A DNA stretch of 64,000 nt from Terfezia claveryi (taxonomy: Eukaryota > Ascomycota > Pezizomycetes > Pezizales > Pezizaceae): the NCBI GenBank assembly GCA_015179025.1, contig WHUX01000190.1, forward strand, positions 37,359-101,358, written 5' to 3'. Within the stretch, counting starts at the first letter, position 1. Each line of letters starts with the position of its first letter. Below the pieces are notes generated by a model. It had not been told where the DNA came from and ran no database searches. It saw only the letters and a list, made by a program, of their open reading frames with translations. Both the position numbers and the translations under genes were made by a program. This document shows positions 1 through 64,000 of the stretch, piece after piece.

Positions 1-475
1 TGACTGAGGTGCTAAGGAAACGGGGATGGATGGAAGGGAATTCCCCAGGGTGGGTGCTACCGTCATCCCCACTATCATCGCCGATATGTATTGTCTCTCG
101 GCCGGGTACCTTAGTTTTTATGGTGGCATCATCCGAACTACGTAATTGTGGTAGTCTTTGATCGGAGGTACTTAATAATGATACCGCTGGTTGCACGCTG
201 GTCCTCATCGAAGTCACTTGAATAGACGGTAGTGCTGGGCCGCCCTCTCGAAGCCTGCCTCGCTTCGCATTTCCTCGGCCTTGGGATGCTACTCTCTTGT
301 TAGATGTCGAGGAATTGAGGGCGTCTAGGATATCCCGGCAGACGTTGCTTGTCCTGGTGCCGACATTTGTAATGGGATTGCCGCTCGAGGTGGAAGGTGT
401 TGTGGTTCTGTAGGAGGAAGGGGGGTTGTCCTTCCTTGCACTTGTGCTGGTGCTAGTGTTTGAAGTGGAGGCCAT
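1..475 (-). CDS. Partial Ser/Thr-rich hypothetical protein (runs off left edge)
   Basis: An ATG at 475 opens a frame of 158 codons without a stop that continues past base 1. The in-frame codon a short way upstream of the ATG is a TAG, so the frame starts here or at a splice site. The N-terminus is rich in Ser, Thr and Asn (MASTSNTSTSTSARKDNPPS...), followed by a basic patch (KRVASQGRGNAKRGR) and an acidic run (GDDSGDDGS). No domain is recognised. A frame this long is unlikely by chance at this base composition, but low-complexity sequence lowers that weight. It could be the start of an ordinary gene or ORF1 of a non-LTR element, given the LINE debris nearby. Confidence 0.35.
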   Translation of the reverse strand, partial: MASTSNTSTSTSARKDNPPSSYRTTTPSTSSGNPITNVGTRTSNVCRDILDALNSSTSNKRVASQGRGNAKRGRLREGGPALPSIQVTSMRTSVQPAVSLLSTSDQRLPQLRSSDDATIKTKVPGRETIHIGDDSGDDGSTHPGEFPSIHPRFLSTSV

Positions 476-1569
476 GATTGTTTTGGTTGAGTACCAGGTG
501 GCAGCGGTCTTTTGTTGCTCCTAGAGACGTTGAGGTAGTGTAGCACATCGACTAGGGGTAGGGTAGGTGATACAAGGGTTATGTTCACGATAGGACCGTC
601 GTGACAATCAGCAATGGTTGTACTTCTGCCAAGAACAGGGTGCTCCATCGGAGCTAGCGCATGACAACGCGCCTTCTCTAATGTGCCGTTGCTACCCTTG
701 ATGTGGCATCATTTGCATGACTGGCAACAAACAATGCAAAATCGATATGTATAAAGATTTGGAGCCTCCAAAGTTTGCGGAGGGTGGTTGAGCAAATGGA
801 AGGCTCGATATCACATTAAAAAATATACCTCGCATGGAGAAGCTGGTTTGGTTGATCTCGGAGAAGAGAGACGGATACCATCGAAATTGTTCAGGCTGCC
901 TTGGCTGCTTATGGCCACTGTGATATCTGCTACATGGATGAAAGCATCTCCACCAACATCGGGCCCCCCCAAGCACAGACATATACGGAAGCAGCGACCG
1001 AAAACAAAGTCACCGGCAATTCCATCAGCACCACCACTAGTCCACCAGATTTCGAGGAATAAGGGTAAGAGCAAGAAGTCGACAGATCCTCTCCCTCCGA
1101 ACTCTCCAGAAAAATCAACACCACCCCTAACCCCGCAAACACCAAAAAGCCAACAACAAGAGTATGAATACGGGGCCCAAGAAAATACAAGCCAGGCCTG
1201 GTACGCCGTTGGGTCAACGAGAACAACCAGGGTGCCCAACAGAAGGGTCGGAAAGTTGACTTTATTATTAGTAATATATCTGGCAAAAGACATCGACACC
1301 AGGCATGGGCTTCGCATGGGGAGCAAGATGCTCCGCACAACAGCATACAACTGGAAGATTTGATTTTTTATTCTTACCAGCGGGTTTTCTACTCGAGTAA
1401 CCGTTGGGTTTGAGGGTATATGACGGAGATTTTCCTACCAGAGCTTTATTGTTCCATGAGGGGGTTATGATAGGGTTTTTCACTTGAGCAGGCCGTTTAT
1501 TTTCCCTTTTCTTCTACTTGCGAGTGGTTCTTGGCTCACCTTTCTTGTTTTGTTTGGTTCGAGGCTCAG
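476..1569. other. No supported gene; overlapping open frames on both strands
   Basis: Open frames exist on both strands (788-1363 plus; 811-1350 minus), which usually means composition rather than coding. On the plus strand another frame at about 863-1062 reads EIVQAALAAYGHCDICYMDE and ends in a stop; it looks more protein-like than the longer frame but is too short to assign. No motif decides between them. Confidence 0.3.
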
Positions 1570-1574
1570 TCAGG

Positions 1575-1601
1575 GTTAATTTAACCAGACTAGATTAATT
1601 T
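1575..1601. repeat. AACCAGACTAG micro-insertion with imperfect 8-9 bp flanking repeat
   Basis: AACCAGACTAG (1583-1593) lies between GTTAATTT (1575-1582) and ATTAATTT (1594-1601), identical at 7 of 8 bases. It is the reverse complement of CTAGTCTGGTT, the end-like motif found repeatedly in the window. A second copy of the motif, TAGTCTGGTTGGCAC, follows at 1618-1632 directly in front of a LINE tail. Confidence 0.45.
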
Positions 1602-1631
1602 CTCTACAAGAGGCTTGTAGTCTGGTTGGCA

Positions 1632-1760
1632 CGTTAATGACAGCATGGTAGTCTGGAACCTCGATACACTTGAGTTCTTTTGGTTTTTGTGCGCCGGACC
1701 TGGCAGATTAACTTGCCTTGTCCTGAATCCAACCAGGTTTCCGGGTTGCTTCCTCATCAA
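1632..1760 (+). repeat. LINE 3'-tail fragment (plus strand)
   Basis: The stretch matches the sequence at 10370-10580 block by block: GTTAATGACAGCATGG, then GGCAGATTAACTTGCCTTG, then GGTTTCCGGGT. The same tail in minus orientation ends the LINE at 2011-2580. It lacks a poly(A) end here. Compared with the 10.4-kb copy it carries an extra TAGTCTGG after CATGG (about 1650). Confidence 0.6.
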
Positions 1761-2579
1761 TGTGTCGACCTTTCCATTGTAGGCAAGTGACTGACGTAAG
1801 CCTCGTGCTAACTAACCTTCATCATCCAATAATCTCTGAACAACCGTGTCCACTTTATATCACCACCATCGCCTGCAACATGACTACAACTAACTGTCCT
1901 CGTCTTTCCCAGCCAACATCTGGTGCTCTCAATGCCCCCTGTCCCCTCCAGGCCTCTCATCTTAGTCGTCTCTCCAATACCCTTCGTGATGGCCTTCATA
2001 TGACTACCAAAGTTTTTTTTTTTTTTATTTTTTTTTTAATTCTTTTTTAAAAAAACTCATTACTCCTGTTGGGTCGAAGTAAGGGGACCATGAGGAGCAA
2101 CCCGGAATCCCGGGTGGATTCACGACAAATTAATCTACCAGGTCCGGCGCCTATATACCACAAAGATAATACGCAAGAGCCAAGAGGCGAAAGCAGTTAC
2201 AAAACAGACTGAACTCATGAGCCCAATGGCATACCGGTAACAAATTGGAGCTGAAGTAAAGAGATCAAGTGACGCAGAGGCCCCCTCCTGTCATTAACCG
2301 GCTAGACGCCGGATGACCCCGAGAGGCCTAACTGAGGCTCGGTCTAAAAGAAACCCAACCGACCAAGAAGAATCCATTCCATTAATCTCAAGGGCCGCCG
2401 CCACCCTCCGCATCCCCCAAGCTCAAGGGCCGTCCCTCCCGGCCATTCGGCTGTATGAAAGCTGAAGAAGGCTTTCATTGCATCCCAATCATCCCCACCC
2501 TTCTCCTGAATCCATATGGAGCGATCGAGGTCCTCCCGATCCTTGAACTCCTAGAGCAGCTCTCTGATCGCTAAAGTCT

Positions 2580-2587
2580 GGGCAGTC
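2580..2587. repeat. Left 8-bp target-site duplication of the hAT element
   Basis: GGGCAGTC, identical to 3555-3562. Together they bracket the TIR-bounded element exactly. Confidence 0.85.
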
Positions 2588-2790
2588 TAGGCCTGGGCAC
2601 GAGACGAGACGTCTCGAGACACTTCGGCAAAAGTCTCGAGACAGTCTCGAGACTTTTCGTCAGTGGCGGCGAAAATTTTTCAGTGGCTGCAAACATATTT
2701 TTTTATTGGTTGCGACCAGTGTTGTGACCAGTGTTACGATATACAATTGGTTGGTTGGCACAACACCCTCATATCTTAATGTTATTTGGT

Positions 2791-2828
2791 ACTAAAGGTA
2801 GTCTGGCGAACTAAAGGTAGTCTGGCGA
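2791..2828 (+). repeat. Tandem 19-bp unit: ACTAAAGG + TAGTCTGGCGA, twice
   Basis: ACTAAAGG (2791-2798), TAGTCTGGCGA (2799-2809), ACTAAAGG (2810-2817), TAGTCTGGCGA (2818-2828). It can be read as a simple tandem duplication or as the TAGTCTGG motif inserted with an 8-bp duplication. It lies inside the hAT element, 5' of its gene. Confidence 0.7.
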
Positions 2829-2922
2829 AGATATCTATTCCTTCTCCTCGTTCTCCACCTTCTCCGCTTATTTCCTACACATTTCTCTCCTACAGCTAAA
2901 ATTGTCAACTTCGTTGCCAACA

Positions 2923-3453
2923 ATGAGCCAAATCTCTGTATCGGCTGCTCGTACACCAGATGAATATATTACGGCTTTGGCAGGGCGCTATGCTACGCTG
3001 CAAGACTCACGTACTATTAGCGGAACTGTATGCTCACGGAAATTCAGCAGTTATGTATATACCCGAAAGATGTTAATTCGGAAGACATTGGAACATGATG
3101 AAAGTAAGCATATTATCTACTGTACGCACTGCACAAGAGGGGAGTGGACTGTAGAAGCAAAATCTACTACTTCTAGTTTACAGCTACGACATCTCCGACA
3201 GCGACATCCTTTGCTCCCAACCAGTCAAGAAGAAGAAATACAACGACTGGAACAGCTAGCGAAATCTTCAGGTACTACAACAACTGAGCAGACTCCGTTC
3301 AGTGTTATGGCACAAGGGAAAACAGCAAGTACAAGAAAACAAGCGGACCGATTTGATAAGTTTACACCGCTAGACATGATTTTAGAGCGAGGGTTGGTGG
3401 AAGAGGGAATGGAAGGGGATCTGGAAATCGAAGGCGAAGATGATGATGATTAG
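2923..3453 (+). CDS. BED-type zinc-finger protein of a hAT element (N-terminal transposase part only)
   Basis: The frame encodes 176 aa from the ATG at 2923, the first ATG in frame; an acidic tail (EIEGEDDDD) ends it. The middle shows a BED-like finger: IIYCTHC, then LQLRHLRQRHP, giving C-x2-C ... H-x4-H spacing. The segment ADRFDKFTPLDM resembles the linker that follows the BED finger in hAT transposases. The RNase H-fold catalytic domain and the C-terminal dimerisation (hATC) domain are absent. The protein could bind DNA, perhaps the repeated ends of hAT relatives, but could not cut. The frame is open and undamaged, unusual in this debris, so it may be retained or simply recent. Confidence 0.6.
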   Translation: MSQISVSAARTPDEYITALAGRYATLQDSRTISGTVCSRKFSSYVYTRKMLIRKTLEHDESKHIIYCTHCTRGEWTVEAKSTTSSLQLRHLRQRHPLLPTSQEEEIQRLEQLAKSSGTTTTEQTPFSVMAQGKTASTRKQADRFDKFTPLDMILERGLVEEGMEGDLEIEGEDDDD

Positions 3454-3554
3454 GTAGCTAGCTCATGAGTTCGAATACAATTATCTTGGGTGCATTGGCA
3501 AAAGTCTCGAGACCAGGCGCTGTCTCGTCTCGAGACGTCTCGTGCCCAGGCGTA

Positions 3555-3562
3555 GGGCAGTC
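3555..3562. repeat. Right 8-bp target-site duplication of the hAT element
   Basis: GGGCAGTC, identical to 2580-2587, directly after the last TIR base at 3554. Confidence 0.85.
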
Positions 3563-4840
3563 AAAAGTGATGTGTCGACCGTCCTGTGTGTGGTGTCCGC
3601 ATTGGTCTCTGGTTTACTGATTTTGAAGAGCCACTGTTTCTGAGGCCCTCGGTCAGTTCGCAACCAGGCTGAGAGGGCGTGTCGGTTCCATTCTGACCTC
3701 TGCACGCCGAACTTTGGAGGTGCGTGCCTCGCTCCTGATTGCCTTTGAGCACTGTCTGATTCCGCCTCCCGTTACTGCTGGGAGGGACAGGGAAACCTGG
3801 CCTAGGGCGGAAGAGAACGATGCTAACTTGTCGGCTTCCTCGTTACCTTTGATCCCAATGTGCGACCGGACCCAGGAGATGGAGGTGTCGTGCTGATTTC
3901 GGTGTCGTTCCTCTAGTAGCTCTGCTATCTCGCCTTCAATTCCACTTCTTGGTGGCTGTCCTTTGGAGACGTTTAGGACACTAGAAATAGCTGCAGCGGA
4001 ATCGGACGAATAGCCAGCATGCTGCTCTCTTTGTGTTCTCGGAGGCATAAAGCTATGGCGTGTCGTTCTGAATCTGACACTGTGGCCTCTTCTCCCAGGA
4101 ATCCGTACCCTTTTAGGTAGCTCTGGATTGCCCCTCCTGTCACCCGAGACGAAAGCAGACACAGTGTATCCTGATCTCCCGGTGGAATCGGTGTGACATA
4201 CCCTCCACCCTTCATCTAGTAGCATCTTGGCTCCCCACCCTCCTACTAGAGCCGTTCTTGGGTCCGATAGTTCGTAGAGGGTAGTGAAGGTGAGGCTGCT
4301 GGCGGTGTGTAGGTTGCAATTGCCGAAGCTGAGAAGAGGGAGGTCGATGGGGTGCAAAGAGTTTATTGCCTTGTGTGAATACAATATCAACCCTGGACTC
4401 AGTATATACGTGCAAGGTATTGTGGCTCCGAGCTGCAAGCTGCTTCTGCGACTGCCACAGTTGCGATTAAGTGCTGTTAGTACTATATTCTCCTCTCCCT
4501 CCCTTACCTGTGCTCAATTTGTTCTGTTTAATCATGTTTGTTTGTCACTGAACTGAACCAGTGCAAGCGCGCCGCTCCCCATCCTCAGGTACCAACAACG
4601 ATACTCACACCCATCTAGAACCAACCGTTCGAGCACTGCTGCAAAAAGTGCCACCACTCGTGAGTCGTGACCAGAATTTTTGTGTCATCTCCCACGCCAA
4701 TGAGGTCCATCGAACACAGCCTGCCTTGCTCTCGCTGCTTCACATGTTTGCCGGAGGAAACAGAGGAAAGAGCCATAGATTATCTAGGCTTAGAAAAATA
4801 TTGAGGGGAATCCGGTAGTGCGGTGCATTAGAAAATCAAC

Positions 4841-5191
4841 ATGATAGAGAATTTATTGACATTGACAAGGGAACTTCACTGCTTGTGCGATACAGGAAAA
4901 ATCATCCTGGAGCCGGTTGGAGATCCCCTTTCTATATTTGCTAGAGGCGACAATGTCCTGCTTACCCACAATGATGTTCGTCACCGCCAAATGGCAGGTT
5001 GGGATCCATCTATCCTGATTCAACTAGCACCTCTATCAAGCTTACAGTTCAGTAAAAGTGAGGATCCTCTATTGCGGGGAATTTGCATTATGAGGCGTAC
5101 CAACGTCGTACCGCCACTACCCACTGCCCCTGACACAGAAGCCAAAGAGCCACACCAGAATGAAATCATCTTAGCGGCGGCGGATGCTTGA
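4841..5191 (+). CDS. Hypothetical open frame, function unknown
   Basis: A 116-codon frame with an ATG at 4841. The translation has a mixed composition (RELHCLCDTGKIILEPVGD...) with no recognised domain. A neighbouring frame upstream (about 4690-4800) also reads protein-like (CFTCLPEETEERAIDYLGLE) but is in another phase with stops between them. This may be one decayed gene at about 4560-5191, or chance. No supported promoter or intron signal was found. Confidence 0.25.
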   Translation: MIENLLTLTRELHCLCDTGKIILEPVGDPLSIFARGDNVLLTHNDVRHRQMAGWDPSILIQLAPLSSLQFSKSEDPLLRGICIMRRTNVVPPLPTAPDTEAKEPHQNEIILAAADA

Positions 5192-6596
5192 CCAGGTAGA
5201 AGATGATGAATGAACTGTCGGATACCAGTGTGGGTGCACAAGAGAATGATCATAACACATCCAGACTAATTGCATCATCGATACGGGAGGAGATAGCAAG
5301 TATGGACAGCAACATCTTGCACTCATGACATTACCATAGAGGTCTGTACACGACTCCGCAACTTCGATTAAACTGAGAGTACTGCTGTTCGTTTGTCCTC
5401 GCCAAGATTCAATGTAGCTCTGTACAACCTCTCGTATTCTGGTAGTTGCTTCTAGCCAACCACGTCGAGAATGAGTTTACACACCTGGTACATGAATGGC
5501 CCAGATACAGACACGGTGCCTGTTTGCTCAAAGCGGAAAAAGGAACTTAATGCAAAAAATCTCTCTTCGATTGTGTCGTTTCCCTCCAGAGATATGAAAT
5601 ATGTGAATATGGTTTCGTTGTCTGTCTCTGGAATGTGTTCCGTAGTCCCGCATCAAGAGATATTTAGATATATGACTAACCAGAAAGCGTTAGTCAACTC
5701 CGGCTTTGGACCTCTACTTTTTCTATTCCCTTTAGTGCCCCACCAAACGTCCCTCTAGTCTAATTACACAGACATGCAATGCCCCTGGCGATGATTATCA
5801 ACGGATACAGGGCCCGCTTGTATCTCCCGAGTTCTTATTCGGATCTTTGATTCCTAAATGTCATCTGGTGGCTTATTTTGTATTTCATTCAGACCCTGTA
5901 GATTCTGCAGCCACGGCCACCACCTGCAACGGTACAAATATCTCTATTTAGAAATCACTTCAGCCTATGTACCCGCAACAGATTTGGCTGGGGGAATGCC
6001 CTATCAATCTTTTTCTGTCGTCTGCTCTAATGCTTGAATAAGCACAACTCTTTTTAGAAATCCACTTCCAATATCCTTTGCCTTTTAGATATCAACTTAA
6101 ATAAAATACGAGGATGGACTTCCAACCGCTCGAGTGAGACTTTGTATTACCCGGTCTCCTTTAATCACATTTGTAATCTTATTGGGTACTACGTCTAGTA
6201 GGGTTCGGGTTTGATCATTTTCTGCGTACCTGTATAAATATCGATGCCAGTCCAAGTTTTCCATCTAGATCCGCTCTCTACTCACCGCTCTTACAAAAGC
6301 TCGAGTTGTCGACTCATTCCGTTCCAGCCGACGCCCAACGTGTCTGACATACCTTCATTATGCTATCCGACAATTTGCCCTTCGAAAAACTCACTTTAGT
6401 ACTGCCAGACCTACTAGTATACTCGCTCTTGTGGGTCACTGGTATTGTGAATGTAAAAAGGCAAAATTTCGAGATCAAGCAAGCTCAAGCAATACGCCGC
6501 TCAATATTTTTTGGGGGTCGCTGATCATTATTAAGCACTTGATTCCTTGGCATTTGTCAACAACTACTTAAGTACCTCCCACTTCACACTCAAGTG
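5192..6596. other. No gene recognised
   Basis: Only short frames occur (for example 5471-5758) and none has a recognisable motif. No repeats stand out. This is the upstream region of the lectin-like gene. Confidence 0.4.
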
Positions 6597-8086
6597 ATGA
6601 ACCCCTATCAAGAGTCAAGCGGGGCTGGCACACCCTCCGACATTGAGGAAATCAACAATCCAACTTTCCAAGGATGTTCAAACCTGGTCCAGCTGGAGTT
6701 CCACCCTCACCCGAAGTTAGAAGCGCACTAACTCGCGTGCTACAAGTATTATAATGACTTTTTATTCCACTCAGAAAAGGTTACCTGACGAACGTGTAGG
6801 TTGATCCAACTTCGGATTTGACTGGATATACCTACGAAGGAAACCATGGACGCTACGTAACATTCTTCTGGCAAAGTGCCTCTAATGATTTCCAAAATGA
6901 CAGCACTAAACATAATCTGAGGTAAGAAGCCCAACATTGGTGATCATTACCAATGCACAAATTATCTACCGGATTTTTGTGTGCTAATTTTCGAACTCAA
7001 CATAGCAAGAGATCAGCGAGCATCTACCACTCAACGTTCCTCAAAACGGGTACGGGATGGACGTTAGTAGGCCGGCCTGTTCTCGTAACTCTGAATGCAA
7101 AGAAACAAAGCCCGCTAGCTGCCGTTAATTGGTCAAATGGATTGAAGGTGAGAGGCTGGAAATGTTTGCTTACGTTGATGAATTGCTGAAGAGCACCTCT
7201 TCTATTTAGGGGGCAGTGTACTACCTAAACGAGAGACATCTTGTTTGTGAGGTAAGCGTCGACTTTCCAATCACACCTGTTATTGATGTAAAAGTTATTT
7301 ATTTTTCCGAAACCCCTGACAAAGAGCCTGTAGCAACTTACAATGGATGGCGGGGAAACATGGCACGAGGGATCCCTAACCGAATGGGCAATTCCTGCAC
7401 GAACCAACTCTGACCTCGCAGCTATGGTGAACTGGGGATTCCTGAAGGGCATGGAAATTTTGGTATATTTCCAGGACGAGAGCAACAGGATACGGGAGTT
7501 GGGGTTTAAGGCCGAGACTCGTGAGTGGTATGAGGACAGTATTGACCTCTTCAATGGTCTGAGCGGCACTAGTATTTCGCGTGGTGTCGACTCAAAGTAC
7601 TATGTACGCCGCAGTATGTATATCCAGTCCACAGCGAGAGTGATCGACGAGTTTAGTTATAAGGGGAATAAATGGACTTTATGTACGTGGCCATAGTATT
7701 GTGATGCAGGGAAGCCTGTAACAAATTTCAGGTGTGGGAGCTAACATGATGGAAAAGCACACAAAAACCTCTTCACCCAGAGCTTCGACCGCAATGTTCG
7801 ACTCAGATATTGCGCCGACACAAGGCAATTTCGCTTCTATGCTCATGACGGCAGCAAGGTGCTAGAGAAGGTTTACCAAAGAGTGGACCCATGTGGATGG
7901 TTAGACCAAGTAGTTCTTCCCGTTGGCACGGGTACCGCAACAATTAACGAGAATTTTGTTGTGCTTCTCTGGCCACAGGATATTGACAATACTGCGTCTG
8001 AGGTACATTTATTTTCTACAGAGGGAGGAATCCTACACGATTATCTGCTGGGTCCGGCAACCGGAGGGCAGTTTTCCCTTGTTTAG
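6597..8086 (+). CDS. Fungal fucose-specific-lectin-like beta-propeller protein, multi-exon
   Basis: Consecutive exons join in frame: 6800-6921, 7006-7147, 7210-7251, 7334 to about 7682, then about 7781-8086; introns at 6922-7005, 7148-7209 and 7252-7333 are GT-AG. The translation repeats the blade pattern of the Aleuria-type lectin family (PF07938): SPLAAVNWSNG...VYYLNERHLVCE...WHEGSL, then SDLAAMVNWG...ILVYFQDESNRIREL...WYEDSI. These lectins bind fucosylated glycans. Uncertain points: the first exon (ATG 6597, donor GTCCAG near 6690 is weak) and the last junction, where the donor at 7683 and acceptor at 7780 do not give a continuous frame, so a lesion is possible there. The family call is firm; activity is not. 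Confidence 0.65.
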
Positions 8087-8781
8087 GCTCACGATGGTTG
8101 TTTCGCATGCTCTTGTTTCGCATGCTGCATTTGGTAACGTTTAAGTTCAATGGAAATATATGATTGCCTATAGCACTATTGCATATATGAAAGTATAGTG
8201 TACATGAAATTGTTCGTAGGATATTGAGGCATGTAACTTTCAATACCGTATTAATTGGCAAGTAAGACAGTATCACTCGGCAGGACAGTATTAGTTGTAT
8301 AACACAGTCGTTAACAGCCTAAGTATGTAGAGATAACTATTTCACAGTCTGAAGGTATAAAATTTGGTGGAAGCCGCTGTAGTTCCCGTGTTGAGAAATA
8401 GCGATTGAGAATGCCATGGATAGTTAGCACTTGACAAAAAAAATTATCAATCATCCAATTGTTAGTCAGCTTGATACCCCCTTAATACCATTGCCCATTG
8501 CCACCTGGCATGAGACAAGGTGCCACCATTGCCTGTGTTCTCAATCCAGTCAGTAGTAGAACGGATAATTTTAAAGCCAAGAACATATTGAATTTTAAAG
8601 CCAAGAAGTCACATTGAACTGTCCATATCCAGCTCTGCCAGAGGAAAATTCTTACGGAGCTACTGGGAACCGAACACAGGGCTCCGATCGTGCGGGTAGA
8701 ATGCACCAGGCGCTACCAACCCAACCACACGAGAAACCTATAAGGGCTACTTGAATAATATACCCTACATTCGGAACGCAC
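8087..8781. other. No gene recognised
   Basis: AT-rich sequence downstream of the lectin-like gene. AATTTTAAAGCCAAGAA occurs twice within about 25 bp (8565-8610); otherwise nothing. Confidence 0.4.
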
Positions 8782-8935
8782 GCTTTCGCGGCCTATATGG
8801 GCTTATATAGAGCAATGCATGCTTTCGTGACATATATGGGCTTATATAGAGCAATGCCTGCTTTCGCGGCTTATGTGTATATATAGGAGCAATGTATGCT
8901 TTTGCAGCCTATATGTAATATATTCGAGGAATGCA
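8782..8935 (+). repeat. 39-bp tandem repeat, about 4 copies
   Basis: Units start at 8782, 8821, 8860 and 8898 with GCTTTCGCGG or a close variant, followed by CTATATGGGCTTATATAGAG in the first two. The later units diverge. No open frame runs through it. Confidence 0.8.
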
Positions 8936-9199
8936 AAGAACCCGTGACAAGGCAAACCCAGACCCGTGACAAGATCAATTATAGGAAATTCGGGTTCTTG
9001 GCAATTACCCGTCATCTTGGCGATTACTCGTTGGTAGGCGAAGCGGATCGGGTTGGGTAGAGACCTCGCGTAGCCCGTCATGGGTGGGGTTGAGGCCAGG
9101 GGAACTCGCCTGGCGGGGCGGGTTTGTCTGGGTCGGGTTGGGTAGAAATCGACCTGTGGCGCACACTGCGAGGAAGTCCCACCGTCCCCAAGTGCACTA

Positions 9200-10262
9200 A
9201 TACCAGTCACCCTCTACCAACCCACAGACCCGCTTTCCAAGGACAGGTTCAGATGGGCAATCAAGCTGGGAAGCCTAATGGAGGTAGGCTGGAGCATCTG
9301 CTACACGGACGGCACTGGGAGAAGCGGACACCACGCAGCAGCATTCTTAGAAGATAGCAGGGGCAACCCCTCAAGCTCAGGCCACTCGTATCTGGGCATG
9401 GAATCCACAGTCGCGGACGCCGAAAGACAAGCCATCGTCCTAGCTCTAAAGGCAAGCAGGGACTTCCCAATGGCCGCTCTTCTCTCCGGCCATTTCCTCA
9501 GCTGTCAGCCTCTCCCAGGGCACCCAGTCCAGTCGCAGCGGCATTGAGTGCGAACTTGTCGCTCTACTCAAGGAAAGGGAGGCGCACTTCCAAGACACCA
9601 CCATCTCCTGGGTCCGCTCTCACATTGGGATCCCAGGCAATGAGAAGGCAGACCAGCTAGCAGCTTTTGCTTCTGCCCTCGGCCAGCTCTCCTGCTCAGA
9701 CTCGATGGTGACAGAAGGTGGGATCAGACAGGCTTCGAAAGCCATAAGAAGCCAGGCTCGCACAGCAGCAGGGTTTGGCATCAAAAGGACTACTTGCGCC
9801 CTCTCCGCATACACCTGGTGTCGTTCAGACAAGGGGCCTCAACTAGCCTGGCTCCACAAGATCAGTAAGGCAGAATCCAGCACCTGTCCCTGCGGACATC
9901 ACTCCCAAGATGGCCGACACTTGGTCTTTGACTGCCCTCTCCTACACGCTCACAGACAAGCTTTGGGCAGCATCAAAGACTGGGAGCATCTCGACCACCC
10001 AATCTGGATCGAAGAGGAGGAGGAGGACAATTGGGATGCCGTTGAAGCTTTCTTCAGCTTTCTGTACAAGCGGATGGCAGGTAGGAGGCACGGGGATATG
10101 TAAAAGCAGGACTGCTGGTCGGCATGATTTTGACACAAGACACGGCAATTTTAACATCCATCCACGCTAGGATGGGCTGGCCTTAGCTGGCTGGTAGCAC
10201 TTACGATTTCCCTTTACACTGGTTTTTGACACATCTCTTCTTGTATTCTTTTGACGCGGGCT
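9200..10262 (+). mobile_element. Tad1-like LINE fragment (RNase H to 3' end)
   Basis: This plus-strand copy is related to 2011-4440. It keeps the RNase H domain, the Cys/His tail and a short 3' UTR ending close to 10262, where a separate LINE-tail micro-insertion begins. The 5' boundary near 9200 is set only by where the protein similarity starts. Confidence 0.7.
9217..10103 (+). pseudogene. LINE RNase H with C-terminal CCHC-like tail, one frameshift
   Basis: The N-terminal part reads SICYTDGTGRSGHHAAAF (first Asp) and STVADAERQAIVLAL (Glu). A frameshift near 9480-9540 moves to a second frame with SWVRSHIGIPGNEKADQLA (last Asp) and SSTCPCGHHSQDGRHLVFDC, a Cys/His cluster typical of the end of Tad/I-type LINE proteins. 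The tail ends in WIEEEEEDNWDAVEAFFSF and a stop at 10103. One shift separates this from a full domain, so it is younger than the copy at 2.4-4.2 kb. No reverse transcriptase precedes it. Confidence 0.7.
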
Positions 10263-10344
10263 TCAGTCAGGCCCCTCCCCCCTAACGGGGCTGCATAGGA
10301 GTAATAAGTATATAATAAAAAAAAAAAAATCAGTCAGGCCCCTC
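10263..10344 (+). mobile_element. LINE-tail micro-insertion with 15-bp TSD
   Basis: TCAGTCAGGCCCCTC occurs at 10263-10277 and 10330-10344. Between them is a 52-bp insert: about 40 bp containing GGGGCTGCATAGGAGTAATA followed by poly(A). This fits target-primed reverse transcription that stopped almost at once. Confidence 0.8.
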
Positions 10345-10360
10345 GGGGGTCATCTGCCAT

Positions 10361-10637
10361 TTAGGCGGTTAATGACAGCATGGGAGCTTCGCGTCACTTG
10401 AGTCTCTCCTTTACATCTGTTTCGAGTCCATTCTACAGGCTTTGTTTTTTACATCTCTATGGCATCGCTTCTGGGCACACATGTATCTATCTTCACTGCT
10501 TTCTGCGTGCTGGGCCTGGCAGATTAACTTGCCTTGTCCTGAATTCACCCGGGTTTCCGGGTGGCTCTTCATAGTCCCCTTACTGGGACCGAATAAGAGT
10601 AACAAGTATTTAAAAAATAAAAAAATAAAAAAATAAC
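10361..10637 (+). repeat. LINE 3' tail with A-rich end (plus strand)
   Basis: It shares GTTAATGACAGCATGG, GGCAGATTAACTTGCCTTG, and CCGGGTTTCCGGGTGGC with the copies at 1632 and 2011, and ends in AAGAGTAACAAGTATTT plus A-rich sequence. It has no coding sequence. Confidence 0.7.
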
Positions 10638-10698
10638 TTGTCCTTAGAGCTGCTATCATAAGCCCTACCGGTACATATTTTCTGGAGGGCCTGGTACC

Positions 10699-11862
10699 CT
10701 AGAAGCTCCATCCTAGATTTTTTTTTTTTTTGGTAAGGAAAAGAAGGATGGAACTAGAGTTCCACACTCCAGAGGAAGAGAGGCCTAATACTGTACAGCC
10801 TGTATAGAGAGACCTTAGAGAGAGGGGGGACATGCCGCCATTGCTGTTGCCTAAGCGCAGCATCATCTGAAGAACCTTTCCTGCCTTGAGGATGCGAGCT
10901 GTAATGTGATCCTTGAAGCACAGCTTGTTGTCCATAGTTATGCCCAAGGTAGTGATACGGGAGGCCTTTGGGCCAAAGTCTAGATGCTTATCTTTGGAGT
11001 GTTCCATCTTAAATTGTCCGCCGCTGCTGCAATGATGAGGCACTGGTCTACTTGGTTTACTATCTGGTTGTGTTCATATGTAGAGAGTTTTGAGGTGATG
11101 ATGAGAGGGTTGACGTAGTTGGCAAAGCTGAAAAGGAAGATGTGGGGACGAGAAAGGTTGCGGAGATTGTGTGAAATGGAGGGGCAGTTGGAGGAGGGCT
11201 GAATGTCGCCACATGAGATGGAGGCTCTGTGAAGGGTCCTGGGCAAGAAGATGAGAAACAGGATGGGACTGAGGGGGCTGCCTTGAGGAGTTCCCTTGTT
11301 TATCCTCCCCTTTCCCCTGATCGCGTTGTCCCAGATGATGTCAAAAGTTCTGGAGGCAAGAAATCTCCTGACGAAGTCGCAGAGATGGCGGGACTCGGGA
11401 GTGTCTAGCGCTTTGAGAGTGGGCTGGGTATGTAAGTTGTTGAAGGCGGAGACAATATCTTTGCCCAGTAGAGTAGCCTGATCACTAGTTGCGATAGCCG
11501 TTTTGACTACGCTTGTTGTCCACATCATGCTGTCTATGGCGGATCTATTTTTTCGGGACCCGAACTGGAGAGGGTAAAAGAGGGAAGTACAGAGTTGGAG
11601 TTGGTCTGCAACTACTTGTTTGATTAGCTTGCCGATAGAGTTAGAGAGAACAATTGGCCTCCAGCCCTTGACAAGGTTGTGATCCTTGTTTGGCTTGGGA
11701 ATGAAGACGCATGTAAGGTTCCCCCAATCTTCTGGTATGCTAACGCCTTCTAGACATCTGGAAAGATCGTTAATTACTGCTTGGCCTAGATGAGTATCCT
11801 GAATGAGCTTGAGAAGGCGGTACAGTAAGAGACTCTCCAGGCCCTGGAGCTGAGTTCTTCTT
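10699..11862 (-). pseudogene. LINE reverse transcriptase fragment, catalytic motif mutated
   Basis: Reading on the minus strand from about 11860: WGNLTCVFIPKPNKDHN, WRPIVLSNSIGKLIKQVV and FGSRKNRSAIDS (fingers), LGKDIVSAFNNLHTQ (motif A, with the FxxD-like Asp), NKGTPQGSPLSPILF (motif B), then FANYVNPLIITS where a Tad-type enzyme has a YADD-like motif C; both catalytic Asp are gone. A frameshift near 11040 leads to ITTLGITMDNKLCFKDHI and RLGNSNGGMSPLSLRSLY (thumb). It ends near 10740 at an A-rich stretch. The gene would copy LINE RNA at the target site; this copy cannot. Confidence 0.8.
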
Positions 11863-12309
11863 AGTTCTTAGATTGGAGAGAGCGCTCCGGATTAGGTTGA
11901 TATTTATTGTATCAACCAGGTGTGTAATTTTGTTATATTGTTGTAATCCCTACTCAAACCTTATGGGGAATTTCAATTGTTTCTTGCAAGCAAGGTATTT
12001 CATCTAGATCCAATGTCCCAGTAATTAGGTAGATCTAGGTCGATGCAAAACCCTGCCGGACTGACTACGACCAATTAGTAGCATTGCTTCTGATGAGGGG
12101 AATCGTTTTATCGGTGAGTTCACAGGCTTCCTAGCTACCGAATAAACCATTGGGATCTCAATCTGATGTTGATGATAGAAGAATATGAGGATAAGGGTCA
12201 TAGAGGCCAACGTTACGTACGCAAAGAGATCAGTGGAAACCAAACCAAAGGGTCACTTAGGCCGTCCACAATTGCTGATATCTCTTGCAAACCAATTAAT
12301 CCACCTGCA
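11863..12309. other. No gene recognised
   Basis: Sequence between the LINE reverse transcriptase relic and the TPR-CHAT relic. A short minus-strand frame (12025-12243) has no recognisable motif. Confidence 0.35.
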
Positions 12310-14705
12310 TAGACAAACTGGAAATATGGACCATTTGGAAGCTGCCATTGCCTGAACAGAGAAAGCAGTGCGAGCTACACAAGATAACACTGACCTGGGA
12401 ACATGCTTGAGTAATCTTGGGACCTATTTAAGTTGCCGGTATGAGTGAACTGGAGATCCGCAAGACTTGAAGGCTGCCATTGCACAATCTGAGGAAGTCA
12501 TATAGGCAACACTTGCGGATCACCGTGGGCGAGTAGCCAGCTTGAGTAATCTTAGGCAGCATTTAAGCAGCCGATATGAACGAACTGGAAATCTGCAAGA
12601 CTTGGAGGCTGCCATTGCTCGGAAGGAGGCAGCAATGCAGGCAGCACCAGAATATCACCCTGACATAGCAGGCATATTGACCAATCTCGGGATCCATTTA
12701 AATAGCCGGTATGAACGAAGTGGAAATCTGCAAGACTTAGAGGCCTCTGTCGCTTGAGGTAAGCATTGCAGGCAGCACCAGAACATCACCCTGACCAAGC
12801 AGGCCAATTGTGCAATCTAGGGCACCGTTTACACAGCCTCTATGAATGAACCGGAAAGCTGAATACGCCATCGCTCAAACCGCGCTGATTAACCTAGTCG
12901 AACGACCTTAAACTATCCTGGGTTGCATTTAAGGTACCAATATGAACAAAGTGGAAATGTGCAGGATTGGGAGGCCGCCATCGCCCTATCTAGCGCAGCA
13001 GAGCCAGCACTGTGCTTTTTACCACAGGATCACCCTATACGAGCGCGCATGTTAGGTACTCTTGGGAGGCATTTGAGTACGCGATATGACCCCGAGCTGG
13101 CAGCTCTAGCTGCACGCTTCGCCTCCTGCGGCGTCATTGCCGCCCCTATATTAATTCGAATACAAGCAGTTTCCCAGGCTGCAATTCTATTAACCTCTAT
13201 TCCCCTGGTCAAAGATCTGGCAAGAGCATGCTCACTCCTATACAGTGCTACCTATTCATCATCTACTGCCCCTAGTTACTTCACGATCATTAGAGCGTGA
13301 ACATCAGCAATATATTCTGGGACATCTATCCGGACTAGCCTCTCTTGCTGCCTTCTGTGTTATTGGAAGTGGAACAGCTACCTTGGAAGCACTACGGTTA
13401 CTAGAGTTAGGTCGCAGTAGTACGAATAGTCAGCTTCTTGACTACCAAAGTGATATTTAGGTTTGAAGGAGCATCATACTACATTGGCTGGAGCTTTTGA
13501 TTCCTTACGGTAAGAACTAGACTCGCCCTTTCCTTCACCAGAATTGCCGCAGATACCAATCAACAGACGCCTGGATGCCCAGCAATTATCATCCCTAGAA
13601 GAACCAGATTACACAAGACCTTTACCATACGCTTGAGCTAATTCATCAGAAACCTGGATTCGAAAATTTCTTACGTATAGAATCCGAAGAGTATATACTG
13701 TCAGCAGAAGAAGAAGGACCAATTGTAGTCACGGGGCTGTATAGGAGTAACAAGTATTTTAAAAAAAAAAATAAAAATAAAAAAAAAAACCAATTGTAGT
13801 CCTGAATGCCACTGAGCTCCAGAGTGATGCTATCCTCATTACGAAAGAAGAAGTGAGAAGCATTGCTCTGCCAAACCTTACACATGCTTTAATGGTTAAA
13901 TATATGCCATATAGCACAAGTAGTGATGGCAACAAAGTCATGAGGGACTTGCTGGAATGGCTATGGAATGGTGCTGTACAACCGGCAGTGCGGCACTGCG
14001 CGAACTAGGCTTTTACCCTAACAAAGTTAATCCCCTGCCTGGGATCTGGTGGATTGGGCTAGGCCTAATGGTAAAGGCCCCGATTCATGCCGCTGCAAAA
14101 ATCACCTCCATCGTACACATCTACCATCAGAGCACTTCAATATTCACGGTCTCAACAATCCCCGCAGCAATCGTCGATACTAATTGTAACCATGCCCACA
14201 ACTCCAGGAGCAAGCTACTTGGGTCACCGTTGGGTGGTGTTACTAAAGAGGCAAATAGAAACAAAGAAAGTCTTGGGCACTTCAGCGCAGTGGAAACACT
14301 CGAAAGGCCATGTACTGAACATGTACTTCAGGCGCTTTCGCGTCATAGCATAGCACACTTCGCTTGTCATGGCTTGCATCAATCAACCCCACAGACAGTC
14401 ACCTTTTGCTTCTGGAGGAATCCATCTTGCATGATCTCTACAGAAAAGAGGTTGACAAGCTCCGTGTCGAAGACATTGCAGCATTGAAGTTACCCAAAGC
14501 GAGGCTTGCCTATCTCTCAGCGTGCAGTACTGCTGAGAGTACTCACTGATGAAGTATCTCACATTATAATCTCCTTTCACATTGCTGGATTAATCTATGT
14601 CATCGGGGATCAGATGATCCGGCTTGTCAGAAGATGGCAGTGGATTTCAATTCCATGCTGGGGGCCGTCAATCCGTCATCTGAGCTGGGACAATTCAGCA
14701 GTCAA
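12310..14705 (+). pseudogene. TPR-CHAT protein gene, heavily mutated
   Basis: Repeats of about 45 residues (135 bp) follow each other from 12310: cores SRYERTGNLQDLEAAIA (12565-12615) and SRYERSGNLQDLEASVA, each preceded by NLGxHL. These are TPR-like units. The C-terminal part shows a CHAT (caspase-like) domain: HFACHG at 14356-14373 with the catalytic His and ARLAYLSACSTAE with the Cys codon at 14523-14525, then HIAGLIYVIG. Several stops replace Arg codons (RYE-stop-TG versus RYERTG), that is CGA to TGA, as left by cytosine deamination or RIP. A frameshift separates His from Cys, and a LINE-tail insertion lies at 13731-13788. Intact relatives are common in filamentous fungi and are thought to be proteases in regulated-death or immunity-like pathways. 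Confidence 0.75.
13718..13801 (+). mobile_element. LINE-tail micro-insertion with 13-bp TSD inside the TPR-CHAT relic
   Basis: ACCAATTGTAGTC is present at 13718-13730 and 13789-13801. The 58-bp insert begins ACGGGGCTGTATAGGAGTAA and ends in A-rich sequence. It is nearly identical in length and content to the insertions at 10278 and 36313 (opposite strand). Confidence 0.85.
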
Positions 14706-15029
14706 GGCTAAGCCTACTCGGTAACTGATCAAAAACCCCAGACGGCTCAGAATACCTGTCGGAATGTTCGCCAATTACATTTGAATCGAAAAGGAAGAAT
14801 ATGGGGAGGAGTAAGAGTTTACAACCCCTCTCTTGTAAGAGTTAGATAATCGACTGTGCTTAACCCGGACATGAAGTCTCATATCCTAGCTTAGATTAAC
14901 TTGAATACGAGTACGGGGGAAAAGAAAAAATCTAAGACAACGCCTGAGGAGTTGGCACGAACCGCCGCCACTATCATATTGAAAAGTGAGATCAAACCAG
15001 TATGACAAGTGAATTCTGTCTGCCGGCAA

Positions 15030-15330
15030 TCCTGCGCAGAGGCATCTTTTGCTACTTAAAGAATCCACCTCGCATTGTGATCCGAGCTTGTCAAAGATAT
15101 TGCAGCACCGCAGCTACCGGCAGTCTGTCTAGCCTGTCTTTCAGCGTGCAGGCAGTACCACTGAGAGTACTTCGTCAAAGCTCGTTGATTAAATATCTCA
15201 GATTCGTGAGATCTTCTCATATTGCGGGGTTTGCCCATGTCATTGGTGCATTGTGGTCGTCATAGGATTAGGCTTGTCCAAGGATGGCAGTGGATTTCTA
15301 TTCCGAGCTTAGTATGGTGGATAATATGGC
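15030..15330 (+). pseudogene. Second, shorter copy of the CHAT C-terminus
   Basis: The stretch matches 14400-14690: TTTTGCT...GAATCCA, GACATTGCAGCA-like, CTTTCAGCGTGCAG, CTGAGAGTACT, and GGATGGCAGTGGATTTC. In translation the pieces SHIAGFAHVIG correspond to FHIAGLIYVIG of the upstream copy. Frames are broken. It is a partial tandem duplicate or the end of a second decayed gene. Confidence 0.6.
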
Positions 15331-15639
15331 TGTATCTTACCGTGCTGTAATTACAGTCTAGGATTGATGAGACAAAAGCTATCGCAGCCAAATGTATCAG
15401 ATTTATTCACTTTGGAGACTAGTTTAATAGTAGCATAGCGGTTTGTTATACTAGTAAGTCTATTATAATTCCATTAGAACCTATAACTTATTTCCTACTA
15501 CTAAATTTAAGGTCTTTAGATATTAATAAGTCTGAGTTGAAAACAATCTATAAAGTTAGCACATATCTAGATCTCACTTTTATGATATTAGTACTAGTAG
15601 AATTTATTATTACTCCTATAACTTAGTTTATGAGAGCAT

Positions 15640-15810
15640 GTAAGTGAGTGTTAAGATATTTAAAAGGAACAAGCTCTTATGGTTTGCTTTATTCTAATAA
15701 GTTATTTTATATTGAATATATAAATTTACATTATAGTGGAGATAAAACCAAACAAAAATTTACATCAGATTATGTTTTTACCTTCACTACTAACAGGTAC
15801 CAAACCGTAT
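15640..15810 (+). pseudogene. Ty1/copia RNase H fragment
   Basis: The frame MLRYLKGTSSYGLLYSN followed by GDKTKQKFTSDYVFTF matches the start of the copia RNase H region (consensus LRYLKGT..GL.Y, GD...RKSTSGYVF). The usual DAD active-site start is replaced by YSGD. It is AT-rich and isolated; no LTRs were identified, so it is an old scrap. Confidence 0.65.
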
Positions 15811-16946
15811 CCTTCACTTGGCTTCTCATAATGCCAAGTTACCTTTGCAAACATAGAAGTAACAGCATGCTCGCCTAAGTGCAGAGAGTAAGAGTGAGGC
15901 TATTTGAGCAACCTAGATCGGACGGACGTAGGGCGGGGAAGTCTGTGTGTGTGGGGGTGGAAGTGAAGAACAGAAGGGGAGTAGAGAGCTGGATATCTAC
16001 CCCTGAACCCTAGGGAGGAAATTGATAACAGGCCTAATATAAAAGTCTATGTAGGTGGGAGGGAGTCGAAATGGATGGAATGCGTCACGAATCCCCTTTG
16101 TTCTTTTTATTTGTTCGTGCATTGTATTTAGTGTGTGGGCTTTGAGGGATTCCGAGTGACTGGGCTTACGTCTTGCTGTTTATGAGAGTTGAGAATGTTT
16201 TTATAAGGGGAGATGGGGAACGTATAGGCTTGGACAGGAACGGTGCATCTCTGATGGGCTTCCTCTTTAATCAGTCCAGTTAATATTAGTACTCAGAAGA
16301 AATAAGTCAGTTGATAAAATTCTGGAAAAAGAACTATGTGGTAGTAGGTTGTCATGTAACCTTACCCCTGAGTGCTTTTGTGAATTTTGCTATAGGGGCT
16401 CTTAGGAAGATTCCAAAACTGAAGTTATAGTTAGCAAAAGGCCTCAATAGGCACGTGGAGTACTTCATGATTTAGGGCTCGCCCAGGAATGACCCACGCA
16501 ACAAGCTGTAAACTGATCAAAATCGATAGGATTTTATGTTCGTTGAAATCTCTATTTCATTACTATAAACGGCGCAGAGCTCAAAATATCCCGGGTATGG
16601 CACATCCAAACACGCGCTACGATAGGCCCTCCTATCGAAAGCTAGTTGACAAAAAGTTTACGATATCCTGCAGGAGGAAGCATAGAGCTGGGATAATAGA
16701 ATTCCAAGTGCGAATGAAGCTCCATTTAGATTTACTGCTTCCAGGAAACTTACGTTGAAGGAATTTTGAACAAATCGGCGTACAACATGTGGTGTATTAA
16801 AATCATATTTTCTTGTTACTGCAATACCTGACTAATTGACCAGTGGAATGTTATGACCTGCTTAACGATATTGTAACAAAAAATTAGAGAATCAAGGCAT
16901 GTTAACCCTTTAGTGTGCAGTGCAGGAGAGAAGAACACCCTGTCTC
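15811..16946. other. No gene recognised
   Basis: Short frames such as 16489-16758 (plus) carry no motif. A GT-rich run (TGTGTGTGTGGGGGTGG) lies near 15945. The region may include remains of the copia element. Confidence 0.35.
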
Positions 16947-17277
16947 TTAGGTGGCTGTAGTGAGGATGGTAAACCGGGGGCGAGGGTGGACCACGAAGCT
17001 CTGAACTAAGCCTAAACTGTAAAAAATTGAGATTAACAAGTGACCACCTTCTATATGCAATAATAATTCCATCCATGCCACAAGTCGTTCAACATCGTCT
17101 TTGATCCAGGAGCGTCCCTTCACATCCTGGCTGTCTGTAGCCATTGCAGACATCGAGGGCTTCGAGGAGTGTATGTCGTTGGAGAGCTTTGTCGCGTTGG
17201 AGAATCAATAGACTTTGGGGAACGGGGCGGTCTTGCGATAGATCTCGTGTGGTTTGCCTGATGACTAACGCCCTCAT
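16947..17277 (-). CDS. Possible Myb/SANT-like fragment, uncertain
   Basis: A minus-strand frame starts at 17153 with MSAMATDSQDVKGRSW and continues KDDVERLVAWMELLLHIEGG. The pattern W-x2-(E/D)D-x3-LV-x-WME resembles the first helix of Myb/SANT-like domains that are abundant in some fungal genomes, often as mobile-element cargo. A second frame upstream (17089-17277) has no motif. The match covers only one helix, so this is a hint, not an assignment. Confidence 0.2.
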
Positions 17278-17282
17278 TTCAA

Positions 17283-17328
17283 TTGCTTTCTCGTTAATGC
17301 ACTGGAGAGTGCATTAACGAGAAAGCAA
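17283..17328. repeat. Perfect 21-bp inverted repeat with 4-nt loop
   Basis: TTGCTTTCTCGTTAATGCAC (17283-17302, plus T17303) is followed by GGAG and its exact reverse complement at 17308-17328. It is the longest short-loop hairpin noticed in the window. It lies just outside a small minus-strand frame. Confidence 0.9.
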
Positions 17329-17884
17329 GGAAATTGAATTTGTGTTGCAATTCTCATAAAGAAAATTAAGAAGTGACCGCCACTAATTATTGATGCTTAT
17401 TATTCAAGATATATAGGTGATCATGGCTACAACCTACTTGATTAATATACTAGTGCTGTCAGCATGGTTACTTAACTTCAAAACTCGTAGGTGAGCCATT
17501 ATTCGAATTTGTGACCATGCATACTTATCTAGGTAGCTTGTCCGCCATAACAGGTTGTTGTGGGCAATATATAACACAACATGACTACATTATTGAAACG
17601 TACCTAAGTATTTGCAGATTCTCAAATTCGTCAAGTTGAGTGTATTACTGTGTGGTGCTTTCGTGACAATGGTAGTACTACATAGTGCTGTTATGGAGCG
17701 AGTAAGTGGGTATGGAGTGCTAAATAGACAGACATTATACATATAATCCCAAAACCCTTCTCCCTACAATCTCGACCTCCAATGCATAGATAGCAATGCT
17801 CAAGCATTAAATCCAAACATCCCTCCAAACCAAATCTAAACCTTCCCCACCCCTAAAATACGAGCAGCTATTGGAGGTCCTAGA

Positions 17885-18372
17885 GATTAAATCGTTCTTT
17901 ATTATGTAGGATTTCCCAATGCAACATCCACAACGTAGTCTCTACAGACTCCATCATCTCAGCTCCTTCCCCCATAGTCCACTTCCGACAGACGTCTAAG
18001 CTCCTGTAGCCCTTGGCATCCAATTCCATGGAACTCTTGAAGTGCGTGCATTAAGTCGACAACTCTTAGATCCCTCTATTTGTTACGGGGGGAACTAGCT
18101 CTATAAAGTTCTCCGATGATGTAGTTTGACCTGTGGAGTTTGCCTGTGATCTCAAAGTAACATTCTAGTAACTGTGGTAGAATGAATTCTGGGAGTGGGG
18201 TGGTATGTATAGGGGAATGTCTAAGGTCATGTGATGTATTAGTAATATAGACATTCGAGAAGTGGAGGATTGGTTCAAATGGTAAAACGCATTTATGATA
18301 TTTTTTATTGCATGTGAGACTCAGGCAGTGCCGTCTTTTTTCACGTTTATTTATTTCGTGAGCGATCAACAT
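17885..18372 (-). CDS. Hypothetical minus-strand gene fragment
   Basis: A 98-codon frame (18076-18372) ends ECYFEITGKLHRSNYIIGEL, and in another phase downstream a 55-residue segment reads RKWTMGEGAEMMESVETTLW before a stop near 17888. Both read like protein and may be exons of one gene, but I found no convincing splice pair and recognise no domain. Confidence 0.25.
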
Positions 18373-18821
18373 TAATATCCGTCGTACGTTATAATGCTAT
18401 CAAACCTGCTGCCACCAGGACGACTAGATATACTCTACGCTTCACCGACCCCCCGGCACTCCCCACCCATCTTCAATCAGTTAGCGTTTCGTAGGAAGTA
18501 TTGTGAAGCCTTTCAACCTTTTACTCTAGAAGGCCCTAGTAGATTCGTAAAAGCAGCTCACTCTTATGCTCGTGAGAAATGAGGTGGGATTTATACTCAT
18601 ATTGATGGTTCACGGAGGGAGGGGGGGACAGAGAGAGATTTGGCACGAGAATTTGAAAAAAGCTAAATATACCAAATAGCTAGCTAGTCCATACGTCTAG
18701 TTATAAACAGGGAAAGTAATTAATTGACGGCGTGGGTGAAGATAGGAAATAATCATCCGTTTATCCCCTTGCTACAGTGTACTATGAAGCCTTTGGTCGT
18801 TTGAATTTAGGCCCCATTGCA

Positions 18822-19252
18822 CCCTAGAGGTTGTGAATAGTCACTCATATATATAAATTTGGCGAGGTCATGTACAAGGTGATGAACCCTGGTCGTGTAT
18901 TCAGACGAGAGGGTCTTGAATCCTATAGCGAAGGGTGTCAATCCAGGAAGCCACCCCTCTCTCCATCGTACGTCTTGTGGTCATATCTGAACAGTGCCCA
19001 GATGAGACCATCGCAATTGCACCCGAGAGGTCGTGAATAGTCACTCATATATATATATTTGCTTTTCCGTGGCGGGGTCATGCACAAGGTGATGAACCCT
19101 GGTCGTGTATCCCTCCGAGGGGATCTTGAATCTCGGCGAGTGTGGGAGTGTGGAATCCTATAGCGAAGGGCGTCAATCCAGGGAGCCACCCGTCTCTCCA
19201 CCATAGGTCTTGTGGTCATATCTGAACAACGCCCAGACGAGACCATCGCACC
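18822..19252. repeat. Tandem duplication of about 190-220 bp
   Basis: Two copies share GTGAATAGTCACTCATATAT, AAGGTGATGAACCCTGGTCG, ATCCTATAGCGAAGGG, GTCTTGTGGTCATATCTGAA and GAGACCATCGCA. The second copy has about 30 extra bases (TCTCGGCGAGTGTGGGAGTG). On the minus strand each copy encodes the conserved peptide ALFRYDHKTY with flanking CDGL and GE.GG.LD, which suggests a duplicated 3' exon of an unidentified gene. Confidence 0.75.
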
Positions 19253-20085
19253 TCTGGAGACATTTCACTTCTGCGAATTCGAGTATACCACATGCAAGAG
19301 CTCCTATGCAATGAGGTGAGCTCGATCGAGAGCAGGGAGAGCCGTGGGGGGTTCTCTTCCCCGAGAGATATGCATTTTGGTAAATCTCCTCATTCCCTGC
19401 CTCCATCGTGTGTCAATGGGTCCTTCCCGGCATGGAATCATGCTCTTTTTCACTATTTATATAAGTTGAGGTTGGATGTTGTGTATATCTCCGGGATTTG
19501 GGTTCCTGGAATAGGTGTGGGAGGGCTGGGGGAGGAGATAGGTAACCGAGCAGCTTGTATACACGTCCTTGATCTTGTATCCCACGGAGTTCGGGGGTTT
19601 CCCTTTTTGGGGGTAGATTTATTAGTGCCCATATGGAGCTCGAGGGGGAAGTATATATGGTGTATTGACGATCGTGCCAGCCCGTATTTAGGGGTTATAA
19701 GTTCACCGCTACACCCAACCAACCAAAGCAACCCCCCATTACAATCAGCCATAATCAGCCAGGGGATGGAAGTTAGCATTTTTGCTTCCGTCCAATTTGG
19801 ATGCATGGCGCATCGATAAAACCATGCAAATGCATACCGGGCTGCACATGCACAGGGCGAATGTATTCAAGTGAAATCACATAGGTCCCTTTCCTAGAGG
19901 ACGCCAGTATCCAGTTGCAGGTCCTCAGGATCCGGAGACGTTAGGAAGTCAAGTATACAGGAAGAGAGAACAGTTGTAAGGTATGCGTGGATTTTAGGAT
20001 AAGAAAAAGGACCGAAAAATAAATCCCTAACCCTCCTTTGGAGCGTCTATTTTTCCCTGACGCCGACCCATCCCTCCCATTCCCA

Positions 20086-20159
20086 TCCAATGGCACCACC
20101 CAATGGCACCAATCCATTCCCATCCAATGGCACCAACCAATGGCACCAATCCAGTCCAA
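20086..20159. repeat. 37-bp tandem repeat, 2 copies, with CCAATGGCACCA submotif
   Basis: CCCATCCAATGGCACCA occurs twice 37 bp apart, each time followed by a second CCAATGGCACCAATCCA. Four CCAATGGCACCA cores lie within 74 bp. It is upstream of nothing recognised. Confidence 0.7.
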
Positions 20160-20646
20160 AACCCAAAACCCCGATGTCCTTTCCCGGATCCAAGAAAAGC
20201 CAACCTAAAACATCAAGAGACATATAATATGAAAAGAAAGATAAAGAGTTAAAAGCATATCCTCGTATAATCATGAAGACGTAAGAAGCGGAGGAAGCAA
20301 AAAAAGAAACAAAATCGACAAACACTCTATAGTTGTCATCCCTGGTGGAAACTTGTTCGTGAAAAAAATTCGTTGATCGATCATCAGATAATTCTGTATC
20401 TGTTTTTTTTTTTTTGGTGGGGCGTAAAATCGTGACATCATCCAGTCCATAATCCAGTCAGTCCCAGATTGGTCCAGTCCATAGAGTCCAGTCCGTCCCG
20501 CACGTAAACAAAAATCAAACCAAACCAAGAGTTAGAAAATAGAGGAATATCAAAACCCATTAAAAATCCCCTCCTCTCGTTGTTGTAAATAATACTCCCT
20601 CTTCTATCCCACCCATAAGAAACCCTAGCCATCCATTCTCCACCCA

Positions 20647-22497
20647 TCACTCCTCCCCACCAAAACACAAGAACCTCTTCCACCCCTTCTTCTTTGGCCC
20701 CGCAGGCGCCACCGCCAATTCTTTGTTTCCGCCATCAAATCCCACCACACTTCTATCCTTCCCCCTTGCTACGTTCTTCTTCCCTCCCCATCTGCCCCTC
20801 CACCACTTCTTCTTCCCCTCCGCCCCTCCACTCCCCTGATCAAAATCATACTCACTTCCGCCCCAGTTCCCGGGACTTCCAATGCCCAACTCCTCCTCCC
20901 TGATCCCTTCCACCTCCGCCGCAACACGCATCGAGCGGGCGAGATACATGAATGTATCACCTGTAGCGGTAGTGTTCGCAGTGATGGTGCTGAGGCGGTC
21001 GAGTTGTGGGGGTTTGAAGGTGAGGCTCTCGGCGTTTTGGCGGGAGTATGAAGCGCGGAGGGAGGTGGAGGCACGGATGGAGGAAGTACTGGAGGGGGGG
21101 AGCTGTGATCGGTCGCGGATGGGCTGGGGTGGGATCTGGAAGGAGGTGGAGCGTTGGGGCAGTTGGGGGCGATCGGGGAGGTCGGTGGGGCTGGGGGTGG
21201 CAGTACGGGAGCCGCGTTTCCAGATAGTGTTAGTCGCCATTGAGCGCTCGGTGATCATTGAGTAACTTGCGGGTTCGCGCTTTGTTTTCTCGAGGCTCAG
21301 GTTGGACTCACGGATGCCGACGTCCTCGGGTCTGTGGTAGTAATATGCCCCTTCCCCCGCCCCGCCCCCACCACCCTCAAAGGTAAATGACGACCCCGCC
21401 CTCCCCACCACACCCTCTGGCACAAACGCCCTCATCCCAGGCTCCTCCCTCTCCCCATCCACCAAACATTCTTCAATCGCGGGAATCAAACTCGCCAGTA
21501 GCATCTCCACCAACTCCGCCAGCCTCTCCAACTTGTTCCTCTCCCACTCCACATCCCTCTTCACCACCAGCACAGCCTCCTTCTGCTCATCCCCAACCCC
21601 CGCGCCAAGCTCCCTCAACCCAATCCCCACCTCCTCCAGTAAAGTCCTCACATCGACTTTCACACTCGTCAACCTCTCCGCTAGACTCGCCCCGTAAGAA
21701 TCCTCCCCGTCCCGGAGAGCGAGTAAGGTACAGACCGAACTCACCCTACATACAACCCGAGTCCCATCCCCCCCTTCATTCTCCCCGCCGCCGCTCCGCA
21801 GAGCGGTCATGAATCGATTTAATCCCCACATCCCAATCCCCCCCTCTATCCGACGAACAAACGTTCTAGCGCACTTGGTATATCGCGTTAGACTCTCGTC
21901 GTCGACGGGGACACTCGTGCATCGGAGGAGGCTAATTGGTCGAGACTGCAACGATGGGCCAAGTATTACCTGCGTCCCTGGATGCGGCGGGAGAGGAGGA
22001 GGAGGTGGTGGGTTCGAAAATTCAGTCATCGAGTCGAGGACATCGTCTAGTAAGTCACAGAGACTCATGCTGCCCCTGTATGGGGTCAGGGGGATAGTAG
22101 AGAGTAATGGATAAGGTTTCGAAAGCTCATTGGTGGTGGTGGTAGCGGCATGGGTATTTTTCAACGGGTATGATGATAGCCCGACGCCGGAATCTGAGGA
22201 TTTGTGATGAGGTTGGAAGTGAGATTGAGCCTGAGACTGGGCCTGAGCCTGAGCCTGGGCCTGAGCCTGAGCTTGCTGTTGTGGTTTGGGGGGGGAGGAT
22301 GGCGGGGTTAATATACCCGCCGTCCTCGCGGAACCGGAGGAGGTATGATGGTGGAGGTTGTGCAGTGGTGGGGAAAGTGTAGATGTCGTGGGAGGAGGCG
22401 TCGGCGGACTATTTGGGAGCCGGTGCCCCTCGACGATGGGTGGGTATGCCGGCTGGGACCACTCCCGGAGGGGGGGGGGTAGGCAGCCATTGCTCAC
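20647..22497 (-). CDS. Uncharacterised fungal protein, Pro-rich N-terminus, helical centre
   Basis: A long minus-strand frame ends at 20647. It stays open to about 22600, but the first codon of the 616-codon version (22497) is GTG; the first in-frame ATG is at 22068 (MSLCDLLDDVLDSMTEF, 473 aa). Either translation starts there or a spliced upstream exon supplies the start. The N-terminal part is rich in Pro, Ser and Gln-Ala (22220-22290). The centre is a helical region, with SLCDLLDDVLDSM, YTKCARTFVRRIEGG and SSVCTLLALRDGEDSYG, that looks like a folded domain. A Ser/Thr/Pro-rich linker and a basic, Gly/Trp-rich tail ending KKKGWKRFLCFGGEE follow. I do not recognise the family. Codon use is GC-rich and the frame undamaged, so it is probably a real gene. 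Confidence 0.6.
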   Translation of the reverse strand: MSNGCLPPPLREWSQPAYPPIVEGHRLPNSPPTPPPTTSTLSPPLHNLHHHTSSGSARTAGILTPPSSPPKPQQQAQAQAQAQAQAQSQAQSHFQPHHKSSDSGVGLSSYPLKNTHAATTTTNELSKPYPLLSTIPLTPYRGSMSLCDLLDDVLDSMTEFSNPPPPPPLPPHPGTQVILGPSLQSRPISLLRCTSVPVDDESLTRYTKCARTFVRRIEGGIGMWGLNRFMTALRSGGGENEGGDGTRVVCRVSSVCTLLALRDGEDSYGASLAERLTSVKVDVRTLLEEVGIGLRELGAGVGDEQKEAVLVVKRDVEWERNKLERLAELVEMLLASLIPAIEECLVDGEREEPGMRAFVPEGVVGRAGSSFTFEGGGGGAGEGAYYYHRPEDVGIRESNLSLEKTKREPASYSMITERSMATNTIWKRGSRTATPSPTDLPDRPQLPQRSTSFQIPPQPIRDRSQLPPSSTSSIRASTSLRASYSRQNAESLTFKPPQLDRLSTITANTTATGDTFMYLARSMRVAAEVEGIREEELGIGSPGNWGGSEYDFDQGSGGAEGKKKWWRGRWGGKKNVARGKDRSVVGFDGGNKELAVAPAGPKKKGWKRFLCFGGEE

Positions 22498-22651
22498 TGA
22501 ATTCGACCGGCGTGGTGATGAAGGGTCGATCCGAAGAGTTGAGTTTTCGATATAACTTTGTGATGTGAGGTGATGCTCGCAAGACGTCAGAGATAGAAAA
22601 TTATGCCCTCAAAGCCCAACGAGCCACCGGTTCAAACAATAAACACCGCTG

Positions 22652-22747
22652 CAGATGTACAATATCCACTTCAGCCTCTTTGCCAGATGTACAATATCCA
22701 ATTCAGCCTCTTCGCCAGATGTACAATATCCAATTCAGCCTCTTTGC
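22652..22747 (+). repeat. 32-bp tandem repeat, 3 copies
   Basis: CAGATGTACAATATCC begins units at 22652, 22684 and 22716; the units are nearly identical and include TTCAGCCTCTT. It lies in the putative upstream region of the gene at 20647-22497. Confidence 0.85.
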
Positions 22748-23016
22748 TCGCCGGTCGCGCAGGAATCGGGGTCCGGTCGGGGAATCGTAAGAAGGGAATT
22801 ACTGTCGTTATAAATCGCTGGCCCAAAAGCGCACAAGTGAGCAAATCTAGATCAAAGCCGTCAGTCTTCGCCAGTCTCGCCAGTCTCGCCTGCTGTCAGC
22901 CGCGCCCCTCGTTCAATTCCAAGTTGGCTGCACGCTTCAATTGCAGGATTTTCAAAAAACAAAGCAGCTCTCGCATTCGCATCTCTCCAACCTCCTTCTG
23001 CCTGGCAGCCCAACGG

Positions 23017-23030
23017 GGGGGGGGGGGGGA
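23017..23030. repeat. Poly(G) run of about 14
   Basis: An uninterrupted G run. Similar runs occur at about 25750-25761 (G), 29800-29815 (C), 53624-53635 (C) and 53780-53791 (C). Such runs are prone to sequencing length errors. Confidence 0.8.
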
Positions 23031-23344
23031 TATAGAGTCACTTTAGACATTCCTTCCCACCCTTCAATGGCCTGCGGTGCGTTGTCTCCGCACCCGTCCC
23101 AATCGGCCACGTGCATAACCCCAATCAAAGCTTTCCCAGCGTAAATGTAAGAGAGAAAAAAAAAAAAAGGCGCCGATCAAACGCAAGCATGAGGCATGCC
23201 TAGACGTACCTTAAAACATAAAGTCTCCCAATGAAATGTCTGGGGTGGAGTTCTGAGCAGGGATGAGGCGTTGTGTTGGGGCTGATTTGCGTGCGTGCCA
23301 ACGATGGGGGATGCGAAACGAGATTGGACGGGGAGGGAGACAGC

Positions 23345-23412
23345 CAGCTGGGGGAAGAAGAAGAGGGAGAAGAGGGAGGAGAGGGAGAGGAGGGAGAAAG
23401 AGGGGGAACAGA
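23345..23412. repeat. Purine-only tract (GAGGGAGAA-like)
   Basis: A run of almost only A and G with GAGGGAGAAGAGGGAGGAG-type repeats. It can form triplex DNA. No gene is supported across it; the Arg/Glu-rich translations are compositional. Confidence 0.7.
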
Positions 23413-24155
23413 AAGGTACCGGTATAACAGGTTGGCCGATGAAGAAGAGGAATTCGTCACTCGTCTCTTTTTGCCGATCGCAACTCCAGCACGGCGGGCC
23501 AGGTGGATATGTCTCGTTCTTATGCCCGCCGTCGGTCAGAGAAACAAAAGCCCACCGTCAAACCGAGATAATTCAAAGGATATACCGTTGGCCCCGGCTA
23601 GGTACGTGAAGAGTTGTAAAGGCGATGGAGGTCGAGATGGAAGCTTGGAAGAGCGATGAAGAGATGAGCCCCCCATCCGAAGAGATATCCATCCCTCCAC
23701 ATGTATATATATATATGTGCTGTATATACTGTACCATTCTTTCATACCAATACCGCTCCTCTCCTCGCCAAATAAAAAGCACCTGCCTGCCCATCATCAT
23801 CAAACTGGTTGGGATTGCAATTGCGCATAATGATCTTCTAGCGATGTGCCCAGGCGCAGGCTGAAACAGCGAATCCAGGGCCAACTCAGAGAAGAAGAAG
23901 CCTGAACCGGTTGGCAGGGGGAGATTGAACGTTTCGAAGCAAGGCTACTCTCATCAAGCTCATGTTATTTATGATGCAGTACTTCTACTCTACTCGAGTA
24001 TAACCGAGTAGATCTTGATCACCAAGCTCGCTCAGTTAACGTGGCGGGTGAGGCTCGCTCGGGAAAAGAAACTGCCAGTGCCACTGGAAAATCGAACGGG
24101 GGGGAGGTGGGGGGGGGGCGTCCGTACGGTACTCGAGTTTATAACATAGAGCACG

Positions 24156-24173
24156 AGAGGTACCGGTACCTCT
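24156..24173. promoter_or_regulatory. 18-bp perfect palindrome AGAGGTACCGGTACCTCT
   Basis: The palindrome is centred on TACCGGTA. The same 8-bp core occurs at 23417, 24431 and 24815, four times in 1.4 kb. Dyad symmetry suggests a dimeric factor site, but no gene next to it is supported, so the role is a guess. Confidence 0.35.
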
Positions 24174-24540
24174 GTCCTGGTACCGCGGCTGGGCCAATAA
24201 TCGCAGGACATAAGCAACTCTCTGCAATACTCAATCTGCGTAGGCGTGCCTGCATCGGTACTGCTTGCTTGATATTTCTCGGGCTGCAGCCAACCCGCTG
24301 GACCACTCAGTAGTTCCTAGGTGTGAAGCCCTTACAGTAAGGAAATTGTTTGTTTTTCCATACAAATCTGCGGAGTCTCGAGATTGGAAATTTTCCGTTG
24401 CCGATACGGAGTTAACCCCCCCGTGAGCTGTACCGGTACCTACATCCCCAGCCTCATTCATCCCACTGCGTAAATACTTTAAATATATCCCCGAAAATTC
24501 GGGAAGGCTCTGCGCGATTACAACCTACGTAACAGTATAC

Positions 24541-24813
24541 ATGAATACGTATACCTCCTGCTGTTGTTTGCTGGCATTAGGCTTCTTCCCCTTAATTGCG
24601 TATTTCTGTTTGCTGATTCGATGCTTCCTGCGGCGCTCGAGGCTATTGGAAAAGAAATTACGCCTCACGGCGTACCTGTCCGCGCATTTATGTTTTAAAC
24701 TCCTGTTCACTGTCGGAGTGCGGGCTCAGGAACTGCAAGAAAACCTAGTACAAGTAGTGAATCGATCGGGAGTTGCTGACCATGATCAGCCCAAGGGATC
24801 CAGTAGTTTGTAG
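24541..24813 (+). CDS. Possible small membrane protein, uncertain
   Basis: An ATG at 24541 opens a 90-codon frame with a hydrophobic N-terminus (CCCLLALGFFPLIAYFCLLI), then a basic stretch RCFLRRSRLLEKKLR, giving the look of one membrane helix with a cytosolic anchor. There is no family match I can name, and single-frame hydrophobic ORFs of this size can occur by chance. Confidence 0.2.
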   Translation: MNTYTSCCCLLALGFFPLIAYFCLLIRCFLRRSRLLEKKLRLTAYLSAHLCFKLLFTVGVRAQELQENLVQVVNRSGVADHDQPKGSSSL

Positions 24814-27800
24814 GTACCGGTATGTAGATATTCGATCAGGCACACCAGAGATGCAACATCCTGCACCGTACATATACCGCTTCCGCTTACCTTGTGTGTT
24901 TGTGCCAAAGATTCACGTGACCTCCAGCAAAACTTTGTTATCAGTCAGAGTTCCGGCGTAAGACTCTGTGAGAATCCCTACTTACTTAATTACCAGCTAC
25001 CATCTCCATATTTGAGTCTTGTTTGCATCTCTCCTTGTTTGGTGTTCAGTTCAGGATATTGTCAAAAGTCTATACCCGTATCCTACTAGCAGATCCGCCA
25101 TATAGCTAGTCTCACGAATACCACCATCAGAACTAATAAAAAAAATAATTGGACTGGATACCTCTTATGCGACTAAAATGTCCCCAAAGTGCTTGGTGTT
25201 GAAAGATCTATATATAATATCCTGCAAGCAGTATAGATGCAGATAGCTCTCCATGTACCTAACAAGACGAGTGCATCTCGAAACATCCACCTAGTATGAT
25301 CGGGAAATATCAATCCAATACATTCCACAGCAATTACAATACCGGCATGCACTCTAGACCCCATCACATAGCTACCATACATCTCAAAAACTAGGAAGTA
25401 TATGAGTCCCAACAAACTTGGAGGCAGGATCTGCTACTGCCTGACCATTTAAATACTACCACCATTGTCGTAGGAAGGACAAATTAGAACCAGTGTGGCT
25501 AGGGAGCAAATCAGATATCTGTCAGAAGTGAAGTTTTACTGAATCCATAACATGTCGTCGATCCAACCGTTTGAAAATTCTACGATTGGATTACCTAGAG
25601 TATGATTCGATGAGATAAAAGTGGTGTTACTGTATGTAGAGTACATGTGGCGGTGTAGGATTGGGATAAGATACCGAGTGTACGTAAGTATATCCTTTCG
25701 TGTATCGCAGTACATGAAACGTTTGAAGTTCGGGAAACGGGTGAGTTTCGGGGGGGGGGGGGAACTGAAATGCGGGGTTGTGAGCGTTGGGGTGAATAAA
25801 GAATAAATCAATGGTCTTATGGATATAATATAGATGCACGGATTAGGAACTTGAGTGTACCAATGGTGCCTACCTACTTTATCATGCATGTCGGAAATAT
25901 AACAGAACTAGGATGAACTGGTTGGTACAGCTGGGATACCCCTGGTACCTACAGTGGTTATTAAGAGCGGGATGATGGTTAGATATTTTCCAGGAAGAGA
26001 GTGGATTGGCAGGGCTTTTAGTCGTGACATGGTTAGTTTGTTGGTACGGTTAGCTCGCAATATATTCGGCTGTTTTCAATTGAGTGATGACTGCGTCGAG
26101 TTGTGAGACGGATCTACAGGTCATGTAACCAGACTACAGGCTCATGGAGGCGAGGAGACTGGTATTTGATCTAGACTACGGTATAGATATATCATCAGGT
26201 GCGTAGGTAGTACGCACCGTGCTCAACCTTGATAAGCTGCAGCCTCTGTACTACATGTACGGACACGAGGCAAATGCACGTACGTACTGCTGGGGTAAAA
26301 ATAGCCATCAATTGGGTTCTCTACTTCTATTCGCTAAAAATCAGATATTGGCCCTTAACTAGTATTTATGCAAACTACACCGCGTACGCCATGCCTAGAC
26401 CAAGTAGAGTTCAGATAGTCTTCTTATGGGTTCAATCGGTAAGATGATTAGGAACGGAAACCGCGGTTCCGTGTCTCATGTCAAATACCTACTCTGCTTT
26501 TGGTACTACATGAAACTCCATAGAGCTCAAGTAGCTCTCAGGCTAATCTACAGCATAGAGGAGCAAGTATCATCACTTATACAGCACCTAGGTAGACCTT
26601 CATACAGTCAATGCTCGCCTTCTCGTTGATAAACAACTCAGAATCAAGAAAGCCGTAGAGCCCGAGCCATGCACGTGTACATTACTTTTCGGGATTTTAG
26701 ACGCATATATAATCGATATCACTTTCTCCTTGGTTGAGCGGGATTTCAAAATTGGGTCTCCTGGTAAGAATCCGTGTCTAATTCAAGTTGCAGACTCGGG
26801 ATGCAGATAGAATTTCCGGCTCGGAGTAGCATCTCCGGAAACTGAACGTGCTACAGGCTTCGGGATAGAACAAGACCAGTCAGGATAAATGGCTTTTGAA
26901 CATGAAAACCTGAGATTTACATTCAAAACATTAGTCTCCTTACAGTATTGAATTCATCACCGAACAAAACGGCAAATTCCTGTTGCTGGATATACAGCCC
27001 CCTCTTGCTTAGGCGTAAATACCGAGCGAGCTAAAAATCATCGACTGTTGTCTAGTCGCTGTGAAACTCCTGATCGGGTAGTTGATTGGCTTGGCAGTCA
27101 CGGCGTTCGTACTCATCTCTTGTACTCTTAATTGCCGGAAACCTTCTCAATGTGCCAGAGAGCAGGTAAACATGCATATCAACAGACCTGGTCAGTTGGG
27201 TAGAAAGAAAATTGCTTTTCCTGATGGGACACGTCTATGCCCACAAAGCCCATAGTGTATATTATTAGACCATATGAAAACGGTAGACAAGCATGTGGAC
27301 AGAAATGCCAAGCTATTGTGAATTGTGAGGCTACCCATAGAAAATTTCTGCTTTTGCTTCGACTGCCTAGGTAGGCTGGCCGAGTACACAACCAAGACTA
27401 AGTGGTCACGTGCTGAGAGATAGTATTGATAACCTAGAAGCGACGTTAACCGGTAGGTATCCGCTTGCAAGTGTCCCTCTACTGTACCTATCACTAGCTC
27501 AGGGAAAATCTTCAAATCGACAGAAAAAATCTAAAGACTCTTTCACCTTTGACTAGAGATCTATGTAGATCTGGTAAATTTCGATTTGTGGCCATCCTAA
27601 GTCCGGGACAAACTTTGATTGAGTGATCTTTGACTAACATTCGTTTTCATCAACTGAAATGATTAACGGAGTACATCCTGCTGGTGGGCATAGAAGGCGA
27701 TCTATATACACGTGCAAGACGGGTAAAATCAAACCATTCCTAATGTGGTAGTGATTCCACCTAGCTCAACCAAATAGAGCAGGGCACTTCCAGGAACGGT

Positions 27801-30255
27801 TCTAATTTAGAAGGTTATTTATGCTCTGTCCATATTCAGTTATTATTGTCCATGGATAGCAATCTCCACTACCTACATCTTCGTGGTGTAGTAGCTTATA
27901 ATCTAGAACTTACTGAATATCATCTTGGATGGTACAGTACATACATATCGGCGGTATACTCAGTTGAGTATGATTATGGATAGGATGCAGTGTTAATGTA
28001 ACAGGGACTAGACTCTGGACTATGAATTAAAACATGCTACTGTTCATCGAAGACTACATATCAAAATACAATCCACGGTGCCTATCGTATTGATTAATAC
28101 GAGAAATCCCTTCAGCCATAGTGGTACCAAAGTGGGATAAAGCATGCATATACGTATTTTAAGCTTTTAGTATTACTGTGGCAAGCCCCAATAGTTCCTG
28201 ACCACGCATACAACCCCCCATTCTGAATTTACTTACACTAGCTTTGGTGTACACGGCTGTAGCACGACTGCCGTGTAGCCGTCATACGCTTTTGGCAAGA
28301 GATTTGGGCCTGAGCATCAATTTTCATGTGGGACCTCTGTTCACAAAGCCTTTACTTAGGGCGACACGGGAAATTATAAGTGTGCCAGAGCTGAAATTGA
28401 GATGGTTGTCATAGATCCACGTCGATTTGTGTGGAGGCGGCTATAGCAACATGAGACGGAGGAGGGTTATCATGTTACCTGCCGCTTTTCCAAAATATTT
28501 CAGGGCCGTATGATTAATGCTTCTCTAGGTACTCCGTACAGTAATGCCTTGCCTAAGTACCTAGTCTGGTTGCAATGCCTACCAAAGGCTCGAGGGAACC
28601 AGACTAGCTCGAGGGTACACAAGCACTACACCACATAAAGACTAGTGCGTTACACATACTGTACCTCTATCGACAGAGCTGGAGGGTACATAAATATATA
28701 TGATCATGATCAGTTCATGAAGCACTGCTACGAAATTTAAAACTTCAATTTCAGTAGAAATCCCAGTTTTTCTGTCTCACGGCCGTAAAGCAGAGCGTGC
28801 CAAGGGACCCTGGGTACAGTAGCAAGGACCACTATGAACAACATTTGAACCCCCTGAATGTAAGTAGGAATGTTAGGTACGGTACATAGTACACACTGTA
28901 AGTAACAAAATAATGACGACTGAGGCCCTGTGGTTGTCGTAAGCTGGATAGTCTCAGGCTGGGATGTGATTACATACCCGCTTAGGTACATGCTGTTTAG
29001 ATTCCACTTGTTTCAGGTAAATGATGAAGGGTCCTTTCTTTCAATAGCTTCATACTTAATCTGCACCTGGTATTATCCCTACCGCGAGAAGGGGATCACT
29101 ACACTAGATAGTTGGGATCAAATGCAACAGATGGAAATTCACAACTCTGGGAAATTGATTGGCCGTTGGCCTGGTTTGAGTTTCGTCGTTAAAACGTCCA
29201 TGGCAACAAACGCTGCAAGCAGCGCGAATGGTTATGATTTAACGCTATTCTGCTACGATCTACGGATCTATAATAGATCTAGATCTTGCAGATGTGCACA
29301 ACGCCACTGCCAATCGACAGATACGGGCTATCCTAGACGCATGAATTCATGAGAAGGCCTATTATTTCCGCGAAAGCCCGGGTTGAAGGAATTGCAAGTT
29401 AGCGTTTTCAGCACTGTGCCCGTTCAATTTCGCCTTCTCCCGATATCCCTTGTACCGCTCCGAGTCGCATGCACCTTAATCTTCCAGTTCGTTTGCCTTG
29501 TCCCGCCAAGCGCCGACTCCTGGATGACAATCTCTATCTGTAGACTCCGCATTCCAGTGCTCCCACAGCAAGAATGCCACCCTTAAGTACTTTGCATCCC
29601 TCCTGGACCGCCCCGCTGGAGAGATAAAGGCACAGTATGGGTGCCGGCAGCATGACCTGCCCCCGCGTATTATTCCTCCCTTACAACATTGTAGCCTCGT
29701 GCCGGCGTGATGTGCTGTGTGCTAGGTATATCAGCAAGCTCCCCCCAGAAGCTCTCCCTCTCCATCCTCCACGTACTTCTTCTACTCTCGTGTGCAACCC
29801 ACCTCCCCCCCCCCCCGACCGTTCGGTTCACCCCCTCCGTTCCCACTCCTTCGAACGTCCCTTTTTTCTTCCCTCATCACACTCTTTGTCGACTGGGTCT
29901 GCATTGCTGCAATACCGACGTTCCTTCAGATCCGTGCCTTCCTTAACGTGCACGTTTGTACAGCTTAACGACTTAGCAAACAGCCCCGCGGGTTAGAGCT
30001 TGTACCTTCACCGATACCAACTACTATACATTCCTTTTTCGGACGGCTGAGAGTTATATCCAAAAGAGATCTCCAATATCTCGTTCCTGTGGTGGGAGTT
30101 TGTTCGATTTACATCTGGCAGGTAGGCTTGCATTTTCTATTCTTCAATGTTCCCCCCACATGGGGGTTGTGGTACTTGTCATTGACGGTTGGCCACTTAT
30201 GTTCACGATCATGGGGAATATAGTATATTTTCTTCGGCTCGATTTCAGCAACATC
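24814..30255. other. Long interval without a supported gene
   Basis: About 5.4 kb with only short frames and no recognisable domain on either strand. Contained signals: a short inverted repeat ACGGCTGTAG/ACGGCTACACGG-like near 28250, and the TAGTCTGGTT motif pair near 28561-28615 (separate entry). From 29640 onward the plus strand becomes pyrimidine-rich (CTCCCTCTCCATCCTCC...), as in fungal promoters, in front of the DUF1996 gene. Confidence 0.4.
28588..28615. repeat. AACCAGACTAG micro-insertion with perfect 8-bp TSD CTCGAGGG
   Basis: CTCGAGGG (28589-28596), AACCAGACTAG (28597-28607), CTCGAGGG (28608-28615). The direct repeat extends to 9 bp with the preceding G. The insert is the reverse complement of CTAGTCTGGTT, and a plus-strand CTAGTCTGGTT lies 36 bp upstream at 28561-28571. 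Confidence 0.7.
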
Positions 30256-31734
30256 ATGAGGAGCCTGCTTACCATCGCGACCGTCTTTTCTTGCCTTGCC
30301 CTGGAGGCGAGTGCTTTCTGGCGTCTACCATGTCGGGGCAGGTCAACTCTTCAGCGAATCGACCCTCTCGTCAACCCCGGCTTGCCAGCTGGCCACGTCC
30401 ACACGGTCCAGGGACCTGACAGTATGTTCCCAATTATTCTTCTTATCAGGAATTTACTGATTCGGGTAACAATAGCCATCTCCATCGACTCCACCAACGA
30501 GGAACTCATGGCAGGAAGCTGTAGCTCCTGTCAAGTGAAACAGGACAAATCCGCATACTGGACACCGGCAATGTACTTCCAACATGCCGACACCGGAAAA
30601 TTGGAGATCATCCCTCAAACTGGCGGTATGCTCGTATACTATCTCCAGCGTGGTGAAAATGTCACGGCAGCCCCTCCTGGCCTCCGCATACTTGCCGGTG
30701 ATCCATTCCTCCGCAGCTTTCCTTACCGAACTATCGAGAAATCATTGTGGCAGGCACATGACAGGACCGAAGATGCTCTCCGACAAAAGGCTGTGGGATT
30801 CAACTGTTTAAACTATGACGAGCCAGCCAACTCAGCATTGGGGCTTCGTGCTATGCCAGATGATCCATCAAAGTGTAAGGATGGTTTGAGGGCTGAAGTT
30901 TTCTTTCCCAGCTGTTGGGATGGCAAGCGTATTGATTCGCCGGACCACAAGGACCACATGCGATACCCCTCCTTGATGGATGACGGTACTTGCCCAGAAA
31001 CTCACCCTGTTCGAATTATTTCTCTGTTTTACGAAACTATCTGGGATGTTGCAGCTTTTTCCGGAATCGAGGGAAAATATGCCTTCTCCGATGGAGACCC
31101 ACTTGGGTATGGGTACCACGGTGACTTCATGAACGGATGGGATCAGGGGGTTCTTGAGCAGGCTGTTACCGAATGCCTTGATCCTAGTGGTGTTGTTGAG
31201 AAGTGTGGTGTCTTTGAGCACTATACCGAAGAGGAGATGCAATCCTGCAAGGTTAAAAACATTGACGTATTGGAAGATGTTACTGGACCTATGGATAAGC
31301 TCCCAGGCTGCAACCCAATCACTCATGGCCCTGAGCGTGCATCGAACGTTACTTGTGACGGTACTCCAGCTACCAACCCACCAAAGGAGGAGGATCAGTC
31401 AATCTACGGGGGTGTCGCAAGCTTCAGTAGTCTCTCCTCCATTCCTCTCATTCAAATCCCATCACCAACTACCAAGCCAGAGCTTATTGCCACGTTAATA
31501 CCTACAGAAACACCCACACAAACACCCACACAAACACCCATACAAACACCCACACCGGTGGTTCCGGAGACTCCTACTTCCGATCCTCCAACCAGCCCCA
31601 CTGTTAACCTTCATCTTGTTGTTGTTACCATAACCGAGACAAAGACCGTTGACGTTTACTACACCCCCACCCCACCTACAGTTCCCAGGAGGAGGCGACA
31701 TATCCATGGCGGTGCCCACCACCGCAAGCACTAA
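30256..31734 (+). CDS. Secreted DUF1996-domain protein, one intron
   Basis: Exons 30256-30421 and 30476-31734 join across a 54-bp GT-AG intron to give 474 aa. I chose the ATG at 30256 because it starts a signal peptide, MRSLLTIATVFSCLALEASA, cleaved before FWRLPC. The DUF1996 domain (about residues 25-310) shows RIDPLVNPG, HVHTVQGPD, SCSSCQV..DKSAYWTP, MRYPSLMDDG and GYHGDFMNGWD. The C-terminus is a Thr/Pro-rich linker with TPTQTPTQTPIQTPTP, then VTITETKTVDVYYTP and a basic tail RRRRHIHGGAHHRKH. Family members are secreted or wall-associated fungal proteins whose biochemical activity is poorly known. A Pro/Thr stalk suggests attachment to the wall. All family hallmark motifs are intact. Confidence 0.9.
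   Translation: MRSLLTIATVFSCLALEASAFWRLPCRGRSTLQRIDPLVNPGLPAGHVHTVQGPDSMFPIILLIRNLLIRVTIAISIDSTNEELMAGSCSSCQVKQDKSAYWTPAMYFQHADTGKLEIIPQTGGMLVYYLQRGENVTAAPPGLRILAGDPFLRSFPYRTIEKSLWQAHDRTEDALRQKAVGFNCLNYDEPANSALGLRAMPDDPSKCKDGLRAEVFFPSCWDGKRIDSPDHKDHMRYPSLMDDGTCPETHPVRIISLFYETIWDVAAFSGIEGKYAFSDGDPLGYGYHGDFMNGWDQGVLEQAVTECLDPSGVVEKCGVFEHYTEEEMQSCKVKNIDVLEDVTGPMDKLPGCNPITHGPERASNVTCDGTPATNPPKEEDQSIYGGVASFSSLSSIPLIQIPSPTTKPELIATLIPTETPTQTPTQTPIQTPTPVVPETPTSDPPTSPTVNLHLVVVTITETKTVDVYYTPTPPTVPRRRRHIHGGAHHRKH
30422..30475 (+). other. Intron of the DUF1996 gene (54 bp)
   Basis: GTATGT donor and AACAATAG acceptor. Removing it turns the frame into HVHTVQGPDTISIDSTNEEL, which restores the family pattern; reading through adds an aberrant hydrophobic stretch. 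Confidence 0.85.
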
Positions 31735-32600
31735 TTCCAGAAAATCATTTTTTCTATTGGTGCTTAGTTTGAGTAGGCTTTGGTTGACAATTTTCACTTA
31801 CTCTCACTGCGGTTTTCTGGCTGCATGGCGTCGCTCATTTCAAGCTTACTTGCAATCTTACGTTGGTGATAGATTAAAGTGTTTATATCCACTTATTTCT
31901 TCTCCGAGTTTACTGAATATCCTGCGTGCGGGAAACTCAAGTTTCGGAATTTTCCTATGGAGAATCAACTGGGCTGGTTAGGCATATTTGAATTGACTTG
32001 CAAGTATCCTCGGGTATCTAGCTGTTTCTTTTGATGGATCTCTTATTAAATCATCTCTTTTCCATCTCGAACTCTGGAGGGCGAGGACAGGAATAGTTAT
32101 TTGGTCGGTGACTGGGGCTTTTTTTGTTCTATGTGCAAAATATACATATATACTACTTTTTCATGGCATATATTCTGGCTCGATTATCGTGTAGTGTGTC
32201 AATAGGGAAAATAACGGAATTCATTTGTTTATTAAGAGATCAGCCTACGGCCAGGCAAATTAACGACTGCATAACGATTTCCTAGAGTGTGGGTTATCTT
32301 GTTGAAGGTGTGCCTTCGAGCCATGATTGCCGCGAATCCTAAACTGGTGACCTCGTGTTAATTCCCTTAATAACTTTCCTTGCTGATTGGGTGGTCAAAT
32401 TTCTGGCTGTATCGGGAAACAGATTGATGCCAAGAACACAAAAAGGGCGAGGACTACCGAAGTAGGAGTTAGTGATCGAGACTAATCGCAACTCCACGTT
32501 GAGAGGAGGAATACCTCATCGATTCAGGAGCGTCGACTAACTTTCTACAAGAACGCAGGTATGATAGATAGACCAGCTGTGGGTTCAGGTGAGTCTTCAT
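31735..32600. other. No gene recognised (downstream of DUF1996 gene)
   Basis: AT-rich sequence with short frames only. It presumably holds the 3' UTR of the DUF1996 gene. Confidence 0.4.
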
Positions 32601-32847
32601 GATGATTGATTTGTCTTAGGTTTCTCGCTAAAGAGAGTCCTTACAATCGGACAATGGACCACACTTTGTTAAACCCAATTATCAGGGCACTCACTCGGAT
32701 CCTAAGTGTAGCTGCTTCCCCGGTTGATCCGTAGCTACTTCCCCACTTGTTCCGCTCCGCAGTTGGTTCTCCAGTTACTTTCCCAGTTGCTGATTGCTGC
32801 ATATCGCTCATCCGAGAAGGCAGAGGCCACAGACATCATCTTTGTGC

Positions 32848-33398
32848 TCTGGGTTCCGGAGCAGCTGAGCAGCTGCGTTAACAGAATCTGGGCAGCGTAA
32901 GTCCAGACGGATTTAAGCACCACCTGAATAAATCAGTCTGGGCACGAGAACATGTACAGTATGACTGATTAAGTATGTAAGAGGGAAGCGACTCTAAAGA
33001 GCGCAAATATCTGCTTGCTTCTGCATAAGTACTGACCTGATCCCTCCAACACATACTTGCTTTACTCCGCTTGCTATCTCTCCGCTTGTTGTACTCCGCT
33101 TGCTCTACTCCTCTCCGCTTGCTCTACTCCTCTCCGCTTGCTATACTCCACTTGCTCTACTTCGCGGGCCTTAGCTTGACACCATCACTTCCACTTATGA
33201 TAAAGGAAAAAAGCTGGGTGTGCAGTCTTCGAGAGAATACAGCAGAGCATGTAGATCACACTAGGTATTACATAAAAAGCCAACTAACTGCTCCGGCAAA
33301 AGCCGCCAAGAAGCCTGCTCTGGGTCCCGAAGCAGTCGAGCAGCTAGCGCTAACAGAATCTGGGCAGCATAGTTCCAGCCACTCAAATAAATCAAGTA
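32848..33398. repeat. Pair of direct repeats of about 85 bp
   Basis: GCTCTGGGTTCCGGAGCAGC (from 32847) and its variant GCTCTGGGTCCCGAAGCAGT (from 33317) both continue with GAGCAGCT, TAACAGAATCTGGGCAGC and AATAAATCA. The first copy then has GTCTGGGCACGAGAACATGT, absent from the second, where AGTATG follows directly. That extra piece resembles the TIR of the hAT element at 2588. Confidence 0.7.
33062..33168 (+). repeat. CTCCGCTTGCTCTACT tandem array
   Basis: Six imperfect units built on CTCCGCTTGCT with CTACTC spacers of variable length. No coding interpretation is supported. Confidence 0.75.
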
Positions 33399-33487
33399 TG
33401 CTGACGCTACATATATCTTACAACATACATAACACACGCAACACATACAACACACACAATATTCAATACAACATAAACTACATTTCT

Positions 33488-33825
33488 ATGTCTTCTGCAA
33501 AGAGTTCTTCAAATGTTCCGCACCGTCAGCCATGGTCAGAGGTGGAACCTCAGAGTATACAGACATATGCAAAACAGAACCCGAGTTCACATGGCGACAT
33601 ATTTATACGCTGGTTCGAATTCGAAAACCCAAGTAAAGAACTGACGCAGTCGCCAAGGTAATCACTCGGCCAATACCACTACCCTCCAAGATGCACTCAA
33701 GCATGAGAAAAAACGGATGAGATTCTTGAGATGGAACGCAGGCGGCAGCATGTGCAGCGCAGGATAACTGATTTTTTGGGTACTTCCGGAGCATCCTCCT
33801 CCTCTTCGTGAAGTCTCTCTGTTAT
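33488..33825 (+). pseudogene. Pogo-like transposase HTH fragment
   Basis: The ATG at 33488 opens VPHRQPWSEVEPQSIQTYAKQ, then HGDIFIRWFEFENPSKELTQS, which resembles the helix-turn-helix that precedes DDE domains in Fot1/pogo transposases (pattern DIIRWFE...ISQSTVSRIL). The frame stops at 33661. A later segment in another frame reads LEMERRRQHVQRRITDFLG and ends in a Ser run with a stop near 33811. No DDE triad is present. I infer an internally deleted, decayed element; the match is moderate. Confidence 0.4.
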
Positions 33826-33909
33826 TTGTATGCATGTCTAGTATTTATTGCGTCATTCCGGAGGCTTTCCTACCTAGTAATAAATTTCTCTAGTTATAAG
33901 CATATATTG

Positions 33910-33952
33910 GTTATAAGCATACCTTCCCCCGTCTCGCGAATATGCTTGTAAC
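33910..33952. repeat. Inverted repeat GTTATAAGCATA / TATGCTTGTAAC
   Basis: The 12-bp arms differ at one base and enclose about 18 bp. A further TTATAAGCATATA lies at 33895. Such ATAAGCATA ends occur in fungal pogo elements, which fits the HTH fragment just upstream. Confidence 0.5.
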
Positions 33953-34373
33953 GAGAGTCATCTGTACTCATCTCCAACACAGCTGCTGCGGTAGCAGGGA
34001 GGGATCTGAACCGCTGCATTAGAACAGAAAATCGTTTTCCTTTGATCTTCCTCATCTTTTACTCTGGTTCCCTCCTCCTTTATTCACCCATCGTGTCTTT
34101 CCCCCCCCCCCTCTTTCTTCTATCGAGTCTACTTCTCCTCCTCGTTTCAGGACATTTATCAATAGTGTTCTTTATTCTCAAGTCTGGATCTGTTAAGTAA
34201 GTGACTGCCTATGAGTTGATGAATCCTATTTCAACCAACTAACAAACACAAAGACAGCTGAACATTATTTCAACTAATTAGCACCATAATCGAAACCCAG
34301 TTCCTGCTTTCCCCTCAGCTTCAGTCTAGTACGACATCATCTTCTGCATAGTTCCCTCAGAATAATGACCATG

Positions 34374-35202
34374 AACACCCCCAAAATTACAATCCCAGAG
34401 AGAACATCAAGCAAGCGGCCCCGACCAACGGTTTCAGTGTGGACCCTGAGTGGAGCAACTTGAAGAGCAACGGGAGGTGCTGAGGAATGAAATTGCCTCA
34501 ACAAAAAAGAAAATCAAGTTACATTCAAGTATTACATCAGGGTAAGAATACTTTGAGATCATCTATCTTTCATGGCTTAAAAAAAAAAAAATTTCACTCT
34601 GAAACAGGCATAATCTAACAATAGCAAACTGCAATATAGGTACTGGGAAAGACGCAAAGACTTCGTTAATGCGAAAATACAAACGGTACAATTAAATCGA
34701 AAAATATCTATTCAGGGCTTTTTTGAGAAGAGCAGGGAGAAGCTGAGTGGTGATACTCAAGCAACCTATGACATCGAATCGGAATGGGAGAATACAAGTA
34801 CGGCTAAAGACCTCCAAACAGAAGAGGATGCGCAGTATCGTCTTTTTGAAAGACAGGCTGAGAGACTACGTCTTGAGCCCTCTGGTTTGAAATAAGAGTC
34901 AACGTCGTGGGGTCATTGAAATGTTCACTACCCACAAACATGGACTCGGAATTACCCAGATTTCAGTTGAACAGAGCACTGGACAGAGTGAATTTAGGGA
35001 GGATCTCATTTTACAATATAACGCAAGACACGACGTGGAACAAGATTTTCTTTGGTGTCCAATTACACAAAAGTGGACAGAACAATCTTTTTGCAAAGCT
35101 GTTAAAACTAATTCAGTCCACCAATATCATTGTCTGTTTGCACGACCCTCGCAGAGGCAATATCATGGCGTAGTGACAGAGAATGCTTGTAAGAGAAAGT
35201 AG
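34374..35202 (+). pseudogene. HNH-nuclease-like fungal gene, motif lost
   Basis: An exon ending SSITSG at about 34540 joins across a GT-AG intron to YWERRKDFVNAKIQ (from about 34640); this part is a charged, likely coiled-coil region. The frame stops at 34895, while the next frame continues with KSQRRGVIEMF, TGQSEFREDLILQYNARH, and DFLWCPITQKW, followed by FCKAVKTNS. In intact fungal HNH_2-type proteins the LWCPI...W motif is followed by a KAAHI sequence carrying the nuclease His; here KAV replaces it. The first exon also carries a stop in its apparent start frame. I infer a dead copy of a family that is often multicopy in filamentous fungi. Confidence 0.5.
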
Positions 35203-35283
35203 TCTTGGGAAGTTTGTCTAAAAGGAAACACTGTATGAGTGACAAAAATTTAGAAAAAAGTGAAAAAGGAGAAAAAGAATAGT

Positions 35284-35373
35284 TCCGTCGCCGGGAATTG
35301 AAGCCGGGTTCTGAGAGTTCACAGTTAATCATGAAATGAAAGTCTCAAATGCTAGCCACTACACCACGATGGA
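35284..35373 (-). tRNA. tRNA-Glu (UUC) with 19-nt intron, possibly decayed
   Basis: On the minus strand the acceptor arms are TCCATCG and CGACGGA (one A-C mismatch), the D arm is GTGTAGTGGCTAGCAT, and the anticodon stem is TGAGA/TCTCA. The loop reads CTTTCA...C, giving anticodon UUC. An intron, TTTCATGATTAACTGTGAA, follows position 37, the canonical place in eukaryotic nuclear tRNAs. The T arm is CCGGC-TTCAATT-CCCGG with one mismatch. Spliced length is 71 nt. No clear T run was noted 3' of it; two stem mismatches suggest that it may be a pseudogene. Confidence 0.7.
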
Positions 35374-35702
35374 TTTTATACAATATTCTGCCATGGAAGT
35401 CTTCTAAACCTGTCAGGGTGGACGGCGCAGTCCCTGCTAGAATGCTGTAGAACAAGAGAGGGAGTGGTGTGAGGTAGCGAATTTTATGTAGTGAGATCCT
35501 AGCATTATTTGTATGTAGACATTGTGTTGGGGCAGGGACCGGTTCGGTTGGAGAGGGGGTCGACCTGAAAACCGGGGAGATACGGACCCTGATCATAGGC
35601 TAGATAGCTTGAATAAGGGTACTGGTATGTTAAGAATAAAAAACCCCCCTTCAACCAGTCGCAACCTATTTTTGAAAATGCCAAACTCCTAGTCGAACGA
35701 CA

Positions 35703-35815
35703 CCAGCAGAAGTGGAGGCGGAAGTAGAGGTAAAAGTGAAAGTGGAAGTAGAAGTCAGAGTAGAGGCGGGAGCGGAGGCAGAAGTGGAGGCAGAGGCGGA
35801 GGCGGCGGAGGTAAG
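35703..35815 (+). repeat. GGAGGC/GAAGTG hexamer-like purine repeat
   Basis: Repeats such as AGAAGTGGAGGCGGAAGTAG and GGAGGCAGAGGCGGAGGCGG form a purine-rich tract. The open frame through it (VEVKVKVEVEVRVEAG...) is compositional. Confidence 0.7.
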
Positions 35816-36297
35816 TATCTCTAGATCAACATTTTATGAAAGACTCGAACGATATCACCAGTTATCCTGTCCTCTTCTTCTTCTACTCTCTCAATCTCAC
35901 GTGTCGGCTTATACTATTGGACAAACCAGATGCTATTCAGGTTAACTCAAACACACAGGCTAGCATGCTCATGATGGCAATGCTTGCAGCGTAGGGTTTG
36001 GTAAAATCAAGTAAGAGATGTGTATAGCTGTGCTCAAAGTACTCTACCTGGGACCGGCAACCGCATGCTAGAGGATAGGTAGATCCTAGTAGCGATTTTG
36101 GCGGCGATTTCGGTAACGACGCCGGGGGGGAGGTAGACCGCACGCCAGTAAATAGGGTGCTGGGAGGAGAGTTAGACTAAAGGTTGGTAGAGTCAGAGTG
36201 GATACTTATAGAAGGGCACTGGAGTCGGGTGCTGACGTGGGATGCCAAAAGTAGTTGGAGGTTGGACGTTGAGGTTATTGAAGAGTCACGCTTATAA

Positions 36298-36386
36298 AGT
36301 ACTTAGCTAACATTTTTTTTTTTTTTTATAAATACTTAGTACTCCTATGCAGCCCCAATGGGGGGGCTATGAGTACTTAGCTAACA
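36298..36386 (-). mobile_element. LINE-tail micro-insertion with 15-bp TSD (minus strand)
   Basis: AGTACTTAGCTAACA stands at 36298-36312 and 36372-36386. The 59-bp insert starts with a T run and continues ATAAATACTTAGTACTCCTA, then CAGCCCCAATGGGGGGGCT: the reverse complement of the insert type at 13731 and 10278. Confidence 0.85.
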
Positions 36387-36490
36387 ACAATGCACAAGAC
36401 TAAACAGATAGGCAAATCTACTTCCTCGTTTTCAAGGTTTCCTCCACTTCCTTGAATGTGGGCTGGGCTCCTCTGCATACACCTCGGATG

Positions 36491-36504
36491 TAGTCTGGTT
36501 GCAC
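36491..36504 (+). repeat. TAGTCTGGTTGCAC motif copy
   Basis: An isolated 14-bp copy of the end-like motif, identical to 36585-36598 and 36860-36873. No clear 8-bp flanking repeat here. Confidence 0.7.
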
Positions 36505-36522
36505 GTGGATTATGTCTCAACC

Positions 36523-36850
36523 ATTTTTTTAAAATCTTTTTTAATAGTCATTACTCATATACGGCCCCAATAGGGGGGTCACGATAGTCTGGTTGCACTA
36601 CCCCTCCACAGAGGGATGAGCCCCCCGGAAACCCGGGAGGATTCAGGAGAGTCCAATTTAATCTGGGCCCCCCATCGAGCTATATACATAAAAGAGAAGG
36701 AAAAGAGAATCGAGGAAAGAACAGGCCCGTCTGGGAAGCTGTTGGAAAGTCTATGACGTACTGGTCGGACCCTTACCCGGGAAGCCGCCCATTTTGACGT
36801 CATGACGGGCCCTGCCGCTCCAAATGTGCATGATAAGGGAAAGAGTCAGT
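36523..36850 (-). repeat. LINE 3' tail (minus strand) carrying a TAGTCTGGTTGCAC motif
   Basis: After a T-rich start, the sequence follows the reverse complement of the LINE tail: TTACTCATATACGGCCCCAA, then CCCCCCGGAAACCCGGGAGG and ATTCAGGA. Between these blocks sits TAGTCTGGTTGCAC (36585-36598), which the other tail copies lack. Confidence 0.65.
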
Positions 36851-36851
36851 C

Positions 36852-36881
36852 GAGTCTGGTAGTCTGGTTGCACGAGTCTGG
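36852..36881 (+). repeat. TAGTCTGGTTGCAC micro-insertion with perfect 8-bp TSD GAGTCTGG
   Basis: GAGTCTGG (36852-36859), TAGTCTGGTTGCAC (36860-36873), GAGTCTGG (36874-36881). The target itself resembles the inserted motif (GAGTCTGGTTGGCC follows), so a partial tandem duplication is an alternative reading. Confidence 0.65.
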
Positions 36882-36934
36882 TTGGCCTCGCACACGCATT
36901 AAATCTATTCTGGGGGTGGGGGTTCTTAATTTCG

Positions 36935-36966
36935 AATTACCGTATCTGGTTGGCACAAGATTACCG
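36935..36966 (+). repeat. TATCTGGTTGGCACAA micro-insertion with 8-bp TSD (7/8)
   Basis: AATTACCG (36935-36942), TATCTGGTTGGCACAA (36943-36958), GATTACCG (36959-36966). One base differs between the flanks. Confidence 0.6.
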
Positions 36967-37044
36967 CGGTAACGTAAGCTTAGTCCGAACTTAGACAGAA
37001 CAAGCTTCTACTCACACAACCTCTGGCCTACACCAGTTATTCCG

Positions 37045-37600
37045 CCCTCACTTATACGACACTTCACATGCACAATCAAACACTTCAACTGGCCCTTGGG
37101 CCTTAAGGCTTCCCCTGTGTTTCTCTGCCATCAGTCTCACAAATCTGTCAACTCGCCACCCTTCTTCCAGCTTCTTCGTTTGTTGGATTCTATCCTGCCA
37201 ACAGTACCCAGGCAGGAAACCATCTCAAATCATAGCGGTAACGTCCCCTGAGAAGCGAGCCGTTACTCCTCCTAAGAGTGCTACCATCCTAACCAGGCGA
37301 CTAGGTACCGTACAGTTCCTATGCCTCTGCCACTACTGCTGCTTCTGCTGCCCTGAACTTACCACTCCAGTCTCTCACACGACACTTCACATTCACAATC
37401 AAACGGAACTGCTACTCACCTCCACTTGCCTGCGACTTGGGCCATAAGGCTTTCCCTCGTGTTGCCCTCGAATAAGCCTCGCCTCACCACCCTTTTTCCA
37501 GCTCCCCGTTTGTTGGTAGTCTTGACTATCCTGGTACCCATCACCAGTCCAACAGCACTCAGGCAGGCAAACCCCCCTCAAATGCGTTCAGTGTTCTCAA
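37045..37600 (+). repeat. Tandem duplication of about 330 bp upstream of the SAM gene
   Basis: ACGACACTTCACATGCACAA (37047) and ACGACACTTCACATTCACAA (37379) begin two copies that both continue with CTTGGGCC(T/A)TAAGGCTT, TTCCAGCT and CAGGCAGG. They are diverged. Directly after the second copy, 37610-37735 is a CAGGCTATT-type low-complexity stretch. Confidence 0.7.
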
Positions 37601-37808
37601 CCGGCCAGGCCGCCGACCAGGCTGGCCCAGGCTACTCAGGCCGTAAGCAGGCCGTCCAGGCTATTCAGGCCATGGTCCAGGCTATTCAGGCTATTCAGGC
37701 GGCCTGCCTTAGAGTGGCCCAGGCCGGCCCCGGCTCGAGCCCGTATGCGAGCCGGCTCGTGCCCAGGCCTAAAACCGCCTCTCCTCAACTACCGCAACAG
37801 TATAAACA

Positions 37809-38626
37809 ATGGGGACCAACGAATGGATTAGCATTCCTGGCAACAACCCGCCAGTAGTCAGGCAATGGAACCCAATCCATGTTAAAGAGTTTCTGGAGGC
37901 AAATCGAGATTGCTACCAGTTCAGCGATAGAGACATTGGTCTCATCTCCGAGGAGGGAGTTGGTGGCTTTGCCCTCCTCGGACTGACAGAAGGGAGGCTT
38001 CGGGAGTACGGATTGAAACGAGGACCAGCTTTTGGTGTTGCGCAGCTAGTTATAGATCTTCACAATAAAGCAGAGATCGTTGGTAAGTTCACTCCGTTTT
38101 GCTCTCATTGGTGAAATATTAGGTGGCTATCTGATGTATTTGTGGGATCCGGTACAGTATATAGGTACTAGTACTAGACACCAAAACCCGCAAATGTTTA
38201 GGCACCATAAAATTATTACTGTGAATGGACCCCTACACTCTGGGGACCGGGCTTCCAACCGTCGAAGAGGATGCCATTCCAGGAAACGGCAGAGCTTTTG
38301 CAGGTTAAAAGGCCTGTAATTCTCCATGGCCCATATCATAGTGGAAAACCACGTTTCTATGGGCAATGGAGGAATATTTGAGGGCTTCAGATATGTATCC
38401 TGTTTACATATCAATGACTGAGGGGGATTTTCACTGTAGAGATCATATCGAATCTTTATATGTGCTACTCTTGTTCAGAAATTTTGGTCAATACCTGGAT
38501 GGGAAGGATCTCCAAAGCCAAATCTCGAAGGCATATAATCAGCGTACTGGCCACGGCGAAACAACAAAACGGAAGTGCCTATGTCTGCTGATAGACGAAA
38601 TGCAGATGCACTTTGCAGTAAGTTGA
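37809..38626 (+). pseudogene. SAM-domain / P-loop NTPase gene, truncated
   Basis: Exon 1 (37809-38082) encodes a sterile alpha motif: VRQWNPIHVKEFLEANRD, LISEEGVGGFALLGLTEGRL, AFGVAQLVIDLHNKAE. It ends at a GTAAGT donor. Further on, VILHGPYHSGK (Walker A) appears, but one A is missing in the run after GGAAAA (about 38345), so the frame jumps to EEYLRASDMYPVYISMTE, followed by KRKCLCLLIDEMQ (Walker B). Sequence similarity to a gene ends at 38626, exactly where the segmental duplication starts, so the NTPase domain is cut short. The SAM plus NTPase layout suggests a STAND-like or Crinkler-like regulator; that is inference. The acceptor of the first intron is not resolved. Confidence 0.55.
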
Positions 38627-38632
38627 CATATC

Positions 38633-38665
38633 CTATTGTTTAGTCTGGTTGGCACCTCTATTGTT
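38633..38665 (+). repeat. TAGTCTGGTTGGCACCT micro-insertion, perfect 8-bp TSD, empty site known
   Basis: CTATTGTT (38633-38640), 17-bp insert (38641-38657), CTATTGTT (38658-38665). The paralogous block reads CCTATTGTTATAGATCG without interruption at about 45185-45201, so this is a true insertion with target duplication. Confidence 0.9.
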
Positions 38666-39047
38666 ATAGATCGTTGGAGTATGATGGAAAAAAGGTGGTA
38701 TGAAAATTTGAATTGGTGAATTTATGCTTGAAAAGTAGCTCTTAGTATGAGGCACTGAGGGGTACATATGCTTATAATATAAGTTTACTGTATAGCAGGC
38801 TAGTACGTTTTTCGTGCACGATTTTTATATGTATTAAATACAGTATATTCTTTTAGTTAATCCCTATAGTCATTGGCGTTCCTGTGCGTACTGTGCGTCC
38901 CATCCATTCACCTCTGTCTAAAGGGAACCAATACAATAATAGCCGAAATATTTTGTTTATCAAAGTGGCTTTGTCAGTACAGTAGAGGCCTTGGCTGTAT
39001 AAGAATCGCCTGACGTATGAGGACACAAACATAGGGTGGCGGGGGGC

Positions 39048-39064
39048 TTGTGCCAACCAGACTA
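39048..39064 (-). repeat. GTGCCAACCAGACTA motif copy, inverted orientation
   Basis: TTGTGCCAACCAGACTA (39048-39064) is the reverse complement of TAGTCTGGTTGGCACAA. The paralogous block lacks it and diverges to its left; no clean 8-bp repeat. With the copy at 38641 it forms an inverted pair 424 bp apart. Confidence 0.65.
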
Positions 39065-39664
39065 CCAATAGGGATGCGGCCTATTATCCTGAGGCGGCAG
39101 TCTGGACGCCATTAGGCCTAATATACTTCAAAAAGACATGAAGTTCAAGTTGTGAGAATTTTCTGCTAACCAACCTCAGGCGAAACCTTACAGGTGAAAC
39201 AACAGTGGTTTTTATGCATGGTGTTAATGACTCTCTTGCGTGACGTTGCGTATGCGCCTTCCCCGAATCTCTGGGATGGTTGTCGCGAGACCGATACCTT
39301 GGAAACACTTCATCCCAGGAGAATTTTCACAAGCTATTATATTGAATCCAGGGCGGGGATTTGGAAAATGCGAGTTGGGGTATAACGCAGTTCAAGAACG
39401 ATTGGATGGCACTCACGCAGGCGGATGTAGTTGGCAGGGAAGTGACAGATAGCTAGCATTGTACCTGGTGAGTGCTCACACTCCTGGTAGCACGTGCCTC
39501 CCTAGTATGCTATCTGAAACATATACGTAGTAAATTGTCTGCTGATATAAAGTAACCAAGAAAAACCTTGAGAATCCAACTCATAACCGATAAATAGCAA
39601 ATCCATCACACCAGTCTTCACCACATCGATATCTTCTACAACCCAGCCTCCTCACCGATAATAC

Positions 39665-41907
39665 CTAAATACACCTGCCATCCTTCAAGGCCATAGATGT
39701 CTTCCGGCTCATACTCCATGCCCCCCAACGATGGTGCAAGAAACGTAAGAGTCGCGACAAATATGTTCTCCGAGGTGTACCCTGTTCTGAGCTCCTCATT
39801 TCACATAACAGAAACTGCAGAACAGTCCTGTATGCGCTGTCCAGGGCTCCCACAATCCACCCGGGGTATATACTGGTGGAATCACCAGCAAAGAATAGAC
39901 GACCCATTGATTGAGGGCGCTGGATTCGACCAAAGAAGGACGAGTACTGACCAGGACCAAATGCACTCCATGATCCACGCGTGAGAGGGTCTCCATACCA
40001 GTTGTAGACGTGGTAGTCTTCTGTAAGGTTTCGCAGTTCCACCTCTGTTATGCCATGCATGGCAGCCAGATCGGCAATGACGTATGAGTAGACAAGCTCC
40101 TGGGGTAATGCAGAATTATTCTCAAAGAGACTCCCGAGGCGTGCGGCATCCTGAGCACTGTTATAGCAAGCAAGAAGGACTCCGGGCTGATTTGCCGGGG
40201 TGTTGAGTGCATAGGAAGGATATACAACTACCCTTGTTGGGCGGTCTGTTTTACCCTGACCACCTTGAATGATCTGCTGGTTGGCGTTGACTGCCCACCA
40301 ACGTCTCTTGAACTTGATGCCCAACTTGACAGCATGTTCATACTTTAATACTCGAATGGCCTCACGGTGTACATAGTCAAGATGGGCGTCGCGAGTATCG
40401 ATAGTCTGAAGGCAACCCAGGGTCGTTGTGTTGAATACATGAGTATATTTCGCCTGAAGAAGTCCCCCATTATGAACGTAGTCCACTTCCATAAACTGTT
40501 CCAATTCTGCCGCGGGATTATATGTGATCTTAGTGACTTTGTCATTTAAGAATAAGTGATCAGCAACTTCAGGCAGTTGCAGAAGTCTCCGCGTGATGAC
40601 GTCCGAGCCGCCGTTAACGCACCGCCATACGTTTTCTCCTGCGGCTGCAGGCACTGGGTCATCGAACAAATTATCTGGGAAAGCCGGCCAGTCAAATTCA
40701 AGGGAGTGAATGACGGCGCTGACAAATGATCCATCGAACGATCCTGTGGAACTGACCACAAATAGGCAGGAATTAGCATCAACTGTTCCAGGCGCTCTAG
40801 CCCAAGTGATGAGGAATAGATGAATTAGACTAAATGCTCACCCGGTCATAGTTTCGCACCAATTTGTCACGTAATAGAGATCTAAGCTATCCAATTGAAA
40901 AGTGAGGCGTTAGCTCCCCTTCGACTGTGTATTGCAACAGAATCTGATGTGTAGCTCACTTTGAATAATCATCATTCGCAGGGTGTTGATCCCGGAGGTG
41001 CTGGAAGAGCACTTTGCGCACGGAGACCGACTGAGCGTCCAAATACATCAATTCTGCCCACCCCTCCTGGAACGTCTCGGGATTGCTGAGACGCTCCCTC
41101 CAATGGGCATAGATAGGTGCCATAACCGCTCCGGGACCTTGCGCCACAAATCTGTGCTCACTTATTTTAGTTGCCGGTATACTAATAGTGCAACCAGCGG
41201 TGGGGTATTGGCACTCACGCATCCGGGACTCTGCCATTATTGGCCTCACCCACGTGAAATATATCCTCCTCTTCAGGTATTTCAGCTTCTGGTACAAATC
41301 TGATATTGTTATAGAGTAGCGGAGTCTGAGGCCCCTTCAAGTAATAAGGAATCAACCTCTCCTGGGCCGGATCTGGGCTCAGGTCTTCGTTTATTTGAAG
41401 GCGACGGAATAGATCGAATGTGCGGGCCATGATGGGGATGTTTGGAAATCGCATTGCACCGACATCATAATAGTTGCCATCCAGGTTTGGGGGGTAGAAA
41501 TAGTGAGTATAAACCCTGCCACCAGCCCGATTCGACGCCTCCCGAATGTCATAATTAAGGATCCCTAAATCGGAGAGAATCATAGCCGTGTACATCCCAG
41601 CCATTCCTGAACCAATGATCAATAGTTTCACATGGAAGCCTTCTGAAGGGACTGGAGGACGTCGCCCAGCTCTGGGATCGTATTCATCATCGGGGGAAAA
41701 TTCAGTCCTAGATGGCATGCGCGGAGCGGGACCACTAGGATCAAGTCTAAGGCGGCCCCTTCTCTCCAACTTTCTGCAGTCCTCTTCAATTTGCTGCCTG
41801 ATGGTGTATTCTGCGATTTTTGCACGAAGTTCGCATCGTTTCTTATATTCTGGACTCCACGGTGGAGTTGGTGATGATTCCGCTGGGGGTCTTGAGGGTC
41901 CTGACAT
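39665..41907 (-). CDS. Flavin L-amino-acid oxidase-like protein, four exons (copy 1)
   Basis: Exons 41907-41219, 41160-40960, 40886-40842 and 40751-39665 join in phase through GT-AG introns to give 673 aa. The FAD-binding motif is VKLLIIGSGMAGMYTAMIL (about residue 95) with NRAGGRVYTHY; GAMRFPNIP is the GxMRxP stretch whose Arg binds the substrate carboxylate in L-amino-acid oxidases; GRLFFAGDSTSIYPGWIVGA is the C-terminal FAD motif. Such enzymes deaminate amino acids to keto acids, ammonia and hydrogen peroxide. No signal peptide is seen; the N-terminus is charged and Pro-rich. Near the C-terminus a run of six C (39721-39726) shifts the frame: the other phase reads GLEGWQVYLGIIGEEAGL as in copy 2, so about the last 20 residues here are aberrant or the run is a sequencing error. 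Confidence 0.85.
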
Positions 41908-42183
41908 TCCTACAACACGTAGGGATGGACAATTTTGAAGTAGAGATTAGGGAGAACTCGAGAATTAGACTCGGGACAAAGACGATTGACTGAAGGGTGC
42001 GTTTAAGTCTAAATGTTCTTTGTGAATGGAATATTATGTTTGTGAACCCTGGGGCGAGCAAACTTTTATACTGCGGCATTACATGGACAACCTATTTCTA
42101 ACTAGTCCCACAACTTTTGCCAGCAATTACTGGCATTGCCTGAGGCTGGGATTTTTCAATGCATTTCGACGCCCTACCGTACA

Positions 42184-42378
42184 TCCGCTAACTGACTTTG
42201 CATGAATCAAACTGGGAATTCTAATATCAGCCAGATATATGAAATACATGTGAATAGATTGTTTGGATCCATTGCGCTGATCATACAATAACGGAGCTTG
42301 CACTAACTACTAAATAGGATTGCTGTCTGTTATATATATCTGGCTTATATTAGAATTCCAGCTAGCGTACGTAGAACC
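42184..42378. repeat. MITE-like long inverted repeat, copy 1
   Basis: CTGGGAATTCTAATATCAGC (from 42208) is mirrored by ATATTAGAATTCCAGC (to 42364). The same arms, better preserved, occur in copy 2 (48763-49060), so the element predates the block duplication. Confidence 0.6.
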
Positions 42379-42725
42379 CGAAATGCAAGCATTTAACCCC
42401 ACTATTTTATAATTCGTTTTATTTCTTCGTTCGAATTAAATCGGATTCTAGTAAGGAGATCGGTTCCACCCATCACTACTTTTAGGCTGGATCATTTCAG
42501 CACAATTCAGAAGATATACCTTCCACTCCTTTGCGTTGTTGGATTATGTCTCCGTCCCAATTTTTGTGCAAATTTGGTTAGCTGATTTGCAGAATAGTTG
42601 ATATACCGCATACGGTAAGGCTAGCGTTGGTTAGGTACTTGTACCCTATTGCACGACGCTAGGCATGAACATATTTCGAATCCAACTACATATACGGTAC
42701 CCCGCCTCACAAGCTGCATCATGTA
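42379..42725. promoter_or_regulatory. Conserved non-coding stretch upstream of oxidase copy 1
   Basis: CGGTTCCACCCATCACTAC and TTTTAGGCTGGATCAT recur in copy 2 at about 49155-49190, about equally far from the gene. They are conserved better than the surrounding sequence, which may point to an element or just chance retention. Confidence 0.3.
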
Positions 42726-42876
42726 CGGGAAAACTGGTGAATAAGACTCCTTGTCTGTATCTTTGCTCTTTCCATTTTGTGGCAGGGGCGGTACTAGTTG
42801 TGGGCAGATTACCGTCCTTGACTCGGATTTTTAGAGTATGATTCAGATACATGAGTCTTATTCACCAGTTTTCCCG
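42726..42876. mobile_element. 151-bp MITE with 24-bp perfect TIRs and GTA TSD
   Basis: CGGGAAAACTGGTGAATAAG ACTC (42726-42749) is the exact reverse complement of 42853-42876. The flanks read ATGTA before and GTACC after; copy 2 reads ATCATGTACCATTG with no element (about 49471). This fits a 3-bp GTA target duplication. No coding capacity. Confidence 0.85.
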
Positions 42877-43129
42877 GTACCATTGATTACTCAAGGGAAT
42901 GAAAGCAAAAGTGCTATCAGTATCACCCCCACAGAAGTAACATGTACCAACGTATGGAGTGAACAAAAGAAATGTGCGCGCACCTAATACCTGGTTCAAG
43001 AAGAAGCATGCATGTTGTTGAACTTAATATCGCATGTAGTTGCTGGTGGAATCAACGATGCTCGGTGTTTATCCAACATTACCGAATGAATTCATCAACA
43101 TCCCCAACCAGCAAAATAGAACCATACTA

Positions 43130-43340
43130 CACCCCTACCCGACACACACCCCACGGCGAATGCTTCCAATCTCGCCGCTCCCCAGTGTATAAATACCTCA
43201 TGATAGCTCTTTCTAACCCAGAGGGGATTGAAACATACAGTAAACTCATGGAGGTTGGATATTTACGTAAAATAGCGGGGGGTTTAGAATCCCGTAAACA
43301 GCTTCTTTGGATGGTATTTAATATGGAGTAAATCAAGCTA
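43130..43340 (+). other. Conserved short frame region, copy 1
   Basis: A frame reads LMIALSNPEGIETYSKLMEV, then GYLRKIAGG and a stop after WMVFNME at 43331. The paralogous stretch (50300-50440) keeps the DNA pattern but has frame changes. It may be an exon of an unidentified gene or simply duplicated sequence. Confidence 0.3.
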
Positions 43341-44020
43341 TTCTAATGCAAGCAGCGTCTTTGGAGCCTCTAAGCACTTCCTCATGTTTTTCAGGGCTCA
43401 GCAGTTATAGCGGTCCTCGGCTCGTTCGCTAGGTAACCTCTATAGTCACCTCCCATCTTCAGTAGCCTCGCACATGCAATTGAACCCTAACTAATATAGG
43501 CTTGATAGGCTTGATCAACAGCCTAAGTCACCTTTGAGTGGTTTTATTTGCTAATTCTTGTGAGACATCCGTATTTTAACCCCCTCTCAGAACCCTAAAG
43601 GCCTGCTAGTAACTACCGAGTTATCAGAAATACGAAAAAAAGGTGCTGAGAGGCCTCAAGAATATTGTTTGATGAGCATGGCTCAATATGGGCTTTTACA
43701 GTGTAGTAAATGTTTAGTGGTTCAAGCATATTATTTTGGACCCTTTATTATATATGCAATATATCTGTAAAATTAGCGTATACCCTTATATTGTTGGTAA
43801 TGATAGCAAGGACGTATAAGGTATCTGTATATGGTATGTCAGTCAGCATCTCCCACGATTATTGTACCAACCTTAGCTTCCACATGTATCAATTGCAAAA
43901 GCCGGTTATGTAAATACTACAACTATAGTTTTGATTCCAGGACAATATGGTCCTTGCAATCTCTTGCATTTCATCGTTGGGTTCTGCTATATCCATAATG
44001 GGAGGGCTAATAAAAAAGCA

Positions 44021-45183
44021 ACAGTATGAAGGATATGAAAAGTTATTGTTTCCCAAATGAACTAACATTTATTCCCCCCCCACCCCCCGTTGACCGGCCC
44101 CAAGTCTCTCTCACATGAAAGTTACCAACCTTTTACCTCATCTAAGTTGCTCACCCTTCTGCGTAGATGTTCCCACTAAGCATGCCATTGGCTTCTTATC
44201 CCTGGTCTGTGGTGTGGGATAGTCCTTATGGAAATGCATGAGAGAAGGGATGGGTATGAAAATAATGGCGCTTGATTTGAAGGTGGCACAAATAATGGGC
44301 CCAAATCTCTATCTGACATAGGGAGTTGATGTGGATGATCTTAACACAGAAGAGTGGAATCACATACAAAGTTAAGACTTTCTACACGTCATCAAATGGG
44401 CTGCTGGTACAAAATCATTGACACCAACAGTGGAACCGAGTAAGAGACATGCGGAGAGCTGATTTCCAGGGAGAATGCCTGTAGGTCTTTGCCGATTTGC
44501 TAGGGAGTGGCCTTACAACAGTGAATTCAGCGAGGAAAATGTCAATATAACAAGTGCACTGCATGTGTTCTAAGAGCTCCCTCAGAGGGGGCGATCCGCC
44601 TGGCCCAGGTAAGAGCTCACTCCTCAGGAGATGTGGAGCAGAATTTGCCGGCTTGGAGGAAGCATTCTGGGTATTGAGAGGCAGTATGCGCTCATTTCAA
44701 GTATATATGTATGTACCTTGATACAGGGATTTCCTCCGTCGATATACTTCTTAGAATAAGGTATTCTTGCGGGTGAGTCAGAAGAATAGCATCATGCAGA
44801 TCGGAGGAATTGGGCAAAGGAACTAATTAACGTCACGGACGAAACGGACAAATAAGACCAGAAATGGGGTTAGGACTGATGTAAGAACTCTGTGATCCTC
44901 CGTTGTGTCCTGTTTGGCATTCTCTTGTAGATCGCTCTCAATTCGACGTTTTTTCCTCTTAAATTTCGATCAGACTGCAGGGAAATAAAGGAGTGTTTCT
45001 AGAGCATCAATTTCGGCTTGATGGGATTTATGGTTCGAGTGTTTTGGGATTGTGTAATTGCTTTTTTCGGATGGGTTGCTTGTAATACTCCGCCATACGG
45101 AATCCGGGATGTGCTACTGCATAATCTTTTGATTTCCTGTCGTTCAGTCTCAGCGAACCTTTGTGCAAGCAGACATAAGACAT
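44021..45183. other. Spacer between the duplicated blocks, no gene recognised
   Basis: Only short frames (for example 45018-45230). No domain or repeat noted. Confidence 0.4.
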
Positions 45184-46063
45184 ATCCTATTGTTATAGAT
45201 CGTCGGAGTATGATGGAAAAAGTGGCATGAATATTCGAATTGGCCTCTTAGTATAAGGCACCATGAGAGGTATGCTTATCACATGATTTTACTGTATAGT
45301 AGATTAGTACGTTTCACGATTCTTAAATCAAATACAGTATATTCTTTTATTTAATCCCTATGCCATGAGTAAACTGTCTAAAAACATATTTCCATTGGAG
45401 CAGAGACCAATACAATAGCCCCGAAAATAGTTTGTTCATCAAAAGCGGCTTTGTCATAATCACCTGAAGTCCGGACCATAGCCAATGAGATGCGGCGTAT
45501 TATCCTGAAGCGGCAGTATGGACGCCAATAAGGCTAATGTGCTTCAAAAAAGATGAAGTTCCAGTTGTAATCTCCTTTAGCTTGTATAGGGAGGGTTTTC
45601 TGCTAACCAACCTGAGGCGAATCCTTAGAAGTGAAACGGCAGTGTTTTTTATGCATGGAGTTAATGACTCTCTTGCGTCTGCGTCTTCACCTAGTTTTCC
45701 TGGTGGTGGTGATTTTCCAGACAGTTGTCGCAAGATCGATACCTTGGGAACACTTCATCCCAGGGAATGTCACAAGCTATTGAATCCAGAGCGGAATTTG
45801 GAGAATGTGAGTTGGAGTATACCGTCTTTAACGAGAGACCGCAGTGTTCAAGAACGATTGGATGGCACTCACGCAGGTGGAATGTGGTTGGCAGAGAAGT
45901 GCTATTTGTACTGTGAGCACTCGCACCCCTCCCCTGGTAGCGCGTGCCTCCATAGTAAGGTATAAGAAACATAAACATAATAAATTGTCTGCCGATATAA
46001 AGTAACCAAGGCCGAATATAAATAGCAAATCCATCACACCAGCCTTCACCACATCGATCTCCT

Positions 46064-48313
46064 CTACAACCCAGCCTCCTCACCGATAATACCTAAATAC
46101 AACTGCCATCCTTCAAGGCCATTGCTGTCTTCCAATAACACTGGCAACGGCTCATACTTCTGTGCACCCCAATGTTCTTCCAAGAAGTCTATGAGCTTGC
46201 TCAAATATTTTCCCACTTCACTCTCGGGTTCATACAATGATGTCTCACATAACAGAATCTGCCGAACAGACCTGTATGCGCTATCCAGGGCTCCCACAAT
46301 CCACCCAGGGTATATACTGGTGGAATCACCAGCAAAGAATAGATGACCCCTTGCTTGAGGGCGCTGGATTCGACCAAAAAAGGACGAGTACTGACCAGGA
46401 CCAAATGCACTCCAAGATCCACGCGTGAGAGGGTCCCCATACCAGTTGTAGACGTGGTAGTCTTCTGTAAGGTCTCGCAGCTTCTCCTCTGTTATGTCAT
46501 GCATGGCAGCCAGATCGGCAATGACGTATGAGTAGACAAGCTCTTTGGATAATTTATTACCATGTTCAAAGAGACTACCAAGGCGTGCGGCATCCTGAGC
46601 ACTGTTGTAGCAAGCAAGAAGAACTCCGGACTTATCTGACTGGGTGTTGAGTGCATAGGAAGGATATACAACTACCCTTGTTGGGCGGTCGGTTTTACCC
46701 TGACCACCTTTCTTGATCTGCTGGTTGGCGTCGACTGCCCACCAACGTCTCTTGAACTTGATTCCCAACTTGACAGCATGTTGATATTTTAATACTCGAA
46801 TGGCCTCACGGTGTGCATAGTCAAGACCGGCTTTGCGAGTATCGATAGTCTGAAGGCAACCCAGGGTCGTAGTGTTGATTACATGAGTATATTTCTTGGG
46901 AACATGAGCTTCTCCTTTCTCATTAACGGTTTTCACTGTCATAACTTCTGATTCATATTCGATCCCAGTGACTTTGTGATTATAGTTTATGTGACCAGCA
47001 ATACCAGTGTCCAGCATCCTACGGGTGATGACATCTGCGCCGCCGTTAACGCACCGCCATACGTTTCTTCGTACGGTTGCATCCAGTGGGTCATCGAGCA
47101 AATTATCTGGAAAGACCGGCCAGTCAAATTCAAGGGAGTGAATGACGGCGCTGACAAATGATCCATCGAATGATCCTGTGGTACTGACCACCACAAATAG
47201 GCAGTTAGCAACATTGCTCCAGGCGCTCTAGCTCTAGTCGATCAAGTGATGAGGAAAAGATTGATTAGACTAAATGCTCACCCGGTCATAGTTTCGCACC
47301 AATTTGTCACATAATAGAGATCTAAGCTATCCAATTGAAAAGTGAGGCGTTAGCTCCCCTTCGACCGTGTATTGCAACAGAATCTGATGTGTAGCTCACT
47401 CTGTACAATCATAATTCGCAGGGTGATCCCGGAGGTGCTTGAAGATCATTGTGCGCACAGAGACCGACTTAGCGTCCAGAGCCATCAATTCTTTCCACCC
47501 CTTCTCGAACGTGTCGGATTTGCTGAGACGCTTCCTCCAATACTCATAGATAGGTTTCGTGACCTCTCTAGGACCCTTTGCCACAAATCTGTGCTCAATT
47601 ATTTTAGTTGCCGGCGTACTAATAGTCCAACCAGCGGTGGGGTATCGGTACTCACTTATTCGGGACTGTACCCTTATTGGCCACACTCACGTGAAATGTA
47701 TCCCCTGCAGGCTGTTGAACTGATGGTATAATTCGGATATTGTTATAGAGTAGCGGGGTCTTAGGCCCTCCCATGTAATAACGAATTAACGTCTCCTGGG
47801 CCGGATCTGGGGTCAGGTCTTCTTTTATTTTAAGCCGACGGAATAGATCGAATGTGCGGGCCATGATGGGGATGTTTGGAAATCGCATTGCACCGACATC
47901 ATAATAGTTGCCATTCAGGTTTGGGGGGTCGAAATAGTGAGTATAAACCCTGCCACCAGCACGTTTTGAAGCTTCCAGAACCTCATATTTAATGTATTTC
48001 ATGCTGGAGAGAATCATTGCTGTGTACAGCCCAGCCATACCTGCACCAATGATCCCAACTTTTATTTCGAAGCCGTCTGGCTTGACTGGAGGATCTCTTT
48101 GGCGGCGTCTGAATTCATCCTCGGGGGTCCTCTAGGCCTGGGTGGCATGCGCGGAGCGGGACCACTGGGATCAAGTTCCTTGGGCAAGGTCGACAACCTT
48201 TTGCAGTCCTCTTCAATTTGGTACTTGATGGTGTATTCTGCGAATTTTGCACGGAGTTTGCATTGTTCCGCATATTCTTGGCTCCACGATTGTTCCGCTG
48301 GGGGTTCTGACAT
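46064..48313 (-). pseudogene. Flavin L-amino-acid oxidase-like gene, copy 2, inactivated
   Basis: The same four-exon layout as copy 1 is visible. Exon 1 starts at 48313 (MSEPPAEQSWSQEYAEQCK) but a one-base deletion near 48120, relative to copy 1, shifts the frame before the FAD motif VGIIGAGMAGLYTAMIL; the frame with the motif has a TAG upstream and no ATG. The acceptor of intron 1 has also changed: AAATAAG|TGAGCACAG in copy 1 reads AAATAATTGAGCACAG here (about 47600). Exon 4 (47191-46064) is fully open, with GHLFFAGDSTSIYPGWIVGA and the intact C-terminus YLGIIGEEAGL. The lesions argue for a pseudogene, unless an unusual splice rescues it. Confidence 0.75.
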
Positions 48314-48762
48314 TCCTACAACACGTAGGTATGGACAATTTTGAAGTGGGGTTTGGGGAACTCGAGAATTAGACTAGGGACAAAGACGATTGATTGAAAG
48401 GTGCGTTTAAGTCCAAATGTTCTCCGTGAATGTGTGTCTAGGAGGAATATTATGTTTGCGAAAGTGGTTGAACCCTGGGGCGAGCAAACTCTTATACTGC
48501 GAGTAAACGACACCAGTGCTTACAGAGATGGATACGAATCTATTTCTAACTAGTCCCACAACTTTTTGCCAACAGAATAGTTGAATAGGTTGCATGTTTG
48601 TTTACCAATAAAGTAGAGGTTAGCATACAAGTGACAACACCAAATAAGTAGCAGGTTCGAAACTATACATAACAGACTGGTTTATACGAGGCTATAGCCA
48701 ATGCGCAATTACTGGCATTGCCTCAGGCTGGGATGTTTCGAATGCATTTCCGCTAGCTGACT

Positions 48763-49060
48763 TTGCATGAACCAAACTGGGAATTTTAATATCAGCCAGA
48801 TATATATGATAAAAGACTGCAATCCTACCTAGGAATCAGTGCAATGGAGCCTGTTGCATTCAACGCAATGCATTCACCTGTTAATTGTTAATCCATTCAT
48901 TCACATGAATGAATCCAACAACTTCCACTCCATTGATTATTCATGCTACAATGGAGGTTGCTGTCTGTTACAGTACTATAGGTATAGTCTCATGCCAATA
49001 GGTATATGATTTTAAAATTCCCATTTTGATTCAGAGAAAGTCAGCTCGCGGATGTAGAGC
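48763..49060. repeat. MITE-like long inverted repeat, copy 2
   Basis: CCGCTAGCTGACTTTGCATG...CTGGGAATTTTAATAT on the left is mirrored by ATTTTAAAATTCCCAT...AAAGTCAGCTCGCGG on the right, about 45-bp arms. It holds ATTCATTCACATGAATGAAT, a near palindrome, at about 48894. Confidence 0.65.
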
Positions 49061-49252
49061 CCGAAATGCAAGTGTTTACCCCCACTACTTTATAATTGGT
49101 TTTATTTCTTCGTCCGTAGAGGAATGAATTACATCGAATTCATGTAAGGGAATCGGTTCCACCCATCACTACCACTTTTAGGCTGGATCATACCAGCACA
49201 ACTCAGAAGCTTACAAGTAAATTTACCCTCTGCTCCTTTGCCAGTTTTTGTG

Positions 49253-49316
49253 CTAAACCGGACTGCATCTCGATCAGGACTGCATACCTAAATCCCTAGG
49301 ATCCCGTCCGGTTTAG
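49253..49316. repeat. Inverted repeat CTAAACCGGAC / GTCCGGTTTAG
   Basis: 11-bp perfect arms at 49253-49263 and 49306-49316. Two further CCGGTTTAG/CCGGTTAA variants follow within 60 bp. Copy 1 lacks this stretch, so it was gained by copy 2 or lost from copy 1. Confidence 0.6.
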
Positions 49317-50014
49317 ACTAGTAGCGTCGGGCATAGCAAGTTTTCCGGTTAAATGCGTTCCGGTTTAGCTGGACATTATATCGAATCGACGTACAGACTC
49401 TAAAAAAAAGAAAAAAAAAAAAAGAGTTGACTGTATTTCGAATCCAACTATACCCCGCCTCACAAGCTGCATCATGTACCATTGATTGCGCAAGGGAATG
49501 AAAAGCAAAAGTGCTATCTGTATAACCCCACAAGAAGTAACATGTTCCAACGTATGAGTGAACAAAAGTAAAGTGCGCACACCTAATACGTGCTGTTTCA
49601 AGAAGAAGCATGTATGTTGCTGAGAGGTACTTGGTATGTACTGTACTTATATCGCATGAAGTTGCTGGTATTAACTACAGAACATCTGTGGGTTCAACGC
49701 TGCTCGGCTCTTATTCCCAGATTACCAAATGAATTGATCAACATCCCCAACCAGCATGATAGAACCGTACTACACCCCGAGTCCAATATCGGTAGCAATC
49801 CATCCCTCACCGCCCATTTCATGTAACGAATTATTCCACAAGGTAACTATATCATTGAATGACAGTATCTGTAAGCTCATTACATCTCCAGCCCTCTTAG
49901 AGCTGCCCTGAACCCGATATATCACTCATCAACCTAAGTAGCACCCCACCCCACCCCCCCCCTCTAAAACACTCCCTACTGCAAACACTTCCAATCTCCC
50001 CCCTGTATAAAGGC

Positions 50015-50295
50015 TGTAGGAAACACTCTCACGTGGCACAAAGATCACGGGAAATGCAGGTAGCTGGGAATGGCTAATTGGAACGTTCATGGTATGAAAC
50101 CAGTCGTCCCAATATGGCTAATTGGGATATCTCGAGAAAGGATAAAAAGGGCTGGAATCTGTCGCAGGATATAAGGAATAGAGCACTAGGACCGTAGCAA
50201 CAAGTCTATAGCGATACCTAAGATAACTCTGCTATTTGAATATACACACTCGATCTCTTCACAATTCCTCGCTCATATAACCTCGTAATCTTACA
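50015..50295 (+). mobile_element. Solo LTR, 281 bp, TSD AAGGC
   Basis: The unit begins TGTAGGAAAC and ends ATCTTACA (TG...CA). AAGGC flanks it on both sides (50010-50014, 50296-50300). Copy 1 has TATAAATACCTCATGA without an insert at the same place (43189-43204). It is most likely left by recombination between the two LTRs of a retrotransposon that inserted after the duplication. Confidence 0.85.
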
Positions 50296-50300
50296 AAGGC

Positions 50301-51905
50301 CTCATGAGAGCTCTTTTTAACCCAGAGGAGATTGAAACATACAGTAAGCTCATGGAGGTTGGATATTTACGTAAAACAGCAGGGGTATTCCGAATCCCGG
50401 GAACAGCTTCTTTGGGTGATATTTAATATGGAGTAAATCGAGCTATTCTGATGCAACAGCGTCTTTGGAGCCTCTAAGCACCCTTCCCATGCTTTTCAGG
50501 ACTCAATAGTTACAGTAGTCCTCGGCTCGTTTGCAAACCCCCATAGTCACCTCCTATCTCCGGCAGCCTCGCACCTGCAATTGAACCATAACTAATATGG
50601 GCTTGATAAGCTTGATCAAGTGCTTAAGCCACCTTTAAGGGGTTTTATTTGCTAATTGTTGCGAGACATCCTTACTTTAACCCCTCTCAAAACCCTAAAT
50701 GCCTCCAAGTAACTGGGCTCAAGTAATTAAATAAAGGGAGCTAAACCATACCTGAGAACTTTAAGTGCCTTGCTACTACAGTACACAGGGAGCGCCTCCA
50801 TTATGCTACACATGCTCAGGATCCTCCCTAACCCCTCAGTCAAGTCTATAAGGGAGCTTGCAGAATAGATGCAGTAGCTGCAGAGGCGGGGTCAATGATC
50901 GAGATCAGCCAGGAAACTCAGTGTCGTAGGGCCTGCTAGAACCTGCCGAGTTATCATAAAATACGAAAAGAGGCGCCGAGAGGCCTCAAGGATGTTGTTT
51001 GATGAGCATAGCTCTACAGTGTAGTAAATGTTTAGTGGTTCAAGCATATTATTTTTAGGCCTTTATACATGGACCTTTATATTGTTGGTAACCTTTTTCG
51101 CCCTCCCTTCTTTTTCGTAATGAAGAAAAGTGATAGCAAGGAGTATAAGGTATCTCTATATGGTATGAGCAGCTATATGGGAAGGAGAGTGGGTGAGCTC
51201 AGAGTCAATTATGTACCCACAGTAATATTAGTTACGTCGTATGTAGAATTCGACAATGAGAGTGTTGTTGCATATATTTAACGCCGAGTCGGACGACAGC
51301 TAACCTGACAAGGTTAATTAATTCGACGGTCAGGTCTTAAGGTCTCAACACAAACGGAATATGAAAACTAATTATACATAGAAGGACCGGAATTGTTACA
51401 GTCCAGTTGAAAACTTTGAAGGTAATTGTCAAAGGATCCGACGGTGCTCTGGATGGGTATAGTTTGAGCGACCGCGATTTTGTCTTTTGGGATTGCCTAT
51501 TTTCCTTCTTTTCATCTTATGCCTGCCGACGGGCTGCTGATCCAGATGACGAAGATTATAGTTGCAGTAGCCGAGTCTCCTCATGACCAAACGACAACCA
51601 CCCGGTCACTACTTCGAGAAGTGAAATGTATGCAAGATGATTGTATAACCCTTAATTTCAATCAAAACCCCCCCATGCAAACCTGAGTGTCAATCGAGTT
51701 CAAGAGGTATCTCCCACAGCCGCAACTTCAAGAACTAGCAGCACTACCAACCTATTCAGCACCAGAATTAGCTTCTAGATGTATTATTTAAAACCAGTTA
51801 CAGAAATGCTACAATTATAGTATTAGATCTAGGACAATATGGTTCTTGTAATCTCTTGGATTCCAACTTTGGGTTCTGCTTTATCTATAATAGGAAGGCT
51901 CATAA
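50301..51905. other. Right part of copy 2, no gene recognised
   Basis: It aligns in pieces with 43205-44020. Short frames (51069-51281, 51480-51686) have no motif; they fall in stretches where copy 1 has no matching frame. Confidence 0.35.
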
Positions 51906-52000
51906 AAGAATTAGATTACTAATATAGAACAAAGCTTTTGTTTCTAGTAATAGTTGGTGGCAAATATATTTTTGTAAGGTTTAGCTATTGTCTTATATAT

Positions 52001-53217
52001 ATATATGTTCTGGGCCGCTCGCGGGCATCGGCCGCCCGTGGGCAGCACAGCCGCCCGCGGGCGGCATACCCACTGTGCCGGCCGCGGGCAATTAATATAA
52101 TTCCTCAATTTGGTAAATCTCAATTGAACAAAATATTCTGCGACACTCAAAAAACACTCTAAGAAGTTATTTTGACTGCCCTATCCACATCATATACCCT
52201 TCCTGTTGATTAGTGGGAGACGGCAGACATTGAACAAGGGAGAATTCCGGAAAAATTACCTCAAGCCCTTCAGATGGTGAAGTACATGCTGGCGATGTTA
52301 ACAACTCATCACTGCATCTCTGATGATGAAGGAATAGGGAAGAGTATACTGAGTTTACTGCTGCCCTAAAAATCCGCAACCCTATCCAATGGGTATTTGG
52401 AAATTAGTTTCTTATCTGCGGGGGTTCTTATTGACAAGGCCTTATTGCTGGGGCTATATCGACCATCTTATGCTGAATATTGATATGCTATGTGGAATTC
52501 AGTGAAATTTGGAGCAATCATAATTATAATACTTTTGTCTACATCTTGTTGCAAGATTGATTTTTATACTAGAAAAATCCAGGCTATTTCTCACTTATAA
52601 AATCCAAGTCAAGTGCAAAGCGGTACTTTCTTAATAACAGGTGCTGTTTTATATGCGGATTGCTAAGCTACTCCAAGTTCTTGATTTTAAACCAAAACGA
52701 AGCAGGTTCTACCTAGAATTATACAACAGGTAGATGGTATTTTACAGCATTGTGGGAGATCAAATGGCACAATGCTACAACAAAACTCTTACTTTTGCAG
52801 TTTGATATTGCTAAACCCGATAACCTTTACCCAACTGCTGACCTTACGGGCTTAGAGTTTGATATTTTAGATACTCTAACTGCTCGGTAAACCACAGTTC
52901 ACCAGGCATCTATAACTACCGGTGTTGCAAAAAATTCTACTCTAATTGTTGTCACCGATACTTTAAGAATAATCTGAAATGCTTAATCTATTAACATACG
53001 AAAGTATCAACAGATCATGACTATATTGCTCTAGCTGAACCGAATTGGAATATTAGAGGGGGATCTAATCGACTGGGAAATCAATGAATCTTTTGCAGTC
53101 GCTGGGAAATCATCAATTCTTTTTTTTCTAGTAAATCAGTACTTTATCAATACACCAAATTGAGTAATTATTTAAATTGCCCGCGGCCGATGCCCGCGAG
53201 CGGCCCAGAACATATAT
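52001..53217. mobile_element. 1.2-kb element with 35-bp perfect GC-rich TIRs
   Basis: The first 35 bases (ATATATGTTCTGGGCCGCTC GCGGGCATCGGCCGC) are the exact reverse complement of 53183-53217. The similarity goes on inward (GCCGCGGGCAATT and CTCAATTTGGT on the left, mirrored on the right), but the left end carries about 50 extra GC-rich bases with GCCGCCCGCGGGCGGC. Stops occur in all frames of the interior; no transposase motif is seen. TSD cannot be read because the ends lie in TA repeats. CTGGGC near the ends recalls the hAT element at 2588. Confidence 0.8.
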
Positions 53218-53540
53218 ACTTGCCTAGAATATCTTTCTCTCTGCTTGTTCTCGTGCCAAGACTCTAGGTATCTGTCGCGAAATAATTATTTCTGCTGCGC
53301 CAGCTAAGAGTCTGGTAGTAAACACCTCCGAAATTGACTCTAAGTCAGCTCCGAGTTCGGAGCACAATGCCAACACGCTATGCAATAGGCTAGTGGCTTC
53401 GGAGCAGAATATGTAATACAAGCCTCTACTGAATACAAGCCTATACTGCTGCGAGCAAGCTTATACTGCTCCCAGCAAACCCATACTGCCCCGAGCGAGC
53501 CCATACTGCCCTATTCCTCTAGAAATAGATCCACTTGTAC

Positions 53541-53912
53541 CCAATTGCTGATCAAATCGCTGCTTCAAGACTGTAACACTATATAGTTGATATCCTATGT
53601 ATAGGCGCTTATAACCTCCCCTCTTGCCCCCCCCCCAACTATCATAAATGTACACCTGAACTCCGGAATAGCTTGCTAGCGCCCTAATTCACAGGTTAAT
53701 CAGATAGCCAAAGAAAATCTTGCTCCAGGAGCAAATCGCTACTCCAAGAAGTGGATAGTTGATATCCTATATATTAGCGCTCATGACCCCCCCCCCCCAC
53801 TCCCCTCCAACTATCATATATATACACCTGAACTCCAGAATAGCTTGCTAGCTCCCTAGTTCACAGGTTAAAAAAAATAGCCAAAGAAAATCCTGCTCTA
53901 GGAGCAAATCAC
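53541..53912. repeat. About 185-bp tandem repeat, two copies
   Basis: Both copies contain TAGTTGATATCCTAT, a poly(C) run, CCAACTATCAT, TACACCTGAACTCC, AATAGCTTGCTAGC, TTCACAGGTTAA and ATAGCCAAAGAAAATC. A related GAGCAAGCCCATACTGCC short repeat precedes it (53450-53510). Confidence 0.75.
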
Positions 53913-54092
53913 TGCTCCGAGACTATAATACAGTGGTAGTTGAATGCACGGAGCAATATAAGCTCGAGGCAATATAAGCTCGCTCGCAGCAATATAGGCT
54001 CGTTTGTTTGGTAGATATAGAGCTCGTTCAGCTCACTCTGAGGATCTAGAAACAAGCATCCGGACCATATTGGACAGATTCTAGCCCGAGCA

Positions 54093-54855
54093 TGAATACG
54101 CATGCCGGAGATGTGTGAATACTCATGTTGGAGATGTGTGAATGCTCATGCCGGAGATGTCTGAATTCGCATGTTCGAGATGTGTGAATACTCATGCCGG
54201 AGATGTCTGAATTCACATGCCGGAGATGTGTGAATACTCATGTCGGAGATGTCCGAATACTCATGCCAGAGATGTCTGAATGCTCATGCCGGAGATGTCT
54301 GAATTCGCATGCCGGAGATGTCTGAATGCTCATGCTGGAGATGTCTGAATTCGTATGTTCGAGATGTGTGAATACTCATGCCGGAGATGTCTATGAATAC
54401 TTATGCCGGAGGTGTCTGAATGCTCATGCCGGAGATGTCTGAATTCGCATGTTCGAGATGTCTGAATTCGCATGTTCGAGATGTGTGAATACACATGCCG
54501 GAGATATCTGAATTCGCATGTTCGAGATGTCTGAATTCGCATGTTGGAGATGTCTGAATACTCATGCCGGAGATGTCTGAATACTCATGCCGGAGATGTC
54601 TGAATTCGCACGTTGGAGATGTCTGAATGCACATGCCGGAGATGTCTGAATGCTCATGCCGGAGATGTCTGAATTCACATGCCGGAGATGTGTGAATACA
54701 CATGCCGGAGATGTCTGAATTCGCATGTTGGAGATGTCTGAATTCGCATGTTGGAGATGTCTGAATTCGCATGTTCGAGATGTCTGAATACACATGCCGG
54801 AGATGTGTGAATACTCATGCCGGAGATGTCTGAATTCGCATGTTCGAGATGTCTG
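54093..54855. repeat. 23-bp minisatellite, about 33 copies
   Basis: The unit is TGAATACTCATGCCGGAGAT plus GTC, with variable positions (ACTC/TCGC/GCTC; GCCGG/GTTCG/GTTGG). The length 763 bp fits 33 units with one extra trinucleotide. Because 23 is not a multiple of 3, the open minus-strand frame through it repeats every 69 bp. Confidence 0.9.
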
Positions 54856-55039
54856 ATTCTCTCCATCATGTCCTGTATCTAGTTGCTCTAGGCAATAAAT
54901 ACCTCTTTCCCGAATATCTGCTCGAGTGTAGCTCAGACTGCCTCGCACCTGCATTTGGATATGTCGCCTCCCATTAGACTCTGGTTTCGCCCAAGTCCCC
55001 GTCGCCCCATCTAGACTCTGGTCTCGCCCAAGTCGCCTG

Positions 55040-55470
55040 CTCGCCTCGCTTACGTTGCTCGCCTCGCTTACCTTGCTCGCTTTGCTTGCCTTGCTCGCCT
55101 TGCCTGCCTCGCTTGCCTCGCTTGCCTTGCTTGCCTTGCTTGCCTTGCTTGCCTTGCTTGCCTCGCTTGCCTTGCTTGCCTTGCTTGCCTTGCTTGCCTT
55201 GCTTGCCTTGCTTGCCTTGCTTGCCTTGCTTGCCTTGCTTGCCTTGCTTGCCTTGCTTGCCTTGCTTGCCTTGCTTGCCTTGCCTGCCCTGCTCGCCTTG
55301 CCTGCCCTGCTCCCCTTGCTTGCCTTGCTCGCCTTGCTTGCCTTGCCTGCCCTGCTCGCTTTGCTTGCCCTGCTCGCCTTGCTTGCCTTGCCTGCTTTGC
55401 TCGCCTCGCTTGCTCGCCTCGCTTGCCCTGCTTGCCTTGCTCGTGCCTGCCTCGCCCTGCTCGCTCCTGC
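55040..55470. repeat. 9-bp minisatellite TTGCTTGCC, about 45 copies
   Basis: The array of TTGCTTGCC and close variants is open on both strands (Leu-Leu-Ala on the plus strand, Ser-Lys-Ala on the minus). The purest part is 55110-55280. Strand asymmetry is strong: C+T on the plus strand. Confidence 0.9.
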
Positions 55471-55627
55471 CTCCCCTCCCATCGGTGGTTTGGATATGTC
55501 GTCCCGCTCGACACTGGCCTTGTTGGAGCTCTGGTCTGGCCCCTAGCTCGTAGCCCTCCTAGCTCACCCCCGACACCCGCGTAAGCCCACTTACGCGAGT
55601 GCTGGCCTTACCCCGCCACCGATTCAT

Positions 55628-55705
55628 AACAATACTCATGTTTGAGATATCTGAATACTCATGCTGGAGACGTGTGAATTCGCATGCCAGAGATGTCTGA
55701 ATACT
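55628..55705. repeat. Outlying copies of the 23-bp minisatellite
   Basis: Three diverged units (CAATACTCATGTTTGAGATA, TGAATACTCATGCTGGAGAC, TGAATTCGCATGCCAGAGAT) lie beyond the 9-bp array. The 9-bp array and its flanks (54870-55620) therefore interrupt or postdate an older, longer 23-bp array. Confidence 0.7.
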
Positions 55706-56790
55706 CGGCTATCAATATTCAATTCTATAGTGTATGTTCTCTCCGCTAGGAGTGCAATACCTCTATACCCGAGCAGGATTGTATGACCTGGAGCAGGACT
55801 GGAGCAGGAGTAGATGAGCTGGAGCAAGATTATATGACCTTGAGCAGGATTTTATGAGCCAGAGAAAGGTTTATAGCTCTGAAAGGTCTGCTCTGGGCAT
55901 TGTGGAGCAGGGCGGAGCAAAGCAAAGGTATGGGCTAAACAAAGTGCTGTTGTTCTGTGTCAGTATTTGCTCCATTATCATAGAAAAAAAAAAAAAATGA
56001 AATGCAGCTCATAACAACGCTAGTACTTCCGAAACAGGCTATGCACACGCTAACATCTCCGGGAATCTTGGCACCGGAGATGATTTCGGAGATGATTTCG
56101 GAGGTGTATAGTCCCAGACTCTCTTCTGATTAAATCGCAGAAGCGAATGCCAAGATCAGGCTAGAGTCTGGGTACGAGAACACTCTCTGCTATAATTCCT
56201 CTTCATATATATATAAGTCCTAACTTTAAAGCTAGTCTCCAGTTATTGCTATATCCTACTATTACTACTTATATACATAAGTCTCAACCTTGAAGCTAGT
56301 CTTTAGTCGTTGCCATATATGGCTATTGTTATATTTAGTAGAGGTTCCTTATAGTACCTTCTTTTTAAATAGAGAGAACTATAATCTCTTTTAGATTATA
56401 TTATTTATATACTATAATAGCATATAAGGCACCGAGCAAGTATATATTGCTTGGCGCGAGCCTATAAGGCGCTGAGCAAGCCTATAAGGCTCCGATTAAG
56501 TATCTACAAGAGTTTGGGACCGAGAAAAGTGTTCCGGCAGTGTTACGAGATATTTTTGTTGAGATGTTTAAAAATAAATATTTACAAATACTTTTCTATA
56601 TTGTATTATATATTCTGCTCCAAAGACACTAGAGTATTGCATAGCCTGTATTGGGTTTCATGCTAGTTGCTCCGGTATAATTTCGGAGGAGAGTGTTGTG
56701 CCAACCAGACTAAGTTACTACTAGCTCTTAGCCGTAGCACTAAAATAATTACAGCATAGGTACTAAGAAACTAGTCAGGAGAGCAGTACT
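55706..56790. other. No gene recognised; GGAGCAGGA-type low-complexity and AT-rich sequence
   Basis: GACCTGGAGCAGGAC and related units occur at 55780-55870. GTCTGGGTACGAGAACAC (56167-56184) resembles the end-like GTCTGGGCACGAGAAC at 32936. TTGTGCCAACCAGACTA at 56688-56704 is another inverted copy of the TAGTCTGG motif. Confidence 0.5.
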
Positions 56791-56799
56791 ATGTTATAT

Positions 56800-56985
56800 A
56801 CGAGAAACTCATGTATTTGCGGCTTGTATATACTTATGCGAGAAACTCATGTTTGTGGCTTATATTATATATATATAGAGACCTCGAATCCATAAGTTTC
56901 TTGTATATATATATATAAGCCGCGAATGCATAAGTTTCTCACATATATATATATATAGAAGTCTCTCGATACAAGTATACCAGAT
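56800..56985. repeat. AT-rich inverted repeats around AGAAACTCATG
   Basis: GAGAAACTCATGTATTTGCG on the left side is mirrored by CGCGAATGCATAAGTTTCTC on the right; TA-dinucleotide runs lie between. The arms occur twice on each side. Confidence 0.6.
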
Positions 56986-57591
56986 ATTGATTACAAGCCT
57001 CTATAAGAGGCTAGTGCTAGCCAGACTAATTACAAACATACCACCTCTAGTATGTAGCTCGAACATTACTTAAGAATGGGGCAATTCTAAAATGCCCCCA
57101 TTGTTAAGTAATGTACATAGCAGGGCAATTCCACCTATACTAAAATAACTTCTTGGCATACATTATGTCTTCAGGCTGAGTAGCAAAGACTATTCATATA
57201 TGCAAACTTTCAAGTTAGTTTTCCATATTGATAATAAAGACACCTACGTGCCATGCAATATTTGTCCTCCATATTCATAATAAAGACTGCTATATGCTGT
57301 CTTCAAATTAGTCCACCCCTTATGAAATGCACATACTAGTAAAAGAATCTGATTAAGTTGAGCTTATCCTCACTATATGAGATGTTCATGCTATTCACTT
57401 CCCATGATCCAAACCTAATATATTATCTGATTCTCTTTATAGTTATTGAGATTTTCATCAGCCATGATAATATTCTCTTCTACATAATACCATTATATAT
57501 ACACTTGTACCAGACTATATGGCTTTATATAGTAGCTTATTCAGTGTTGCTGGGCTAATGCAAGTATAGGTCTTATATATATATACTTATA

Positions 57592-57790
57592 TAGGATGAT
57601 ATACCTTCATATAATAGCTTAATTTGGTCTTGCTGGCAAGTATAAGTCTTATATAGGATGATATGCCTTCATATAATAGCTTAATTTGGTCTTGCCGGCA
57701 AGTGCAAGTCTTATATGGGACGATATGCCTTCATATAATAGCTTATTCAGTCTTGATGGCTTATTTAGTCTTGCTGGGCAAGTGTAGGTC
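57592..57790. repeat. 62-bp tandem repeat, about 3 copies
   Basis: Units start at 57592, 57654 and 57716 with (A/G)GGA(T/C)GATATNCCTTCAT, then ATAATAGCTTA and GTCTTG(C)(T/C)GGCAAGT. Diverged partial units flank it. Confidence 0.8.
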
Positions 57791-58238
57791 TCATATGTAT
57801 ATGCTTTTACTTGATAATATACAATCATATGATAGTTTCGTAGCTTCAACTACATAATTATTATAAACTCAAATCTATAGCCATATCTTAAAAAATAAAA
57901 TGTAAAAACTTCACAATTTAATCAAAGTCCCTAGTAGCTTCTCATGCCAACAGTTCTCTAATAACCTTATCATCATCACCAAAATCTTCTTCTTCTACAT
58001 ATTCCTTCATCTCTATACCTACACTCTATATTCTAGAAAGCATAGTATAGATTCTATTCTGAAGTTCTATATTGGAATATTAGGTTAGTTACTTTGTAGA
58101 TTTGTATATCATGCTACTAGTACTCCACTTCACTCTACTTACTTATAATCATTATTTATTGTATTTTTGTAATGGAGAACGTTGTTTCATTGCTTATATA
58201 ATTGATTATATACTTTTGTATTTCCTATATTACTACTA

Positions 58239-58840
58239 TGTTATGTAACTAAGCCTCCCGGTTGAAGGACTAGCCTTCTACCACCTCCTATTGCTTTATA
58301 AGGTCTATAGTACGCGGAATTTGCTATGGGAACTTCCATGGAACTTGCCATATGAGCACACCCTCATTATGGCCGCGTAACCTCTATTTAAAGGCGTGTG
58401 ACTCATTACTATAGCCACATGACCATCGTTTAAGGCTGTGACTCATTACTATGGCCACATGACCCCTTTTGTACAGCGCACCATCTTCTGGTGTGCCACC
58501 CTTTATTGTATTTATTTCCTTAGTCATCAGATCTCAGAGGAGTATAAATAGGCGCTGGATTCCCTCTGGAATCCAAAAGAAGACAAGAAGCAACCAAGCA
58601 AGCACTCAGAGCAAGCAGCCTATATTCTGATTAGATCAAGATCATATAGCTTAGATAGCACAAATTATATAAGATAGATTATACCAGTTAATTACTGTTC
58701 CCTTGGAACGTCCCACATAGTAATCTCCCTACCCTTCTGAGGTCTTACCTCAGCAGAACCGAAATACACAAACGTCCGTGCCTACGATATAGATTGTATA
58801 AACGGTACCGAATGAATACTGTCTAGTACCATTCATTACA
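58239..58840 (+). repeat. Probable 5' LTR of the Ty3/gypsy element
   Basis: The proposed unit starts TGTTATG and ends CATTACA, a short imperfect inverted terminus with TG...CA. Inside is a TATA box with the right spacing to gene start. The end could instead be near 59076, directly before TGGTATCCCAC, which looks like a primer-binding site. Without the 3' LTR the ends cannot be proven. Confidence 0.45.
58543..58550 (+). promoter_or_regulatory. TATA box in the LTR
   Basis: TATAAATA in GAGTATAAATAGGCGCTGG, about 690 bp before the leader end. It is the only strong TATA-like sequence in the LTR. Confidence 0.5.
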
Positions 58841-59169
58841 TTTTTTTTAACTCACTTACCTAATCTTTACTCTTAAATCCAAGGCCTGATCAACCTTCGG
58901 ATACCTTTATTACACTCACGCAAGTGTATACAATTCGACACCAAGTGCACATATAAAATCGATATCGTTATTCAACTAGCTAGCCAACAAAATCCAACAA
59001 ACGAGACATCAGACTCTCAACTGCAGTACATCAACAAAAGACTTAGAAGCAAGCTAAGCAGAGCTCTAACGGGCAGTGGTATCCCACATTAAACAATCCT
59101 ACCCTCATTTACAACACTTTTCCCAATAAGATCGACAACTCATCTTGCACTCCTGGCAACCGCCATTAC

Positions 59170-61442
59170 ATCTGTACCTATAAATCCAGTACACCATTGA
59201 AAAACCAGCCCCCAGGTCCCAGGAATAATTGGTCTAAACAACCAAGCATCACAATCCCAAGGCTAAATCTCGCTGCCTCCACTGCAGCCATTTCCTCCAG
59301 AAAAGAATTACCTCCATCAGAACCTTCCTTAGGCCCAGACATCTCTACCAATACCTCTGCGCCCCCAACGTCTACCTCAACACACCAATCAGAAAACGTT
59401 ACACTCTTGCCGGAAGAACTAGAACTAGATTCTAGACCAGTAGACAAAGAAAAACCAGGACCATAAGAAACATCAGGATCCTGACATCCAGCCTCACCAG
59501 CCGCGTGAGCCACCGAGCCAACAGAACCGTCAGTCGAACGGAGATCATAAGGATCATCAGCCACACACCATCAGCACAGAAAGGTGCCAAAGAAGAAAAG
59601 TAACTCGACGATGTATCGCATAACCAGCTGCATTTGGTTGCGGACAGACGACAAAATCAGACATAATGGCGTCTGAACTTAGTAAGAAGACTAAGAGTCG
59701 AGACGGTTAACTATGTTACCCGAAGATATTAAGAAATTAGTAGAAGAAACTCCCAGAAAGACCAGATTTATAGTTCCTAACACAGAAGGGGAAATAAATC
59801 TGCCATGGATATAGAATAGGAGAACCAGGTAGCAGGAACCAAACTATATTTTAGTATGGCTTTACCTCTCGCACCAGAAGAATTTTGGGACAGACATCTT
59901 CCAACAATTGAGGAGATTTTGAAATATACTCGCTCAATGGGACATGCCCAACAGTATCATCCTGATGATACTCGACTCTTAATGGAAGCCATAGCAAAAC
60001 ACTACTTATGGCTAACACCTTACCCATTCAAAGAAGAAGACTTAGAAATGAACGCATTTTTAAGTAAAGAATTAAGGAAACCTGTTGTTCCACTTTTAAG
60101 GAAACCGAATTGGGTAATAAATAACTGGGAAGAAATAATGGCATTCATGATGAGCGGCACTCATCTAGAAGAATCAGCACATACCGCGGAGGATTTTTTC
60201 AATCCTAGCAAAGAACTTCCAGGAGCGTTCCTGAGAACACCAAAAGATCAATCGAAAGGCAAAGGTCGAGCACCTGAGACACCAGAAAGGAGGACTGGGT
60301 CAGCCAAAGAACCAGAGACAAAGACCAACCACCAGAAGATATAGAATTACCAGAAGACGATGATGATCTAGATATAGGACTAGACCAACAGAAGCAGAAA
60401 ACACAAGGAGGAGGACGAGACCCCGATGATAGCGGAGATGATAGCTCGGACTCTAATAAGGCATCGTCAGTTGCAAGTCAAACTCTTAAAAGAAAACCCA
60501 AACGAGGAAAATCAGTTGAATACCAGCAATGGGAATCTACAACAGGAATGGTTACAATGGGTAACCATAAAGCAACGAATGCTTTAAAAGGAATAAAGAT
60601 TGATATGCCAGAAAAATTAAGAGGAGAAGACAAAAAATGGCAAGACTCATATATTTTGACTCTTGGGCCACAGCAATGCAACTTGGTTTGTTCTCAAAAG
60701 AATAGATTTAGAAGGCGCTTCAGCTCTGGAAATTGTTGGATTCAGAATGGAAGGAAGCACACTCACTACTTATAATCAGTTCCTAAGAGAAAAAGGAAAG
60801 AATGCAACATTCTTTAGGTTTCATACTAGCGCTAAGGGATTTTCTGATACCCTCTACTAGTAAGGACATTTTGTGGAAACGATGGGAGACAGCCACACCA
60901 TACAAGGAGGACGTCATATGGGAATCAAACAGTTTGCCAACTGGCTTACTGAAATGCAAATCAAATTGATTGACAAGGATGGCAAACAATCAATATCGCA
61001 GGAAGTAAAAAGAAGAAAGTTTCTTAATCACCTGCCACCATATATGTCAGCTACATTAATTCCTTTAATCAAAGAAGAATGGTCATATGATTAGCTCGTG
61101 CATCAAGCGGAGTCATATGAAGCTTCCAAGAAGGATATTGCCCCACCATCCACAACAAATACATCCGATGACAATACCCTCGGAATGAAAATCGAAGTCA
61201 CGGTCCACGCAGGGACCAGAATCAACGACAAAAAACAGGATTTAATCCTAGCAGCAATCCCAACACCAAACCCAACACAGAAAATCGGAAGGACTCAGAT
61301 TGGGACACCATCACAAAAAAATTGGATCAGAAGACGAAGATGCAATTAATTAGAGACAAGAAATGTCTATGGTGTTGGAACCCTGGACACTCCTACAAGG
61401 ACTGTAGGAAACGAAAAAATAAGGTACCCATGAGTACAGCCG
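59170..61442 (+). pseudogene. gag gene of the Ty3/gypsy element, frameshifted
   Basis: A leader frame (59197-59466) rich in Pro, Ser and Thr may be the gag N-terminus. The main part starts at the ATG at 59856 (MALPLAPEEFWDRHLPTIEE) and runs 162 codons. After frameshifts it continues with an acidic linker, IDMPEKLRGEDKKWQD (capsid start), IVGFRMEGSTLTTYNQFL, and KRRKFLNHLPPYM. A CCHC zinc knuckle, CLWCWNPGHSYKDC (61364-61405), closes it. Gag would build the particle and package RNA. Shifts occur near 60340, 60670, 60850 and 61090. Confidence 0.75.
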
Positions 61443-61456
61443 CATAAGATTTAGCT

Positions 61457-61890
61457 ATGCCGATAGCCACCAAGGATAAAAACAACAAGGATAAAATCAA
61501 GGAACGACCCTTGTCAAGACAGGTACCAGATTTTAGCAAGGTATTCATTAAAGCTAACAAACACCCCACACTAGCTTTAATTGATCTCCAAACGAAAGGA
61601 GGAGACTTAATCAATTCTCAATTTGTACACCTATACAAAATACCACTAGAAGTATCGAGAAGAAATCATTAAGTACTGCAATTAAAGGCTCAAAAGGAAC
61701 GATAGACAAAGCTTGTACTATCAAACTTGATTGGATAGGTTATGTAGAAGAACGAACGTTCTATGTAGCTCATTTGACTGGATGGGACATGATACTAGGA
61801 GAACCTGCTCTCAGCAAAGTGCGAGCAATAATTCCTGCCCATCAGGAACCAGTTACTATCCAACCGAAAACATTCCACGATTCTAGCTAA
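61457..61890 (+). pseudogene. Aspartic protease region, active site lost
   Basis: TLALIDLQTKGGDLINSQFV aligns with the retroviral-type protease start, where gypsy elements have D(S/T)G; here DLQ replaces it. In the next frame GWDMILGEPALSKVRA follows, the usual GxDxILGxxWL-like end. A frameshift near 61660 separates them. The enzyme would release Gag and Pol products; it cannot work here. Confidence 0.65.
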
Positions 61891-62170
61891 GTGTATGGAA
61901 GGATCTAGAACTATAGCGAATAGTATAAGATCAGCATATACTCAGGTCAGCTGTGAATCAGTTACAGATTATAGTGAACCGGATAATTGGGAAAATATTA
62001 GTGACGCAGAAGAAACTGATTCAGAAAGAGAACTCGTGACAGTTGTTTCTACAGTACAGAAACAATTCAACCCTGTAACGGAGTTTCCTTATTATTTCCC
62101 AAGACAATTCCATGGAATTACCTCCACTAAGAAAAATTAATCACTCTATCAAACCAAAAGCAGGAGCTAC

Positions 62171-62774
62171 TTGATACCAAAATGGCGACCCTCAGGACAT
62201 CGATTTAGACAACAAATCCATGACAAATTAGTCGAAGAAGAAGCATCAGGTCGCATATATAGAGTAGAAAATGACACAAATGCTGTAGTCATATTCACTA
62301 TCCCTAAACGAGATAAACCGGAAGAAGCCAGACATGTCAATGACTGTCAGACCGCAATTTAGCCATCGAACCGGACCACACCCCATTGCAGATATTAATG
62401 AAGCAATTGAACTAGTAGCGGAGAATCCCATTTGGACTAAGCTCGACTTAGCCGACGGATTTTTTAATATCAGGAACAATAAAGAATCTGAGCAACACTC
62501 TACCTTTTTATGTCACATGGGATATTTCAGAAGTAGAGTTATGCAACAAGGGGATCGTAACGCACCTGCTACCATGGTTCGCGTTATGCATGAAATTTTT
62601 AAGGACATAGTCTATAAAAATTTAATCATCTATATTGATGATATTATTATATTCTCTAAAACGTATGAAGAACATGTAGAATTATTGAAGAAAGTACTTC
62701 AATGTCTACAGGACGAGAAATTTATCTCAAAGAAAGCAAATGCCAGTTCTTTACTCCAAGATTGGAAATCTTAG
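62171..62774 (+). pseudogene. Reverse transcriptase domain, YIDD intact but frame broken
   Basis: IFTIPKRDKPEEARHVNDCQ starts the domain, then a frameshift near 62340. The next frame reads HPIADINEAIELVAENPIW, TKLDLADGFFNIRN (first catalytic Asp), and LIIYIDDIIIFSKTYEEHVE, with YIDD at 62631-62642. Another shift near 62720 moves to the connection domain. Active-site residues survive, so loss of function comes from shifts, not substitutions. Confidence 0.8.
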
Positions 62775-63683
62775 GACACGTTTTGACATCAGATGGATTA
62801 CATGTAGACCCGAAGAAGAGGACTACTATATTAACATTTCCAACTCCTACAAGAAAAAAGGATCTTAGAGGATTCCTTGGAATCGTTAATTATCTCAGCA
62901 GATTTATTCCTGACTTGGCATCGTATGCGAGCACCCTGTCAGAACTGCAAGGAGAAACAAAGAAATGGGAATGGACAGATACTCATAACGCAGCGTTTGA
63001 AAAACTCAAGGAACTCGTGAATTCCCCACATGTTTTAAAACCCTGGAATAATGAATCTACTGAACCCAAATATTTAGTCTGTAATGCTAGTGATGTAGGA
63101 CTAGGATCTTGGATAGGTCAAGGACCGTTGACACACATCAGACCATCATGCTTCCACTCTAGAAAATTTAATCCAGTACAACTCAATTATCCTACCTTTC
63201 AAAAAGAATTATTAGTGATTATTGACTATTAAAATTTTTTGAAGCACAATTGAGAGGTCACAAGTTCACTATCCTTACCACCACAAACCGTTAGTAACCT
63301 TCCATACTCAAACGCCTGCAAGTCCAAAATTGAGGCGATGGCAAGATTACCTAATAGAATTTGATACAGACATACAGCATACTACAGGAAAGGAAAATTT
63401 GATAGCAGACGCTCTATCAAGAAAGCATAAATACTTGGACACACCCACCACCGAGGACGATTATATTTCCAACAGCATCGATCCTCCTAACCATACCTAC
63501 AACCGCAACATCTCTACCAATGCTTTAAGAACTTTCCACTTACCAGAAACCTCTACTCAGAACAATATGGTTTCTCGTGGAGCTATCAATTTCAAGCATG
63601 TCGACTGCAACTTCAACAAATGTCATGGAAGAGCCGAAGAACTTGGACACCATATCTTCTGTCCATACTTCGAGGGCATCTAG
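62702..63683 (+). pseudogene. RT connection, RNase H and following pol region
   Basis: CQFFTPRLEILGHVLTSDG and LRGFLGIVNYLSRFIPD belong to the end of the reverse transcriptase. KYLVCNASDVGLGSWIGQG is the RNase H start, with Asn in place of the usual first Asp (DAS). A stop at 63232 is followed in another frame by FEAQLRGHKFTILT, LRRWQDYLIEFDTDIQHTTG and KENLIADALSRKHK, the C-terminal RNase H signature. KHVDCNFNKCHGRAEELGHH with a further CPYF is a Cys/His cluster of unknown role; the integrase core is not reached. Confidence 0.8.
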
Positions 63684-63704
63684 GATAAAGAAAGCGAATA
63701 TGAC

Positions 63705-64000
63705 ATGATGAAGGAAGAAGAGTCCTCAGACGATGAGACTCTATCCACCATACCAGAAGAAGTTTTCAGCGTGTATGATCGTATACCCAATATAAACAAG
63801 AACAAACTCTTAACAGTTTTTAGATTAAGATATAGGCCTCCATCTTCTGAAAACCCTCAACAAAACACCCTCGCTCCCGAAGAGCGAAAGAAATTGCTAT
63901 CAATCTAGCTCATAGCAATTGGCAACAACACAAAAGGATGCACTGGTCCTTTTGCCGCGATTTTTACTGTCCAGTTCATGGCAGCTCCCACCATGAACAA
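63705..64000 (+). pseudogene. Downstream pol region, cut by window edge
   Basis: A frame MMKEEESSDDETLSTIPEEV runs to a stop at 63908. After it, another phase reads MHWSFCRDFYCPVHGSSHHE, a C-x4-C-x2-H-x4-HH pattern that looks zinc-binding. It may lead into the integrase beyond the edge. Confidence 0.5.

Follow-up and report, generated by a model that had tools for sequence, protein, structure and literature searches.

The footprints of Tc1/mariner, Stowaway and hAT transposons amount to a few bases, and the serial integration typical of CRISPR and casposon systems duplicates a short repeat and so builds arrays of the form repeat-insert-repeat-insert-repeat. Excision leaves the target duplication or parts of it and, in the case of mariner and Stowaway, also short element-end sequences (available text of PMC4561436). 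The P element cuts 17 bp inside its 31-bp repeats, which leaves 17-nt 3' extensions on the element (available text of PMC7776569), and we infer that the matching tips stay on the flanks. Here we describe an insert from the fungus Terfezia claveryi which belongs to a large class of mobile-element tip remnants of 7-36 bases, each sitting in a duplicated 9-base target.

The P element is reminiscent of this class in that a long staggered cut inside an inverted repeat would leave a comparable tip-bearing flank (available text of PMC7776569), and a common scar here, at 31 bp, has the length of the P repeat. P differs in its duplication (8 bp versus 9 bp here), in the point at which short scars stop (17 versus about 15 here) and in its terminal sequence, and the host here is a fungus; hence the likeness to P is one of working and not of membership. 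The 9-bp duplication also falls in the range of the MULEs (8-11), whereas two MULE families of this genome start with CGGACTGACTC and GAGAAAACC rather than with TAGTCT. With MITEs the class shares very large numbers of short non-coding copies and duplications of fixed length, but most copies here have one end and not two (39 of 42 rows are one-sided) and the inserts are far shorter. Tc1/mariner, Stowaway and hAT footprints are unlike these mostly one-ended inserts of 7-36 bp, and the CRISPR and casposon arrays, used here as an analogy only, differ in that the inserts are element tips and not diverse spacers. We found no description of such scars in the open literature consulted, including the available text of PMC10045372, PMC7776569, PMC12730594 and PMC1978519, a scope that leaves aside repeat libraries and subscription papers.

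The window, by which we mean the entire stretch of 64,000 nucleotides of contig WHUX01000190.1 that was analysed, was the subject of an earlier note that reported the insert as TAGTCTGGTTGGCACCT (38641-38657) between perfect copies of CTATTGTT (38633-38640 and 38658-38665), with an uninterrupted site in a sister block. The letters are as reported, and the sister block indeed holds one copy of CTATTGTT, which lies inside CCTATTGTTATAGATCG from 45186 on. The duplication around a short insert also stands, but its dimensions do not: instead of 17 bp with an 8-bp duplication we read a 15-bp insert with a 9-bp duplication. Among 118 distinct exact copies of the tip, at insert length 15, exactly 9 flanking bases are repeated in 11 cases and 10 in none; the window copy is one base off this general register, reading CCTATTGTT, 15 bp and CTCTATTGTT, with the extra base in the right repeat (Table 1). 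The sister pair is a duplicated block surrounding amine oxidase genes. For one of the proteins encoded in the window, the nearest named relative comes from Tirmania nivea, at 77% over 54% of the query length. To the right of the insertion point the first sister match runs for about 210 columns at 73% in a self-comparison of the window, whereas the homology to the left extends over 16 bases only (GACATATCCTATTGTT, target included); the empty site is therefore well supported rightward and by 16 bases leftward.

Table 1. Tips, inserts and target duplications located in the window
Feature	Position	Strand	Basis
Left copy of the 9-bp target duplication, CCTATTGTT	38632..38640		Sequence; register from 118 exact copies
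15-bp one-ended insert TAGTCTGGTTGGCAC, tip of inverted repeat	38641..38655	+	2,885 exact copies in assembly
Right duplication copy plus one extra base, CTCTATTGTT	38656..38665		Sequence
Empty site in the sister block, single CCTATTGTT	45186..45194		Sequence; alignment program put the gap elsewhere
13-bp insert TAGTCTGGTTGCA, exact CGAGTCTGG repeats	36860..36872	+	9/9
10-bp insert TAGTCTGGTT, exact CCCTCGAGC repeats	28597..28606	-	9/9
10-bp insert TAGTCTGGTT	1583..1592	-	Repeats 8/9
10-bp insert TAGTCTGGCG within hAT-like element	2799..2808	+	Repeats 8/9
11-bp insert TAGTCTCATGC	48985..48995	+	Repeats 8/9; weak, possibly fortuitous
30-bp insert of the longer class, TAGTCTGGCTAGCACTAGCCTCTTATAGAG	56999..57028	-	Repeats 8/9
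Exact tip copy, then inwards AAGCCCCCCGCC	39050..39064	-	No 8/9 repeat found
Exact tip copy, then inwards AACACTCTCCTCC	56698..56712	-	No 8/9 repeat found
Exact tip copy adjoining the 1583-1592 insert	1618..1632	+	No 8/9 repeat found

The window additionally contains an element at 2588-3554 that we judge by its ends (TAGGCCTGGGCACGAGACG and TACGCCTGGGCACGAGACG) to be hAT-like and non-autonomous; it is flanked by an 8-bp duplication, GGGCAGTC (2580-2587 and 3555-3562), and has a hand-read open frame of 176 aa, which has no Pfam match. From CACCTCTAGTATGTAGCTCGAACATTAC, at about 57043, the sequence matches by eye the border region of KDZ copies on contigs C14 and C38, and a KDZ element may start there. 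Self-comparison also delineated two tandem repeat arrays, at 54092-54856 and 55036-55477.

Searches of the whole assembly (72,558,070 bases, 72.6 Mb, in 794 contigs) recovered exact TAGTCTGGTTGGCAC 2,885 times as against 0 for the same string read backwards, and its first ten bases 7,569 times as against 161 backwards. An unselected set of 83 copies was obtained from the first 100 matches listed by setting aside 15 unretrieved ones and 2 in the locus L032; all 56 exact matches on contig C1 (1.13 Mb) fall in this set, except the 2 in L032. Allowing insert lengths of 10-69, the flanking 9-mer was repeated at 8/9 or better in 42 of the 83 copies, 28 of them exactly, as compared to a mean of 1.4 (maximum 5) and, for exact repeats, a mean of 0.3 (maximum 2) in 200 shuffles of the left flank. 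Of these 42 rows, 39 have a one-ended insert, i.e. one that lacks a terminal CAGACTA; a 30-bp palindrome, which is counted from both ends, is among the 3 that are two-sided. In the other 41 of the 83 copies no repeat reaches 8/9, and by eye some of these have shifted or worn repeats and others none. Throughout the retrieved sequence, a sample enriched for chosen loci, 98 of the 424 different TAGTCT sites show an exact 9-bp repeat when insert lengths of 6-70 are allowed and two-sided inserts are counted from both ends; of nine control hexamers, eight gave 0-4 of 94-163 sites and the ninth, ATGTCT, 11 of 172. Furthermore, when nine-base direct repeats 8-60 bases apart were collected from 297,612 bases, the commonest insert start by far was TAGTCT (67), and the next, GTGCCA (12), is the same tip on the other strand. 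No target-site consensus is discernible, with at most 0.16 bit per position over 86 sites. The genome-wide recurrence that the earlier note had proposed to look for is thus found, with many copies, differing 9-mers at the flanks, a duplication of fixed length and one terminus, and this supports a transposase-type event as the origin of the inserts.

The inserts fall into two length classes, a short one of 7-16 bp, with a sharp edge at 15-16, and a longer one of 23-36 bp. In the 42 unselected rows, whose lower length limit is fixed by the 15-mer query, the inserts measure 14-15 bp in 17 cases, 25-36 bp in 24 (two-sided ones included) and 58 bp in one, and lengths of 16-24 bp are absent. At sites not picked by the 15-mer (280,550 bases, overlaps included) exact 9-bp repeats are present at 34 of 247 distinct TAGTCT sites. 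Of these inserts 18 measure 7-16 bp (most often 10 bp, six times), 13 measure 23-36 bp and 3 measure 49-64 bp, and the range of 17-22 bp is empty. We accordingly rejected a fixed length of 15 for the short inserts, given the spread at these sites; the excess at 15 among the 83 copies arises partly because the 15-mer was the query. There are several tip types, such as TAGTCTGGTTGGCAC, TAGTCTGGTTGCAC, TAGTCTCGTGCC and TAGTCTCGATCAGACC, among others. Inserts of the longer class continue beyond the tip with a C-rich block and, in many cases, with a short stretch that is complementary to itself; an example is the 31-bp TAGTCTGGTTGGCACAAGCCTCTCGTAGAGA, the first 30 bases of which have 89 exact genomic copies. 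Twenty-two copies of this 30-mer in 20 regions showed an exact 9-bp repeat in 7 cases at insert lengths of 31-32 bp and in 2 more at 28 and 34, an 8/9 repeat in 6 (27-31 bp) and none in 7. The folding energy of ten inserts was no better than that of dinucleotide shuffles (z from -1.3 to +0.4). Among 29 distinct one-sided inserts of 24-36 bp, a count that excludes two-sided forms, a near-copy of the 31-mer (L069) and a nested insert (L010), 7 end in a perfect 4-bp stem with a loop of 3-5 bases against 0.27 in shuffled sequences, and the 3-bp version of the stem gave 5 against 1.1; both counts are post hoc and at most suggestive of a hairpin at the inner end of the insert. The repeat test presupposes that the outer end of the tip abuts the repeat. 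By eye, the loci L009, L026, L042, L072 and L074 have 4-6 additional bases that separate the tip's outer end from the duplication, and those of L009 resemble a second worn tip.

Exact tips that face each other with 0-30 bases between them occur at 46 places in the assembly. In 6 of the 15 such places that were retrieved (L031 and L020 being one and the same place), exact 9-bp repeats lie directly outside, delimiting forms of 30, 41, 46, 50, 50 and 54 bp; the other 9 have no exact repeat directly outside. The 30-bp form is a palindrome made of two tips, with the exact repeat GTAAGATTG. The middles of the two-sided forms vary, as would be expected from end joining.

We interpret the insert as the excision scar of a cut-and-paste transposon that cuts deep inside its inverted repeat, a proposal to which we give an even chance of being right. 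What we observed are duplications of 9 bp, a majority of one-ended inserts, two classes of length, some two-sided forms and no intact element in the sample; where the strands are cut, an overhang of the 3' type, the course of repair and the transposase itself are putative. The scars would derive from a family of cut-and-paste DNA transposons with ends of the form TAGTCT...AGACTA, which would make a 9-bp target duplication on insertion. At excision the 3' strand would be cut exactly at the element border and the 5' strand within the inverted repeat, at a depth of about 15 nt or, in other events, of about 25-35 nt, such that each broken flank would be left with a 3' single strand still bearing the tip. 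During repair one tip would be trimmed off and the other, whole or shortened to 7-14 bases, would be ligated to the opposite recessed 5' end; the product would be 9-mer, tip, 9-mer in either orientation, and retention of both tips would give two-sided scars of 23-54 bp, including the 30-bp palindrome. A trimmed overhang of about 15 nt would fit the edge at 15-16 with shorter forms below it. Ligation of a tip on a 3' overhang would yield one-sided products with the other duplication intact and would also allow two-tip palindromes. One-ended forms would prevail because a 3' overhang needs a primer for fill-in yet ligates to a recessed 5' end, whereas 5' overhangs, being fillable, would by this reasoning give mostly two-sided products. 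Scars could far outnumber elements, since every jump would leave one behind while the number of elements need not grow. We rank excision scarring above the minimal substrate or abortive insertion suggested by the earlier note on account of the far commoner one-ended rows and the sharp edge at 15-16 bp. As the short inserts vary between 7 and 16 bp no single cut position is proven, and to account for the 23-36 nt kept in the longer class either a second cut site or a stop to trimming must be invoked. Such a stop is hinted at by the terminal 4-bp stems (7 of 29), while the folding energies lend no support to a stable structure. Against excision scars stand the lack of an intact donor in the retrieved sequence and of a match to a P-type domain (the control genomes being likewise silent), the serial inserts despite preference-free targets, and the 41 of 83 copies and 9 of 15 facing-tip places without the required repeat; likewise, a simple scar model does not predict the 4-6 extra bases outside the tip.

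In our search for the source element, the only candidates longer than 60 bp with TAGTCT-like ends on both sides and 9-bp repeats, in 297,612 retrieved bases (overlaps included), were of 85 and 109 bp. The former, a mini-element TAGCCTCGTA...TACGAGGCTA at 1075-1159 of locus L092, has an exact 9-bp duplication, TCTGTACCT, and is perhaps a relative of the source family; the repeats of the latter match at 8/9. A search for exact reciprocal flank 9-mers among 334 sites (the L032 pair included), which would reveal an element of any length if both its ends were retrieved and unworn, uncovered two-sided scars, pairs from the same site and a single match between unrelated loci, L079 and L107, whose shared 9-mer is itself motif sequence, with no intact element among them. 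Two facing 30-mers 3.2 kb apart on contig C712 were rejected as an element: the left one is flanked by an exact repeat of its own, the right one by none. The P-type transposase domains PF12017 and PF21787 have no match in the genome, and the control genomes are silent too. Merlin was discarded as the source given that the IS1595-type transposase domain PF12762 is without a match in this genome, as compared to 1 positive among 14 control genomes. The KDZ transposons showed no link to the tips at the one border read, that of a family with two copies, which ends in CTAGAGGTG and not in AGACTA. The MULEs were examined in three families. Two elements of 2.6 kb, 91% alike, were traced end to end (L101, 1961-4596; L102, 2315-4932), both with 9-bp duplications (TTGTTGAGG or TGCTACCTA) and inverted repeats of about 105 bp. 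A further MULE of 4,756 bp (L123 with L124, contig C60) has a 10-bp duplication, CATCTGCAAC; its inverted repeats exceed 750 bp, are 97% identical and both contain the stretch TAGTCTGGCTGGC. The paralogue comparison of a MULE repeat gave no information, as the stretch TAGTCTGG is identical in both repeats. We rejected two of these MULE families as the source because their ends, given above, are not TAGTCT; those of the third lie beyond the retrieved stretch.

Several loci have received more than one insert at the same target. At L019, L033 and L112 two inserts alternate with three exact copies of a 9-mer, at L056 four copies enclose three inserts, each of a different tip type, and at L067 two inserts are seen by eye, with worn repeats. 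L069 also shows one 9-mer in three copies, but its other spacer (8 bp) is no tip, and L093 was rejected as an ordinary tandem repeat. Among the matches listed (100 of 130, rows from both strands merged), 81 places have tips head to head, with a spacing of 9 in 14, of 10 in 11 and of any other value in at most 7; the gap strings comprise 13 distinct ones at spacing 9 and 10 at spacing 10. Head-to-tail pairs have no clear peak at 9 (5 at 9, 9 at 10 and 8 at 11, in the 92 rows with letters among 100 listed of 142), and since many of these gaps begin with the inner repeat block their spacing is uninformative or, for that orientation, against serial reuse. Serial reuse of one 9-mer demands an explanation whatever the model. 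A rival to excision scarring is one-ended integration, in which a transposase would free short tips, join the true end to one target strand and nick the other 9 nt away, after which host repair would join the inner end; the full element would never have been at the site, and an inserted tip would draw the next event to the same 9-mer. The serial inserts, the head-to-head spacings of 9 and 10, the lack of an intact element in the retrieved sequence, and the 89 exact copies of the 30-mer of the longer class, with duplications around most of those retrieved, are in line with this. Nevertheless, it calls for a half-reaction combined with accurate nicking of the second strand, two tips integrated in concert should yield mostly two-sided products (only 3 of 42 rows), and we know of no transposase with free tips as its main product; these points make one-ended integration rather unlikely in our estimation. 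Judging from L056 (three inserts), L019, L033 and L112 (two each) and L067 (two by eye), a similarly doubtful generalization would be an integration activity that captures transposon tips singly with a 9-bp duplication and revisits its sites, such that repeat-tip arrays would grow in a manner analogous to CRISPR adaptation.

The 7-36 bp units could alternatively be self-mobile miniature transposons moved in trans, given their many identical copies with 9-bp duplications and an 85-bp element indicating that very short two-ended elements exist in this genome; but paired-end transposition needs two ends and 10-15 bp is less than most binding sites, so that the single terminus in 39 of 42 rows renders this decidedly improbable. 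We consider it still less likely that two-ended palindromic micro-elements of about 50 bp decayed through the loss of one arm: palindromes of 50-54 bp with exact duplications do occur, yet two-sided forms are rarer than one-sided ones, and arm loss would have had to halt precisely at the border of the 9-mer in dozens of cases, although these 9-mers are unrelated to one another. A hAT insertion or footprint is the least probable origin of all. In its favour, the dimerisation domain is abundant (150 scored matches in the genome) and the ends start with TA, but the nine borders read among these matches begin with TACG(C/T)CTGGGCACGAG or close to it and not TAGTCT, the duplication is of 9 bp and not of 8 as in the hAT-like element of the window (GGGCAGTC), and the hAT footprints described in the available text of PMC1978519 change the duplication and retain no element tip. 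On these grounds hAT is not supported as the source, nor is the hAT-type enzyme that the earlier note had envisaged as the mover.

If the inserts are excision scars, the genome of this fungus would be a record of very many jumps by elements that left little else, with each jump adding about 20-45 bp at a nearly random place. As the unit is so short, repeat finders may miss such small insertions. To our knowledge the deep staggered cut is known from P alone; if excision scarring is true, these inserts would represent a second case, with another duplication length, and would provide a large natural set of end-joining products from a fungus.
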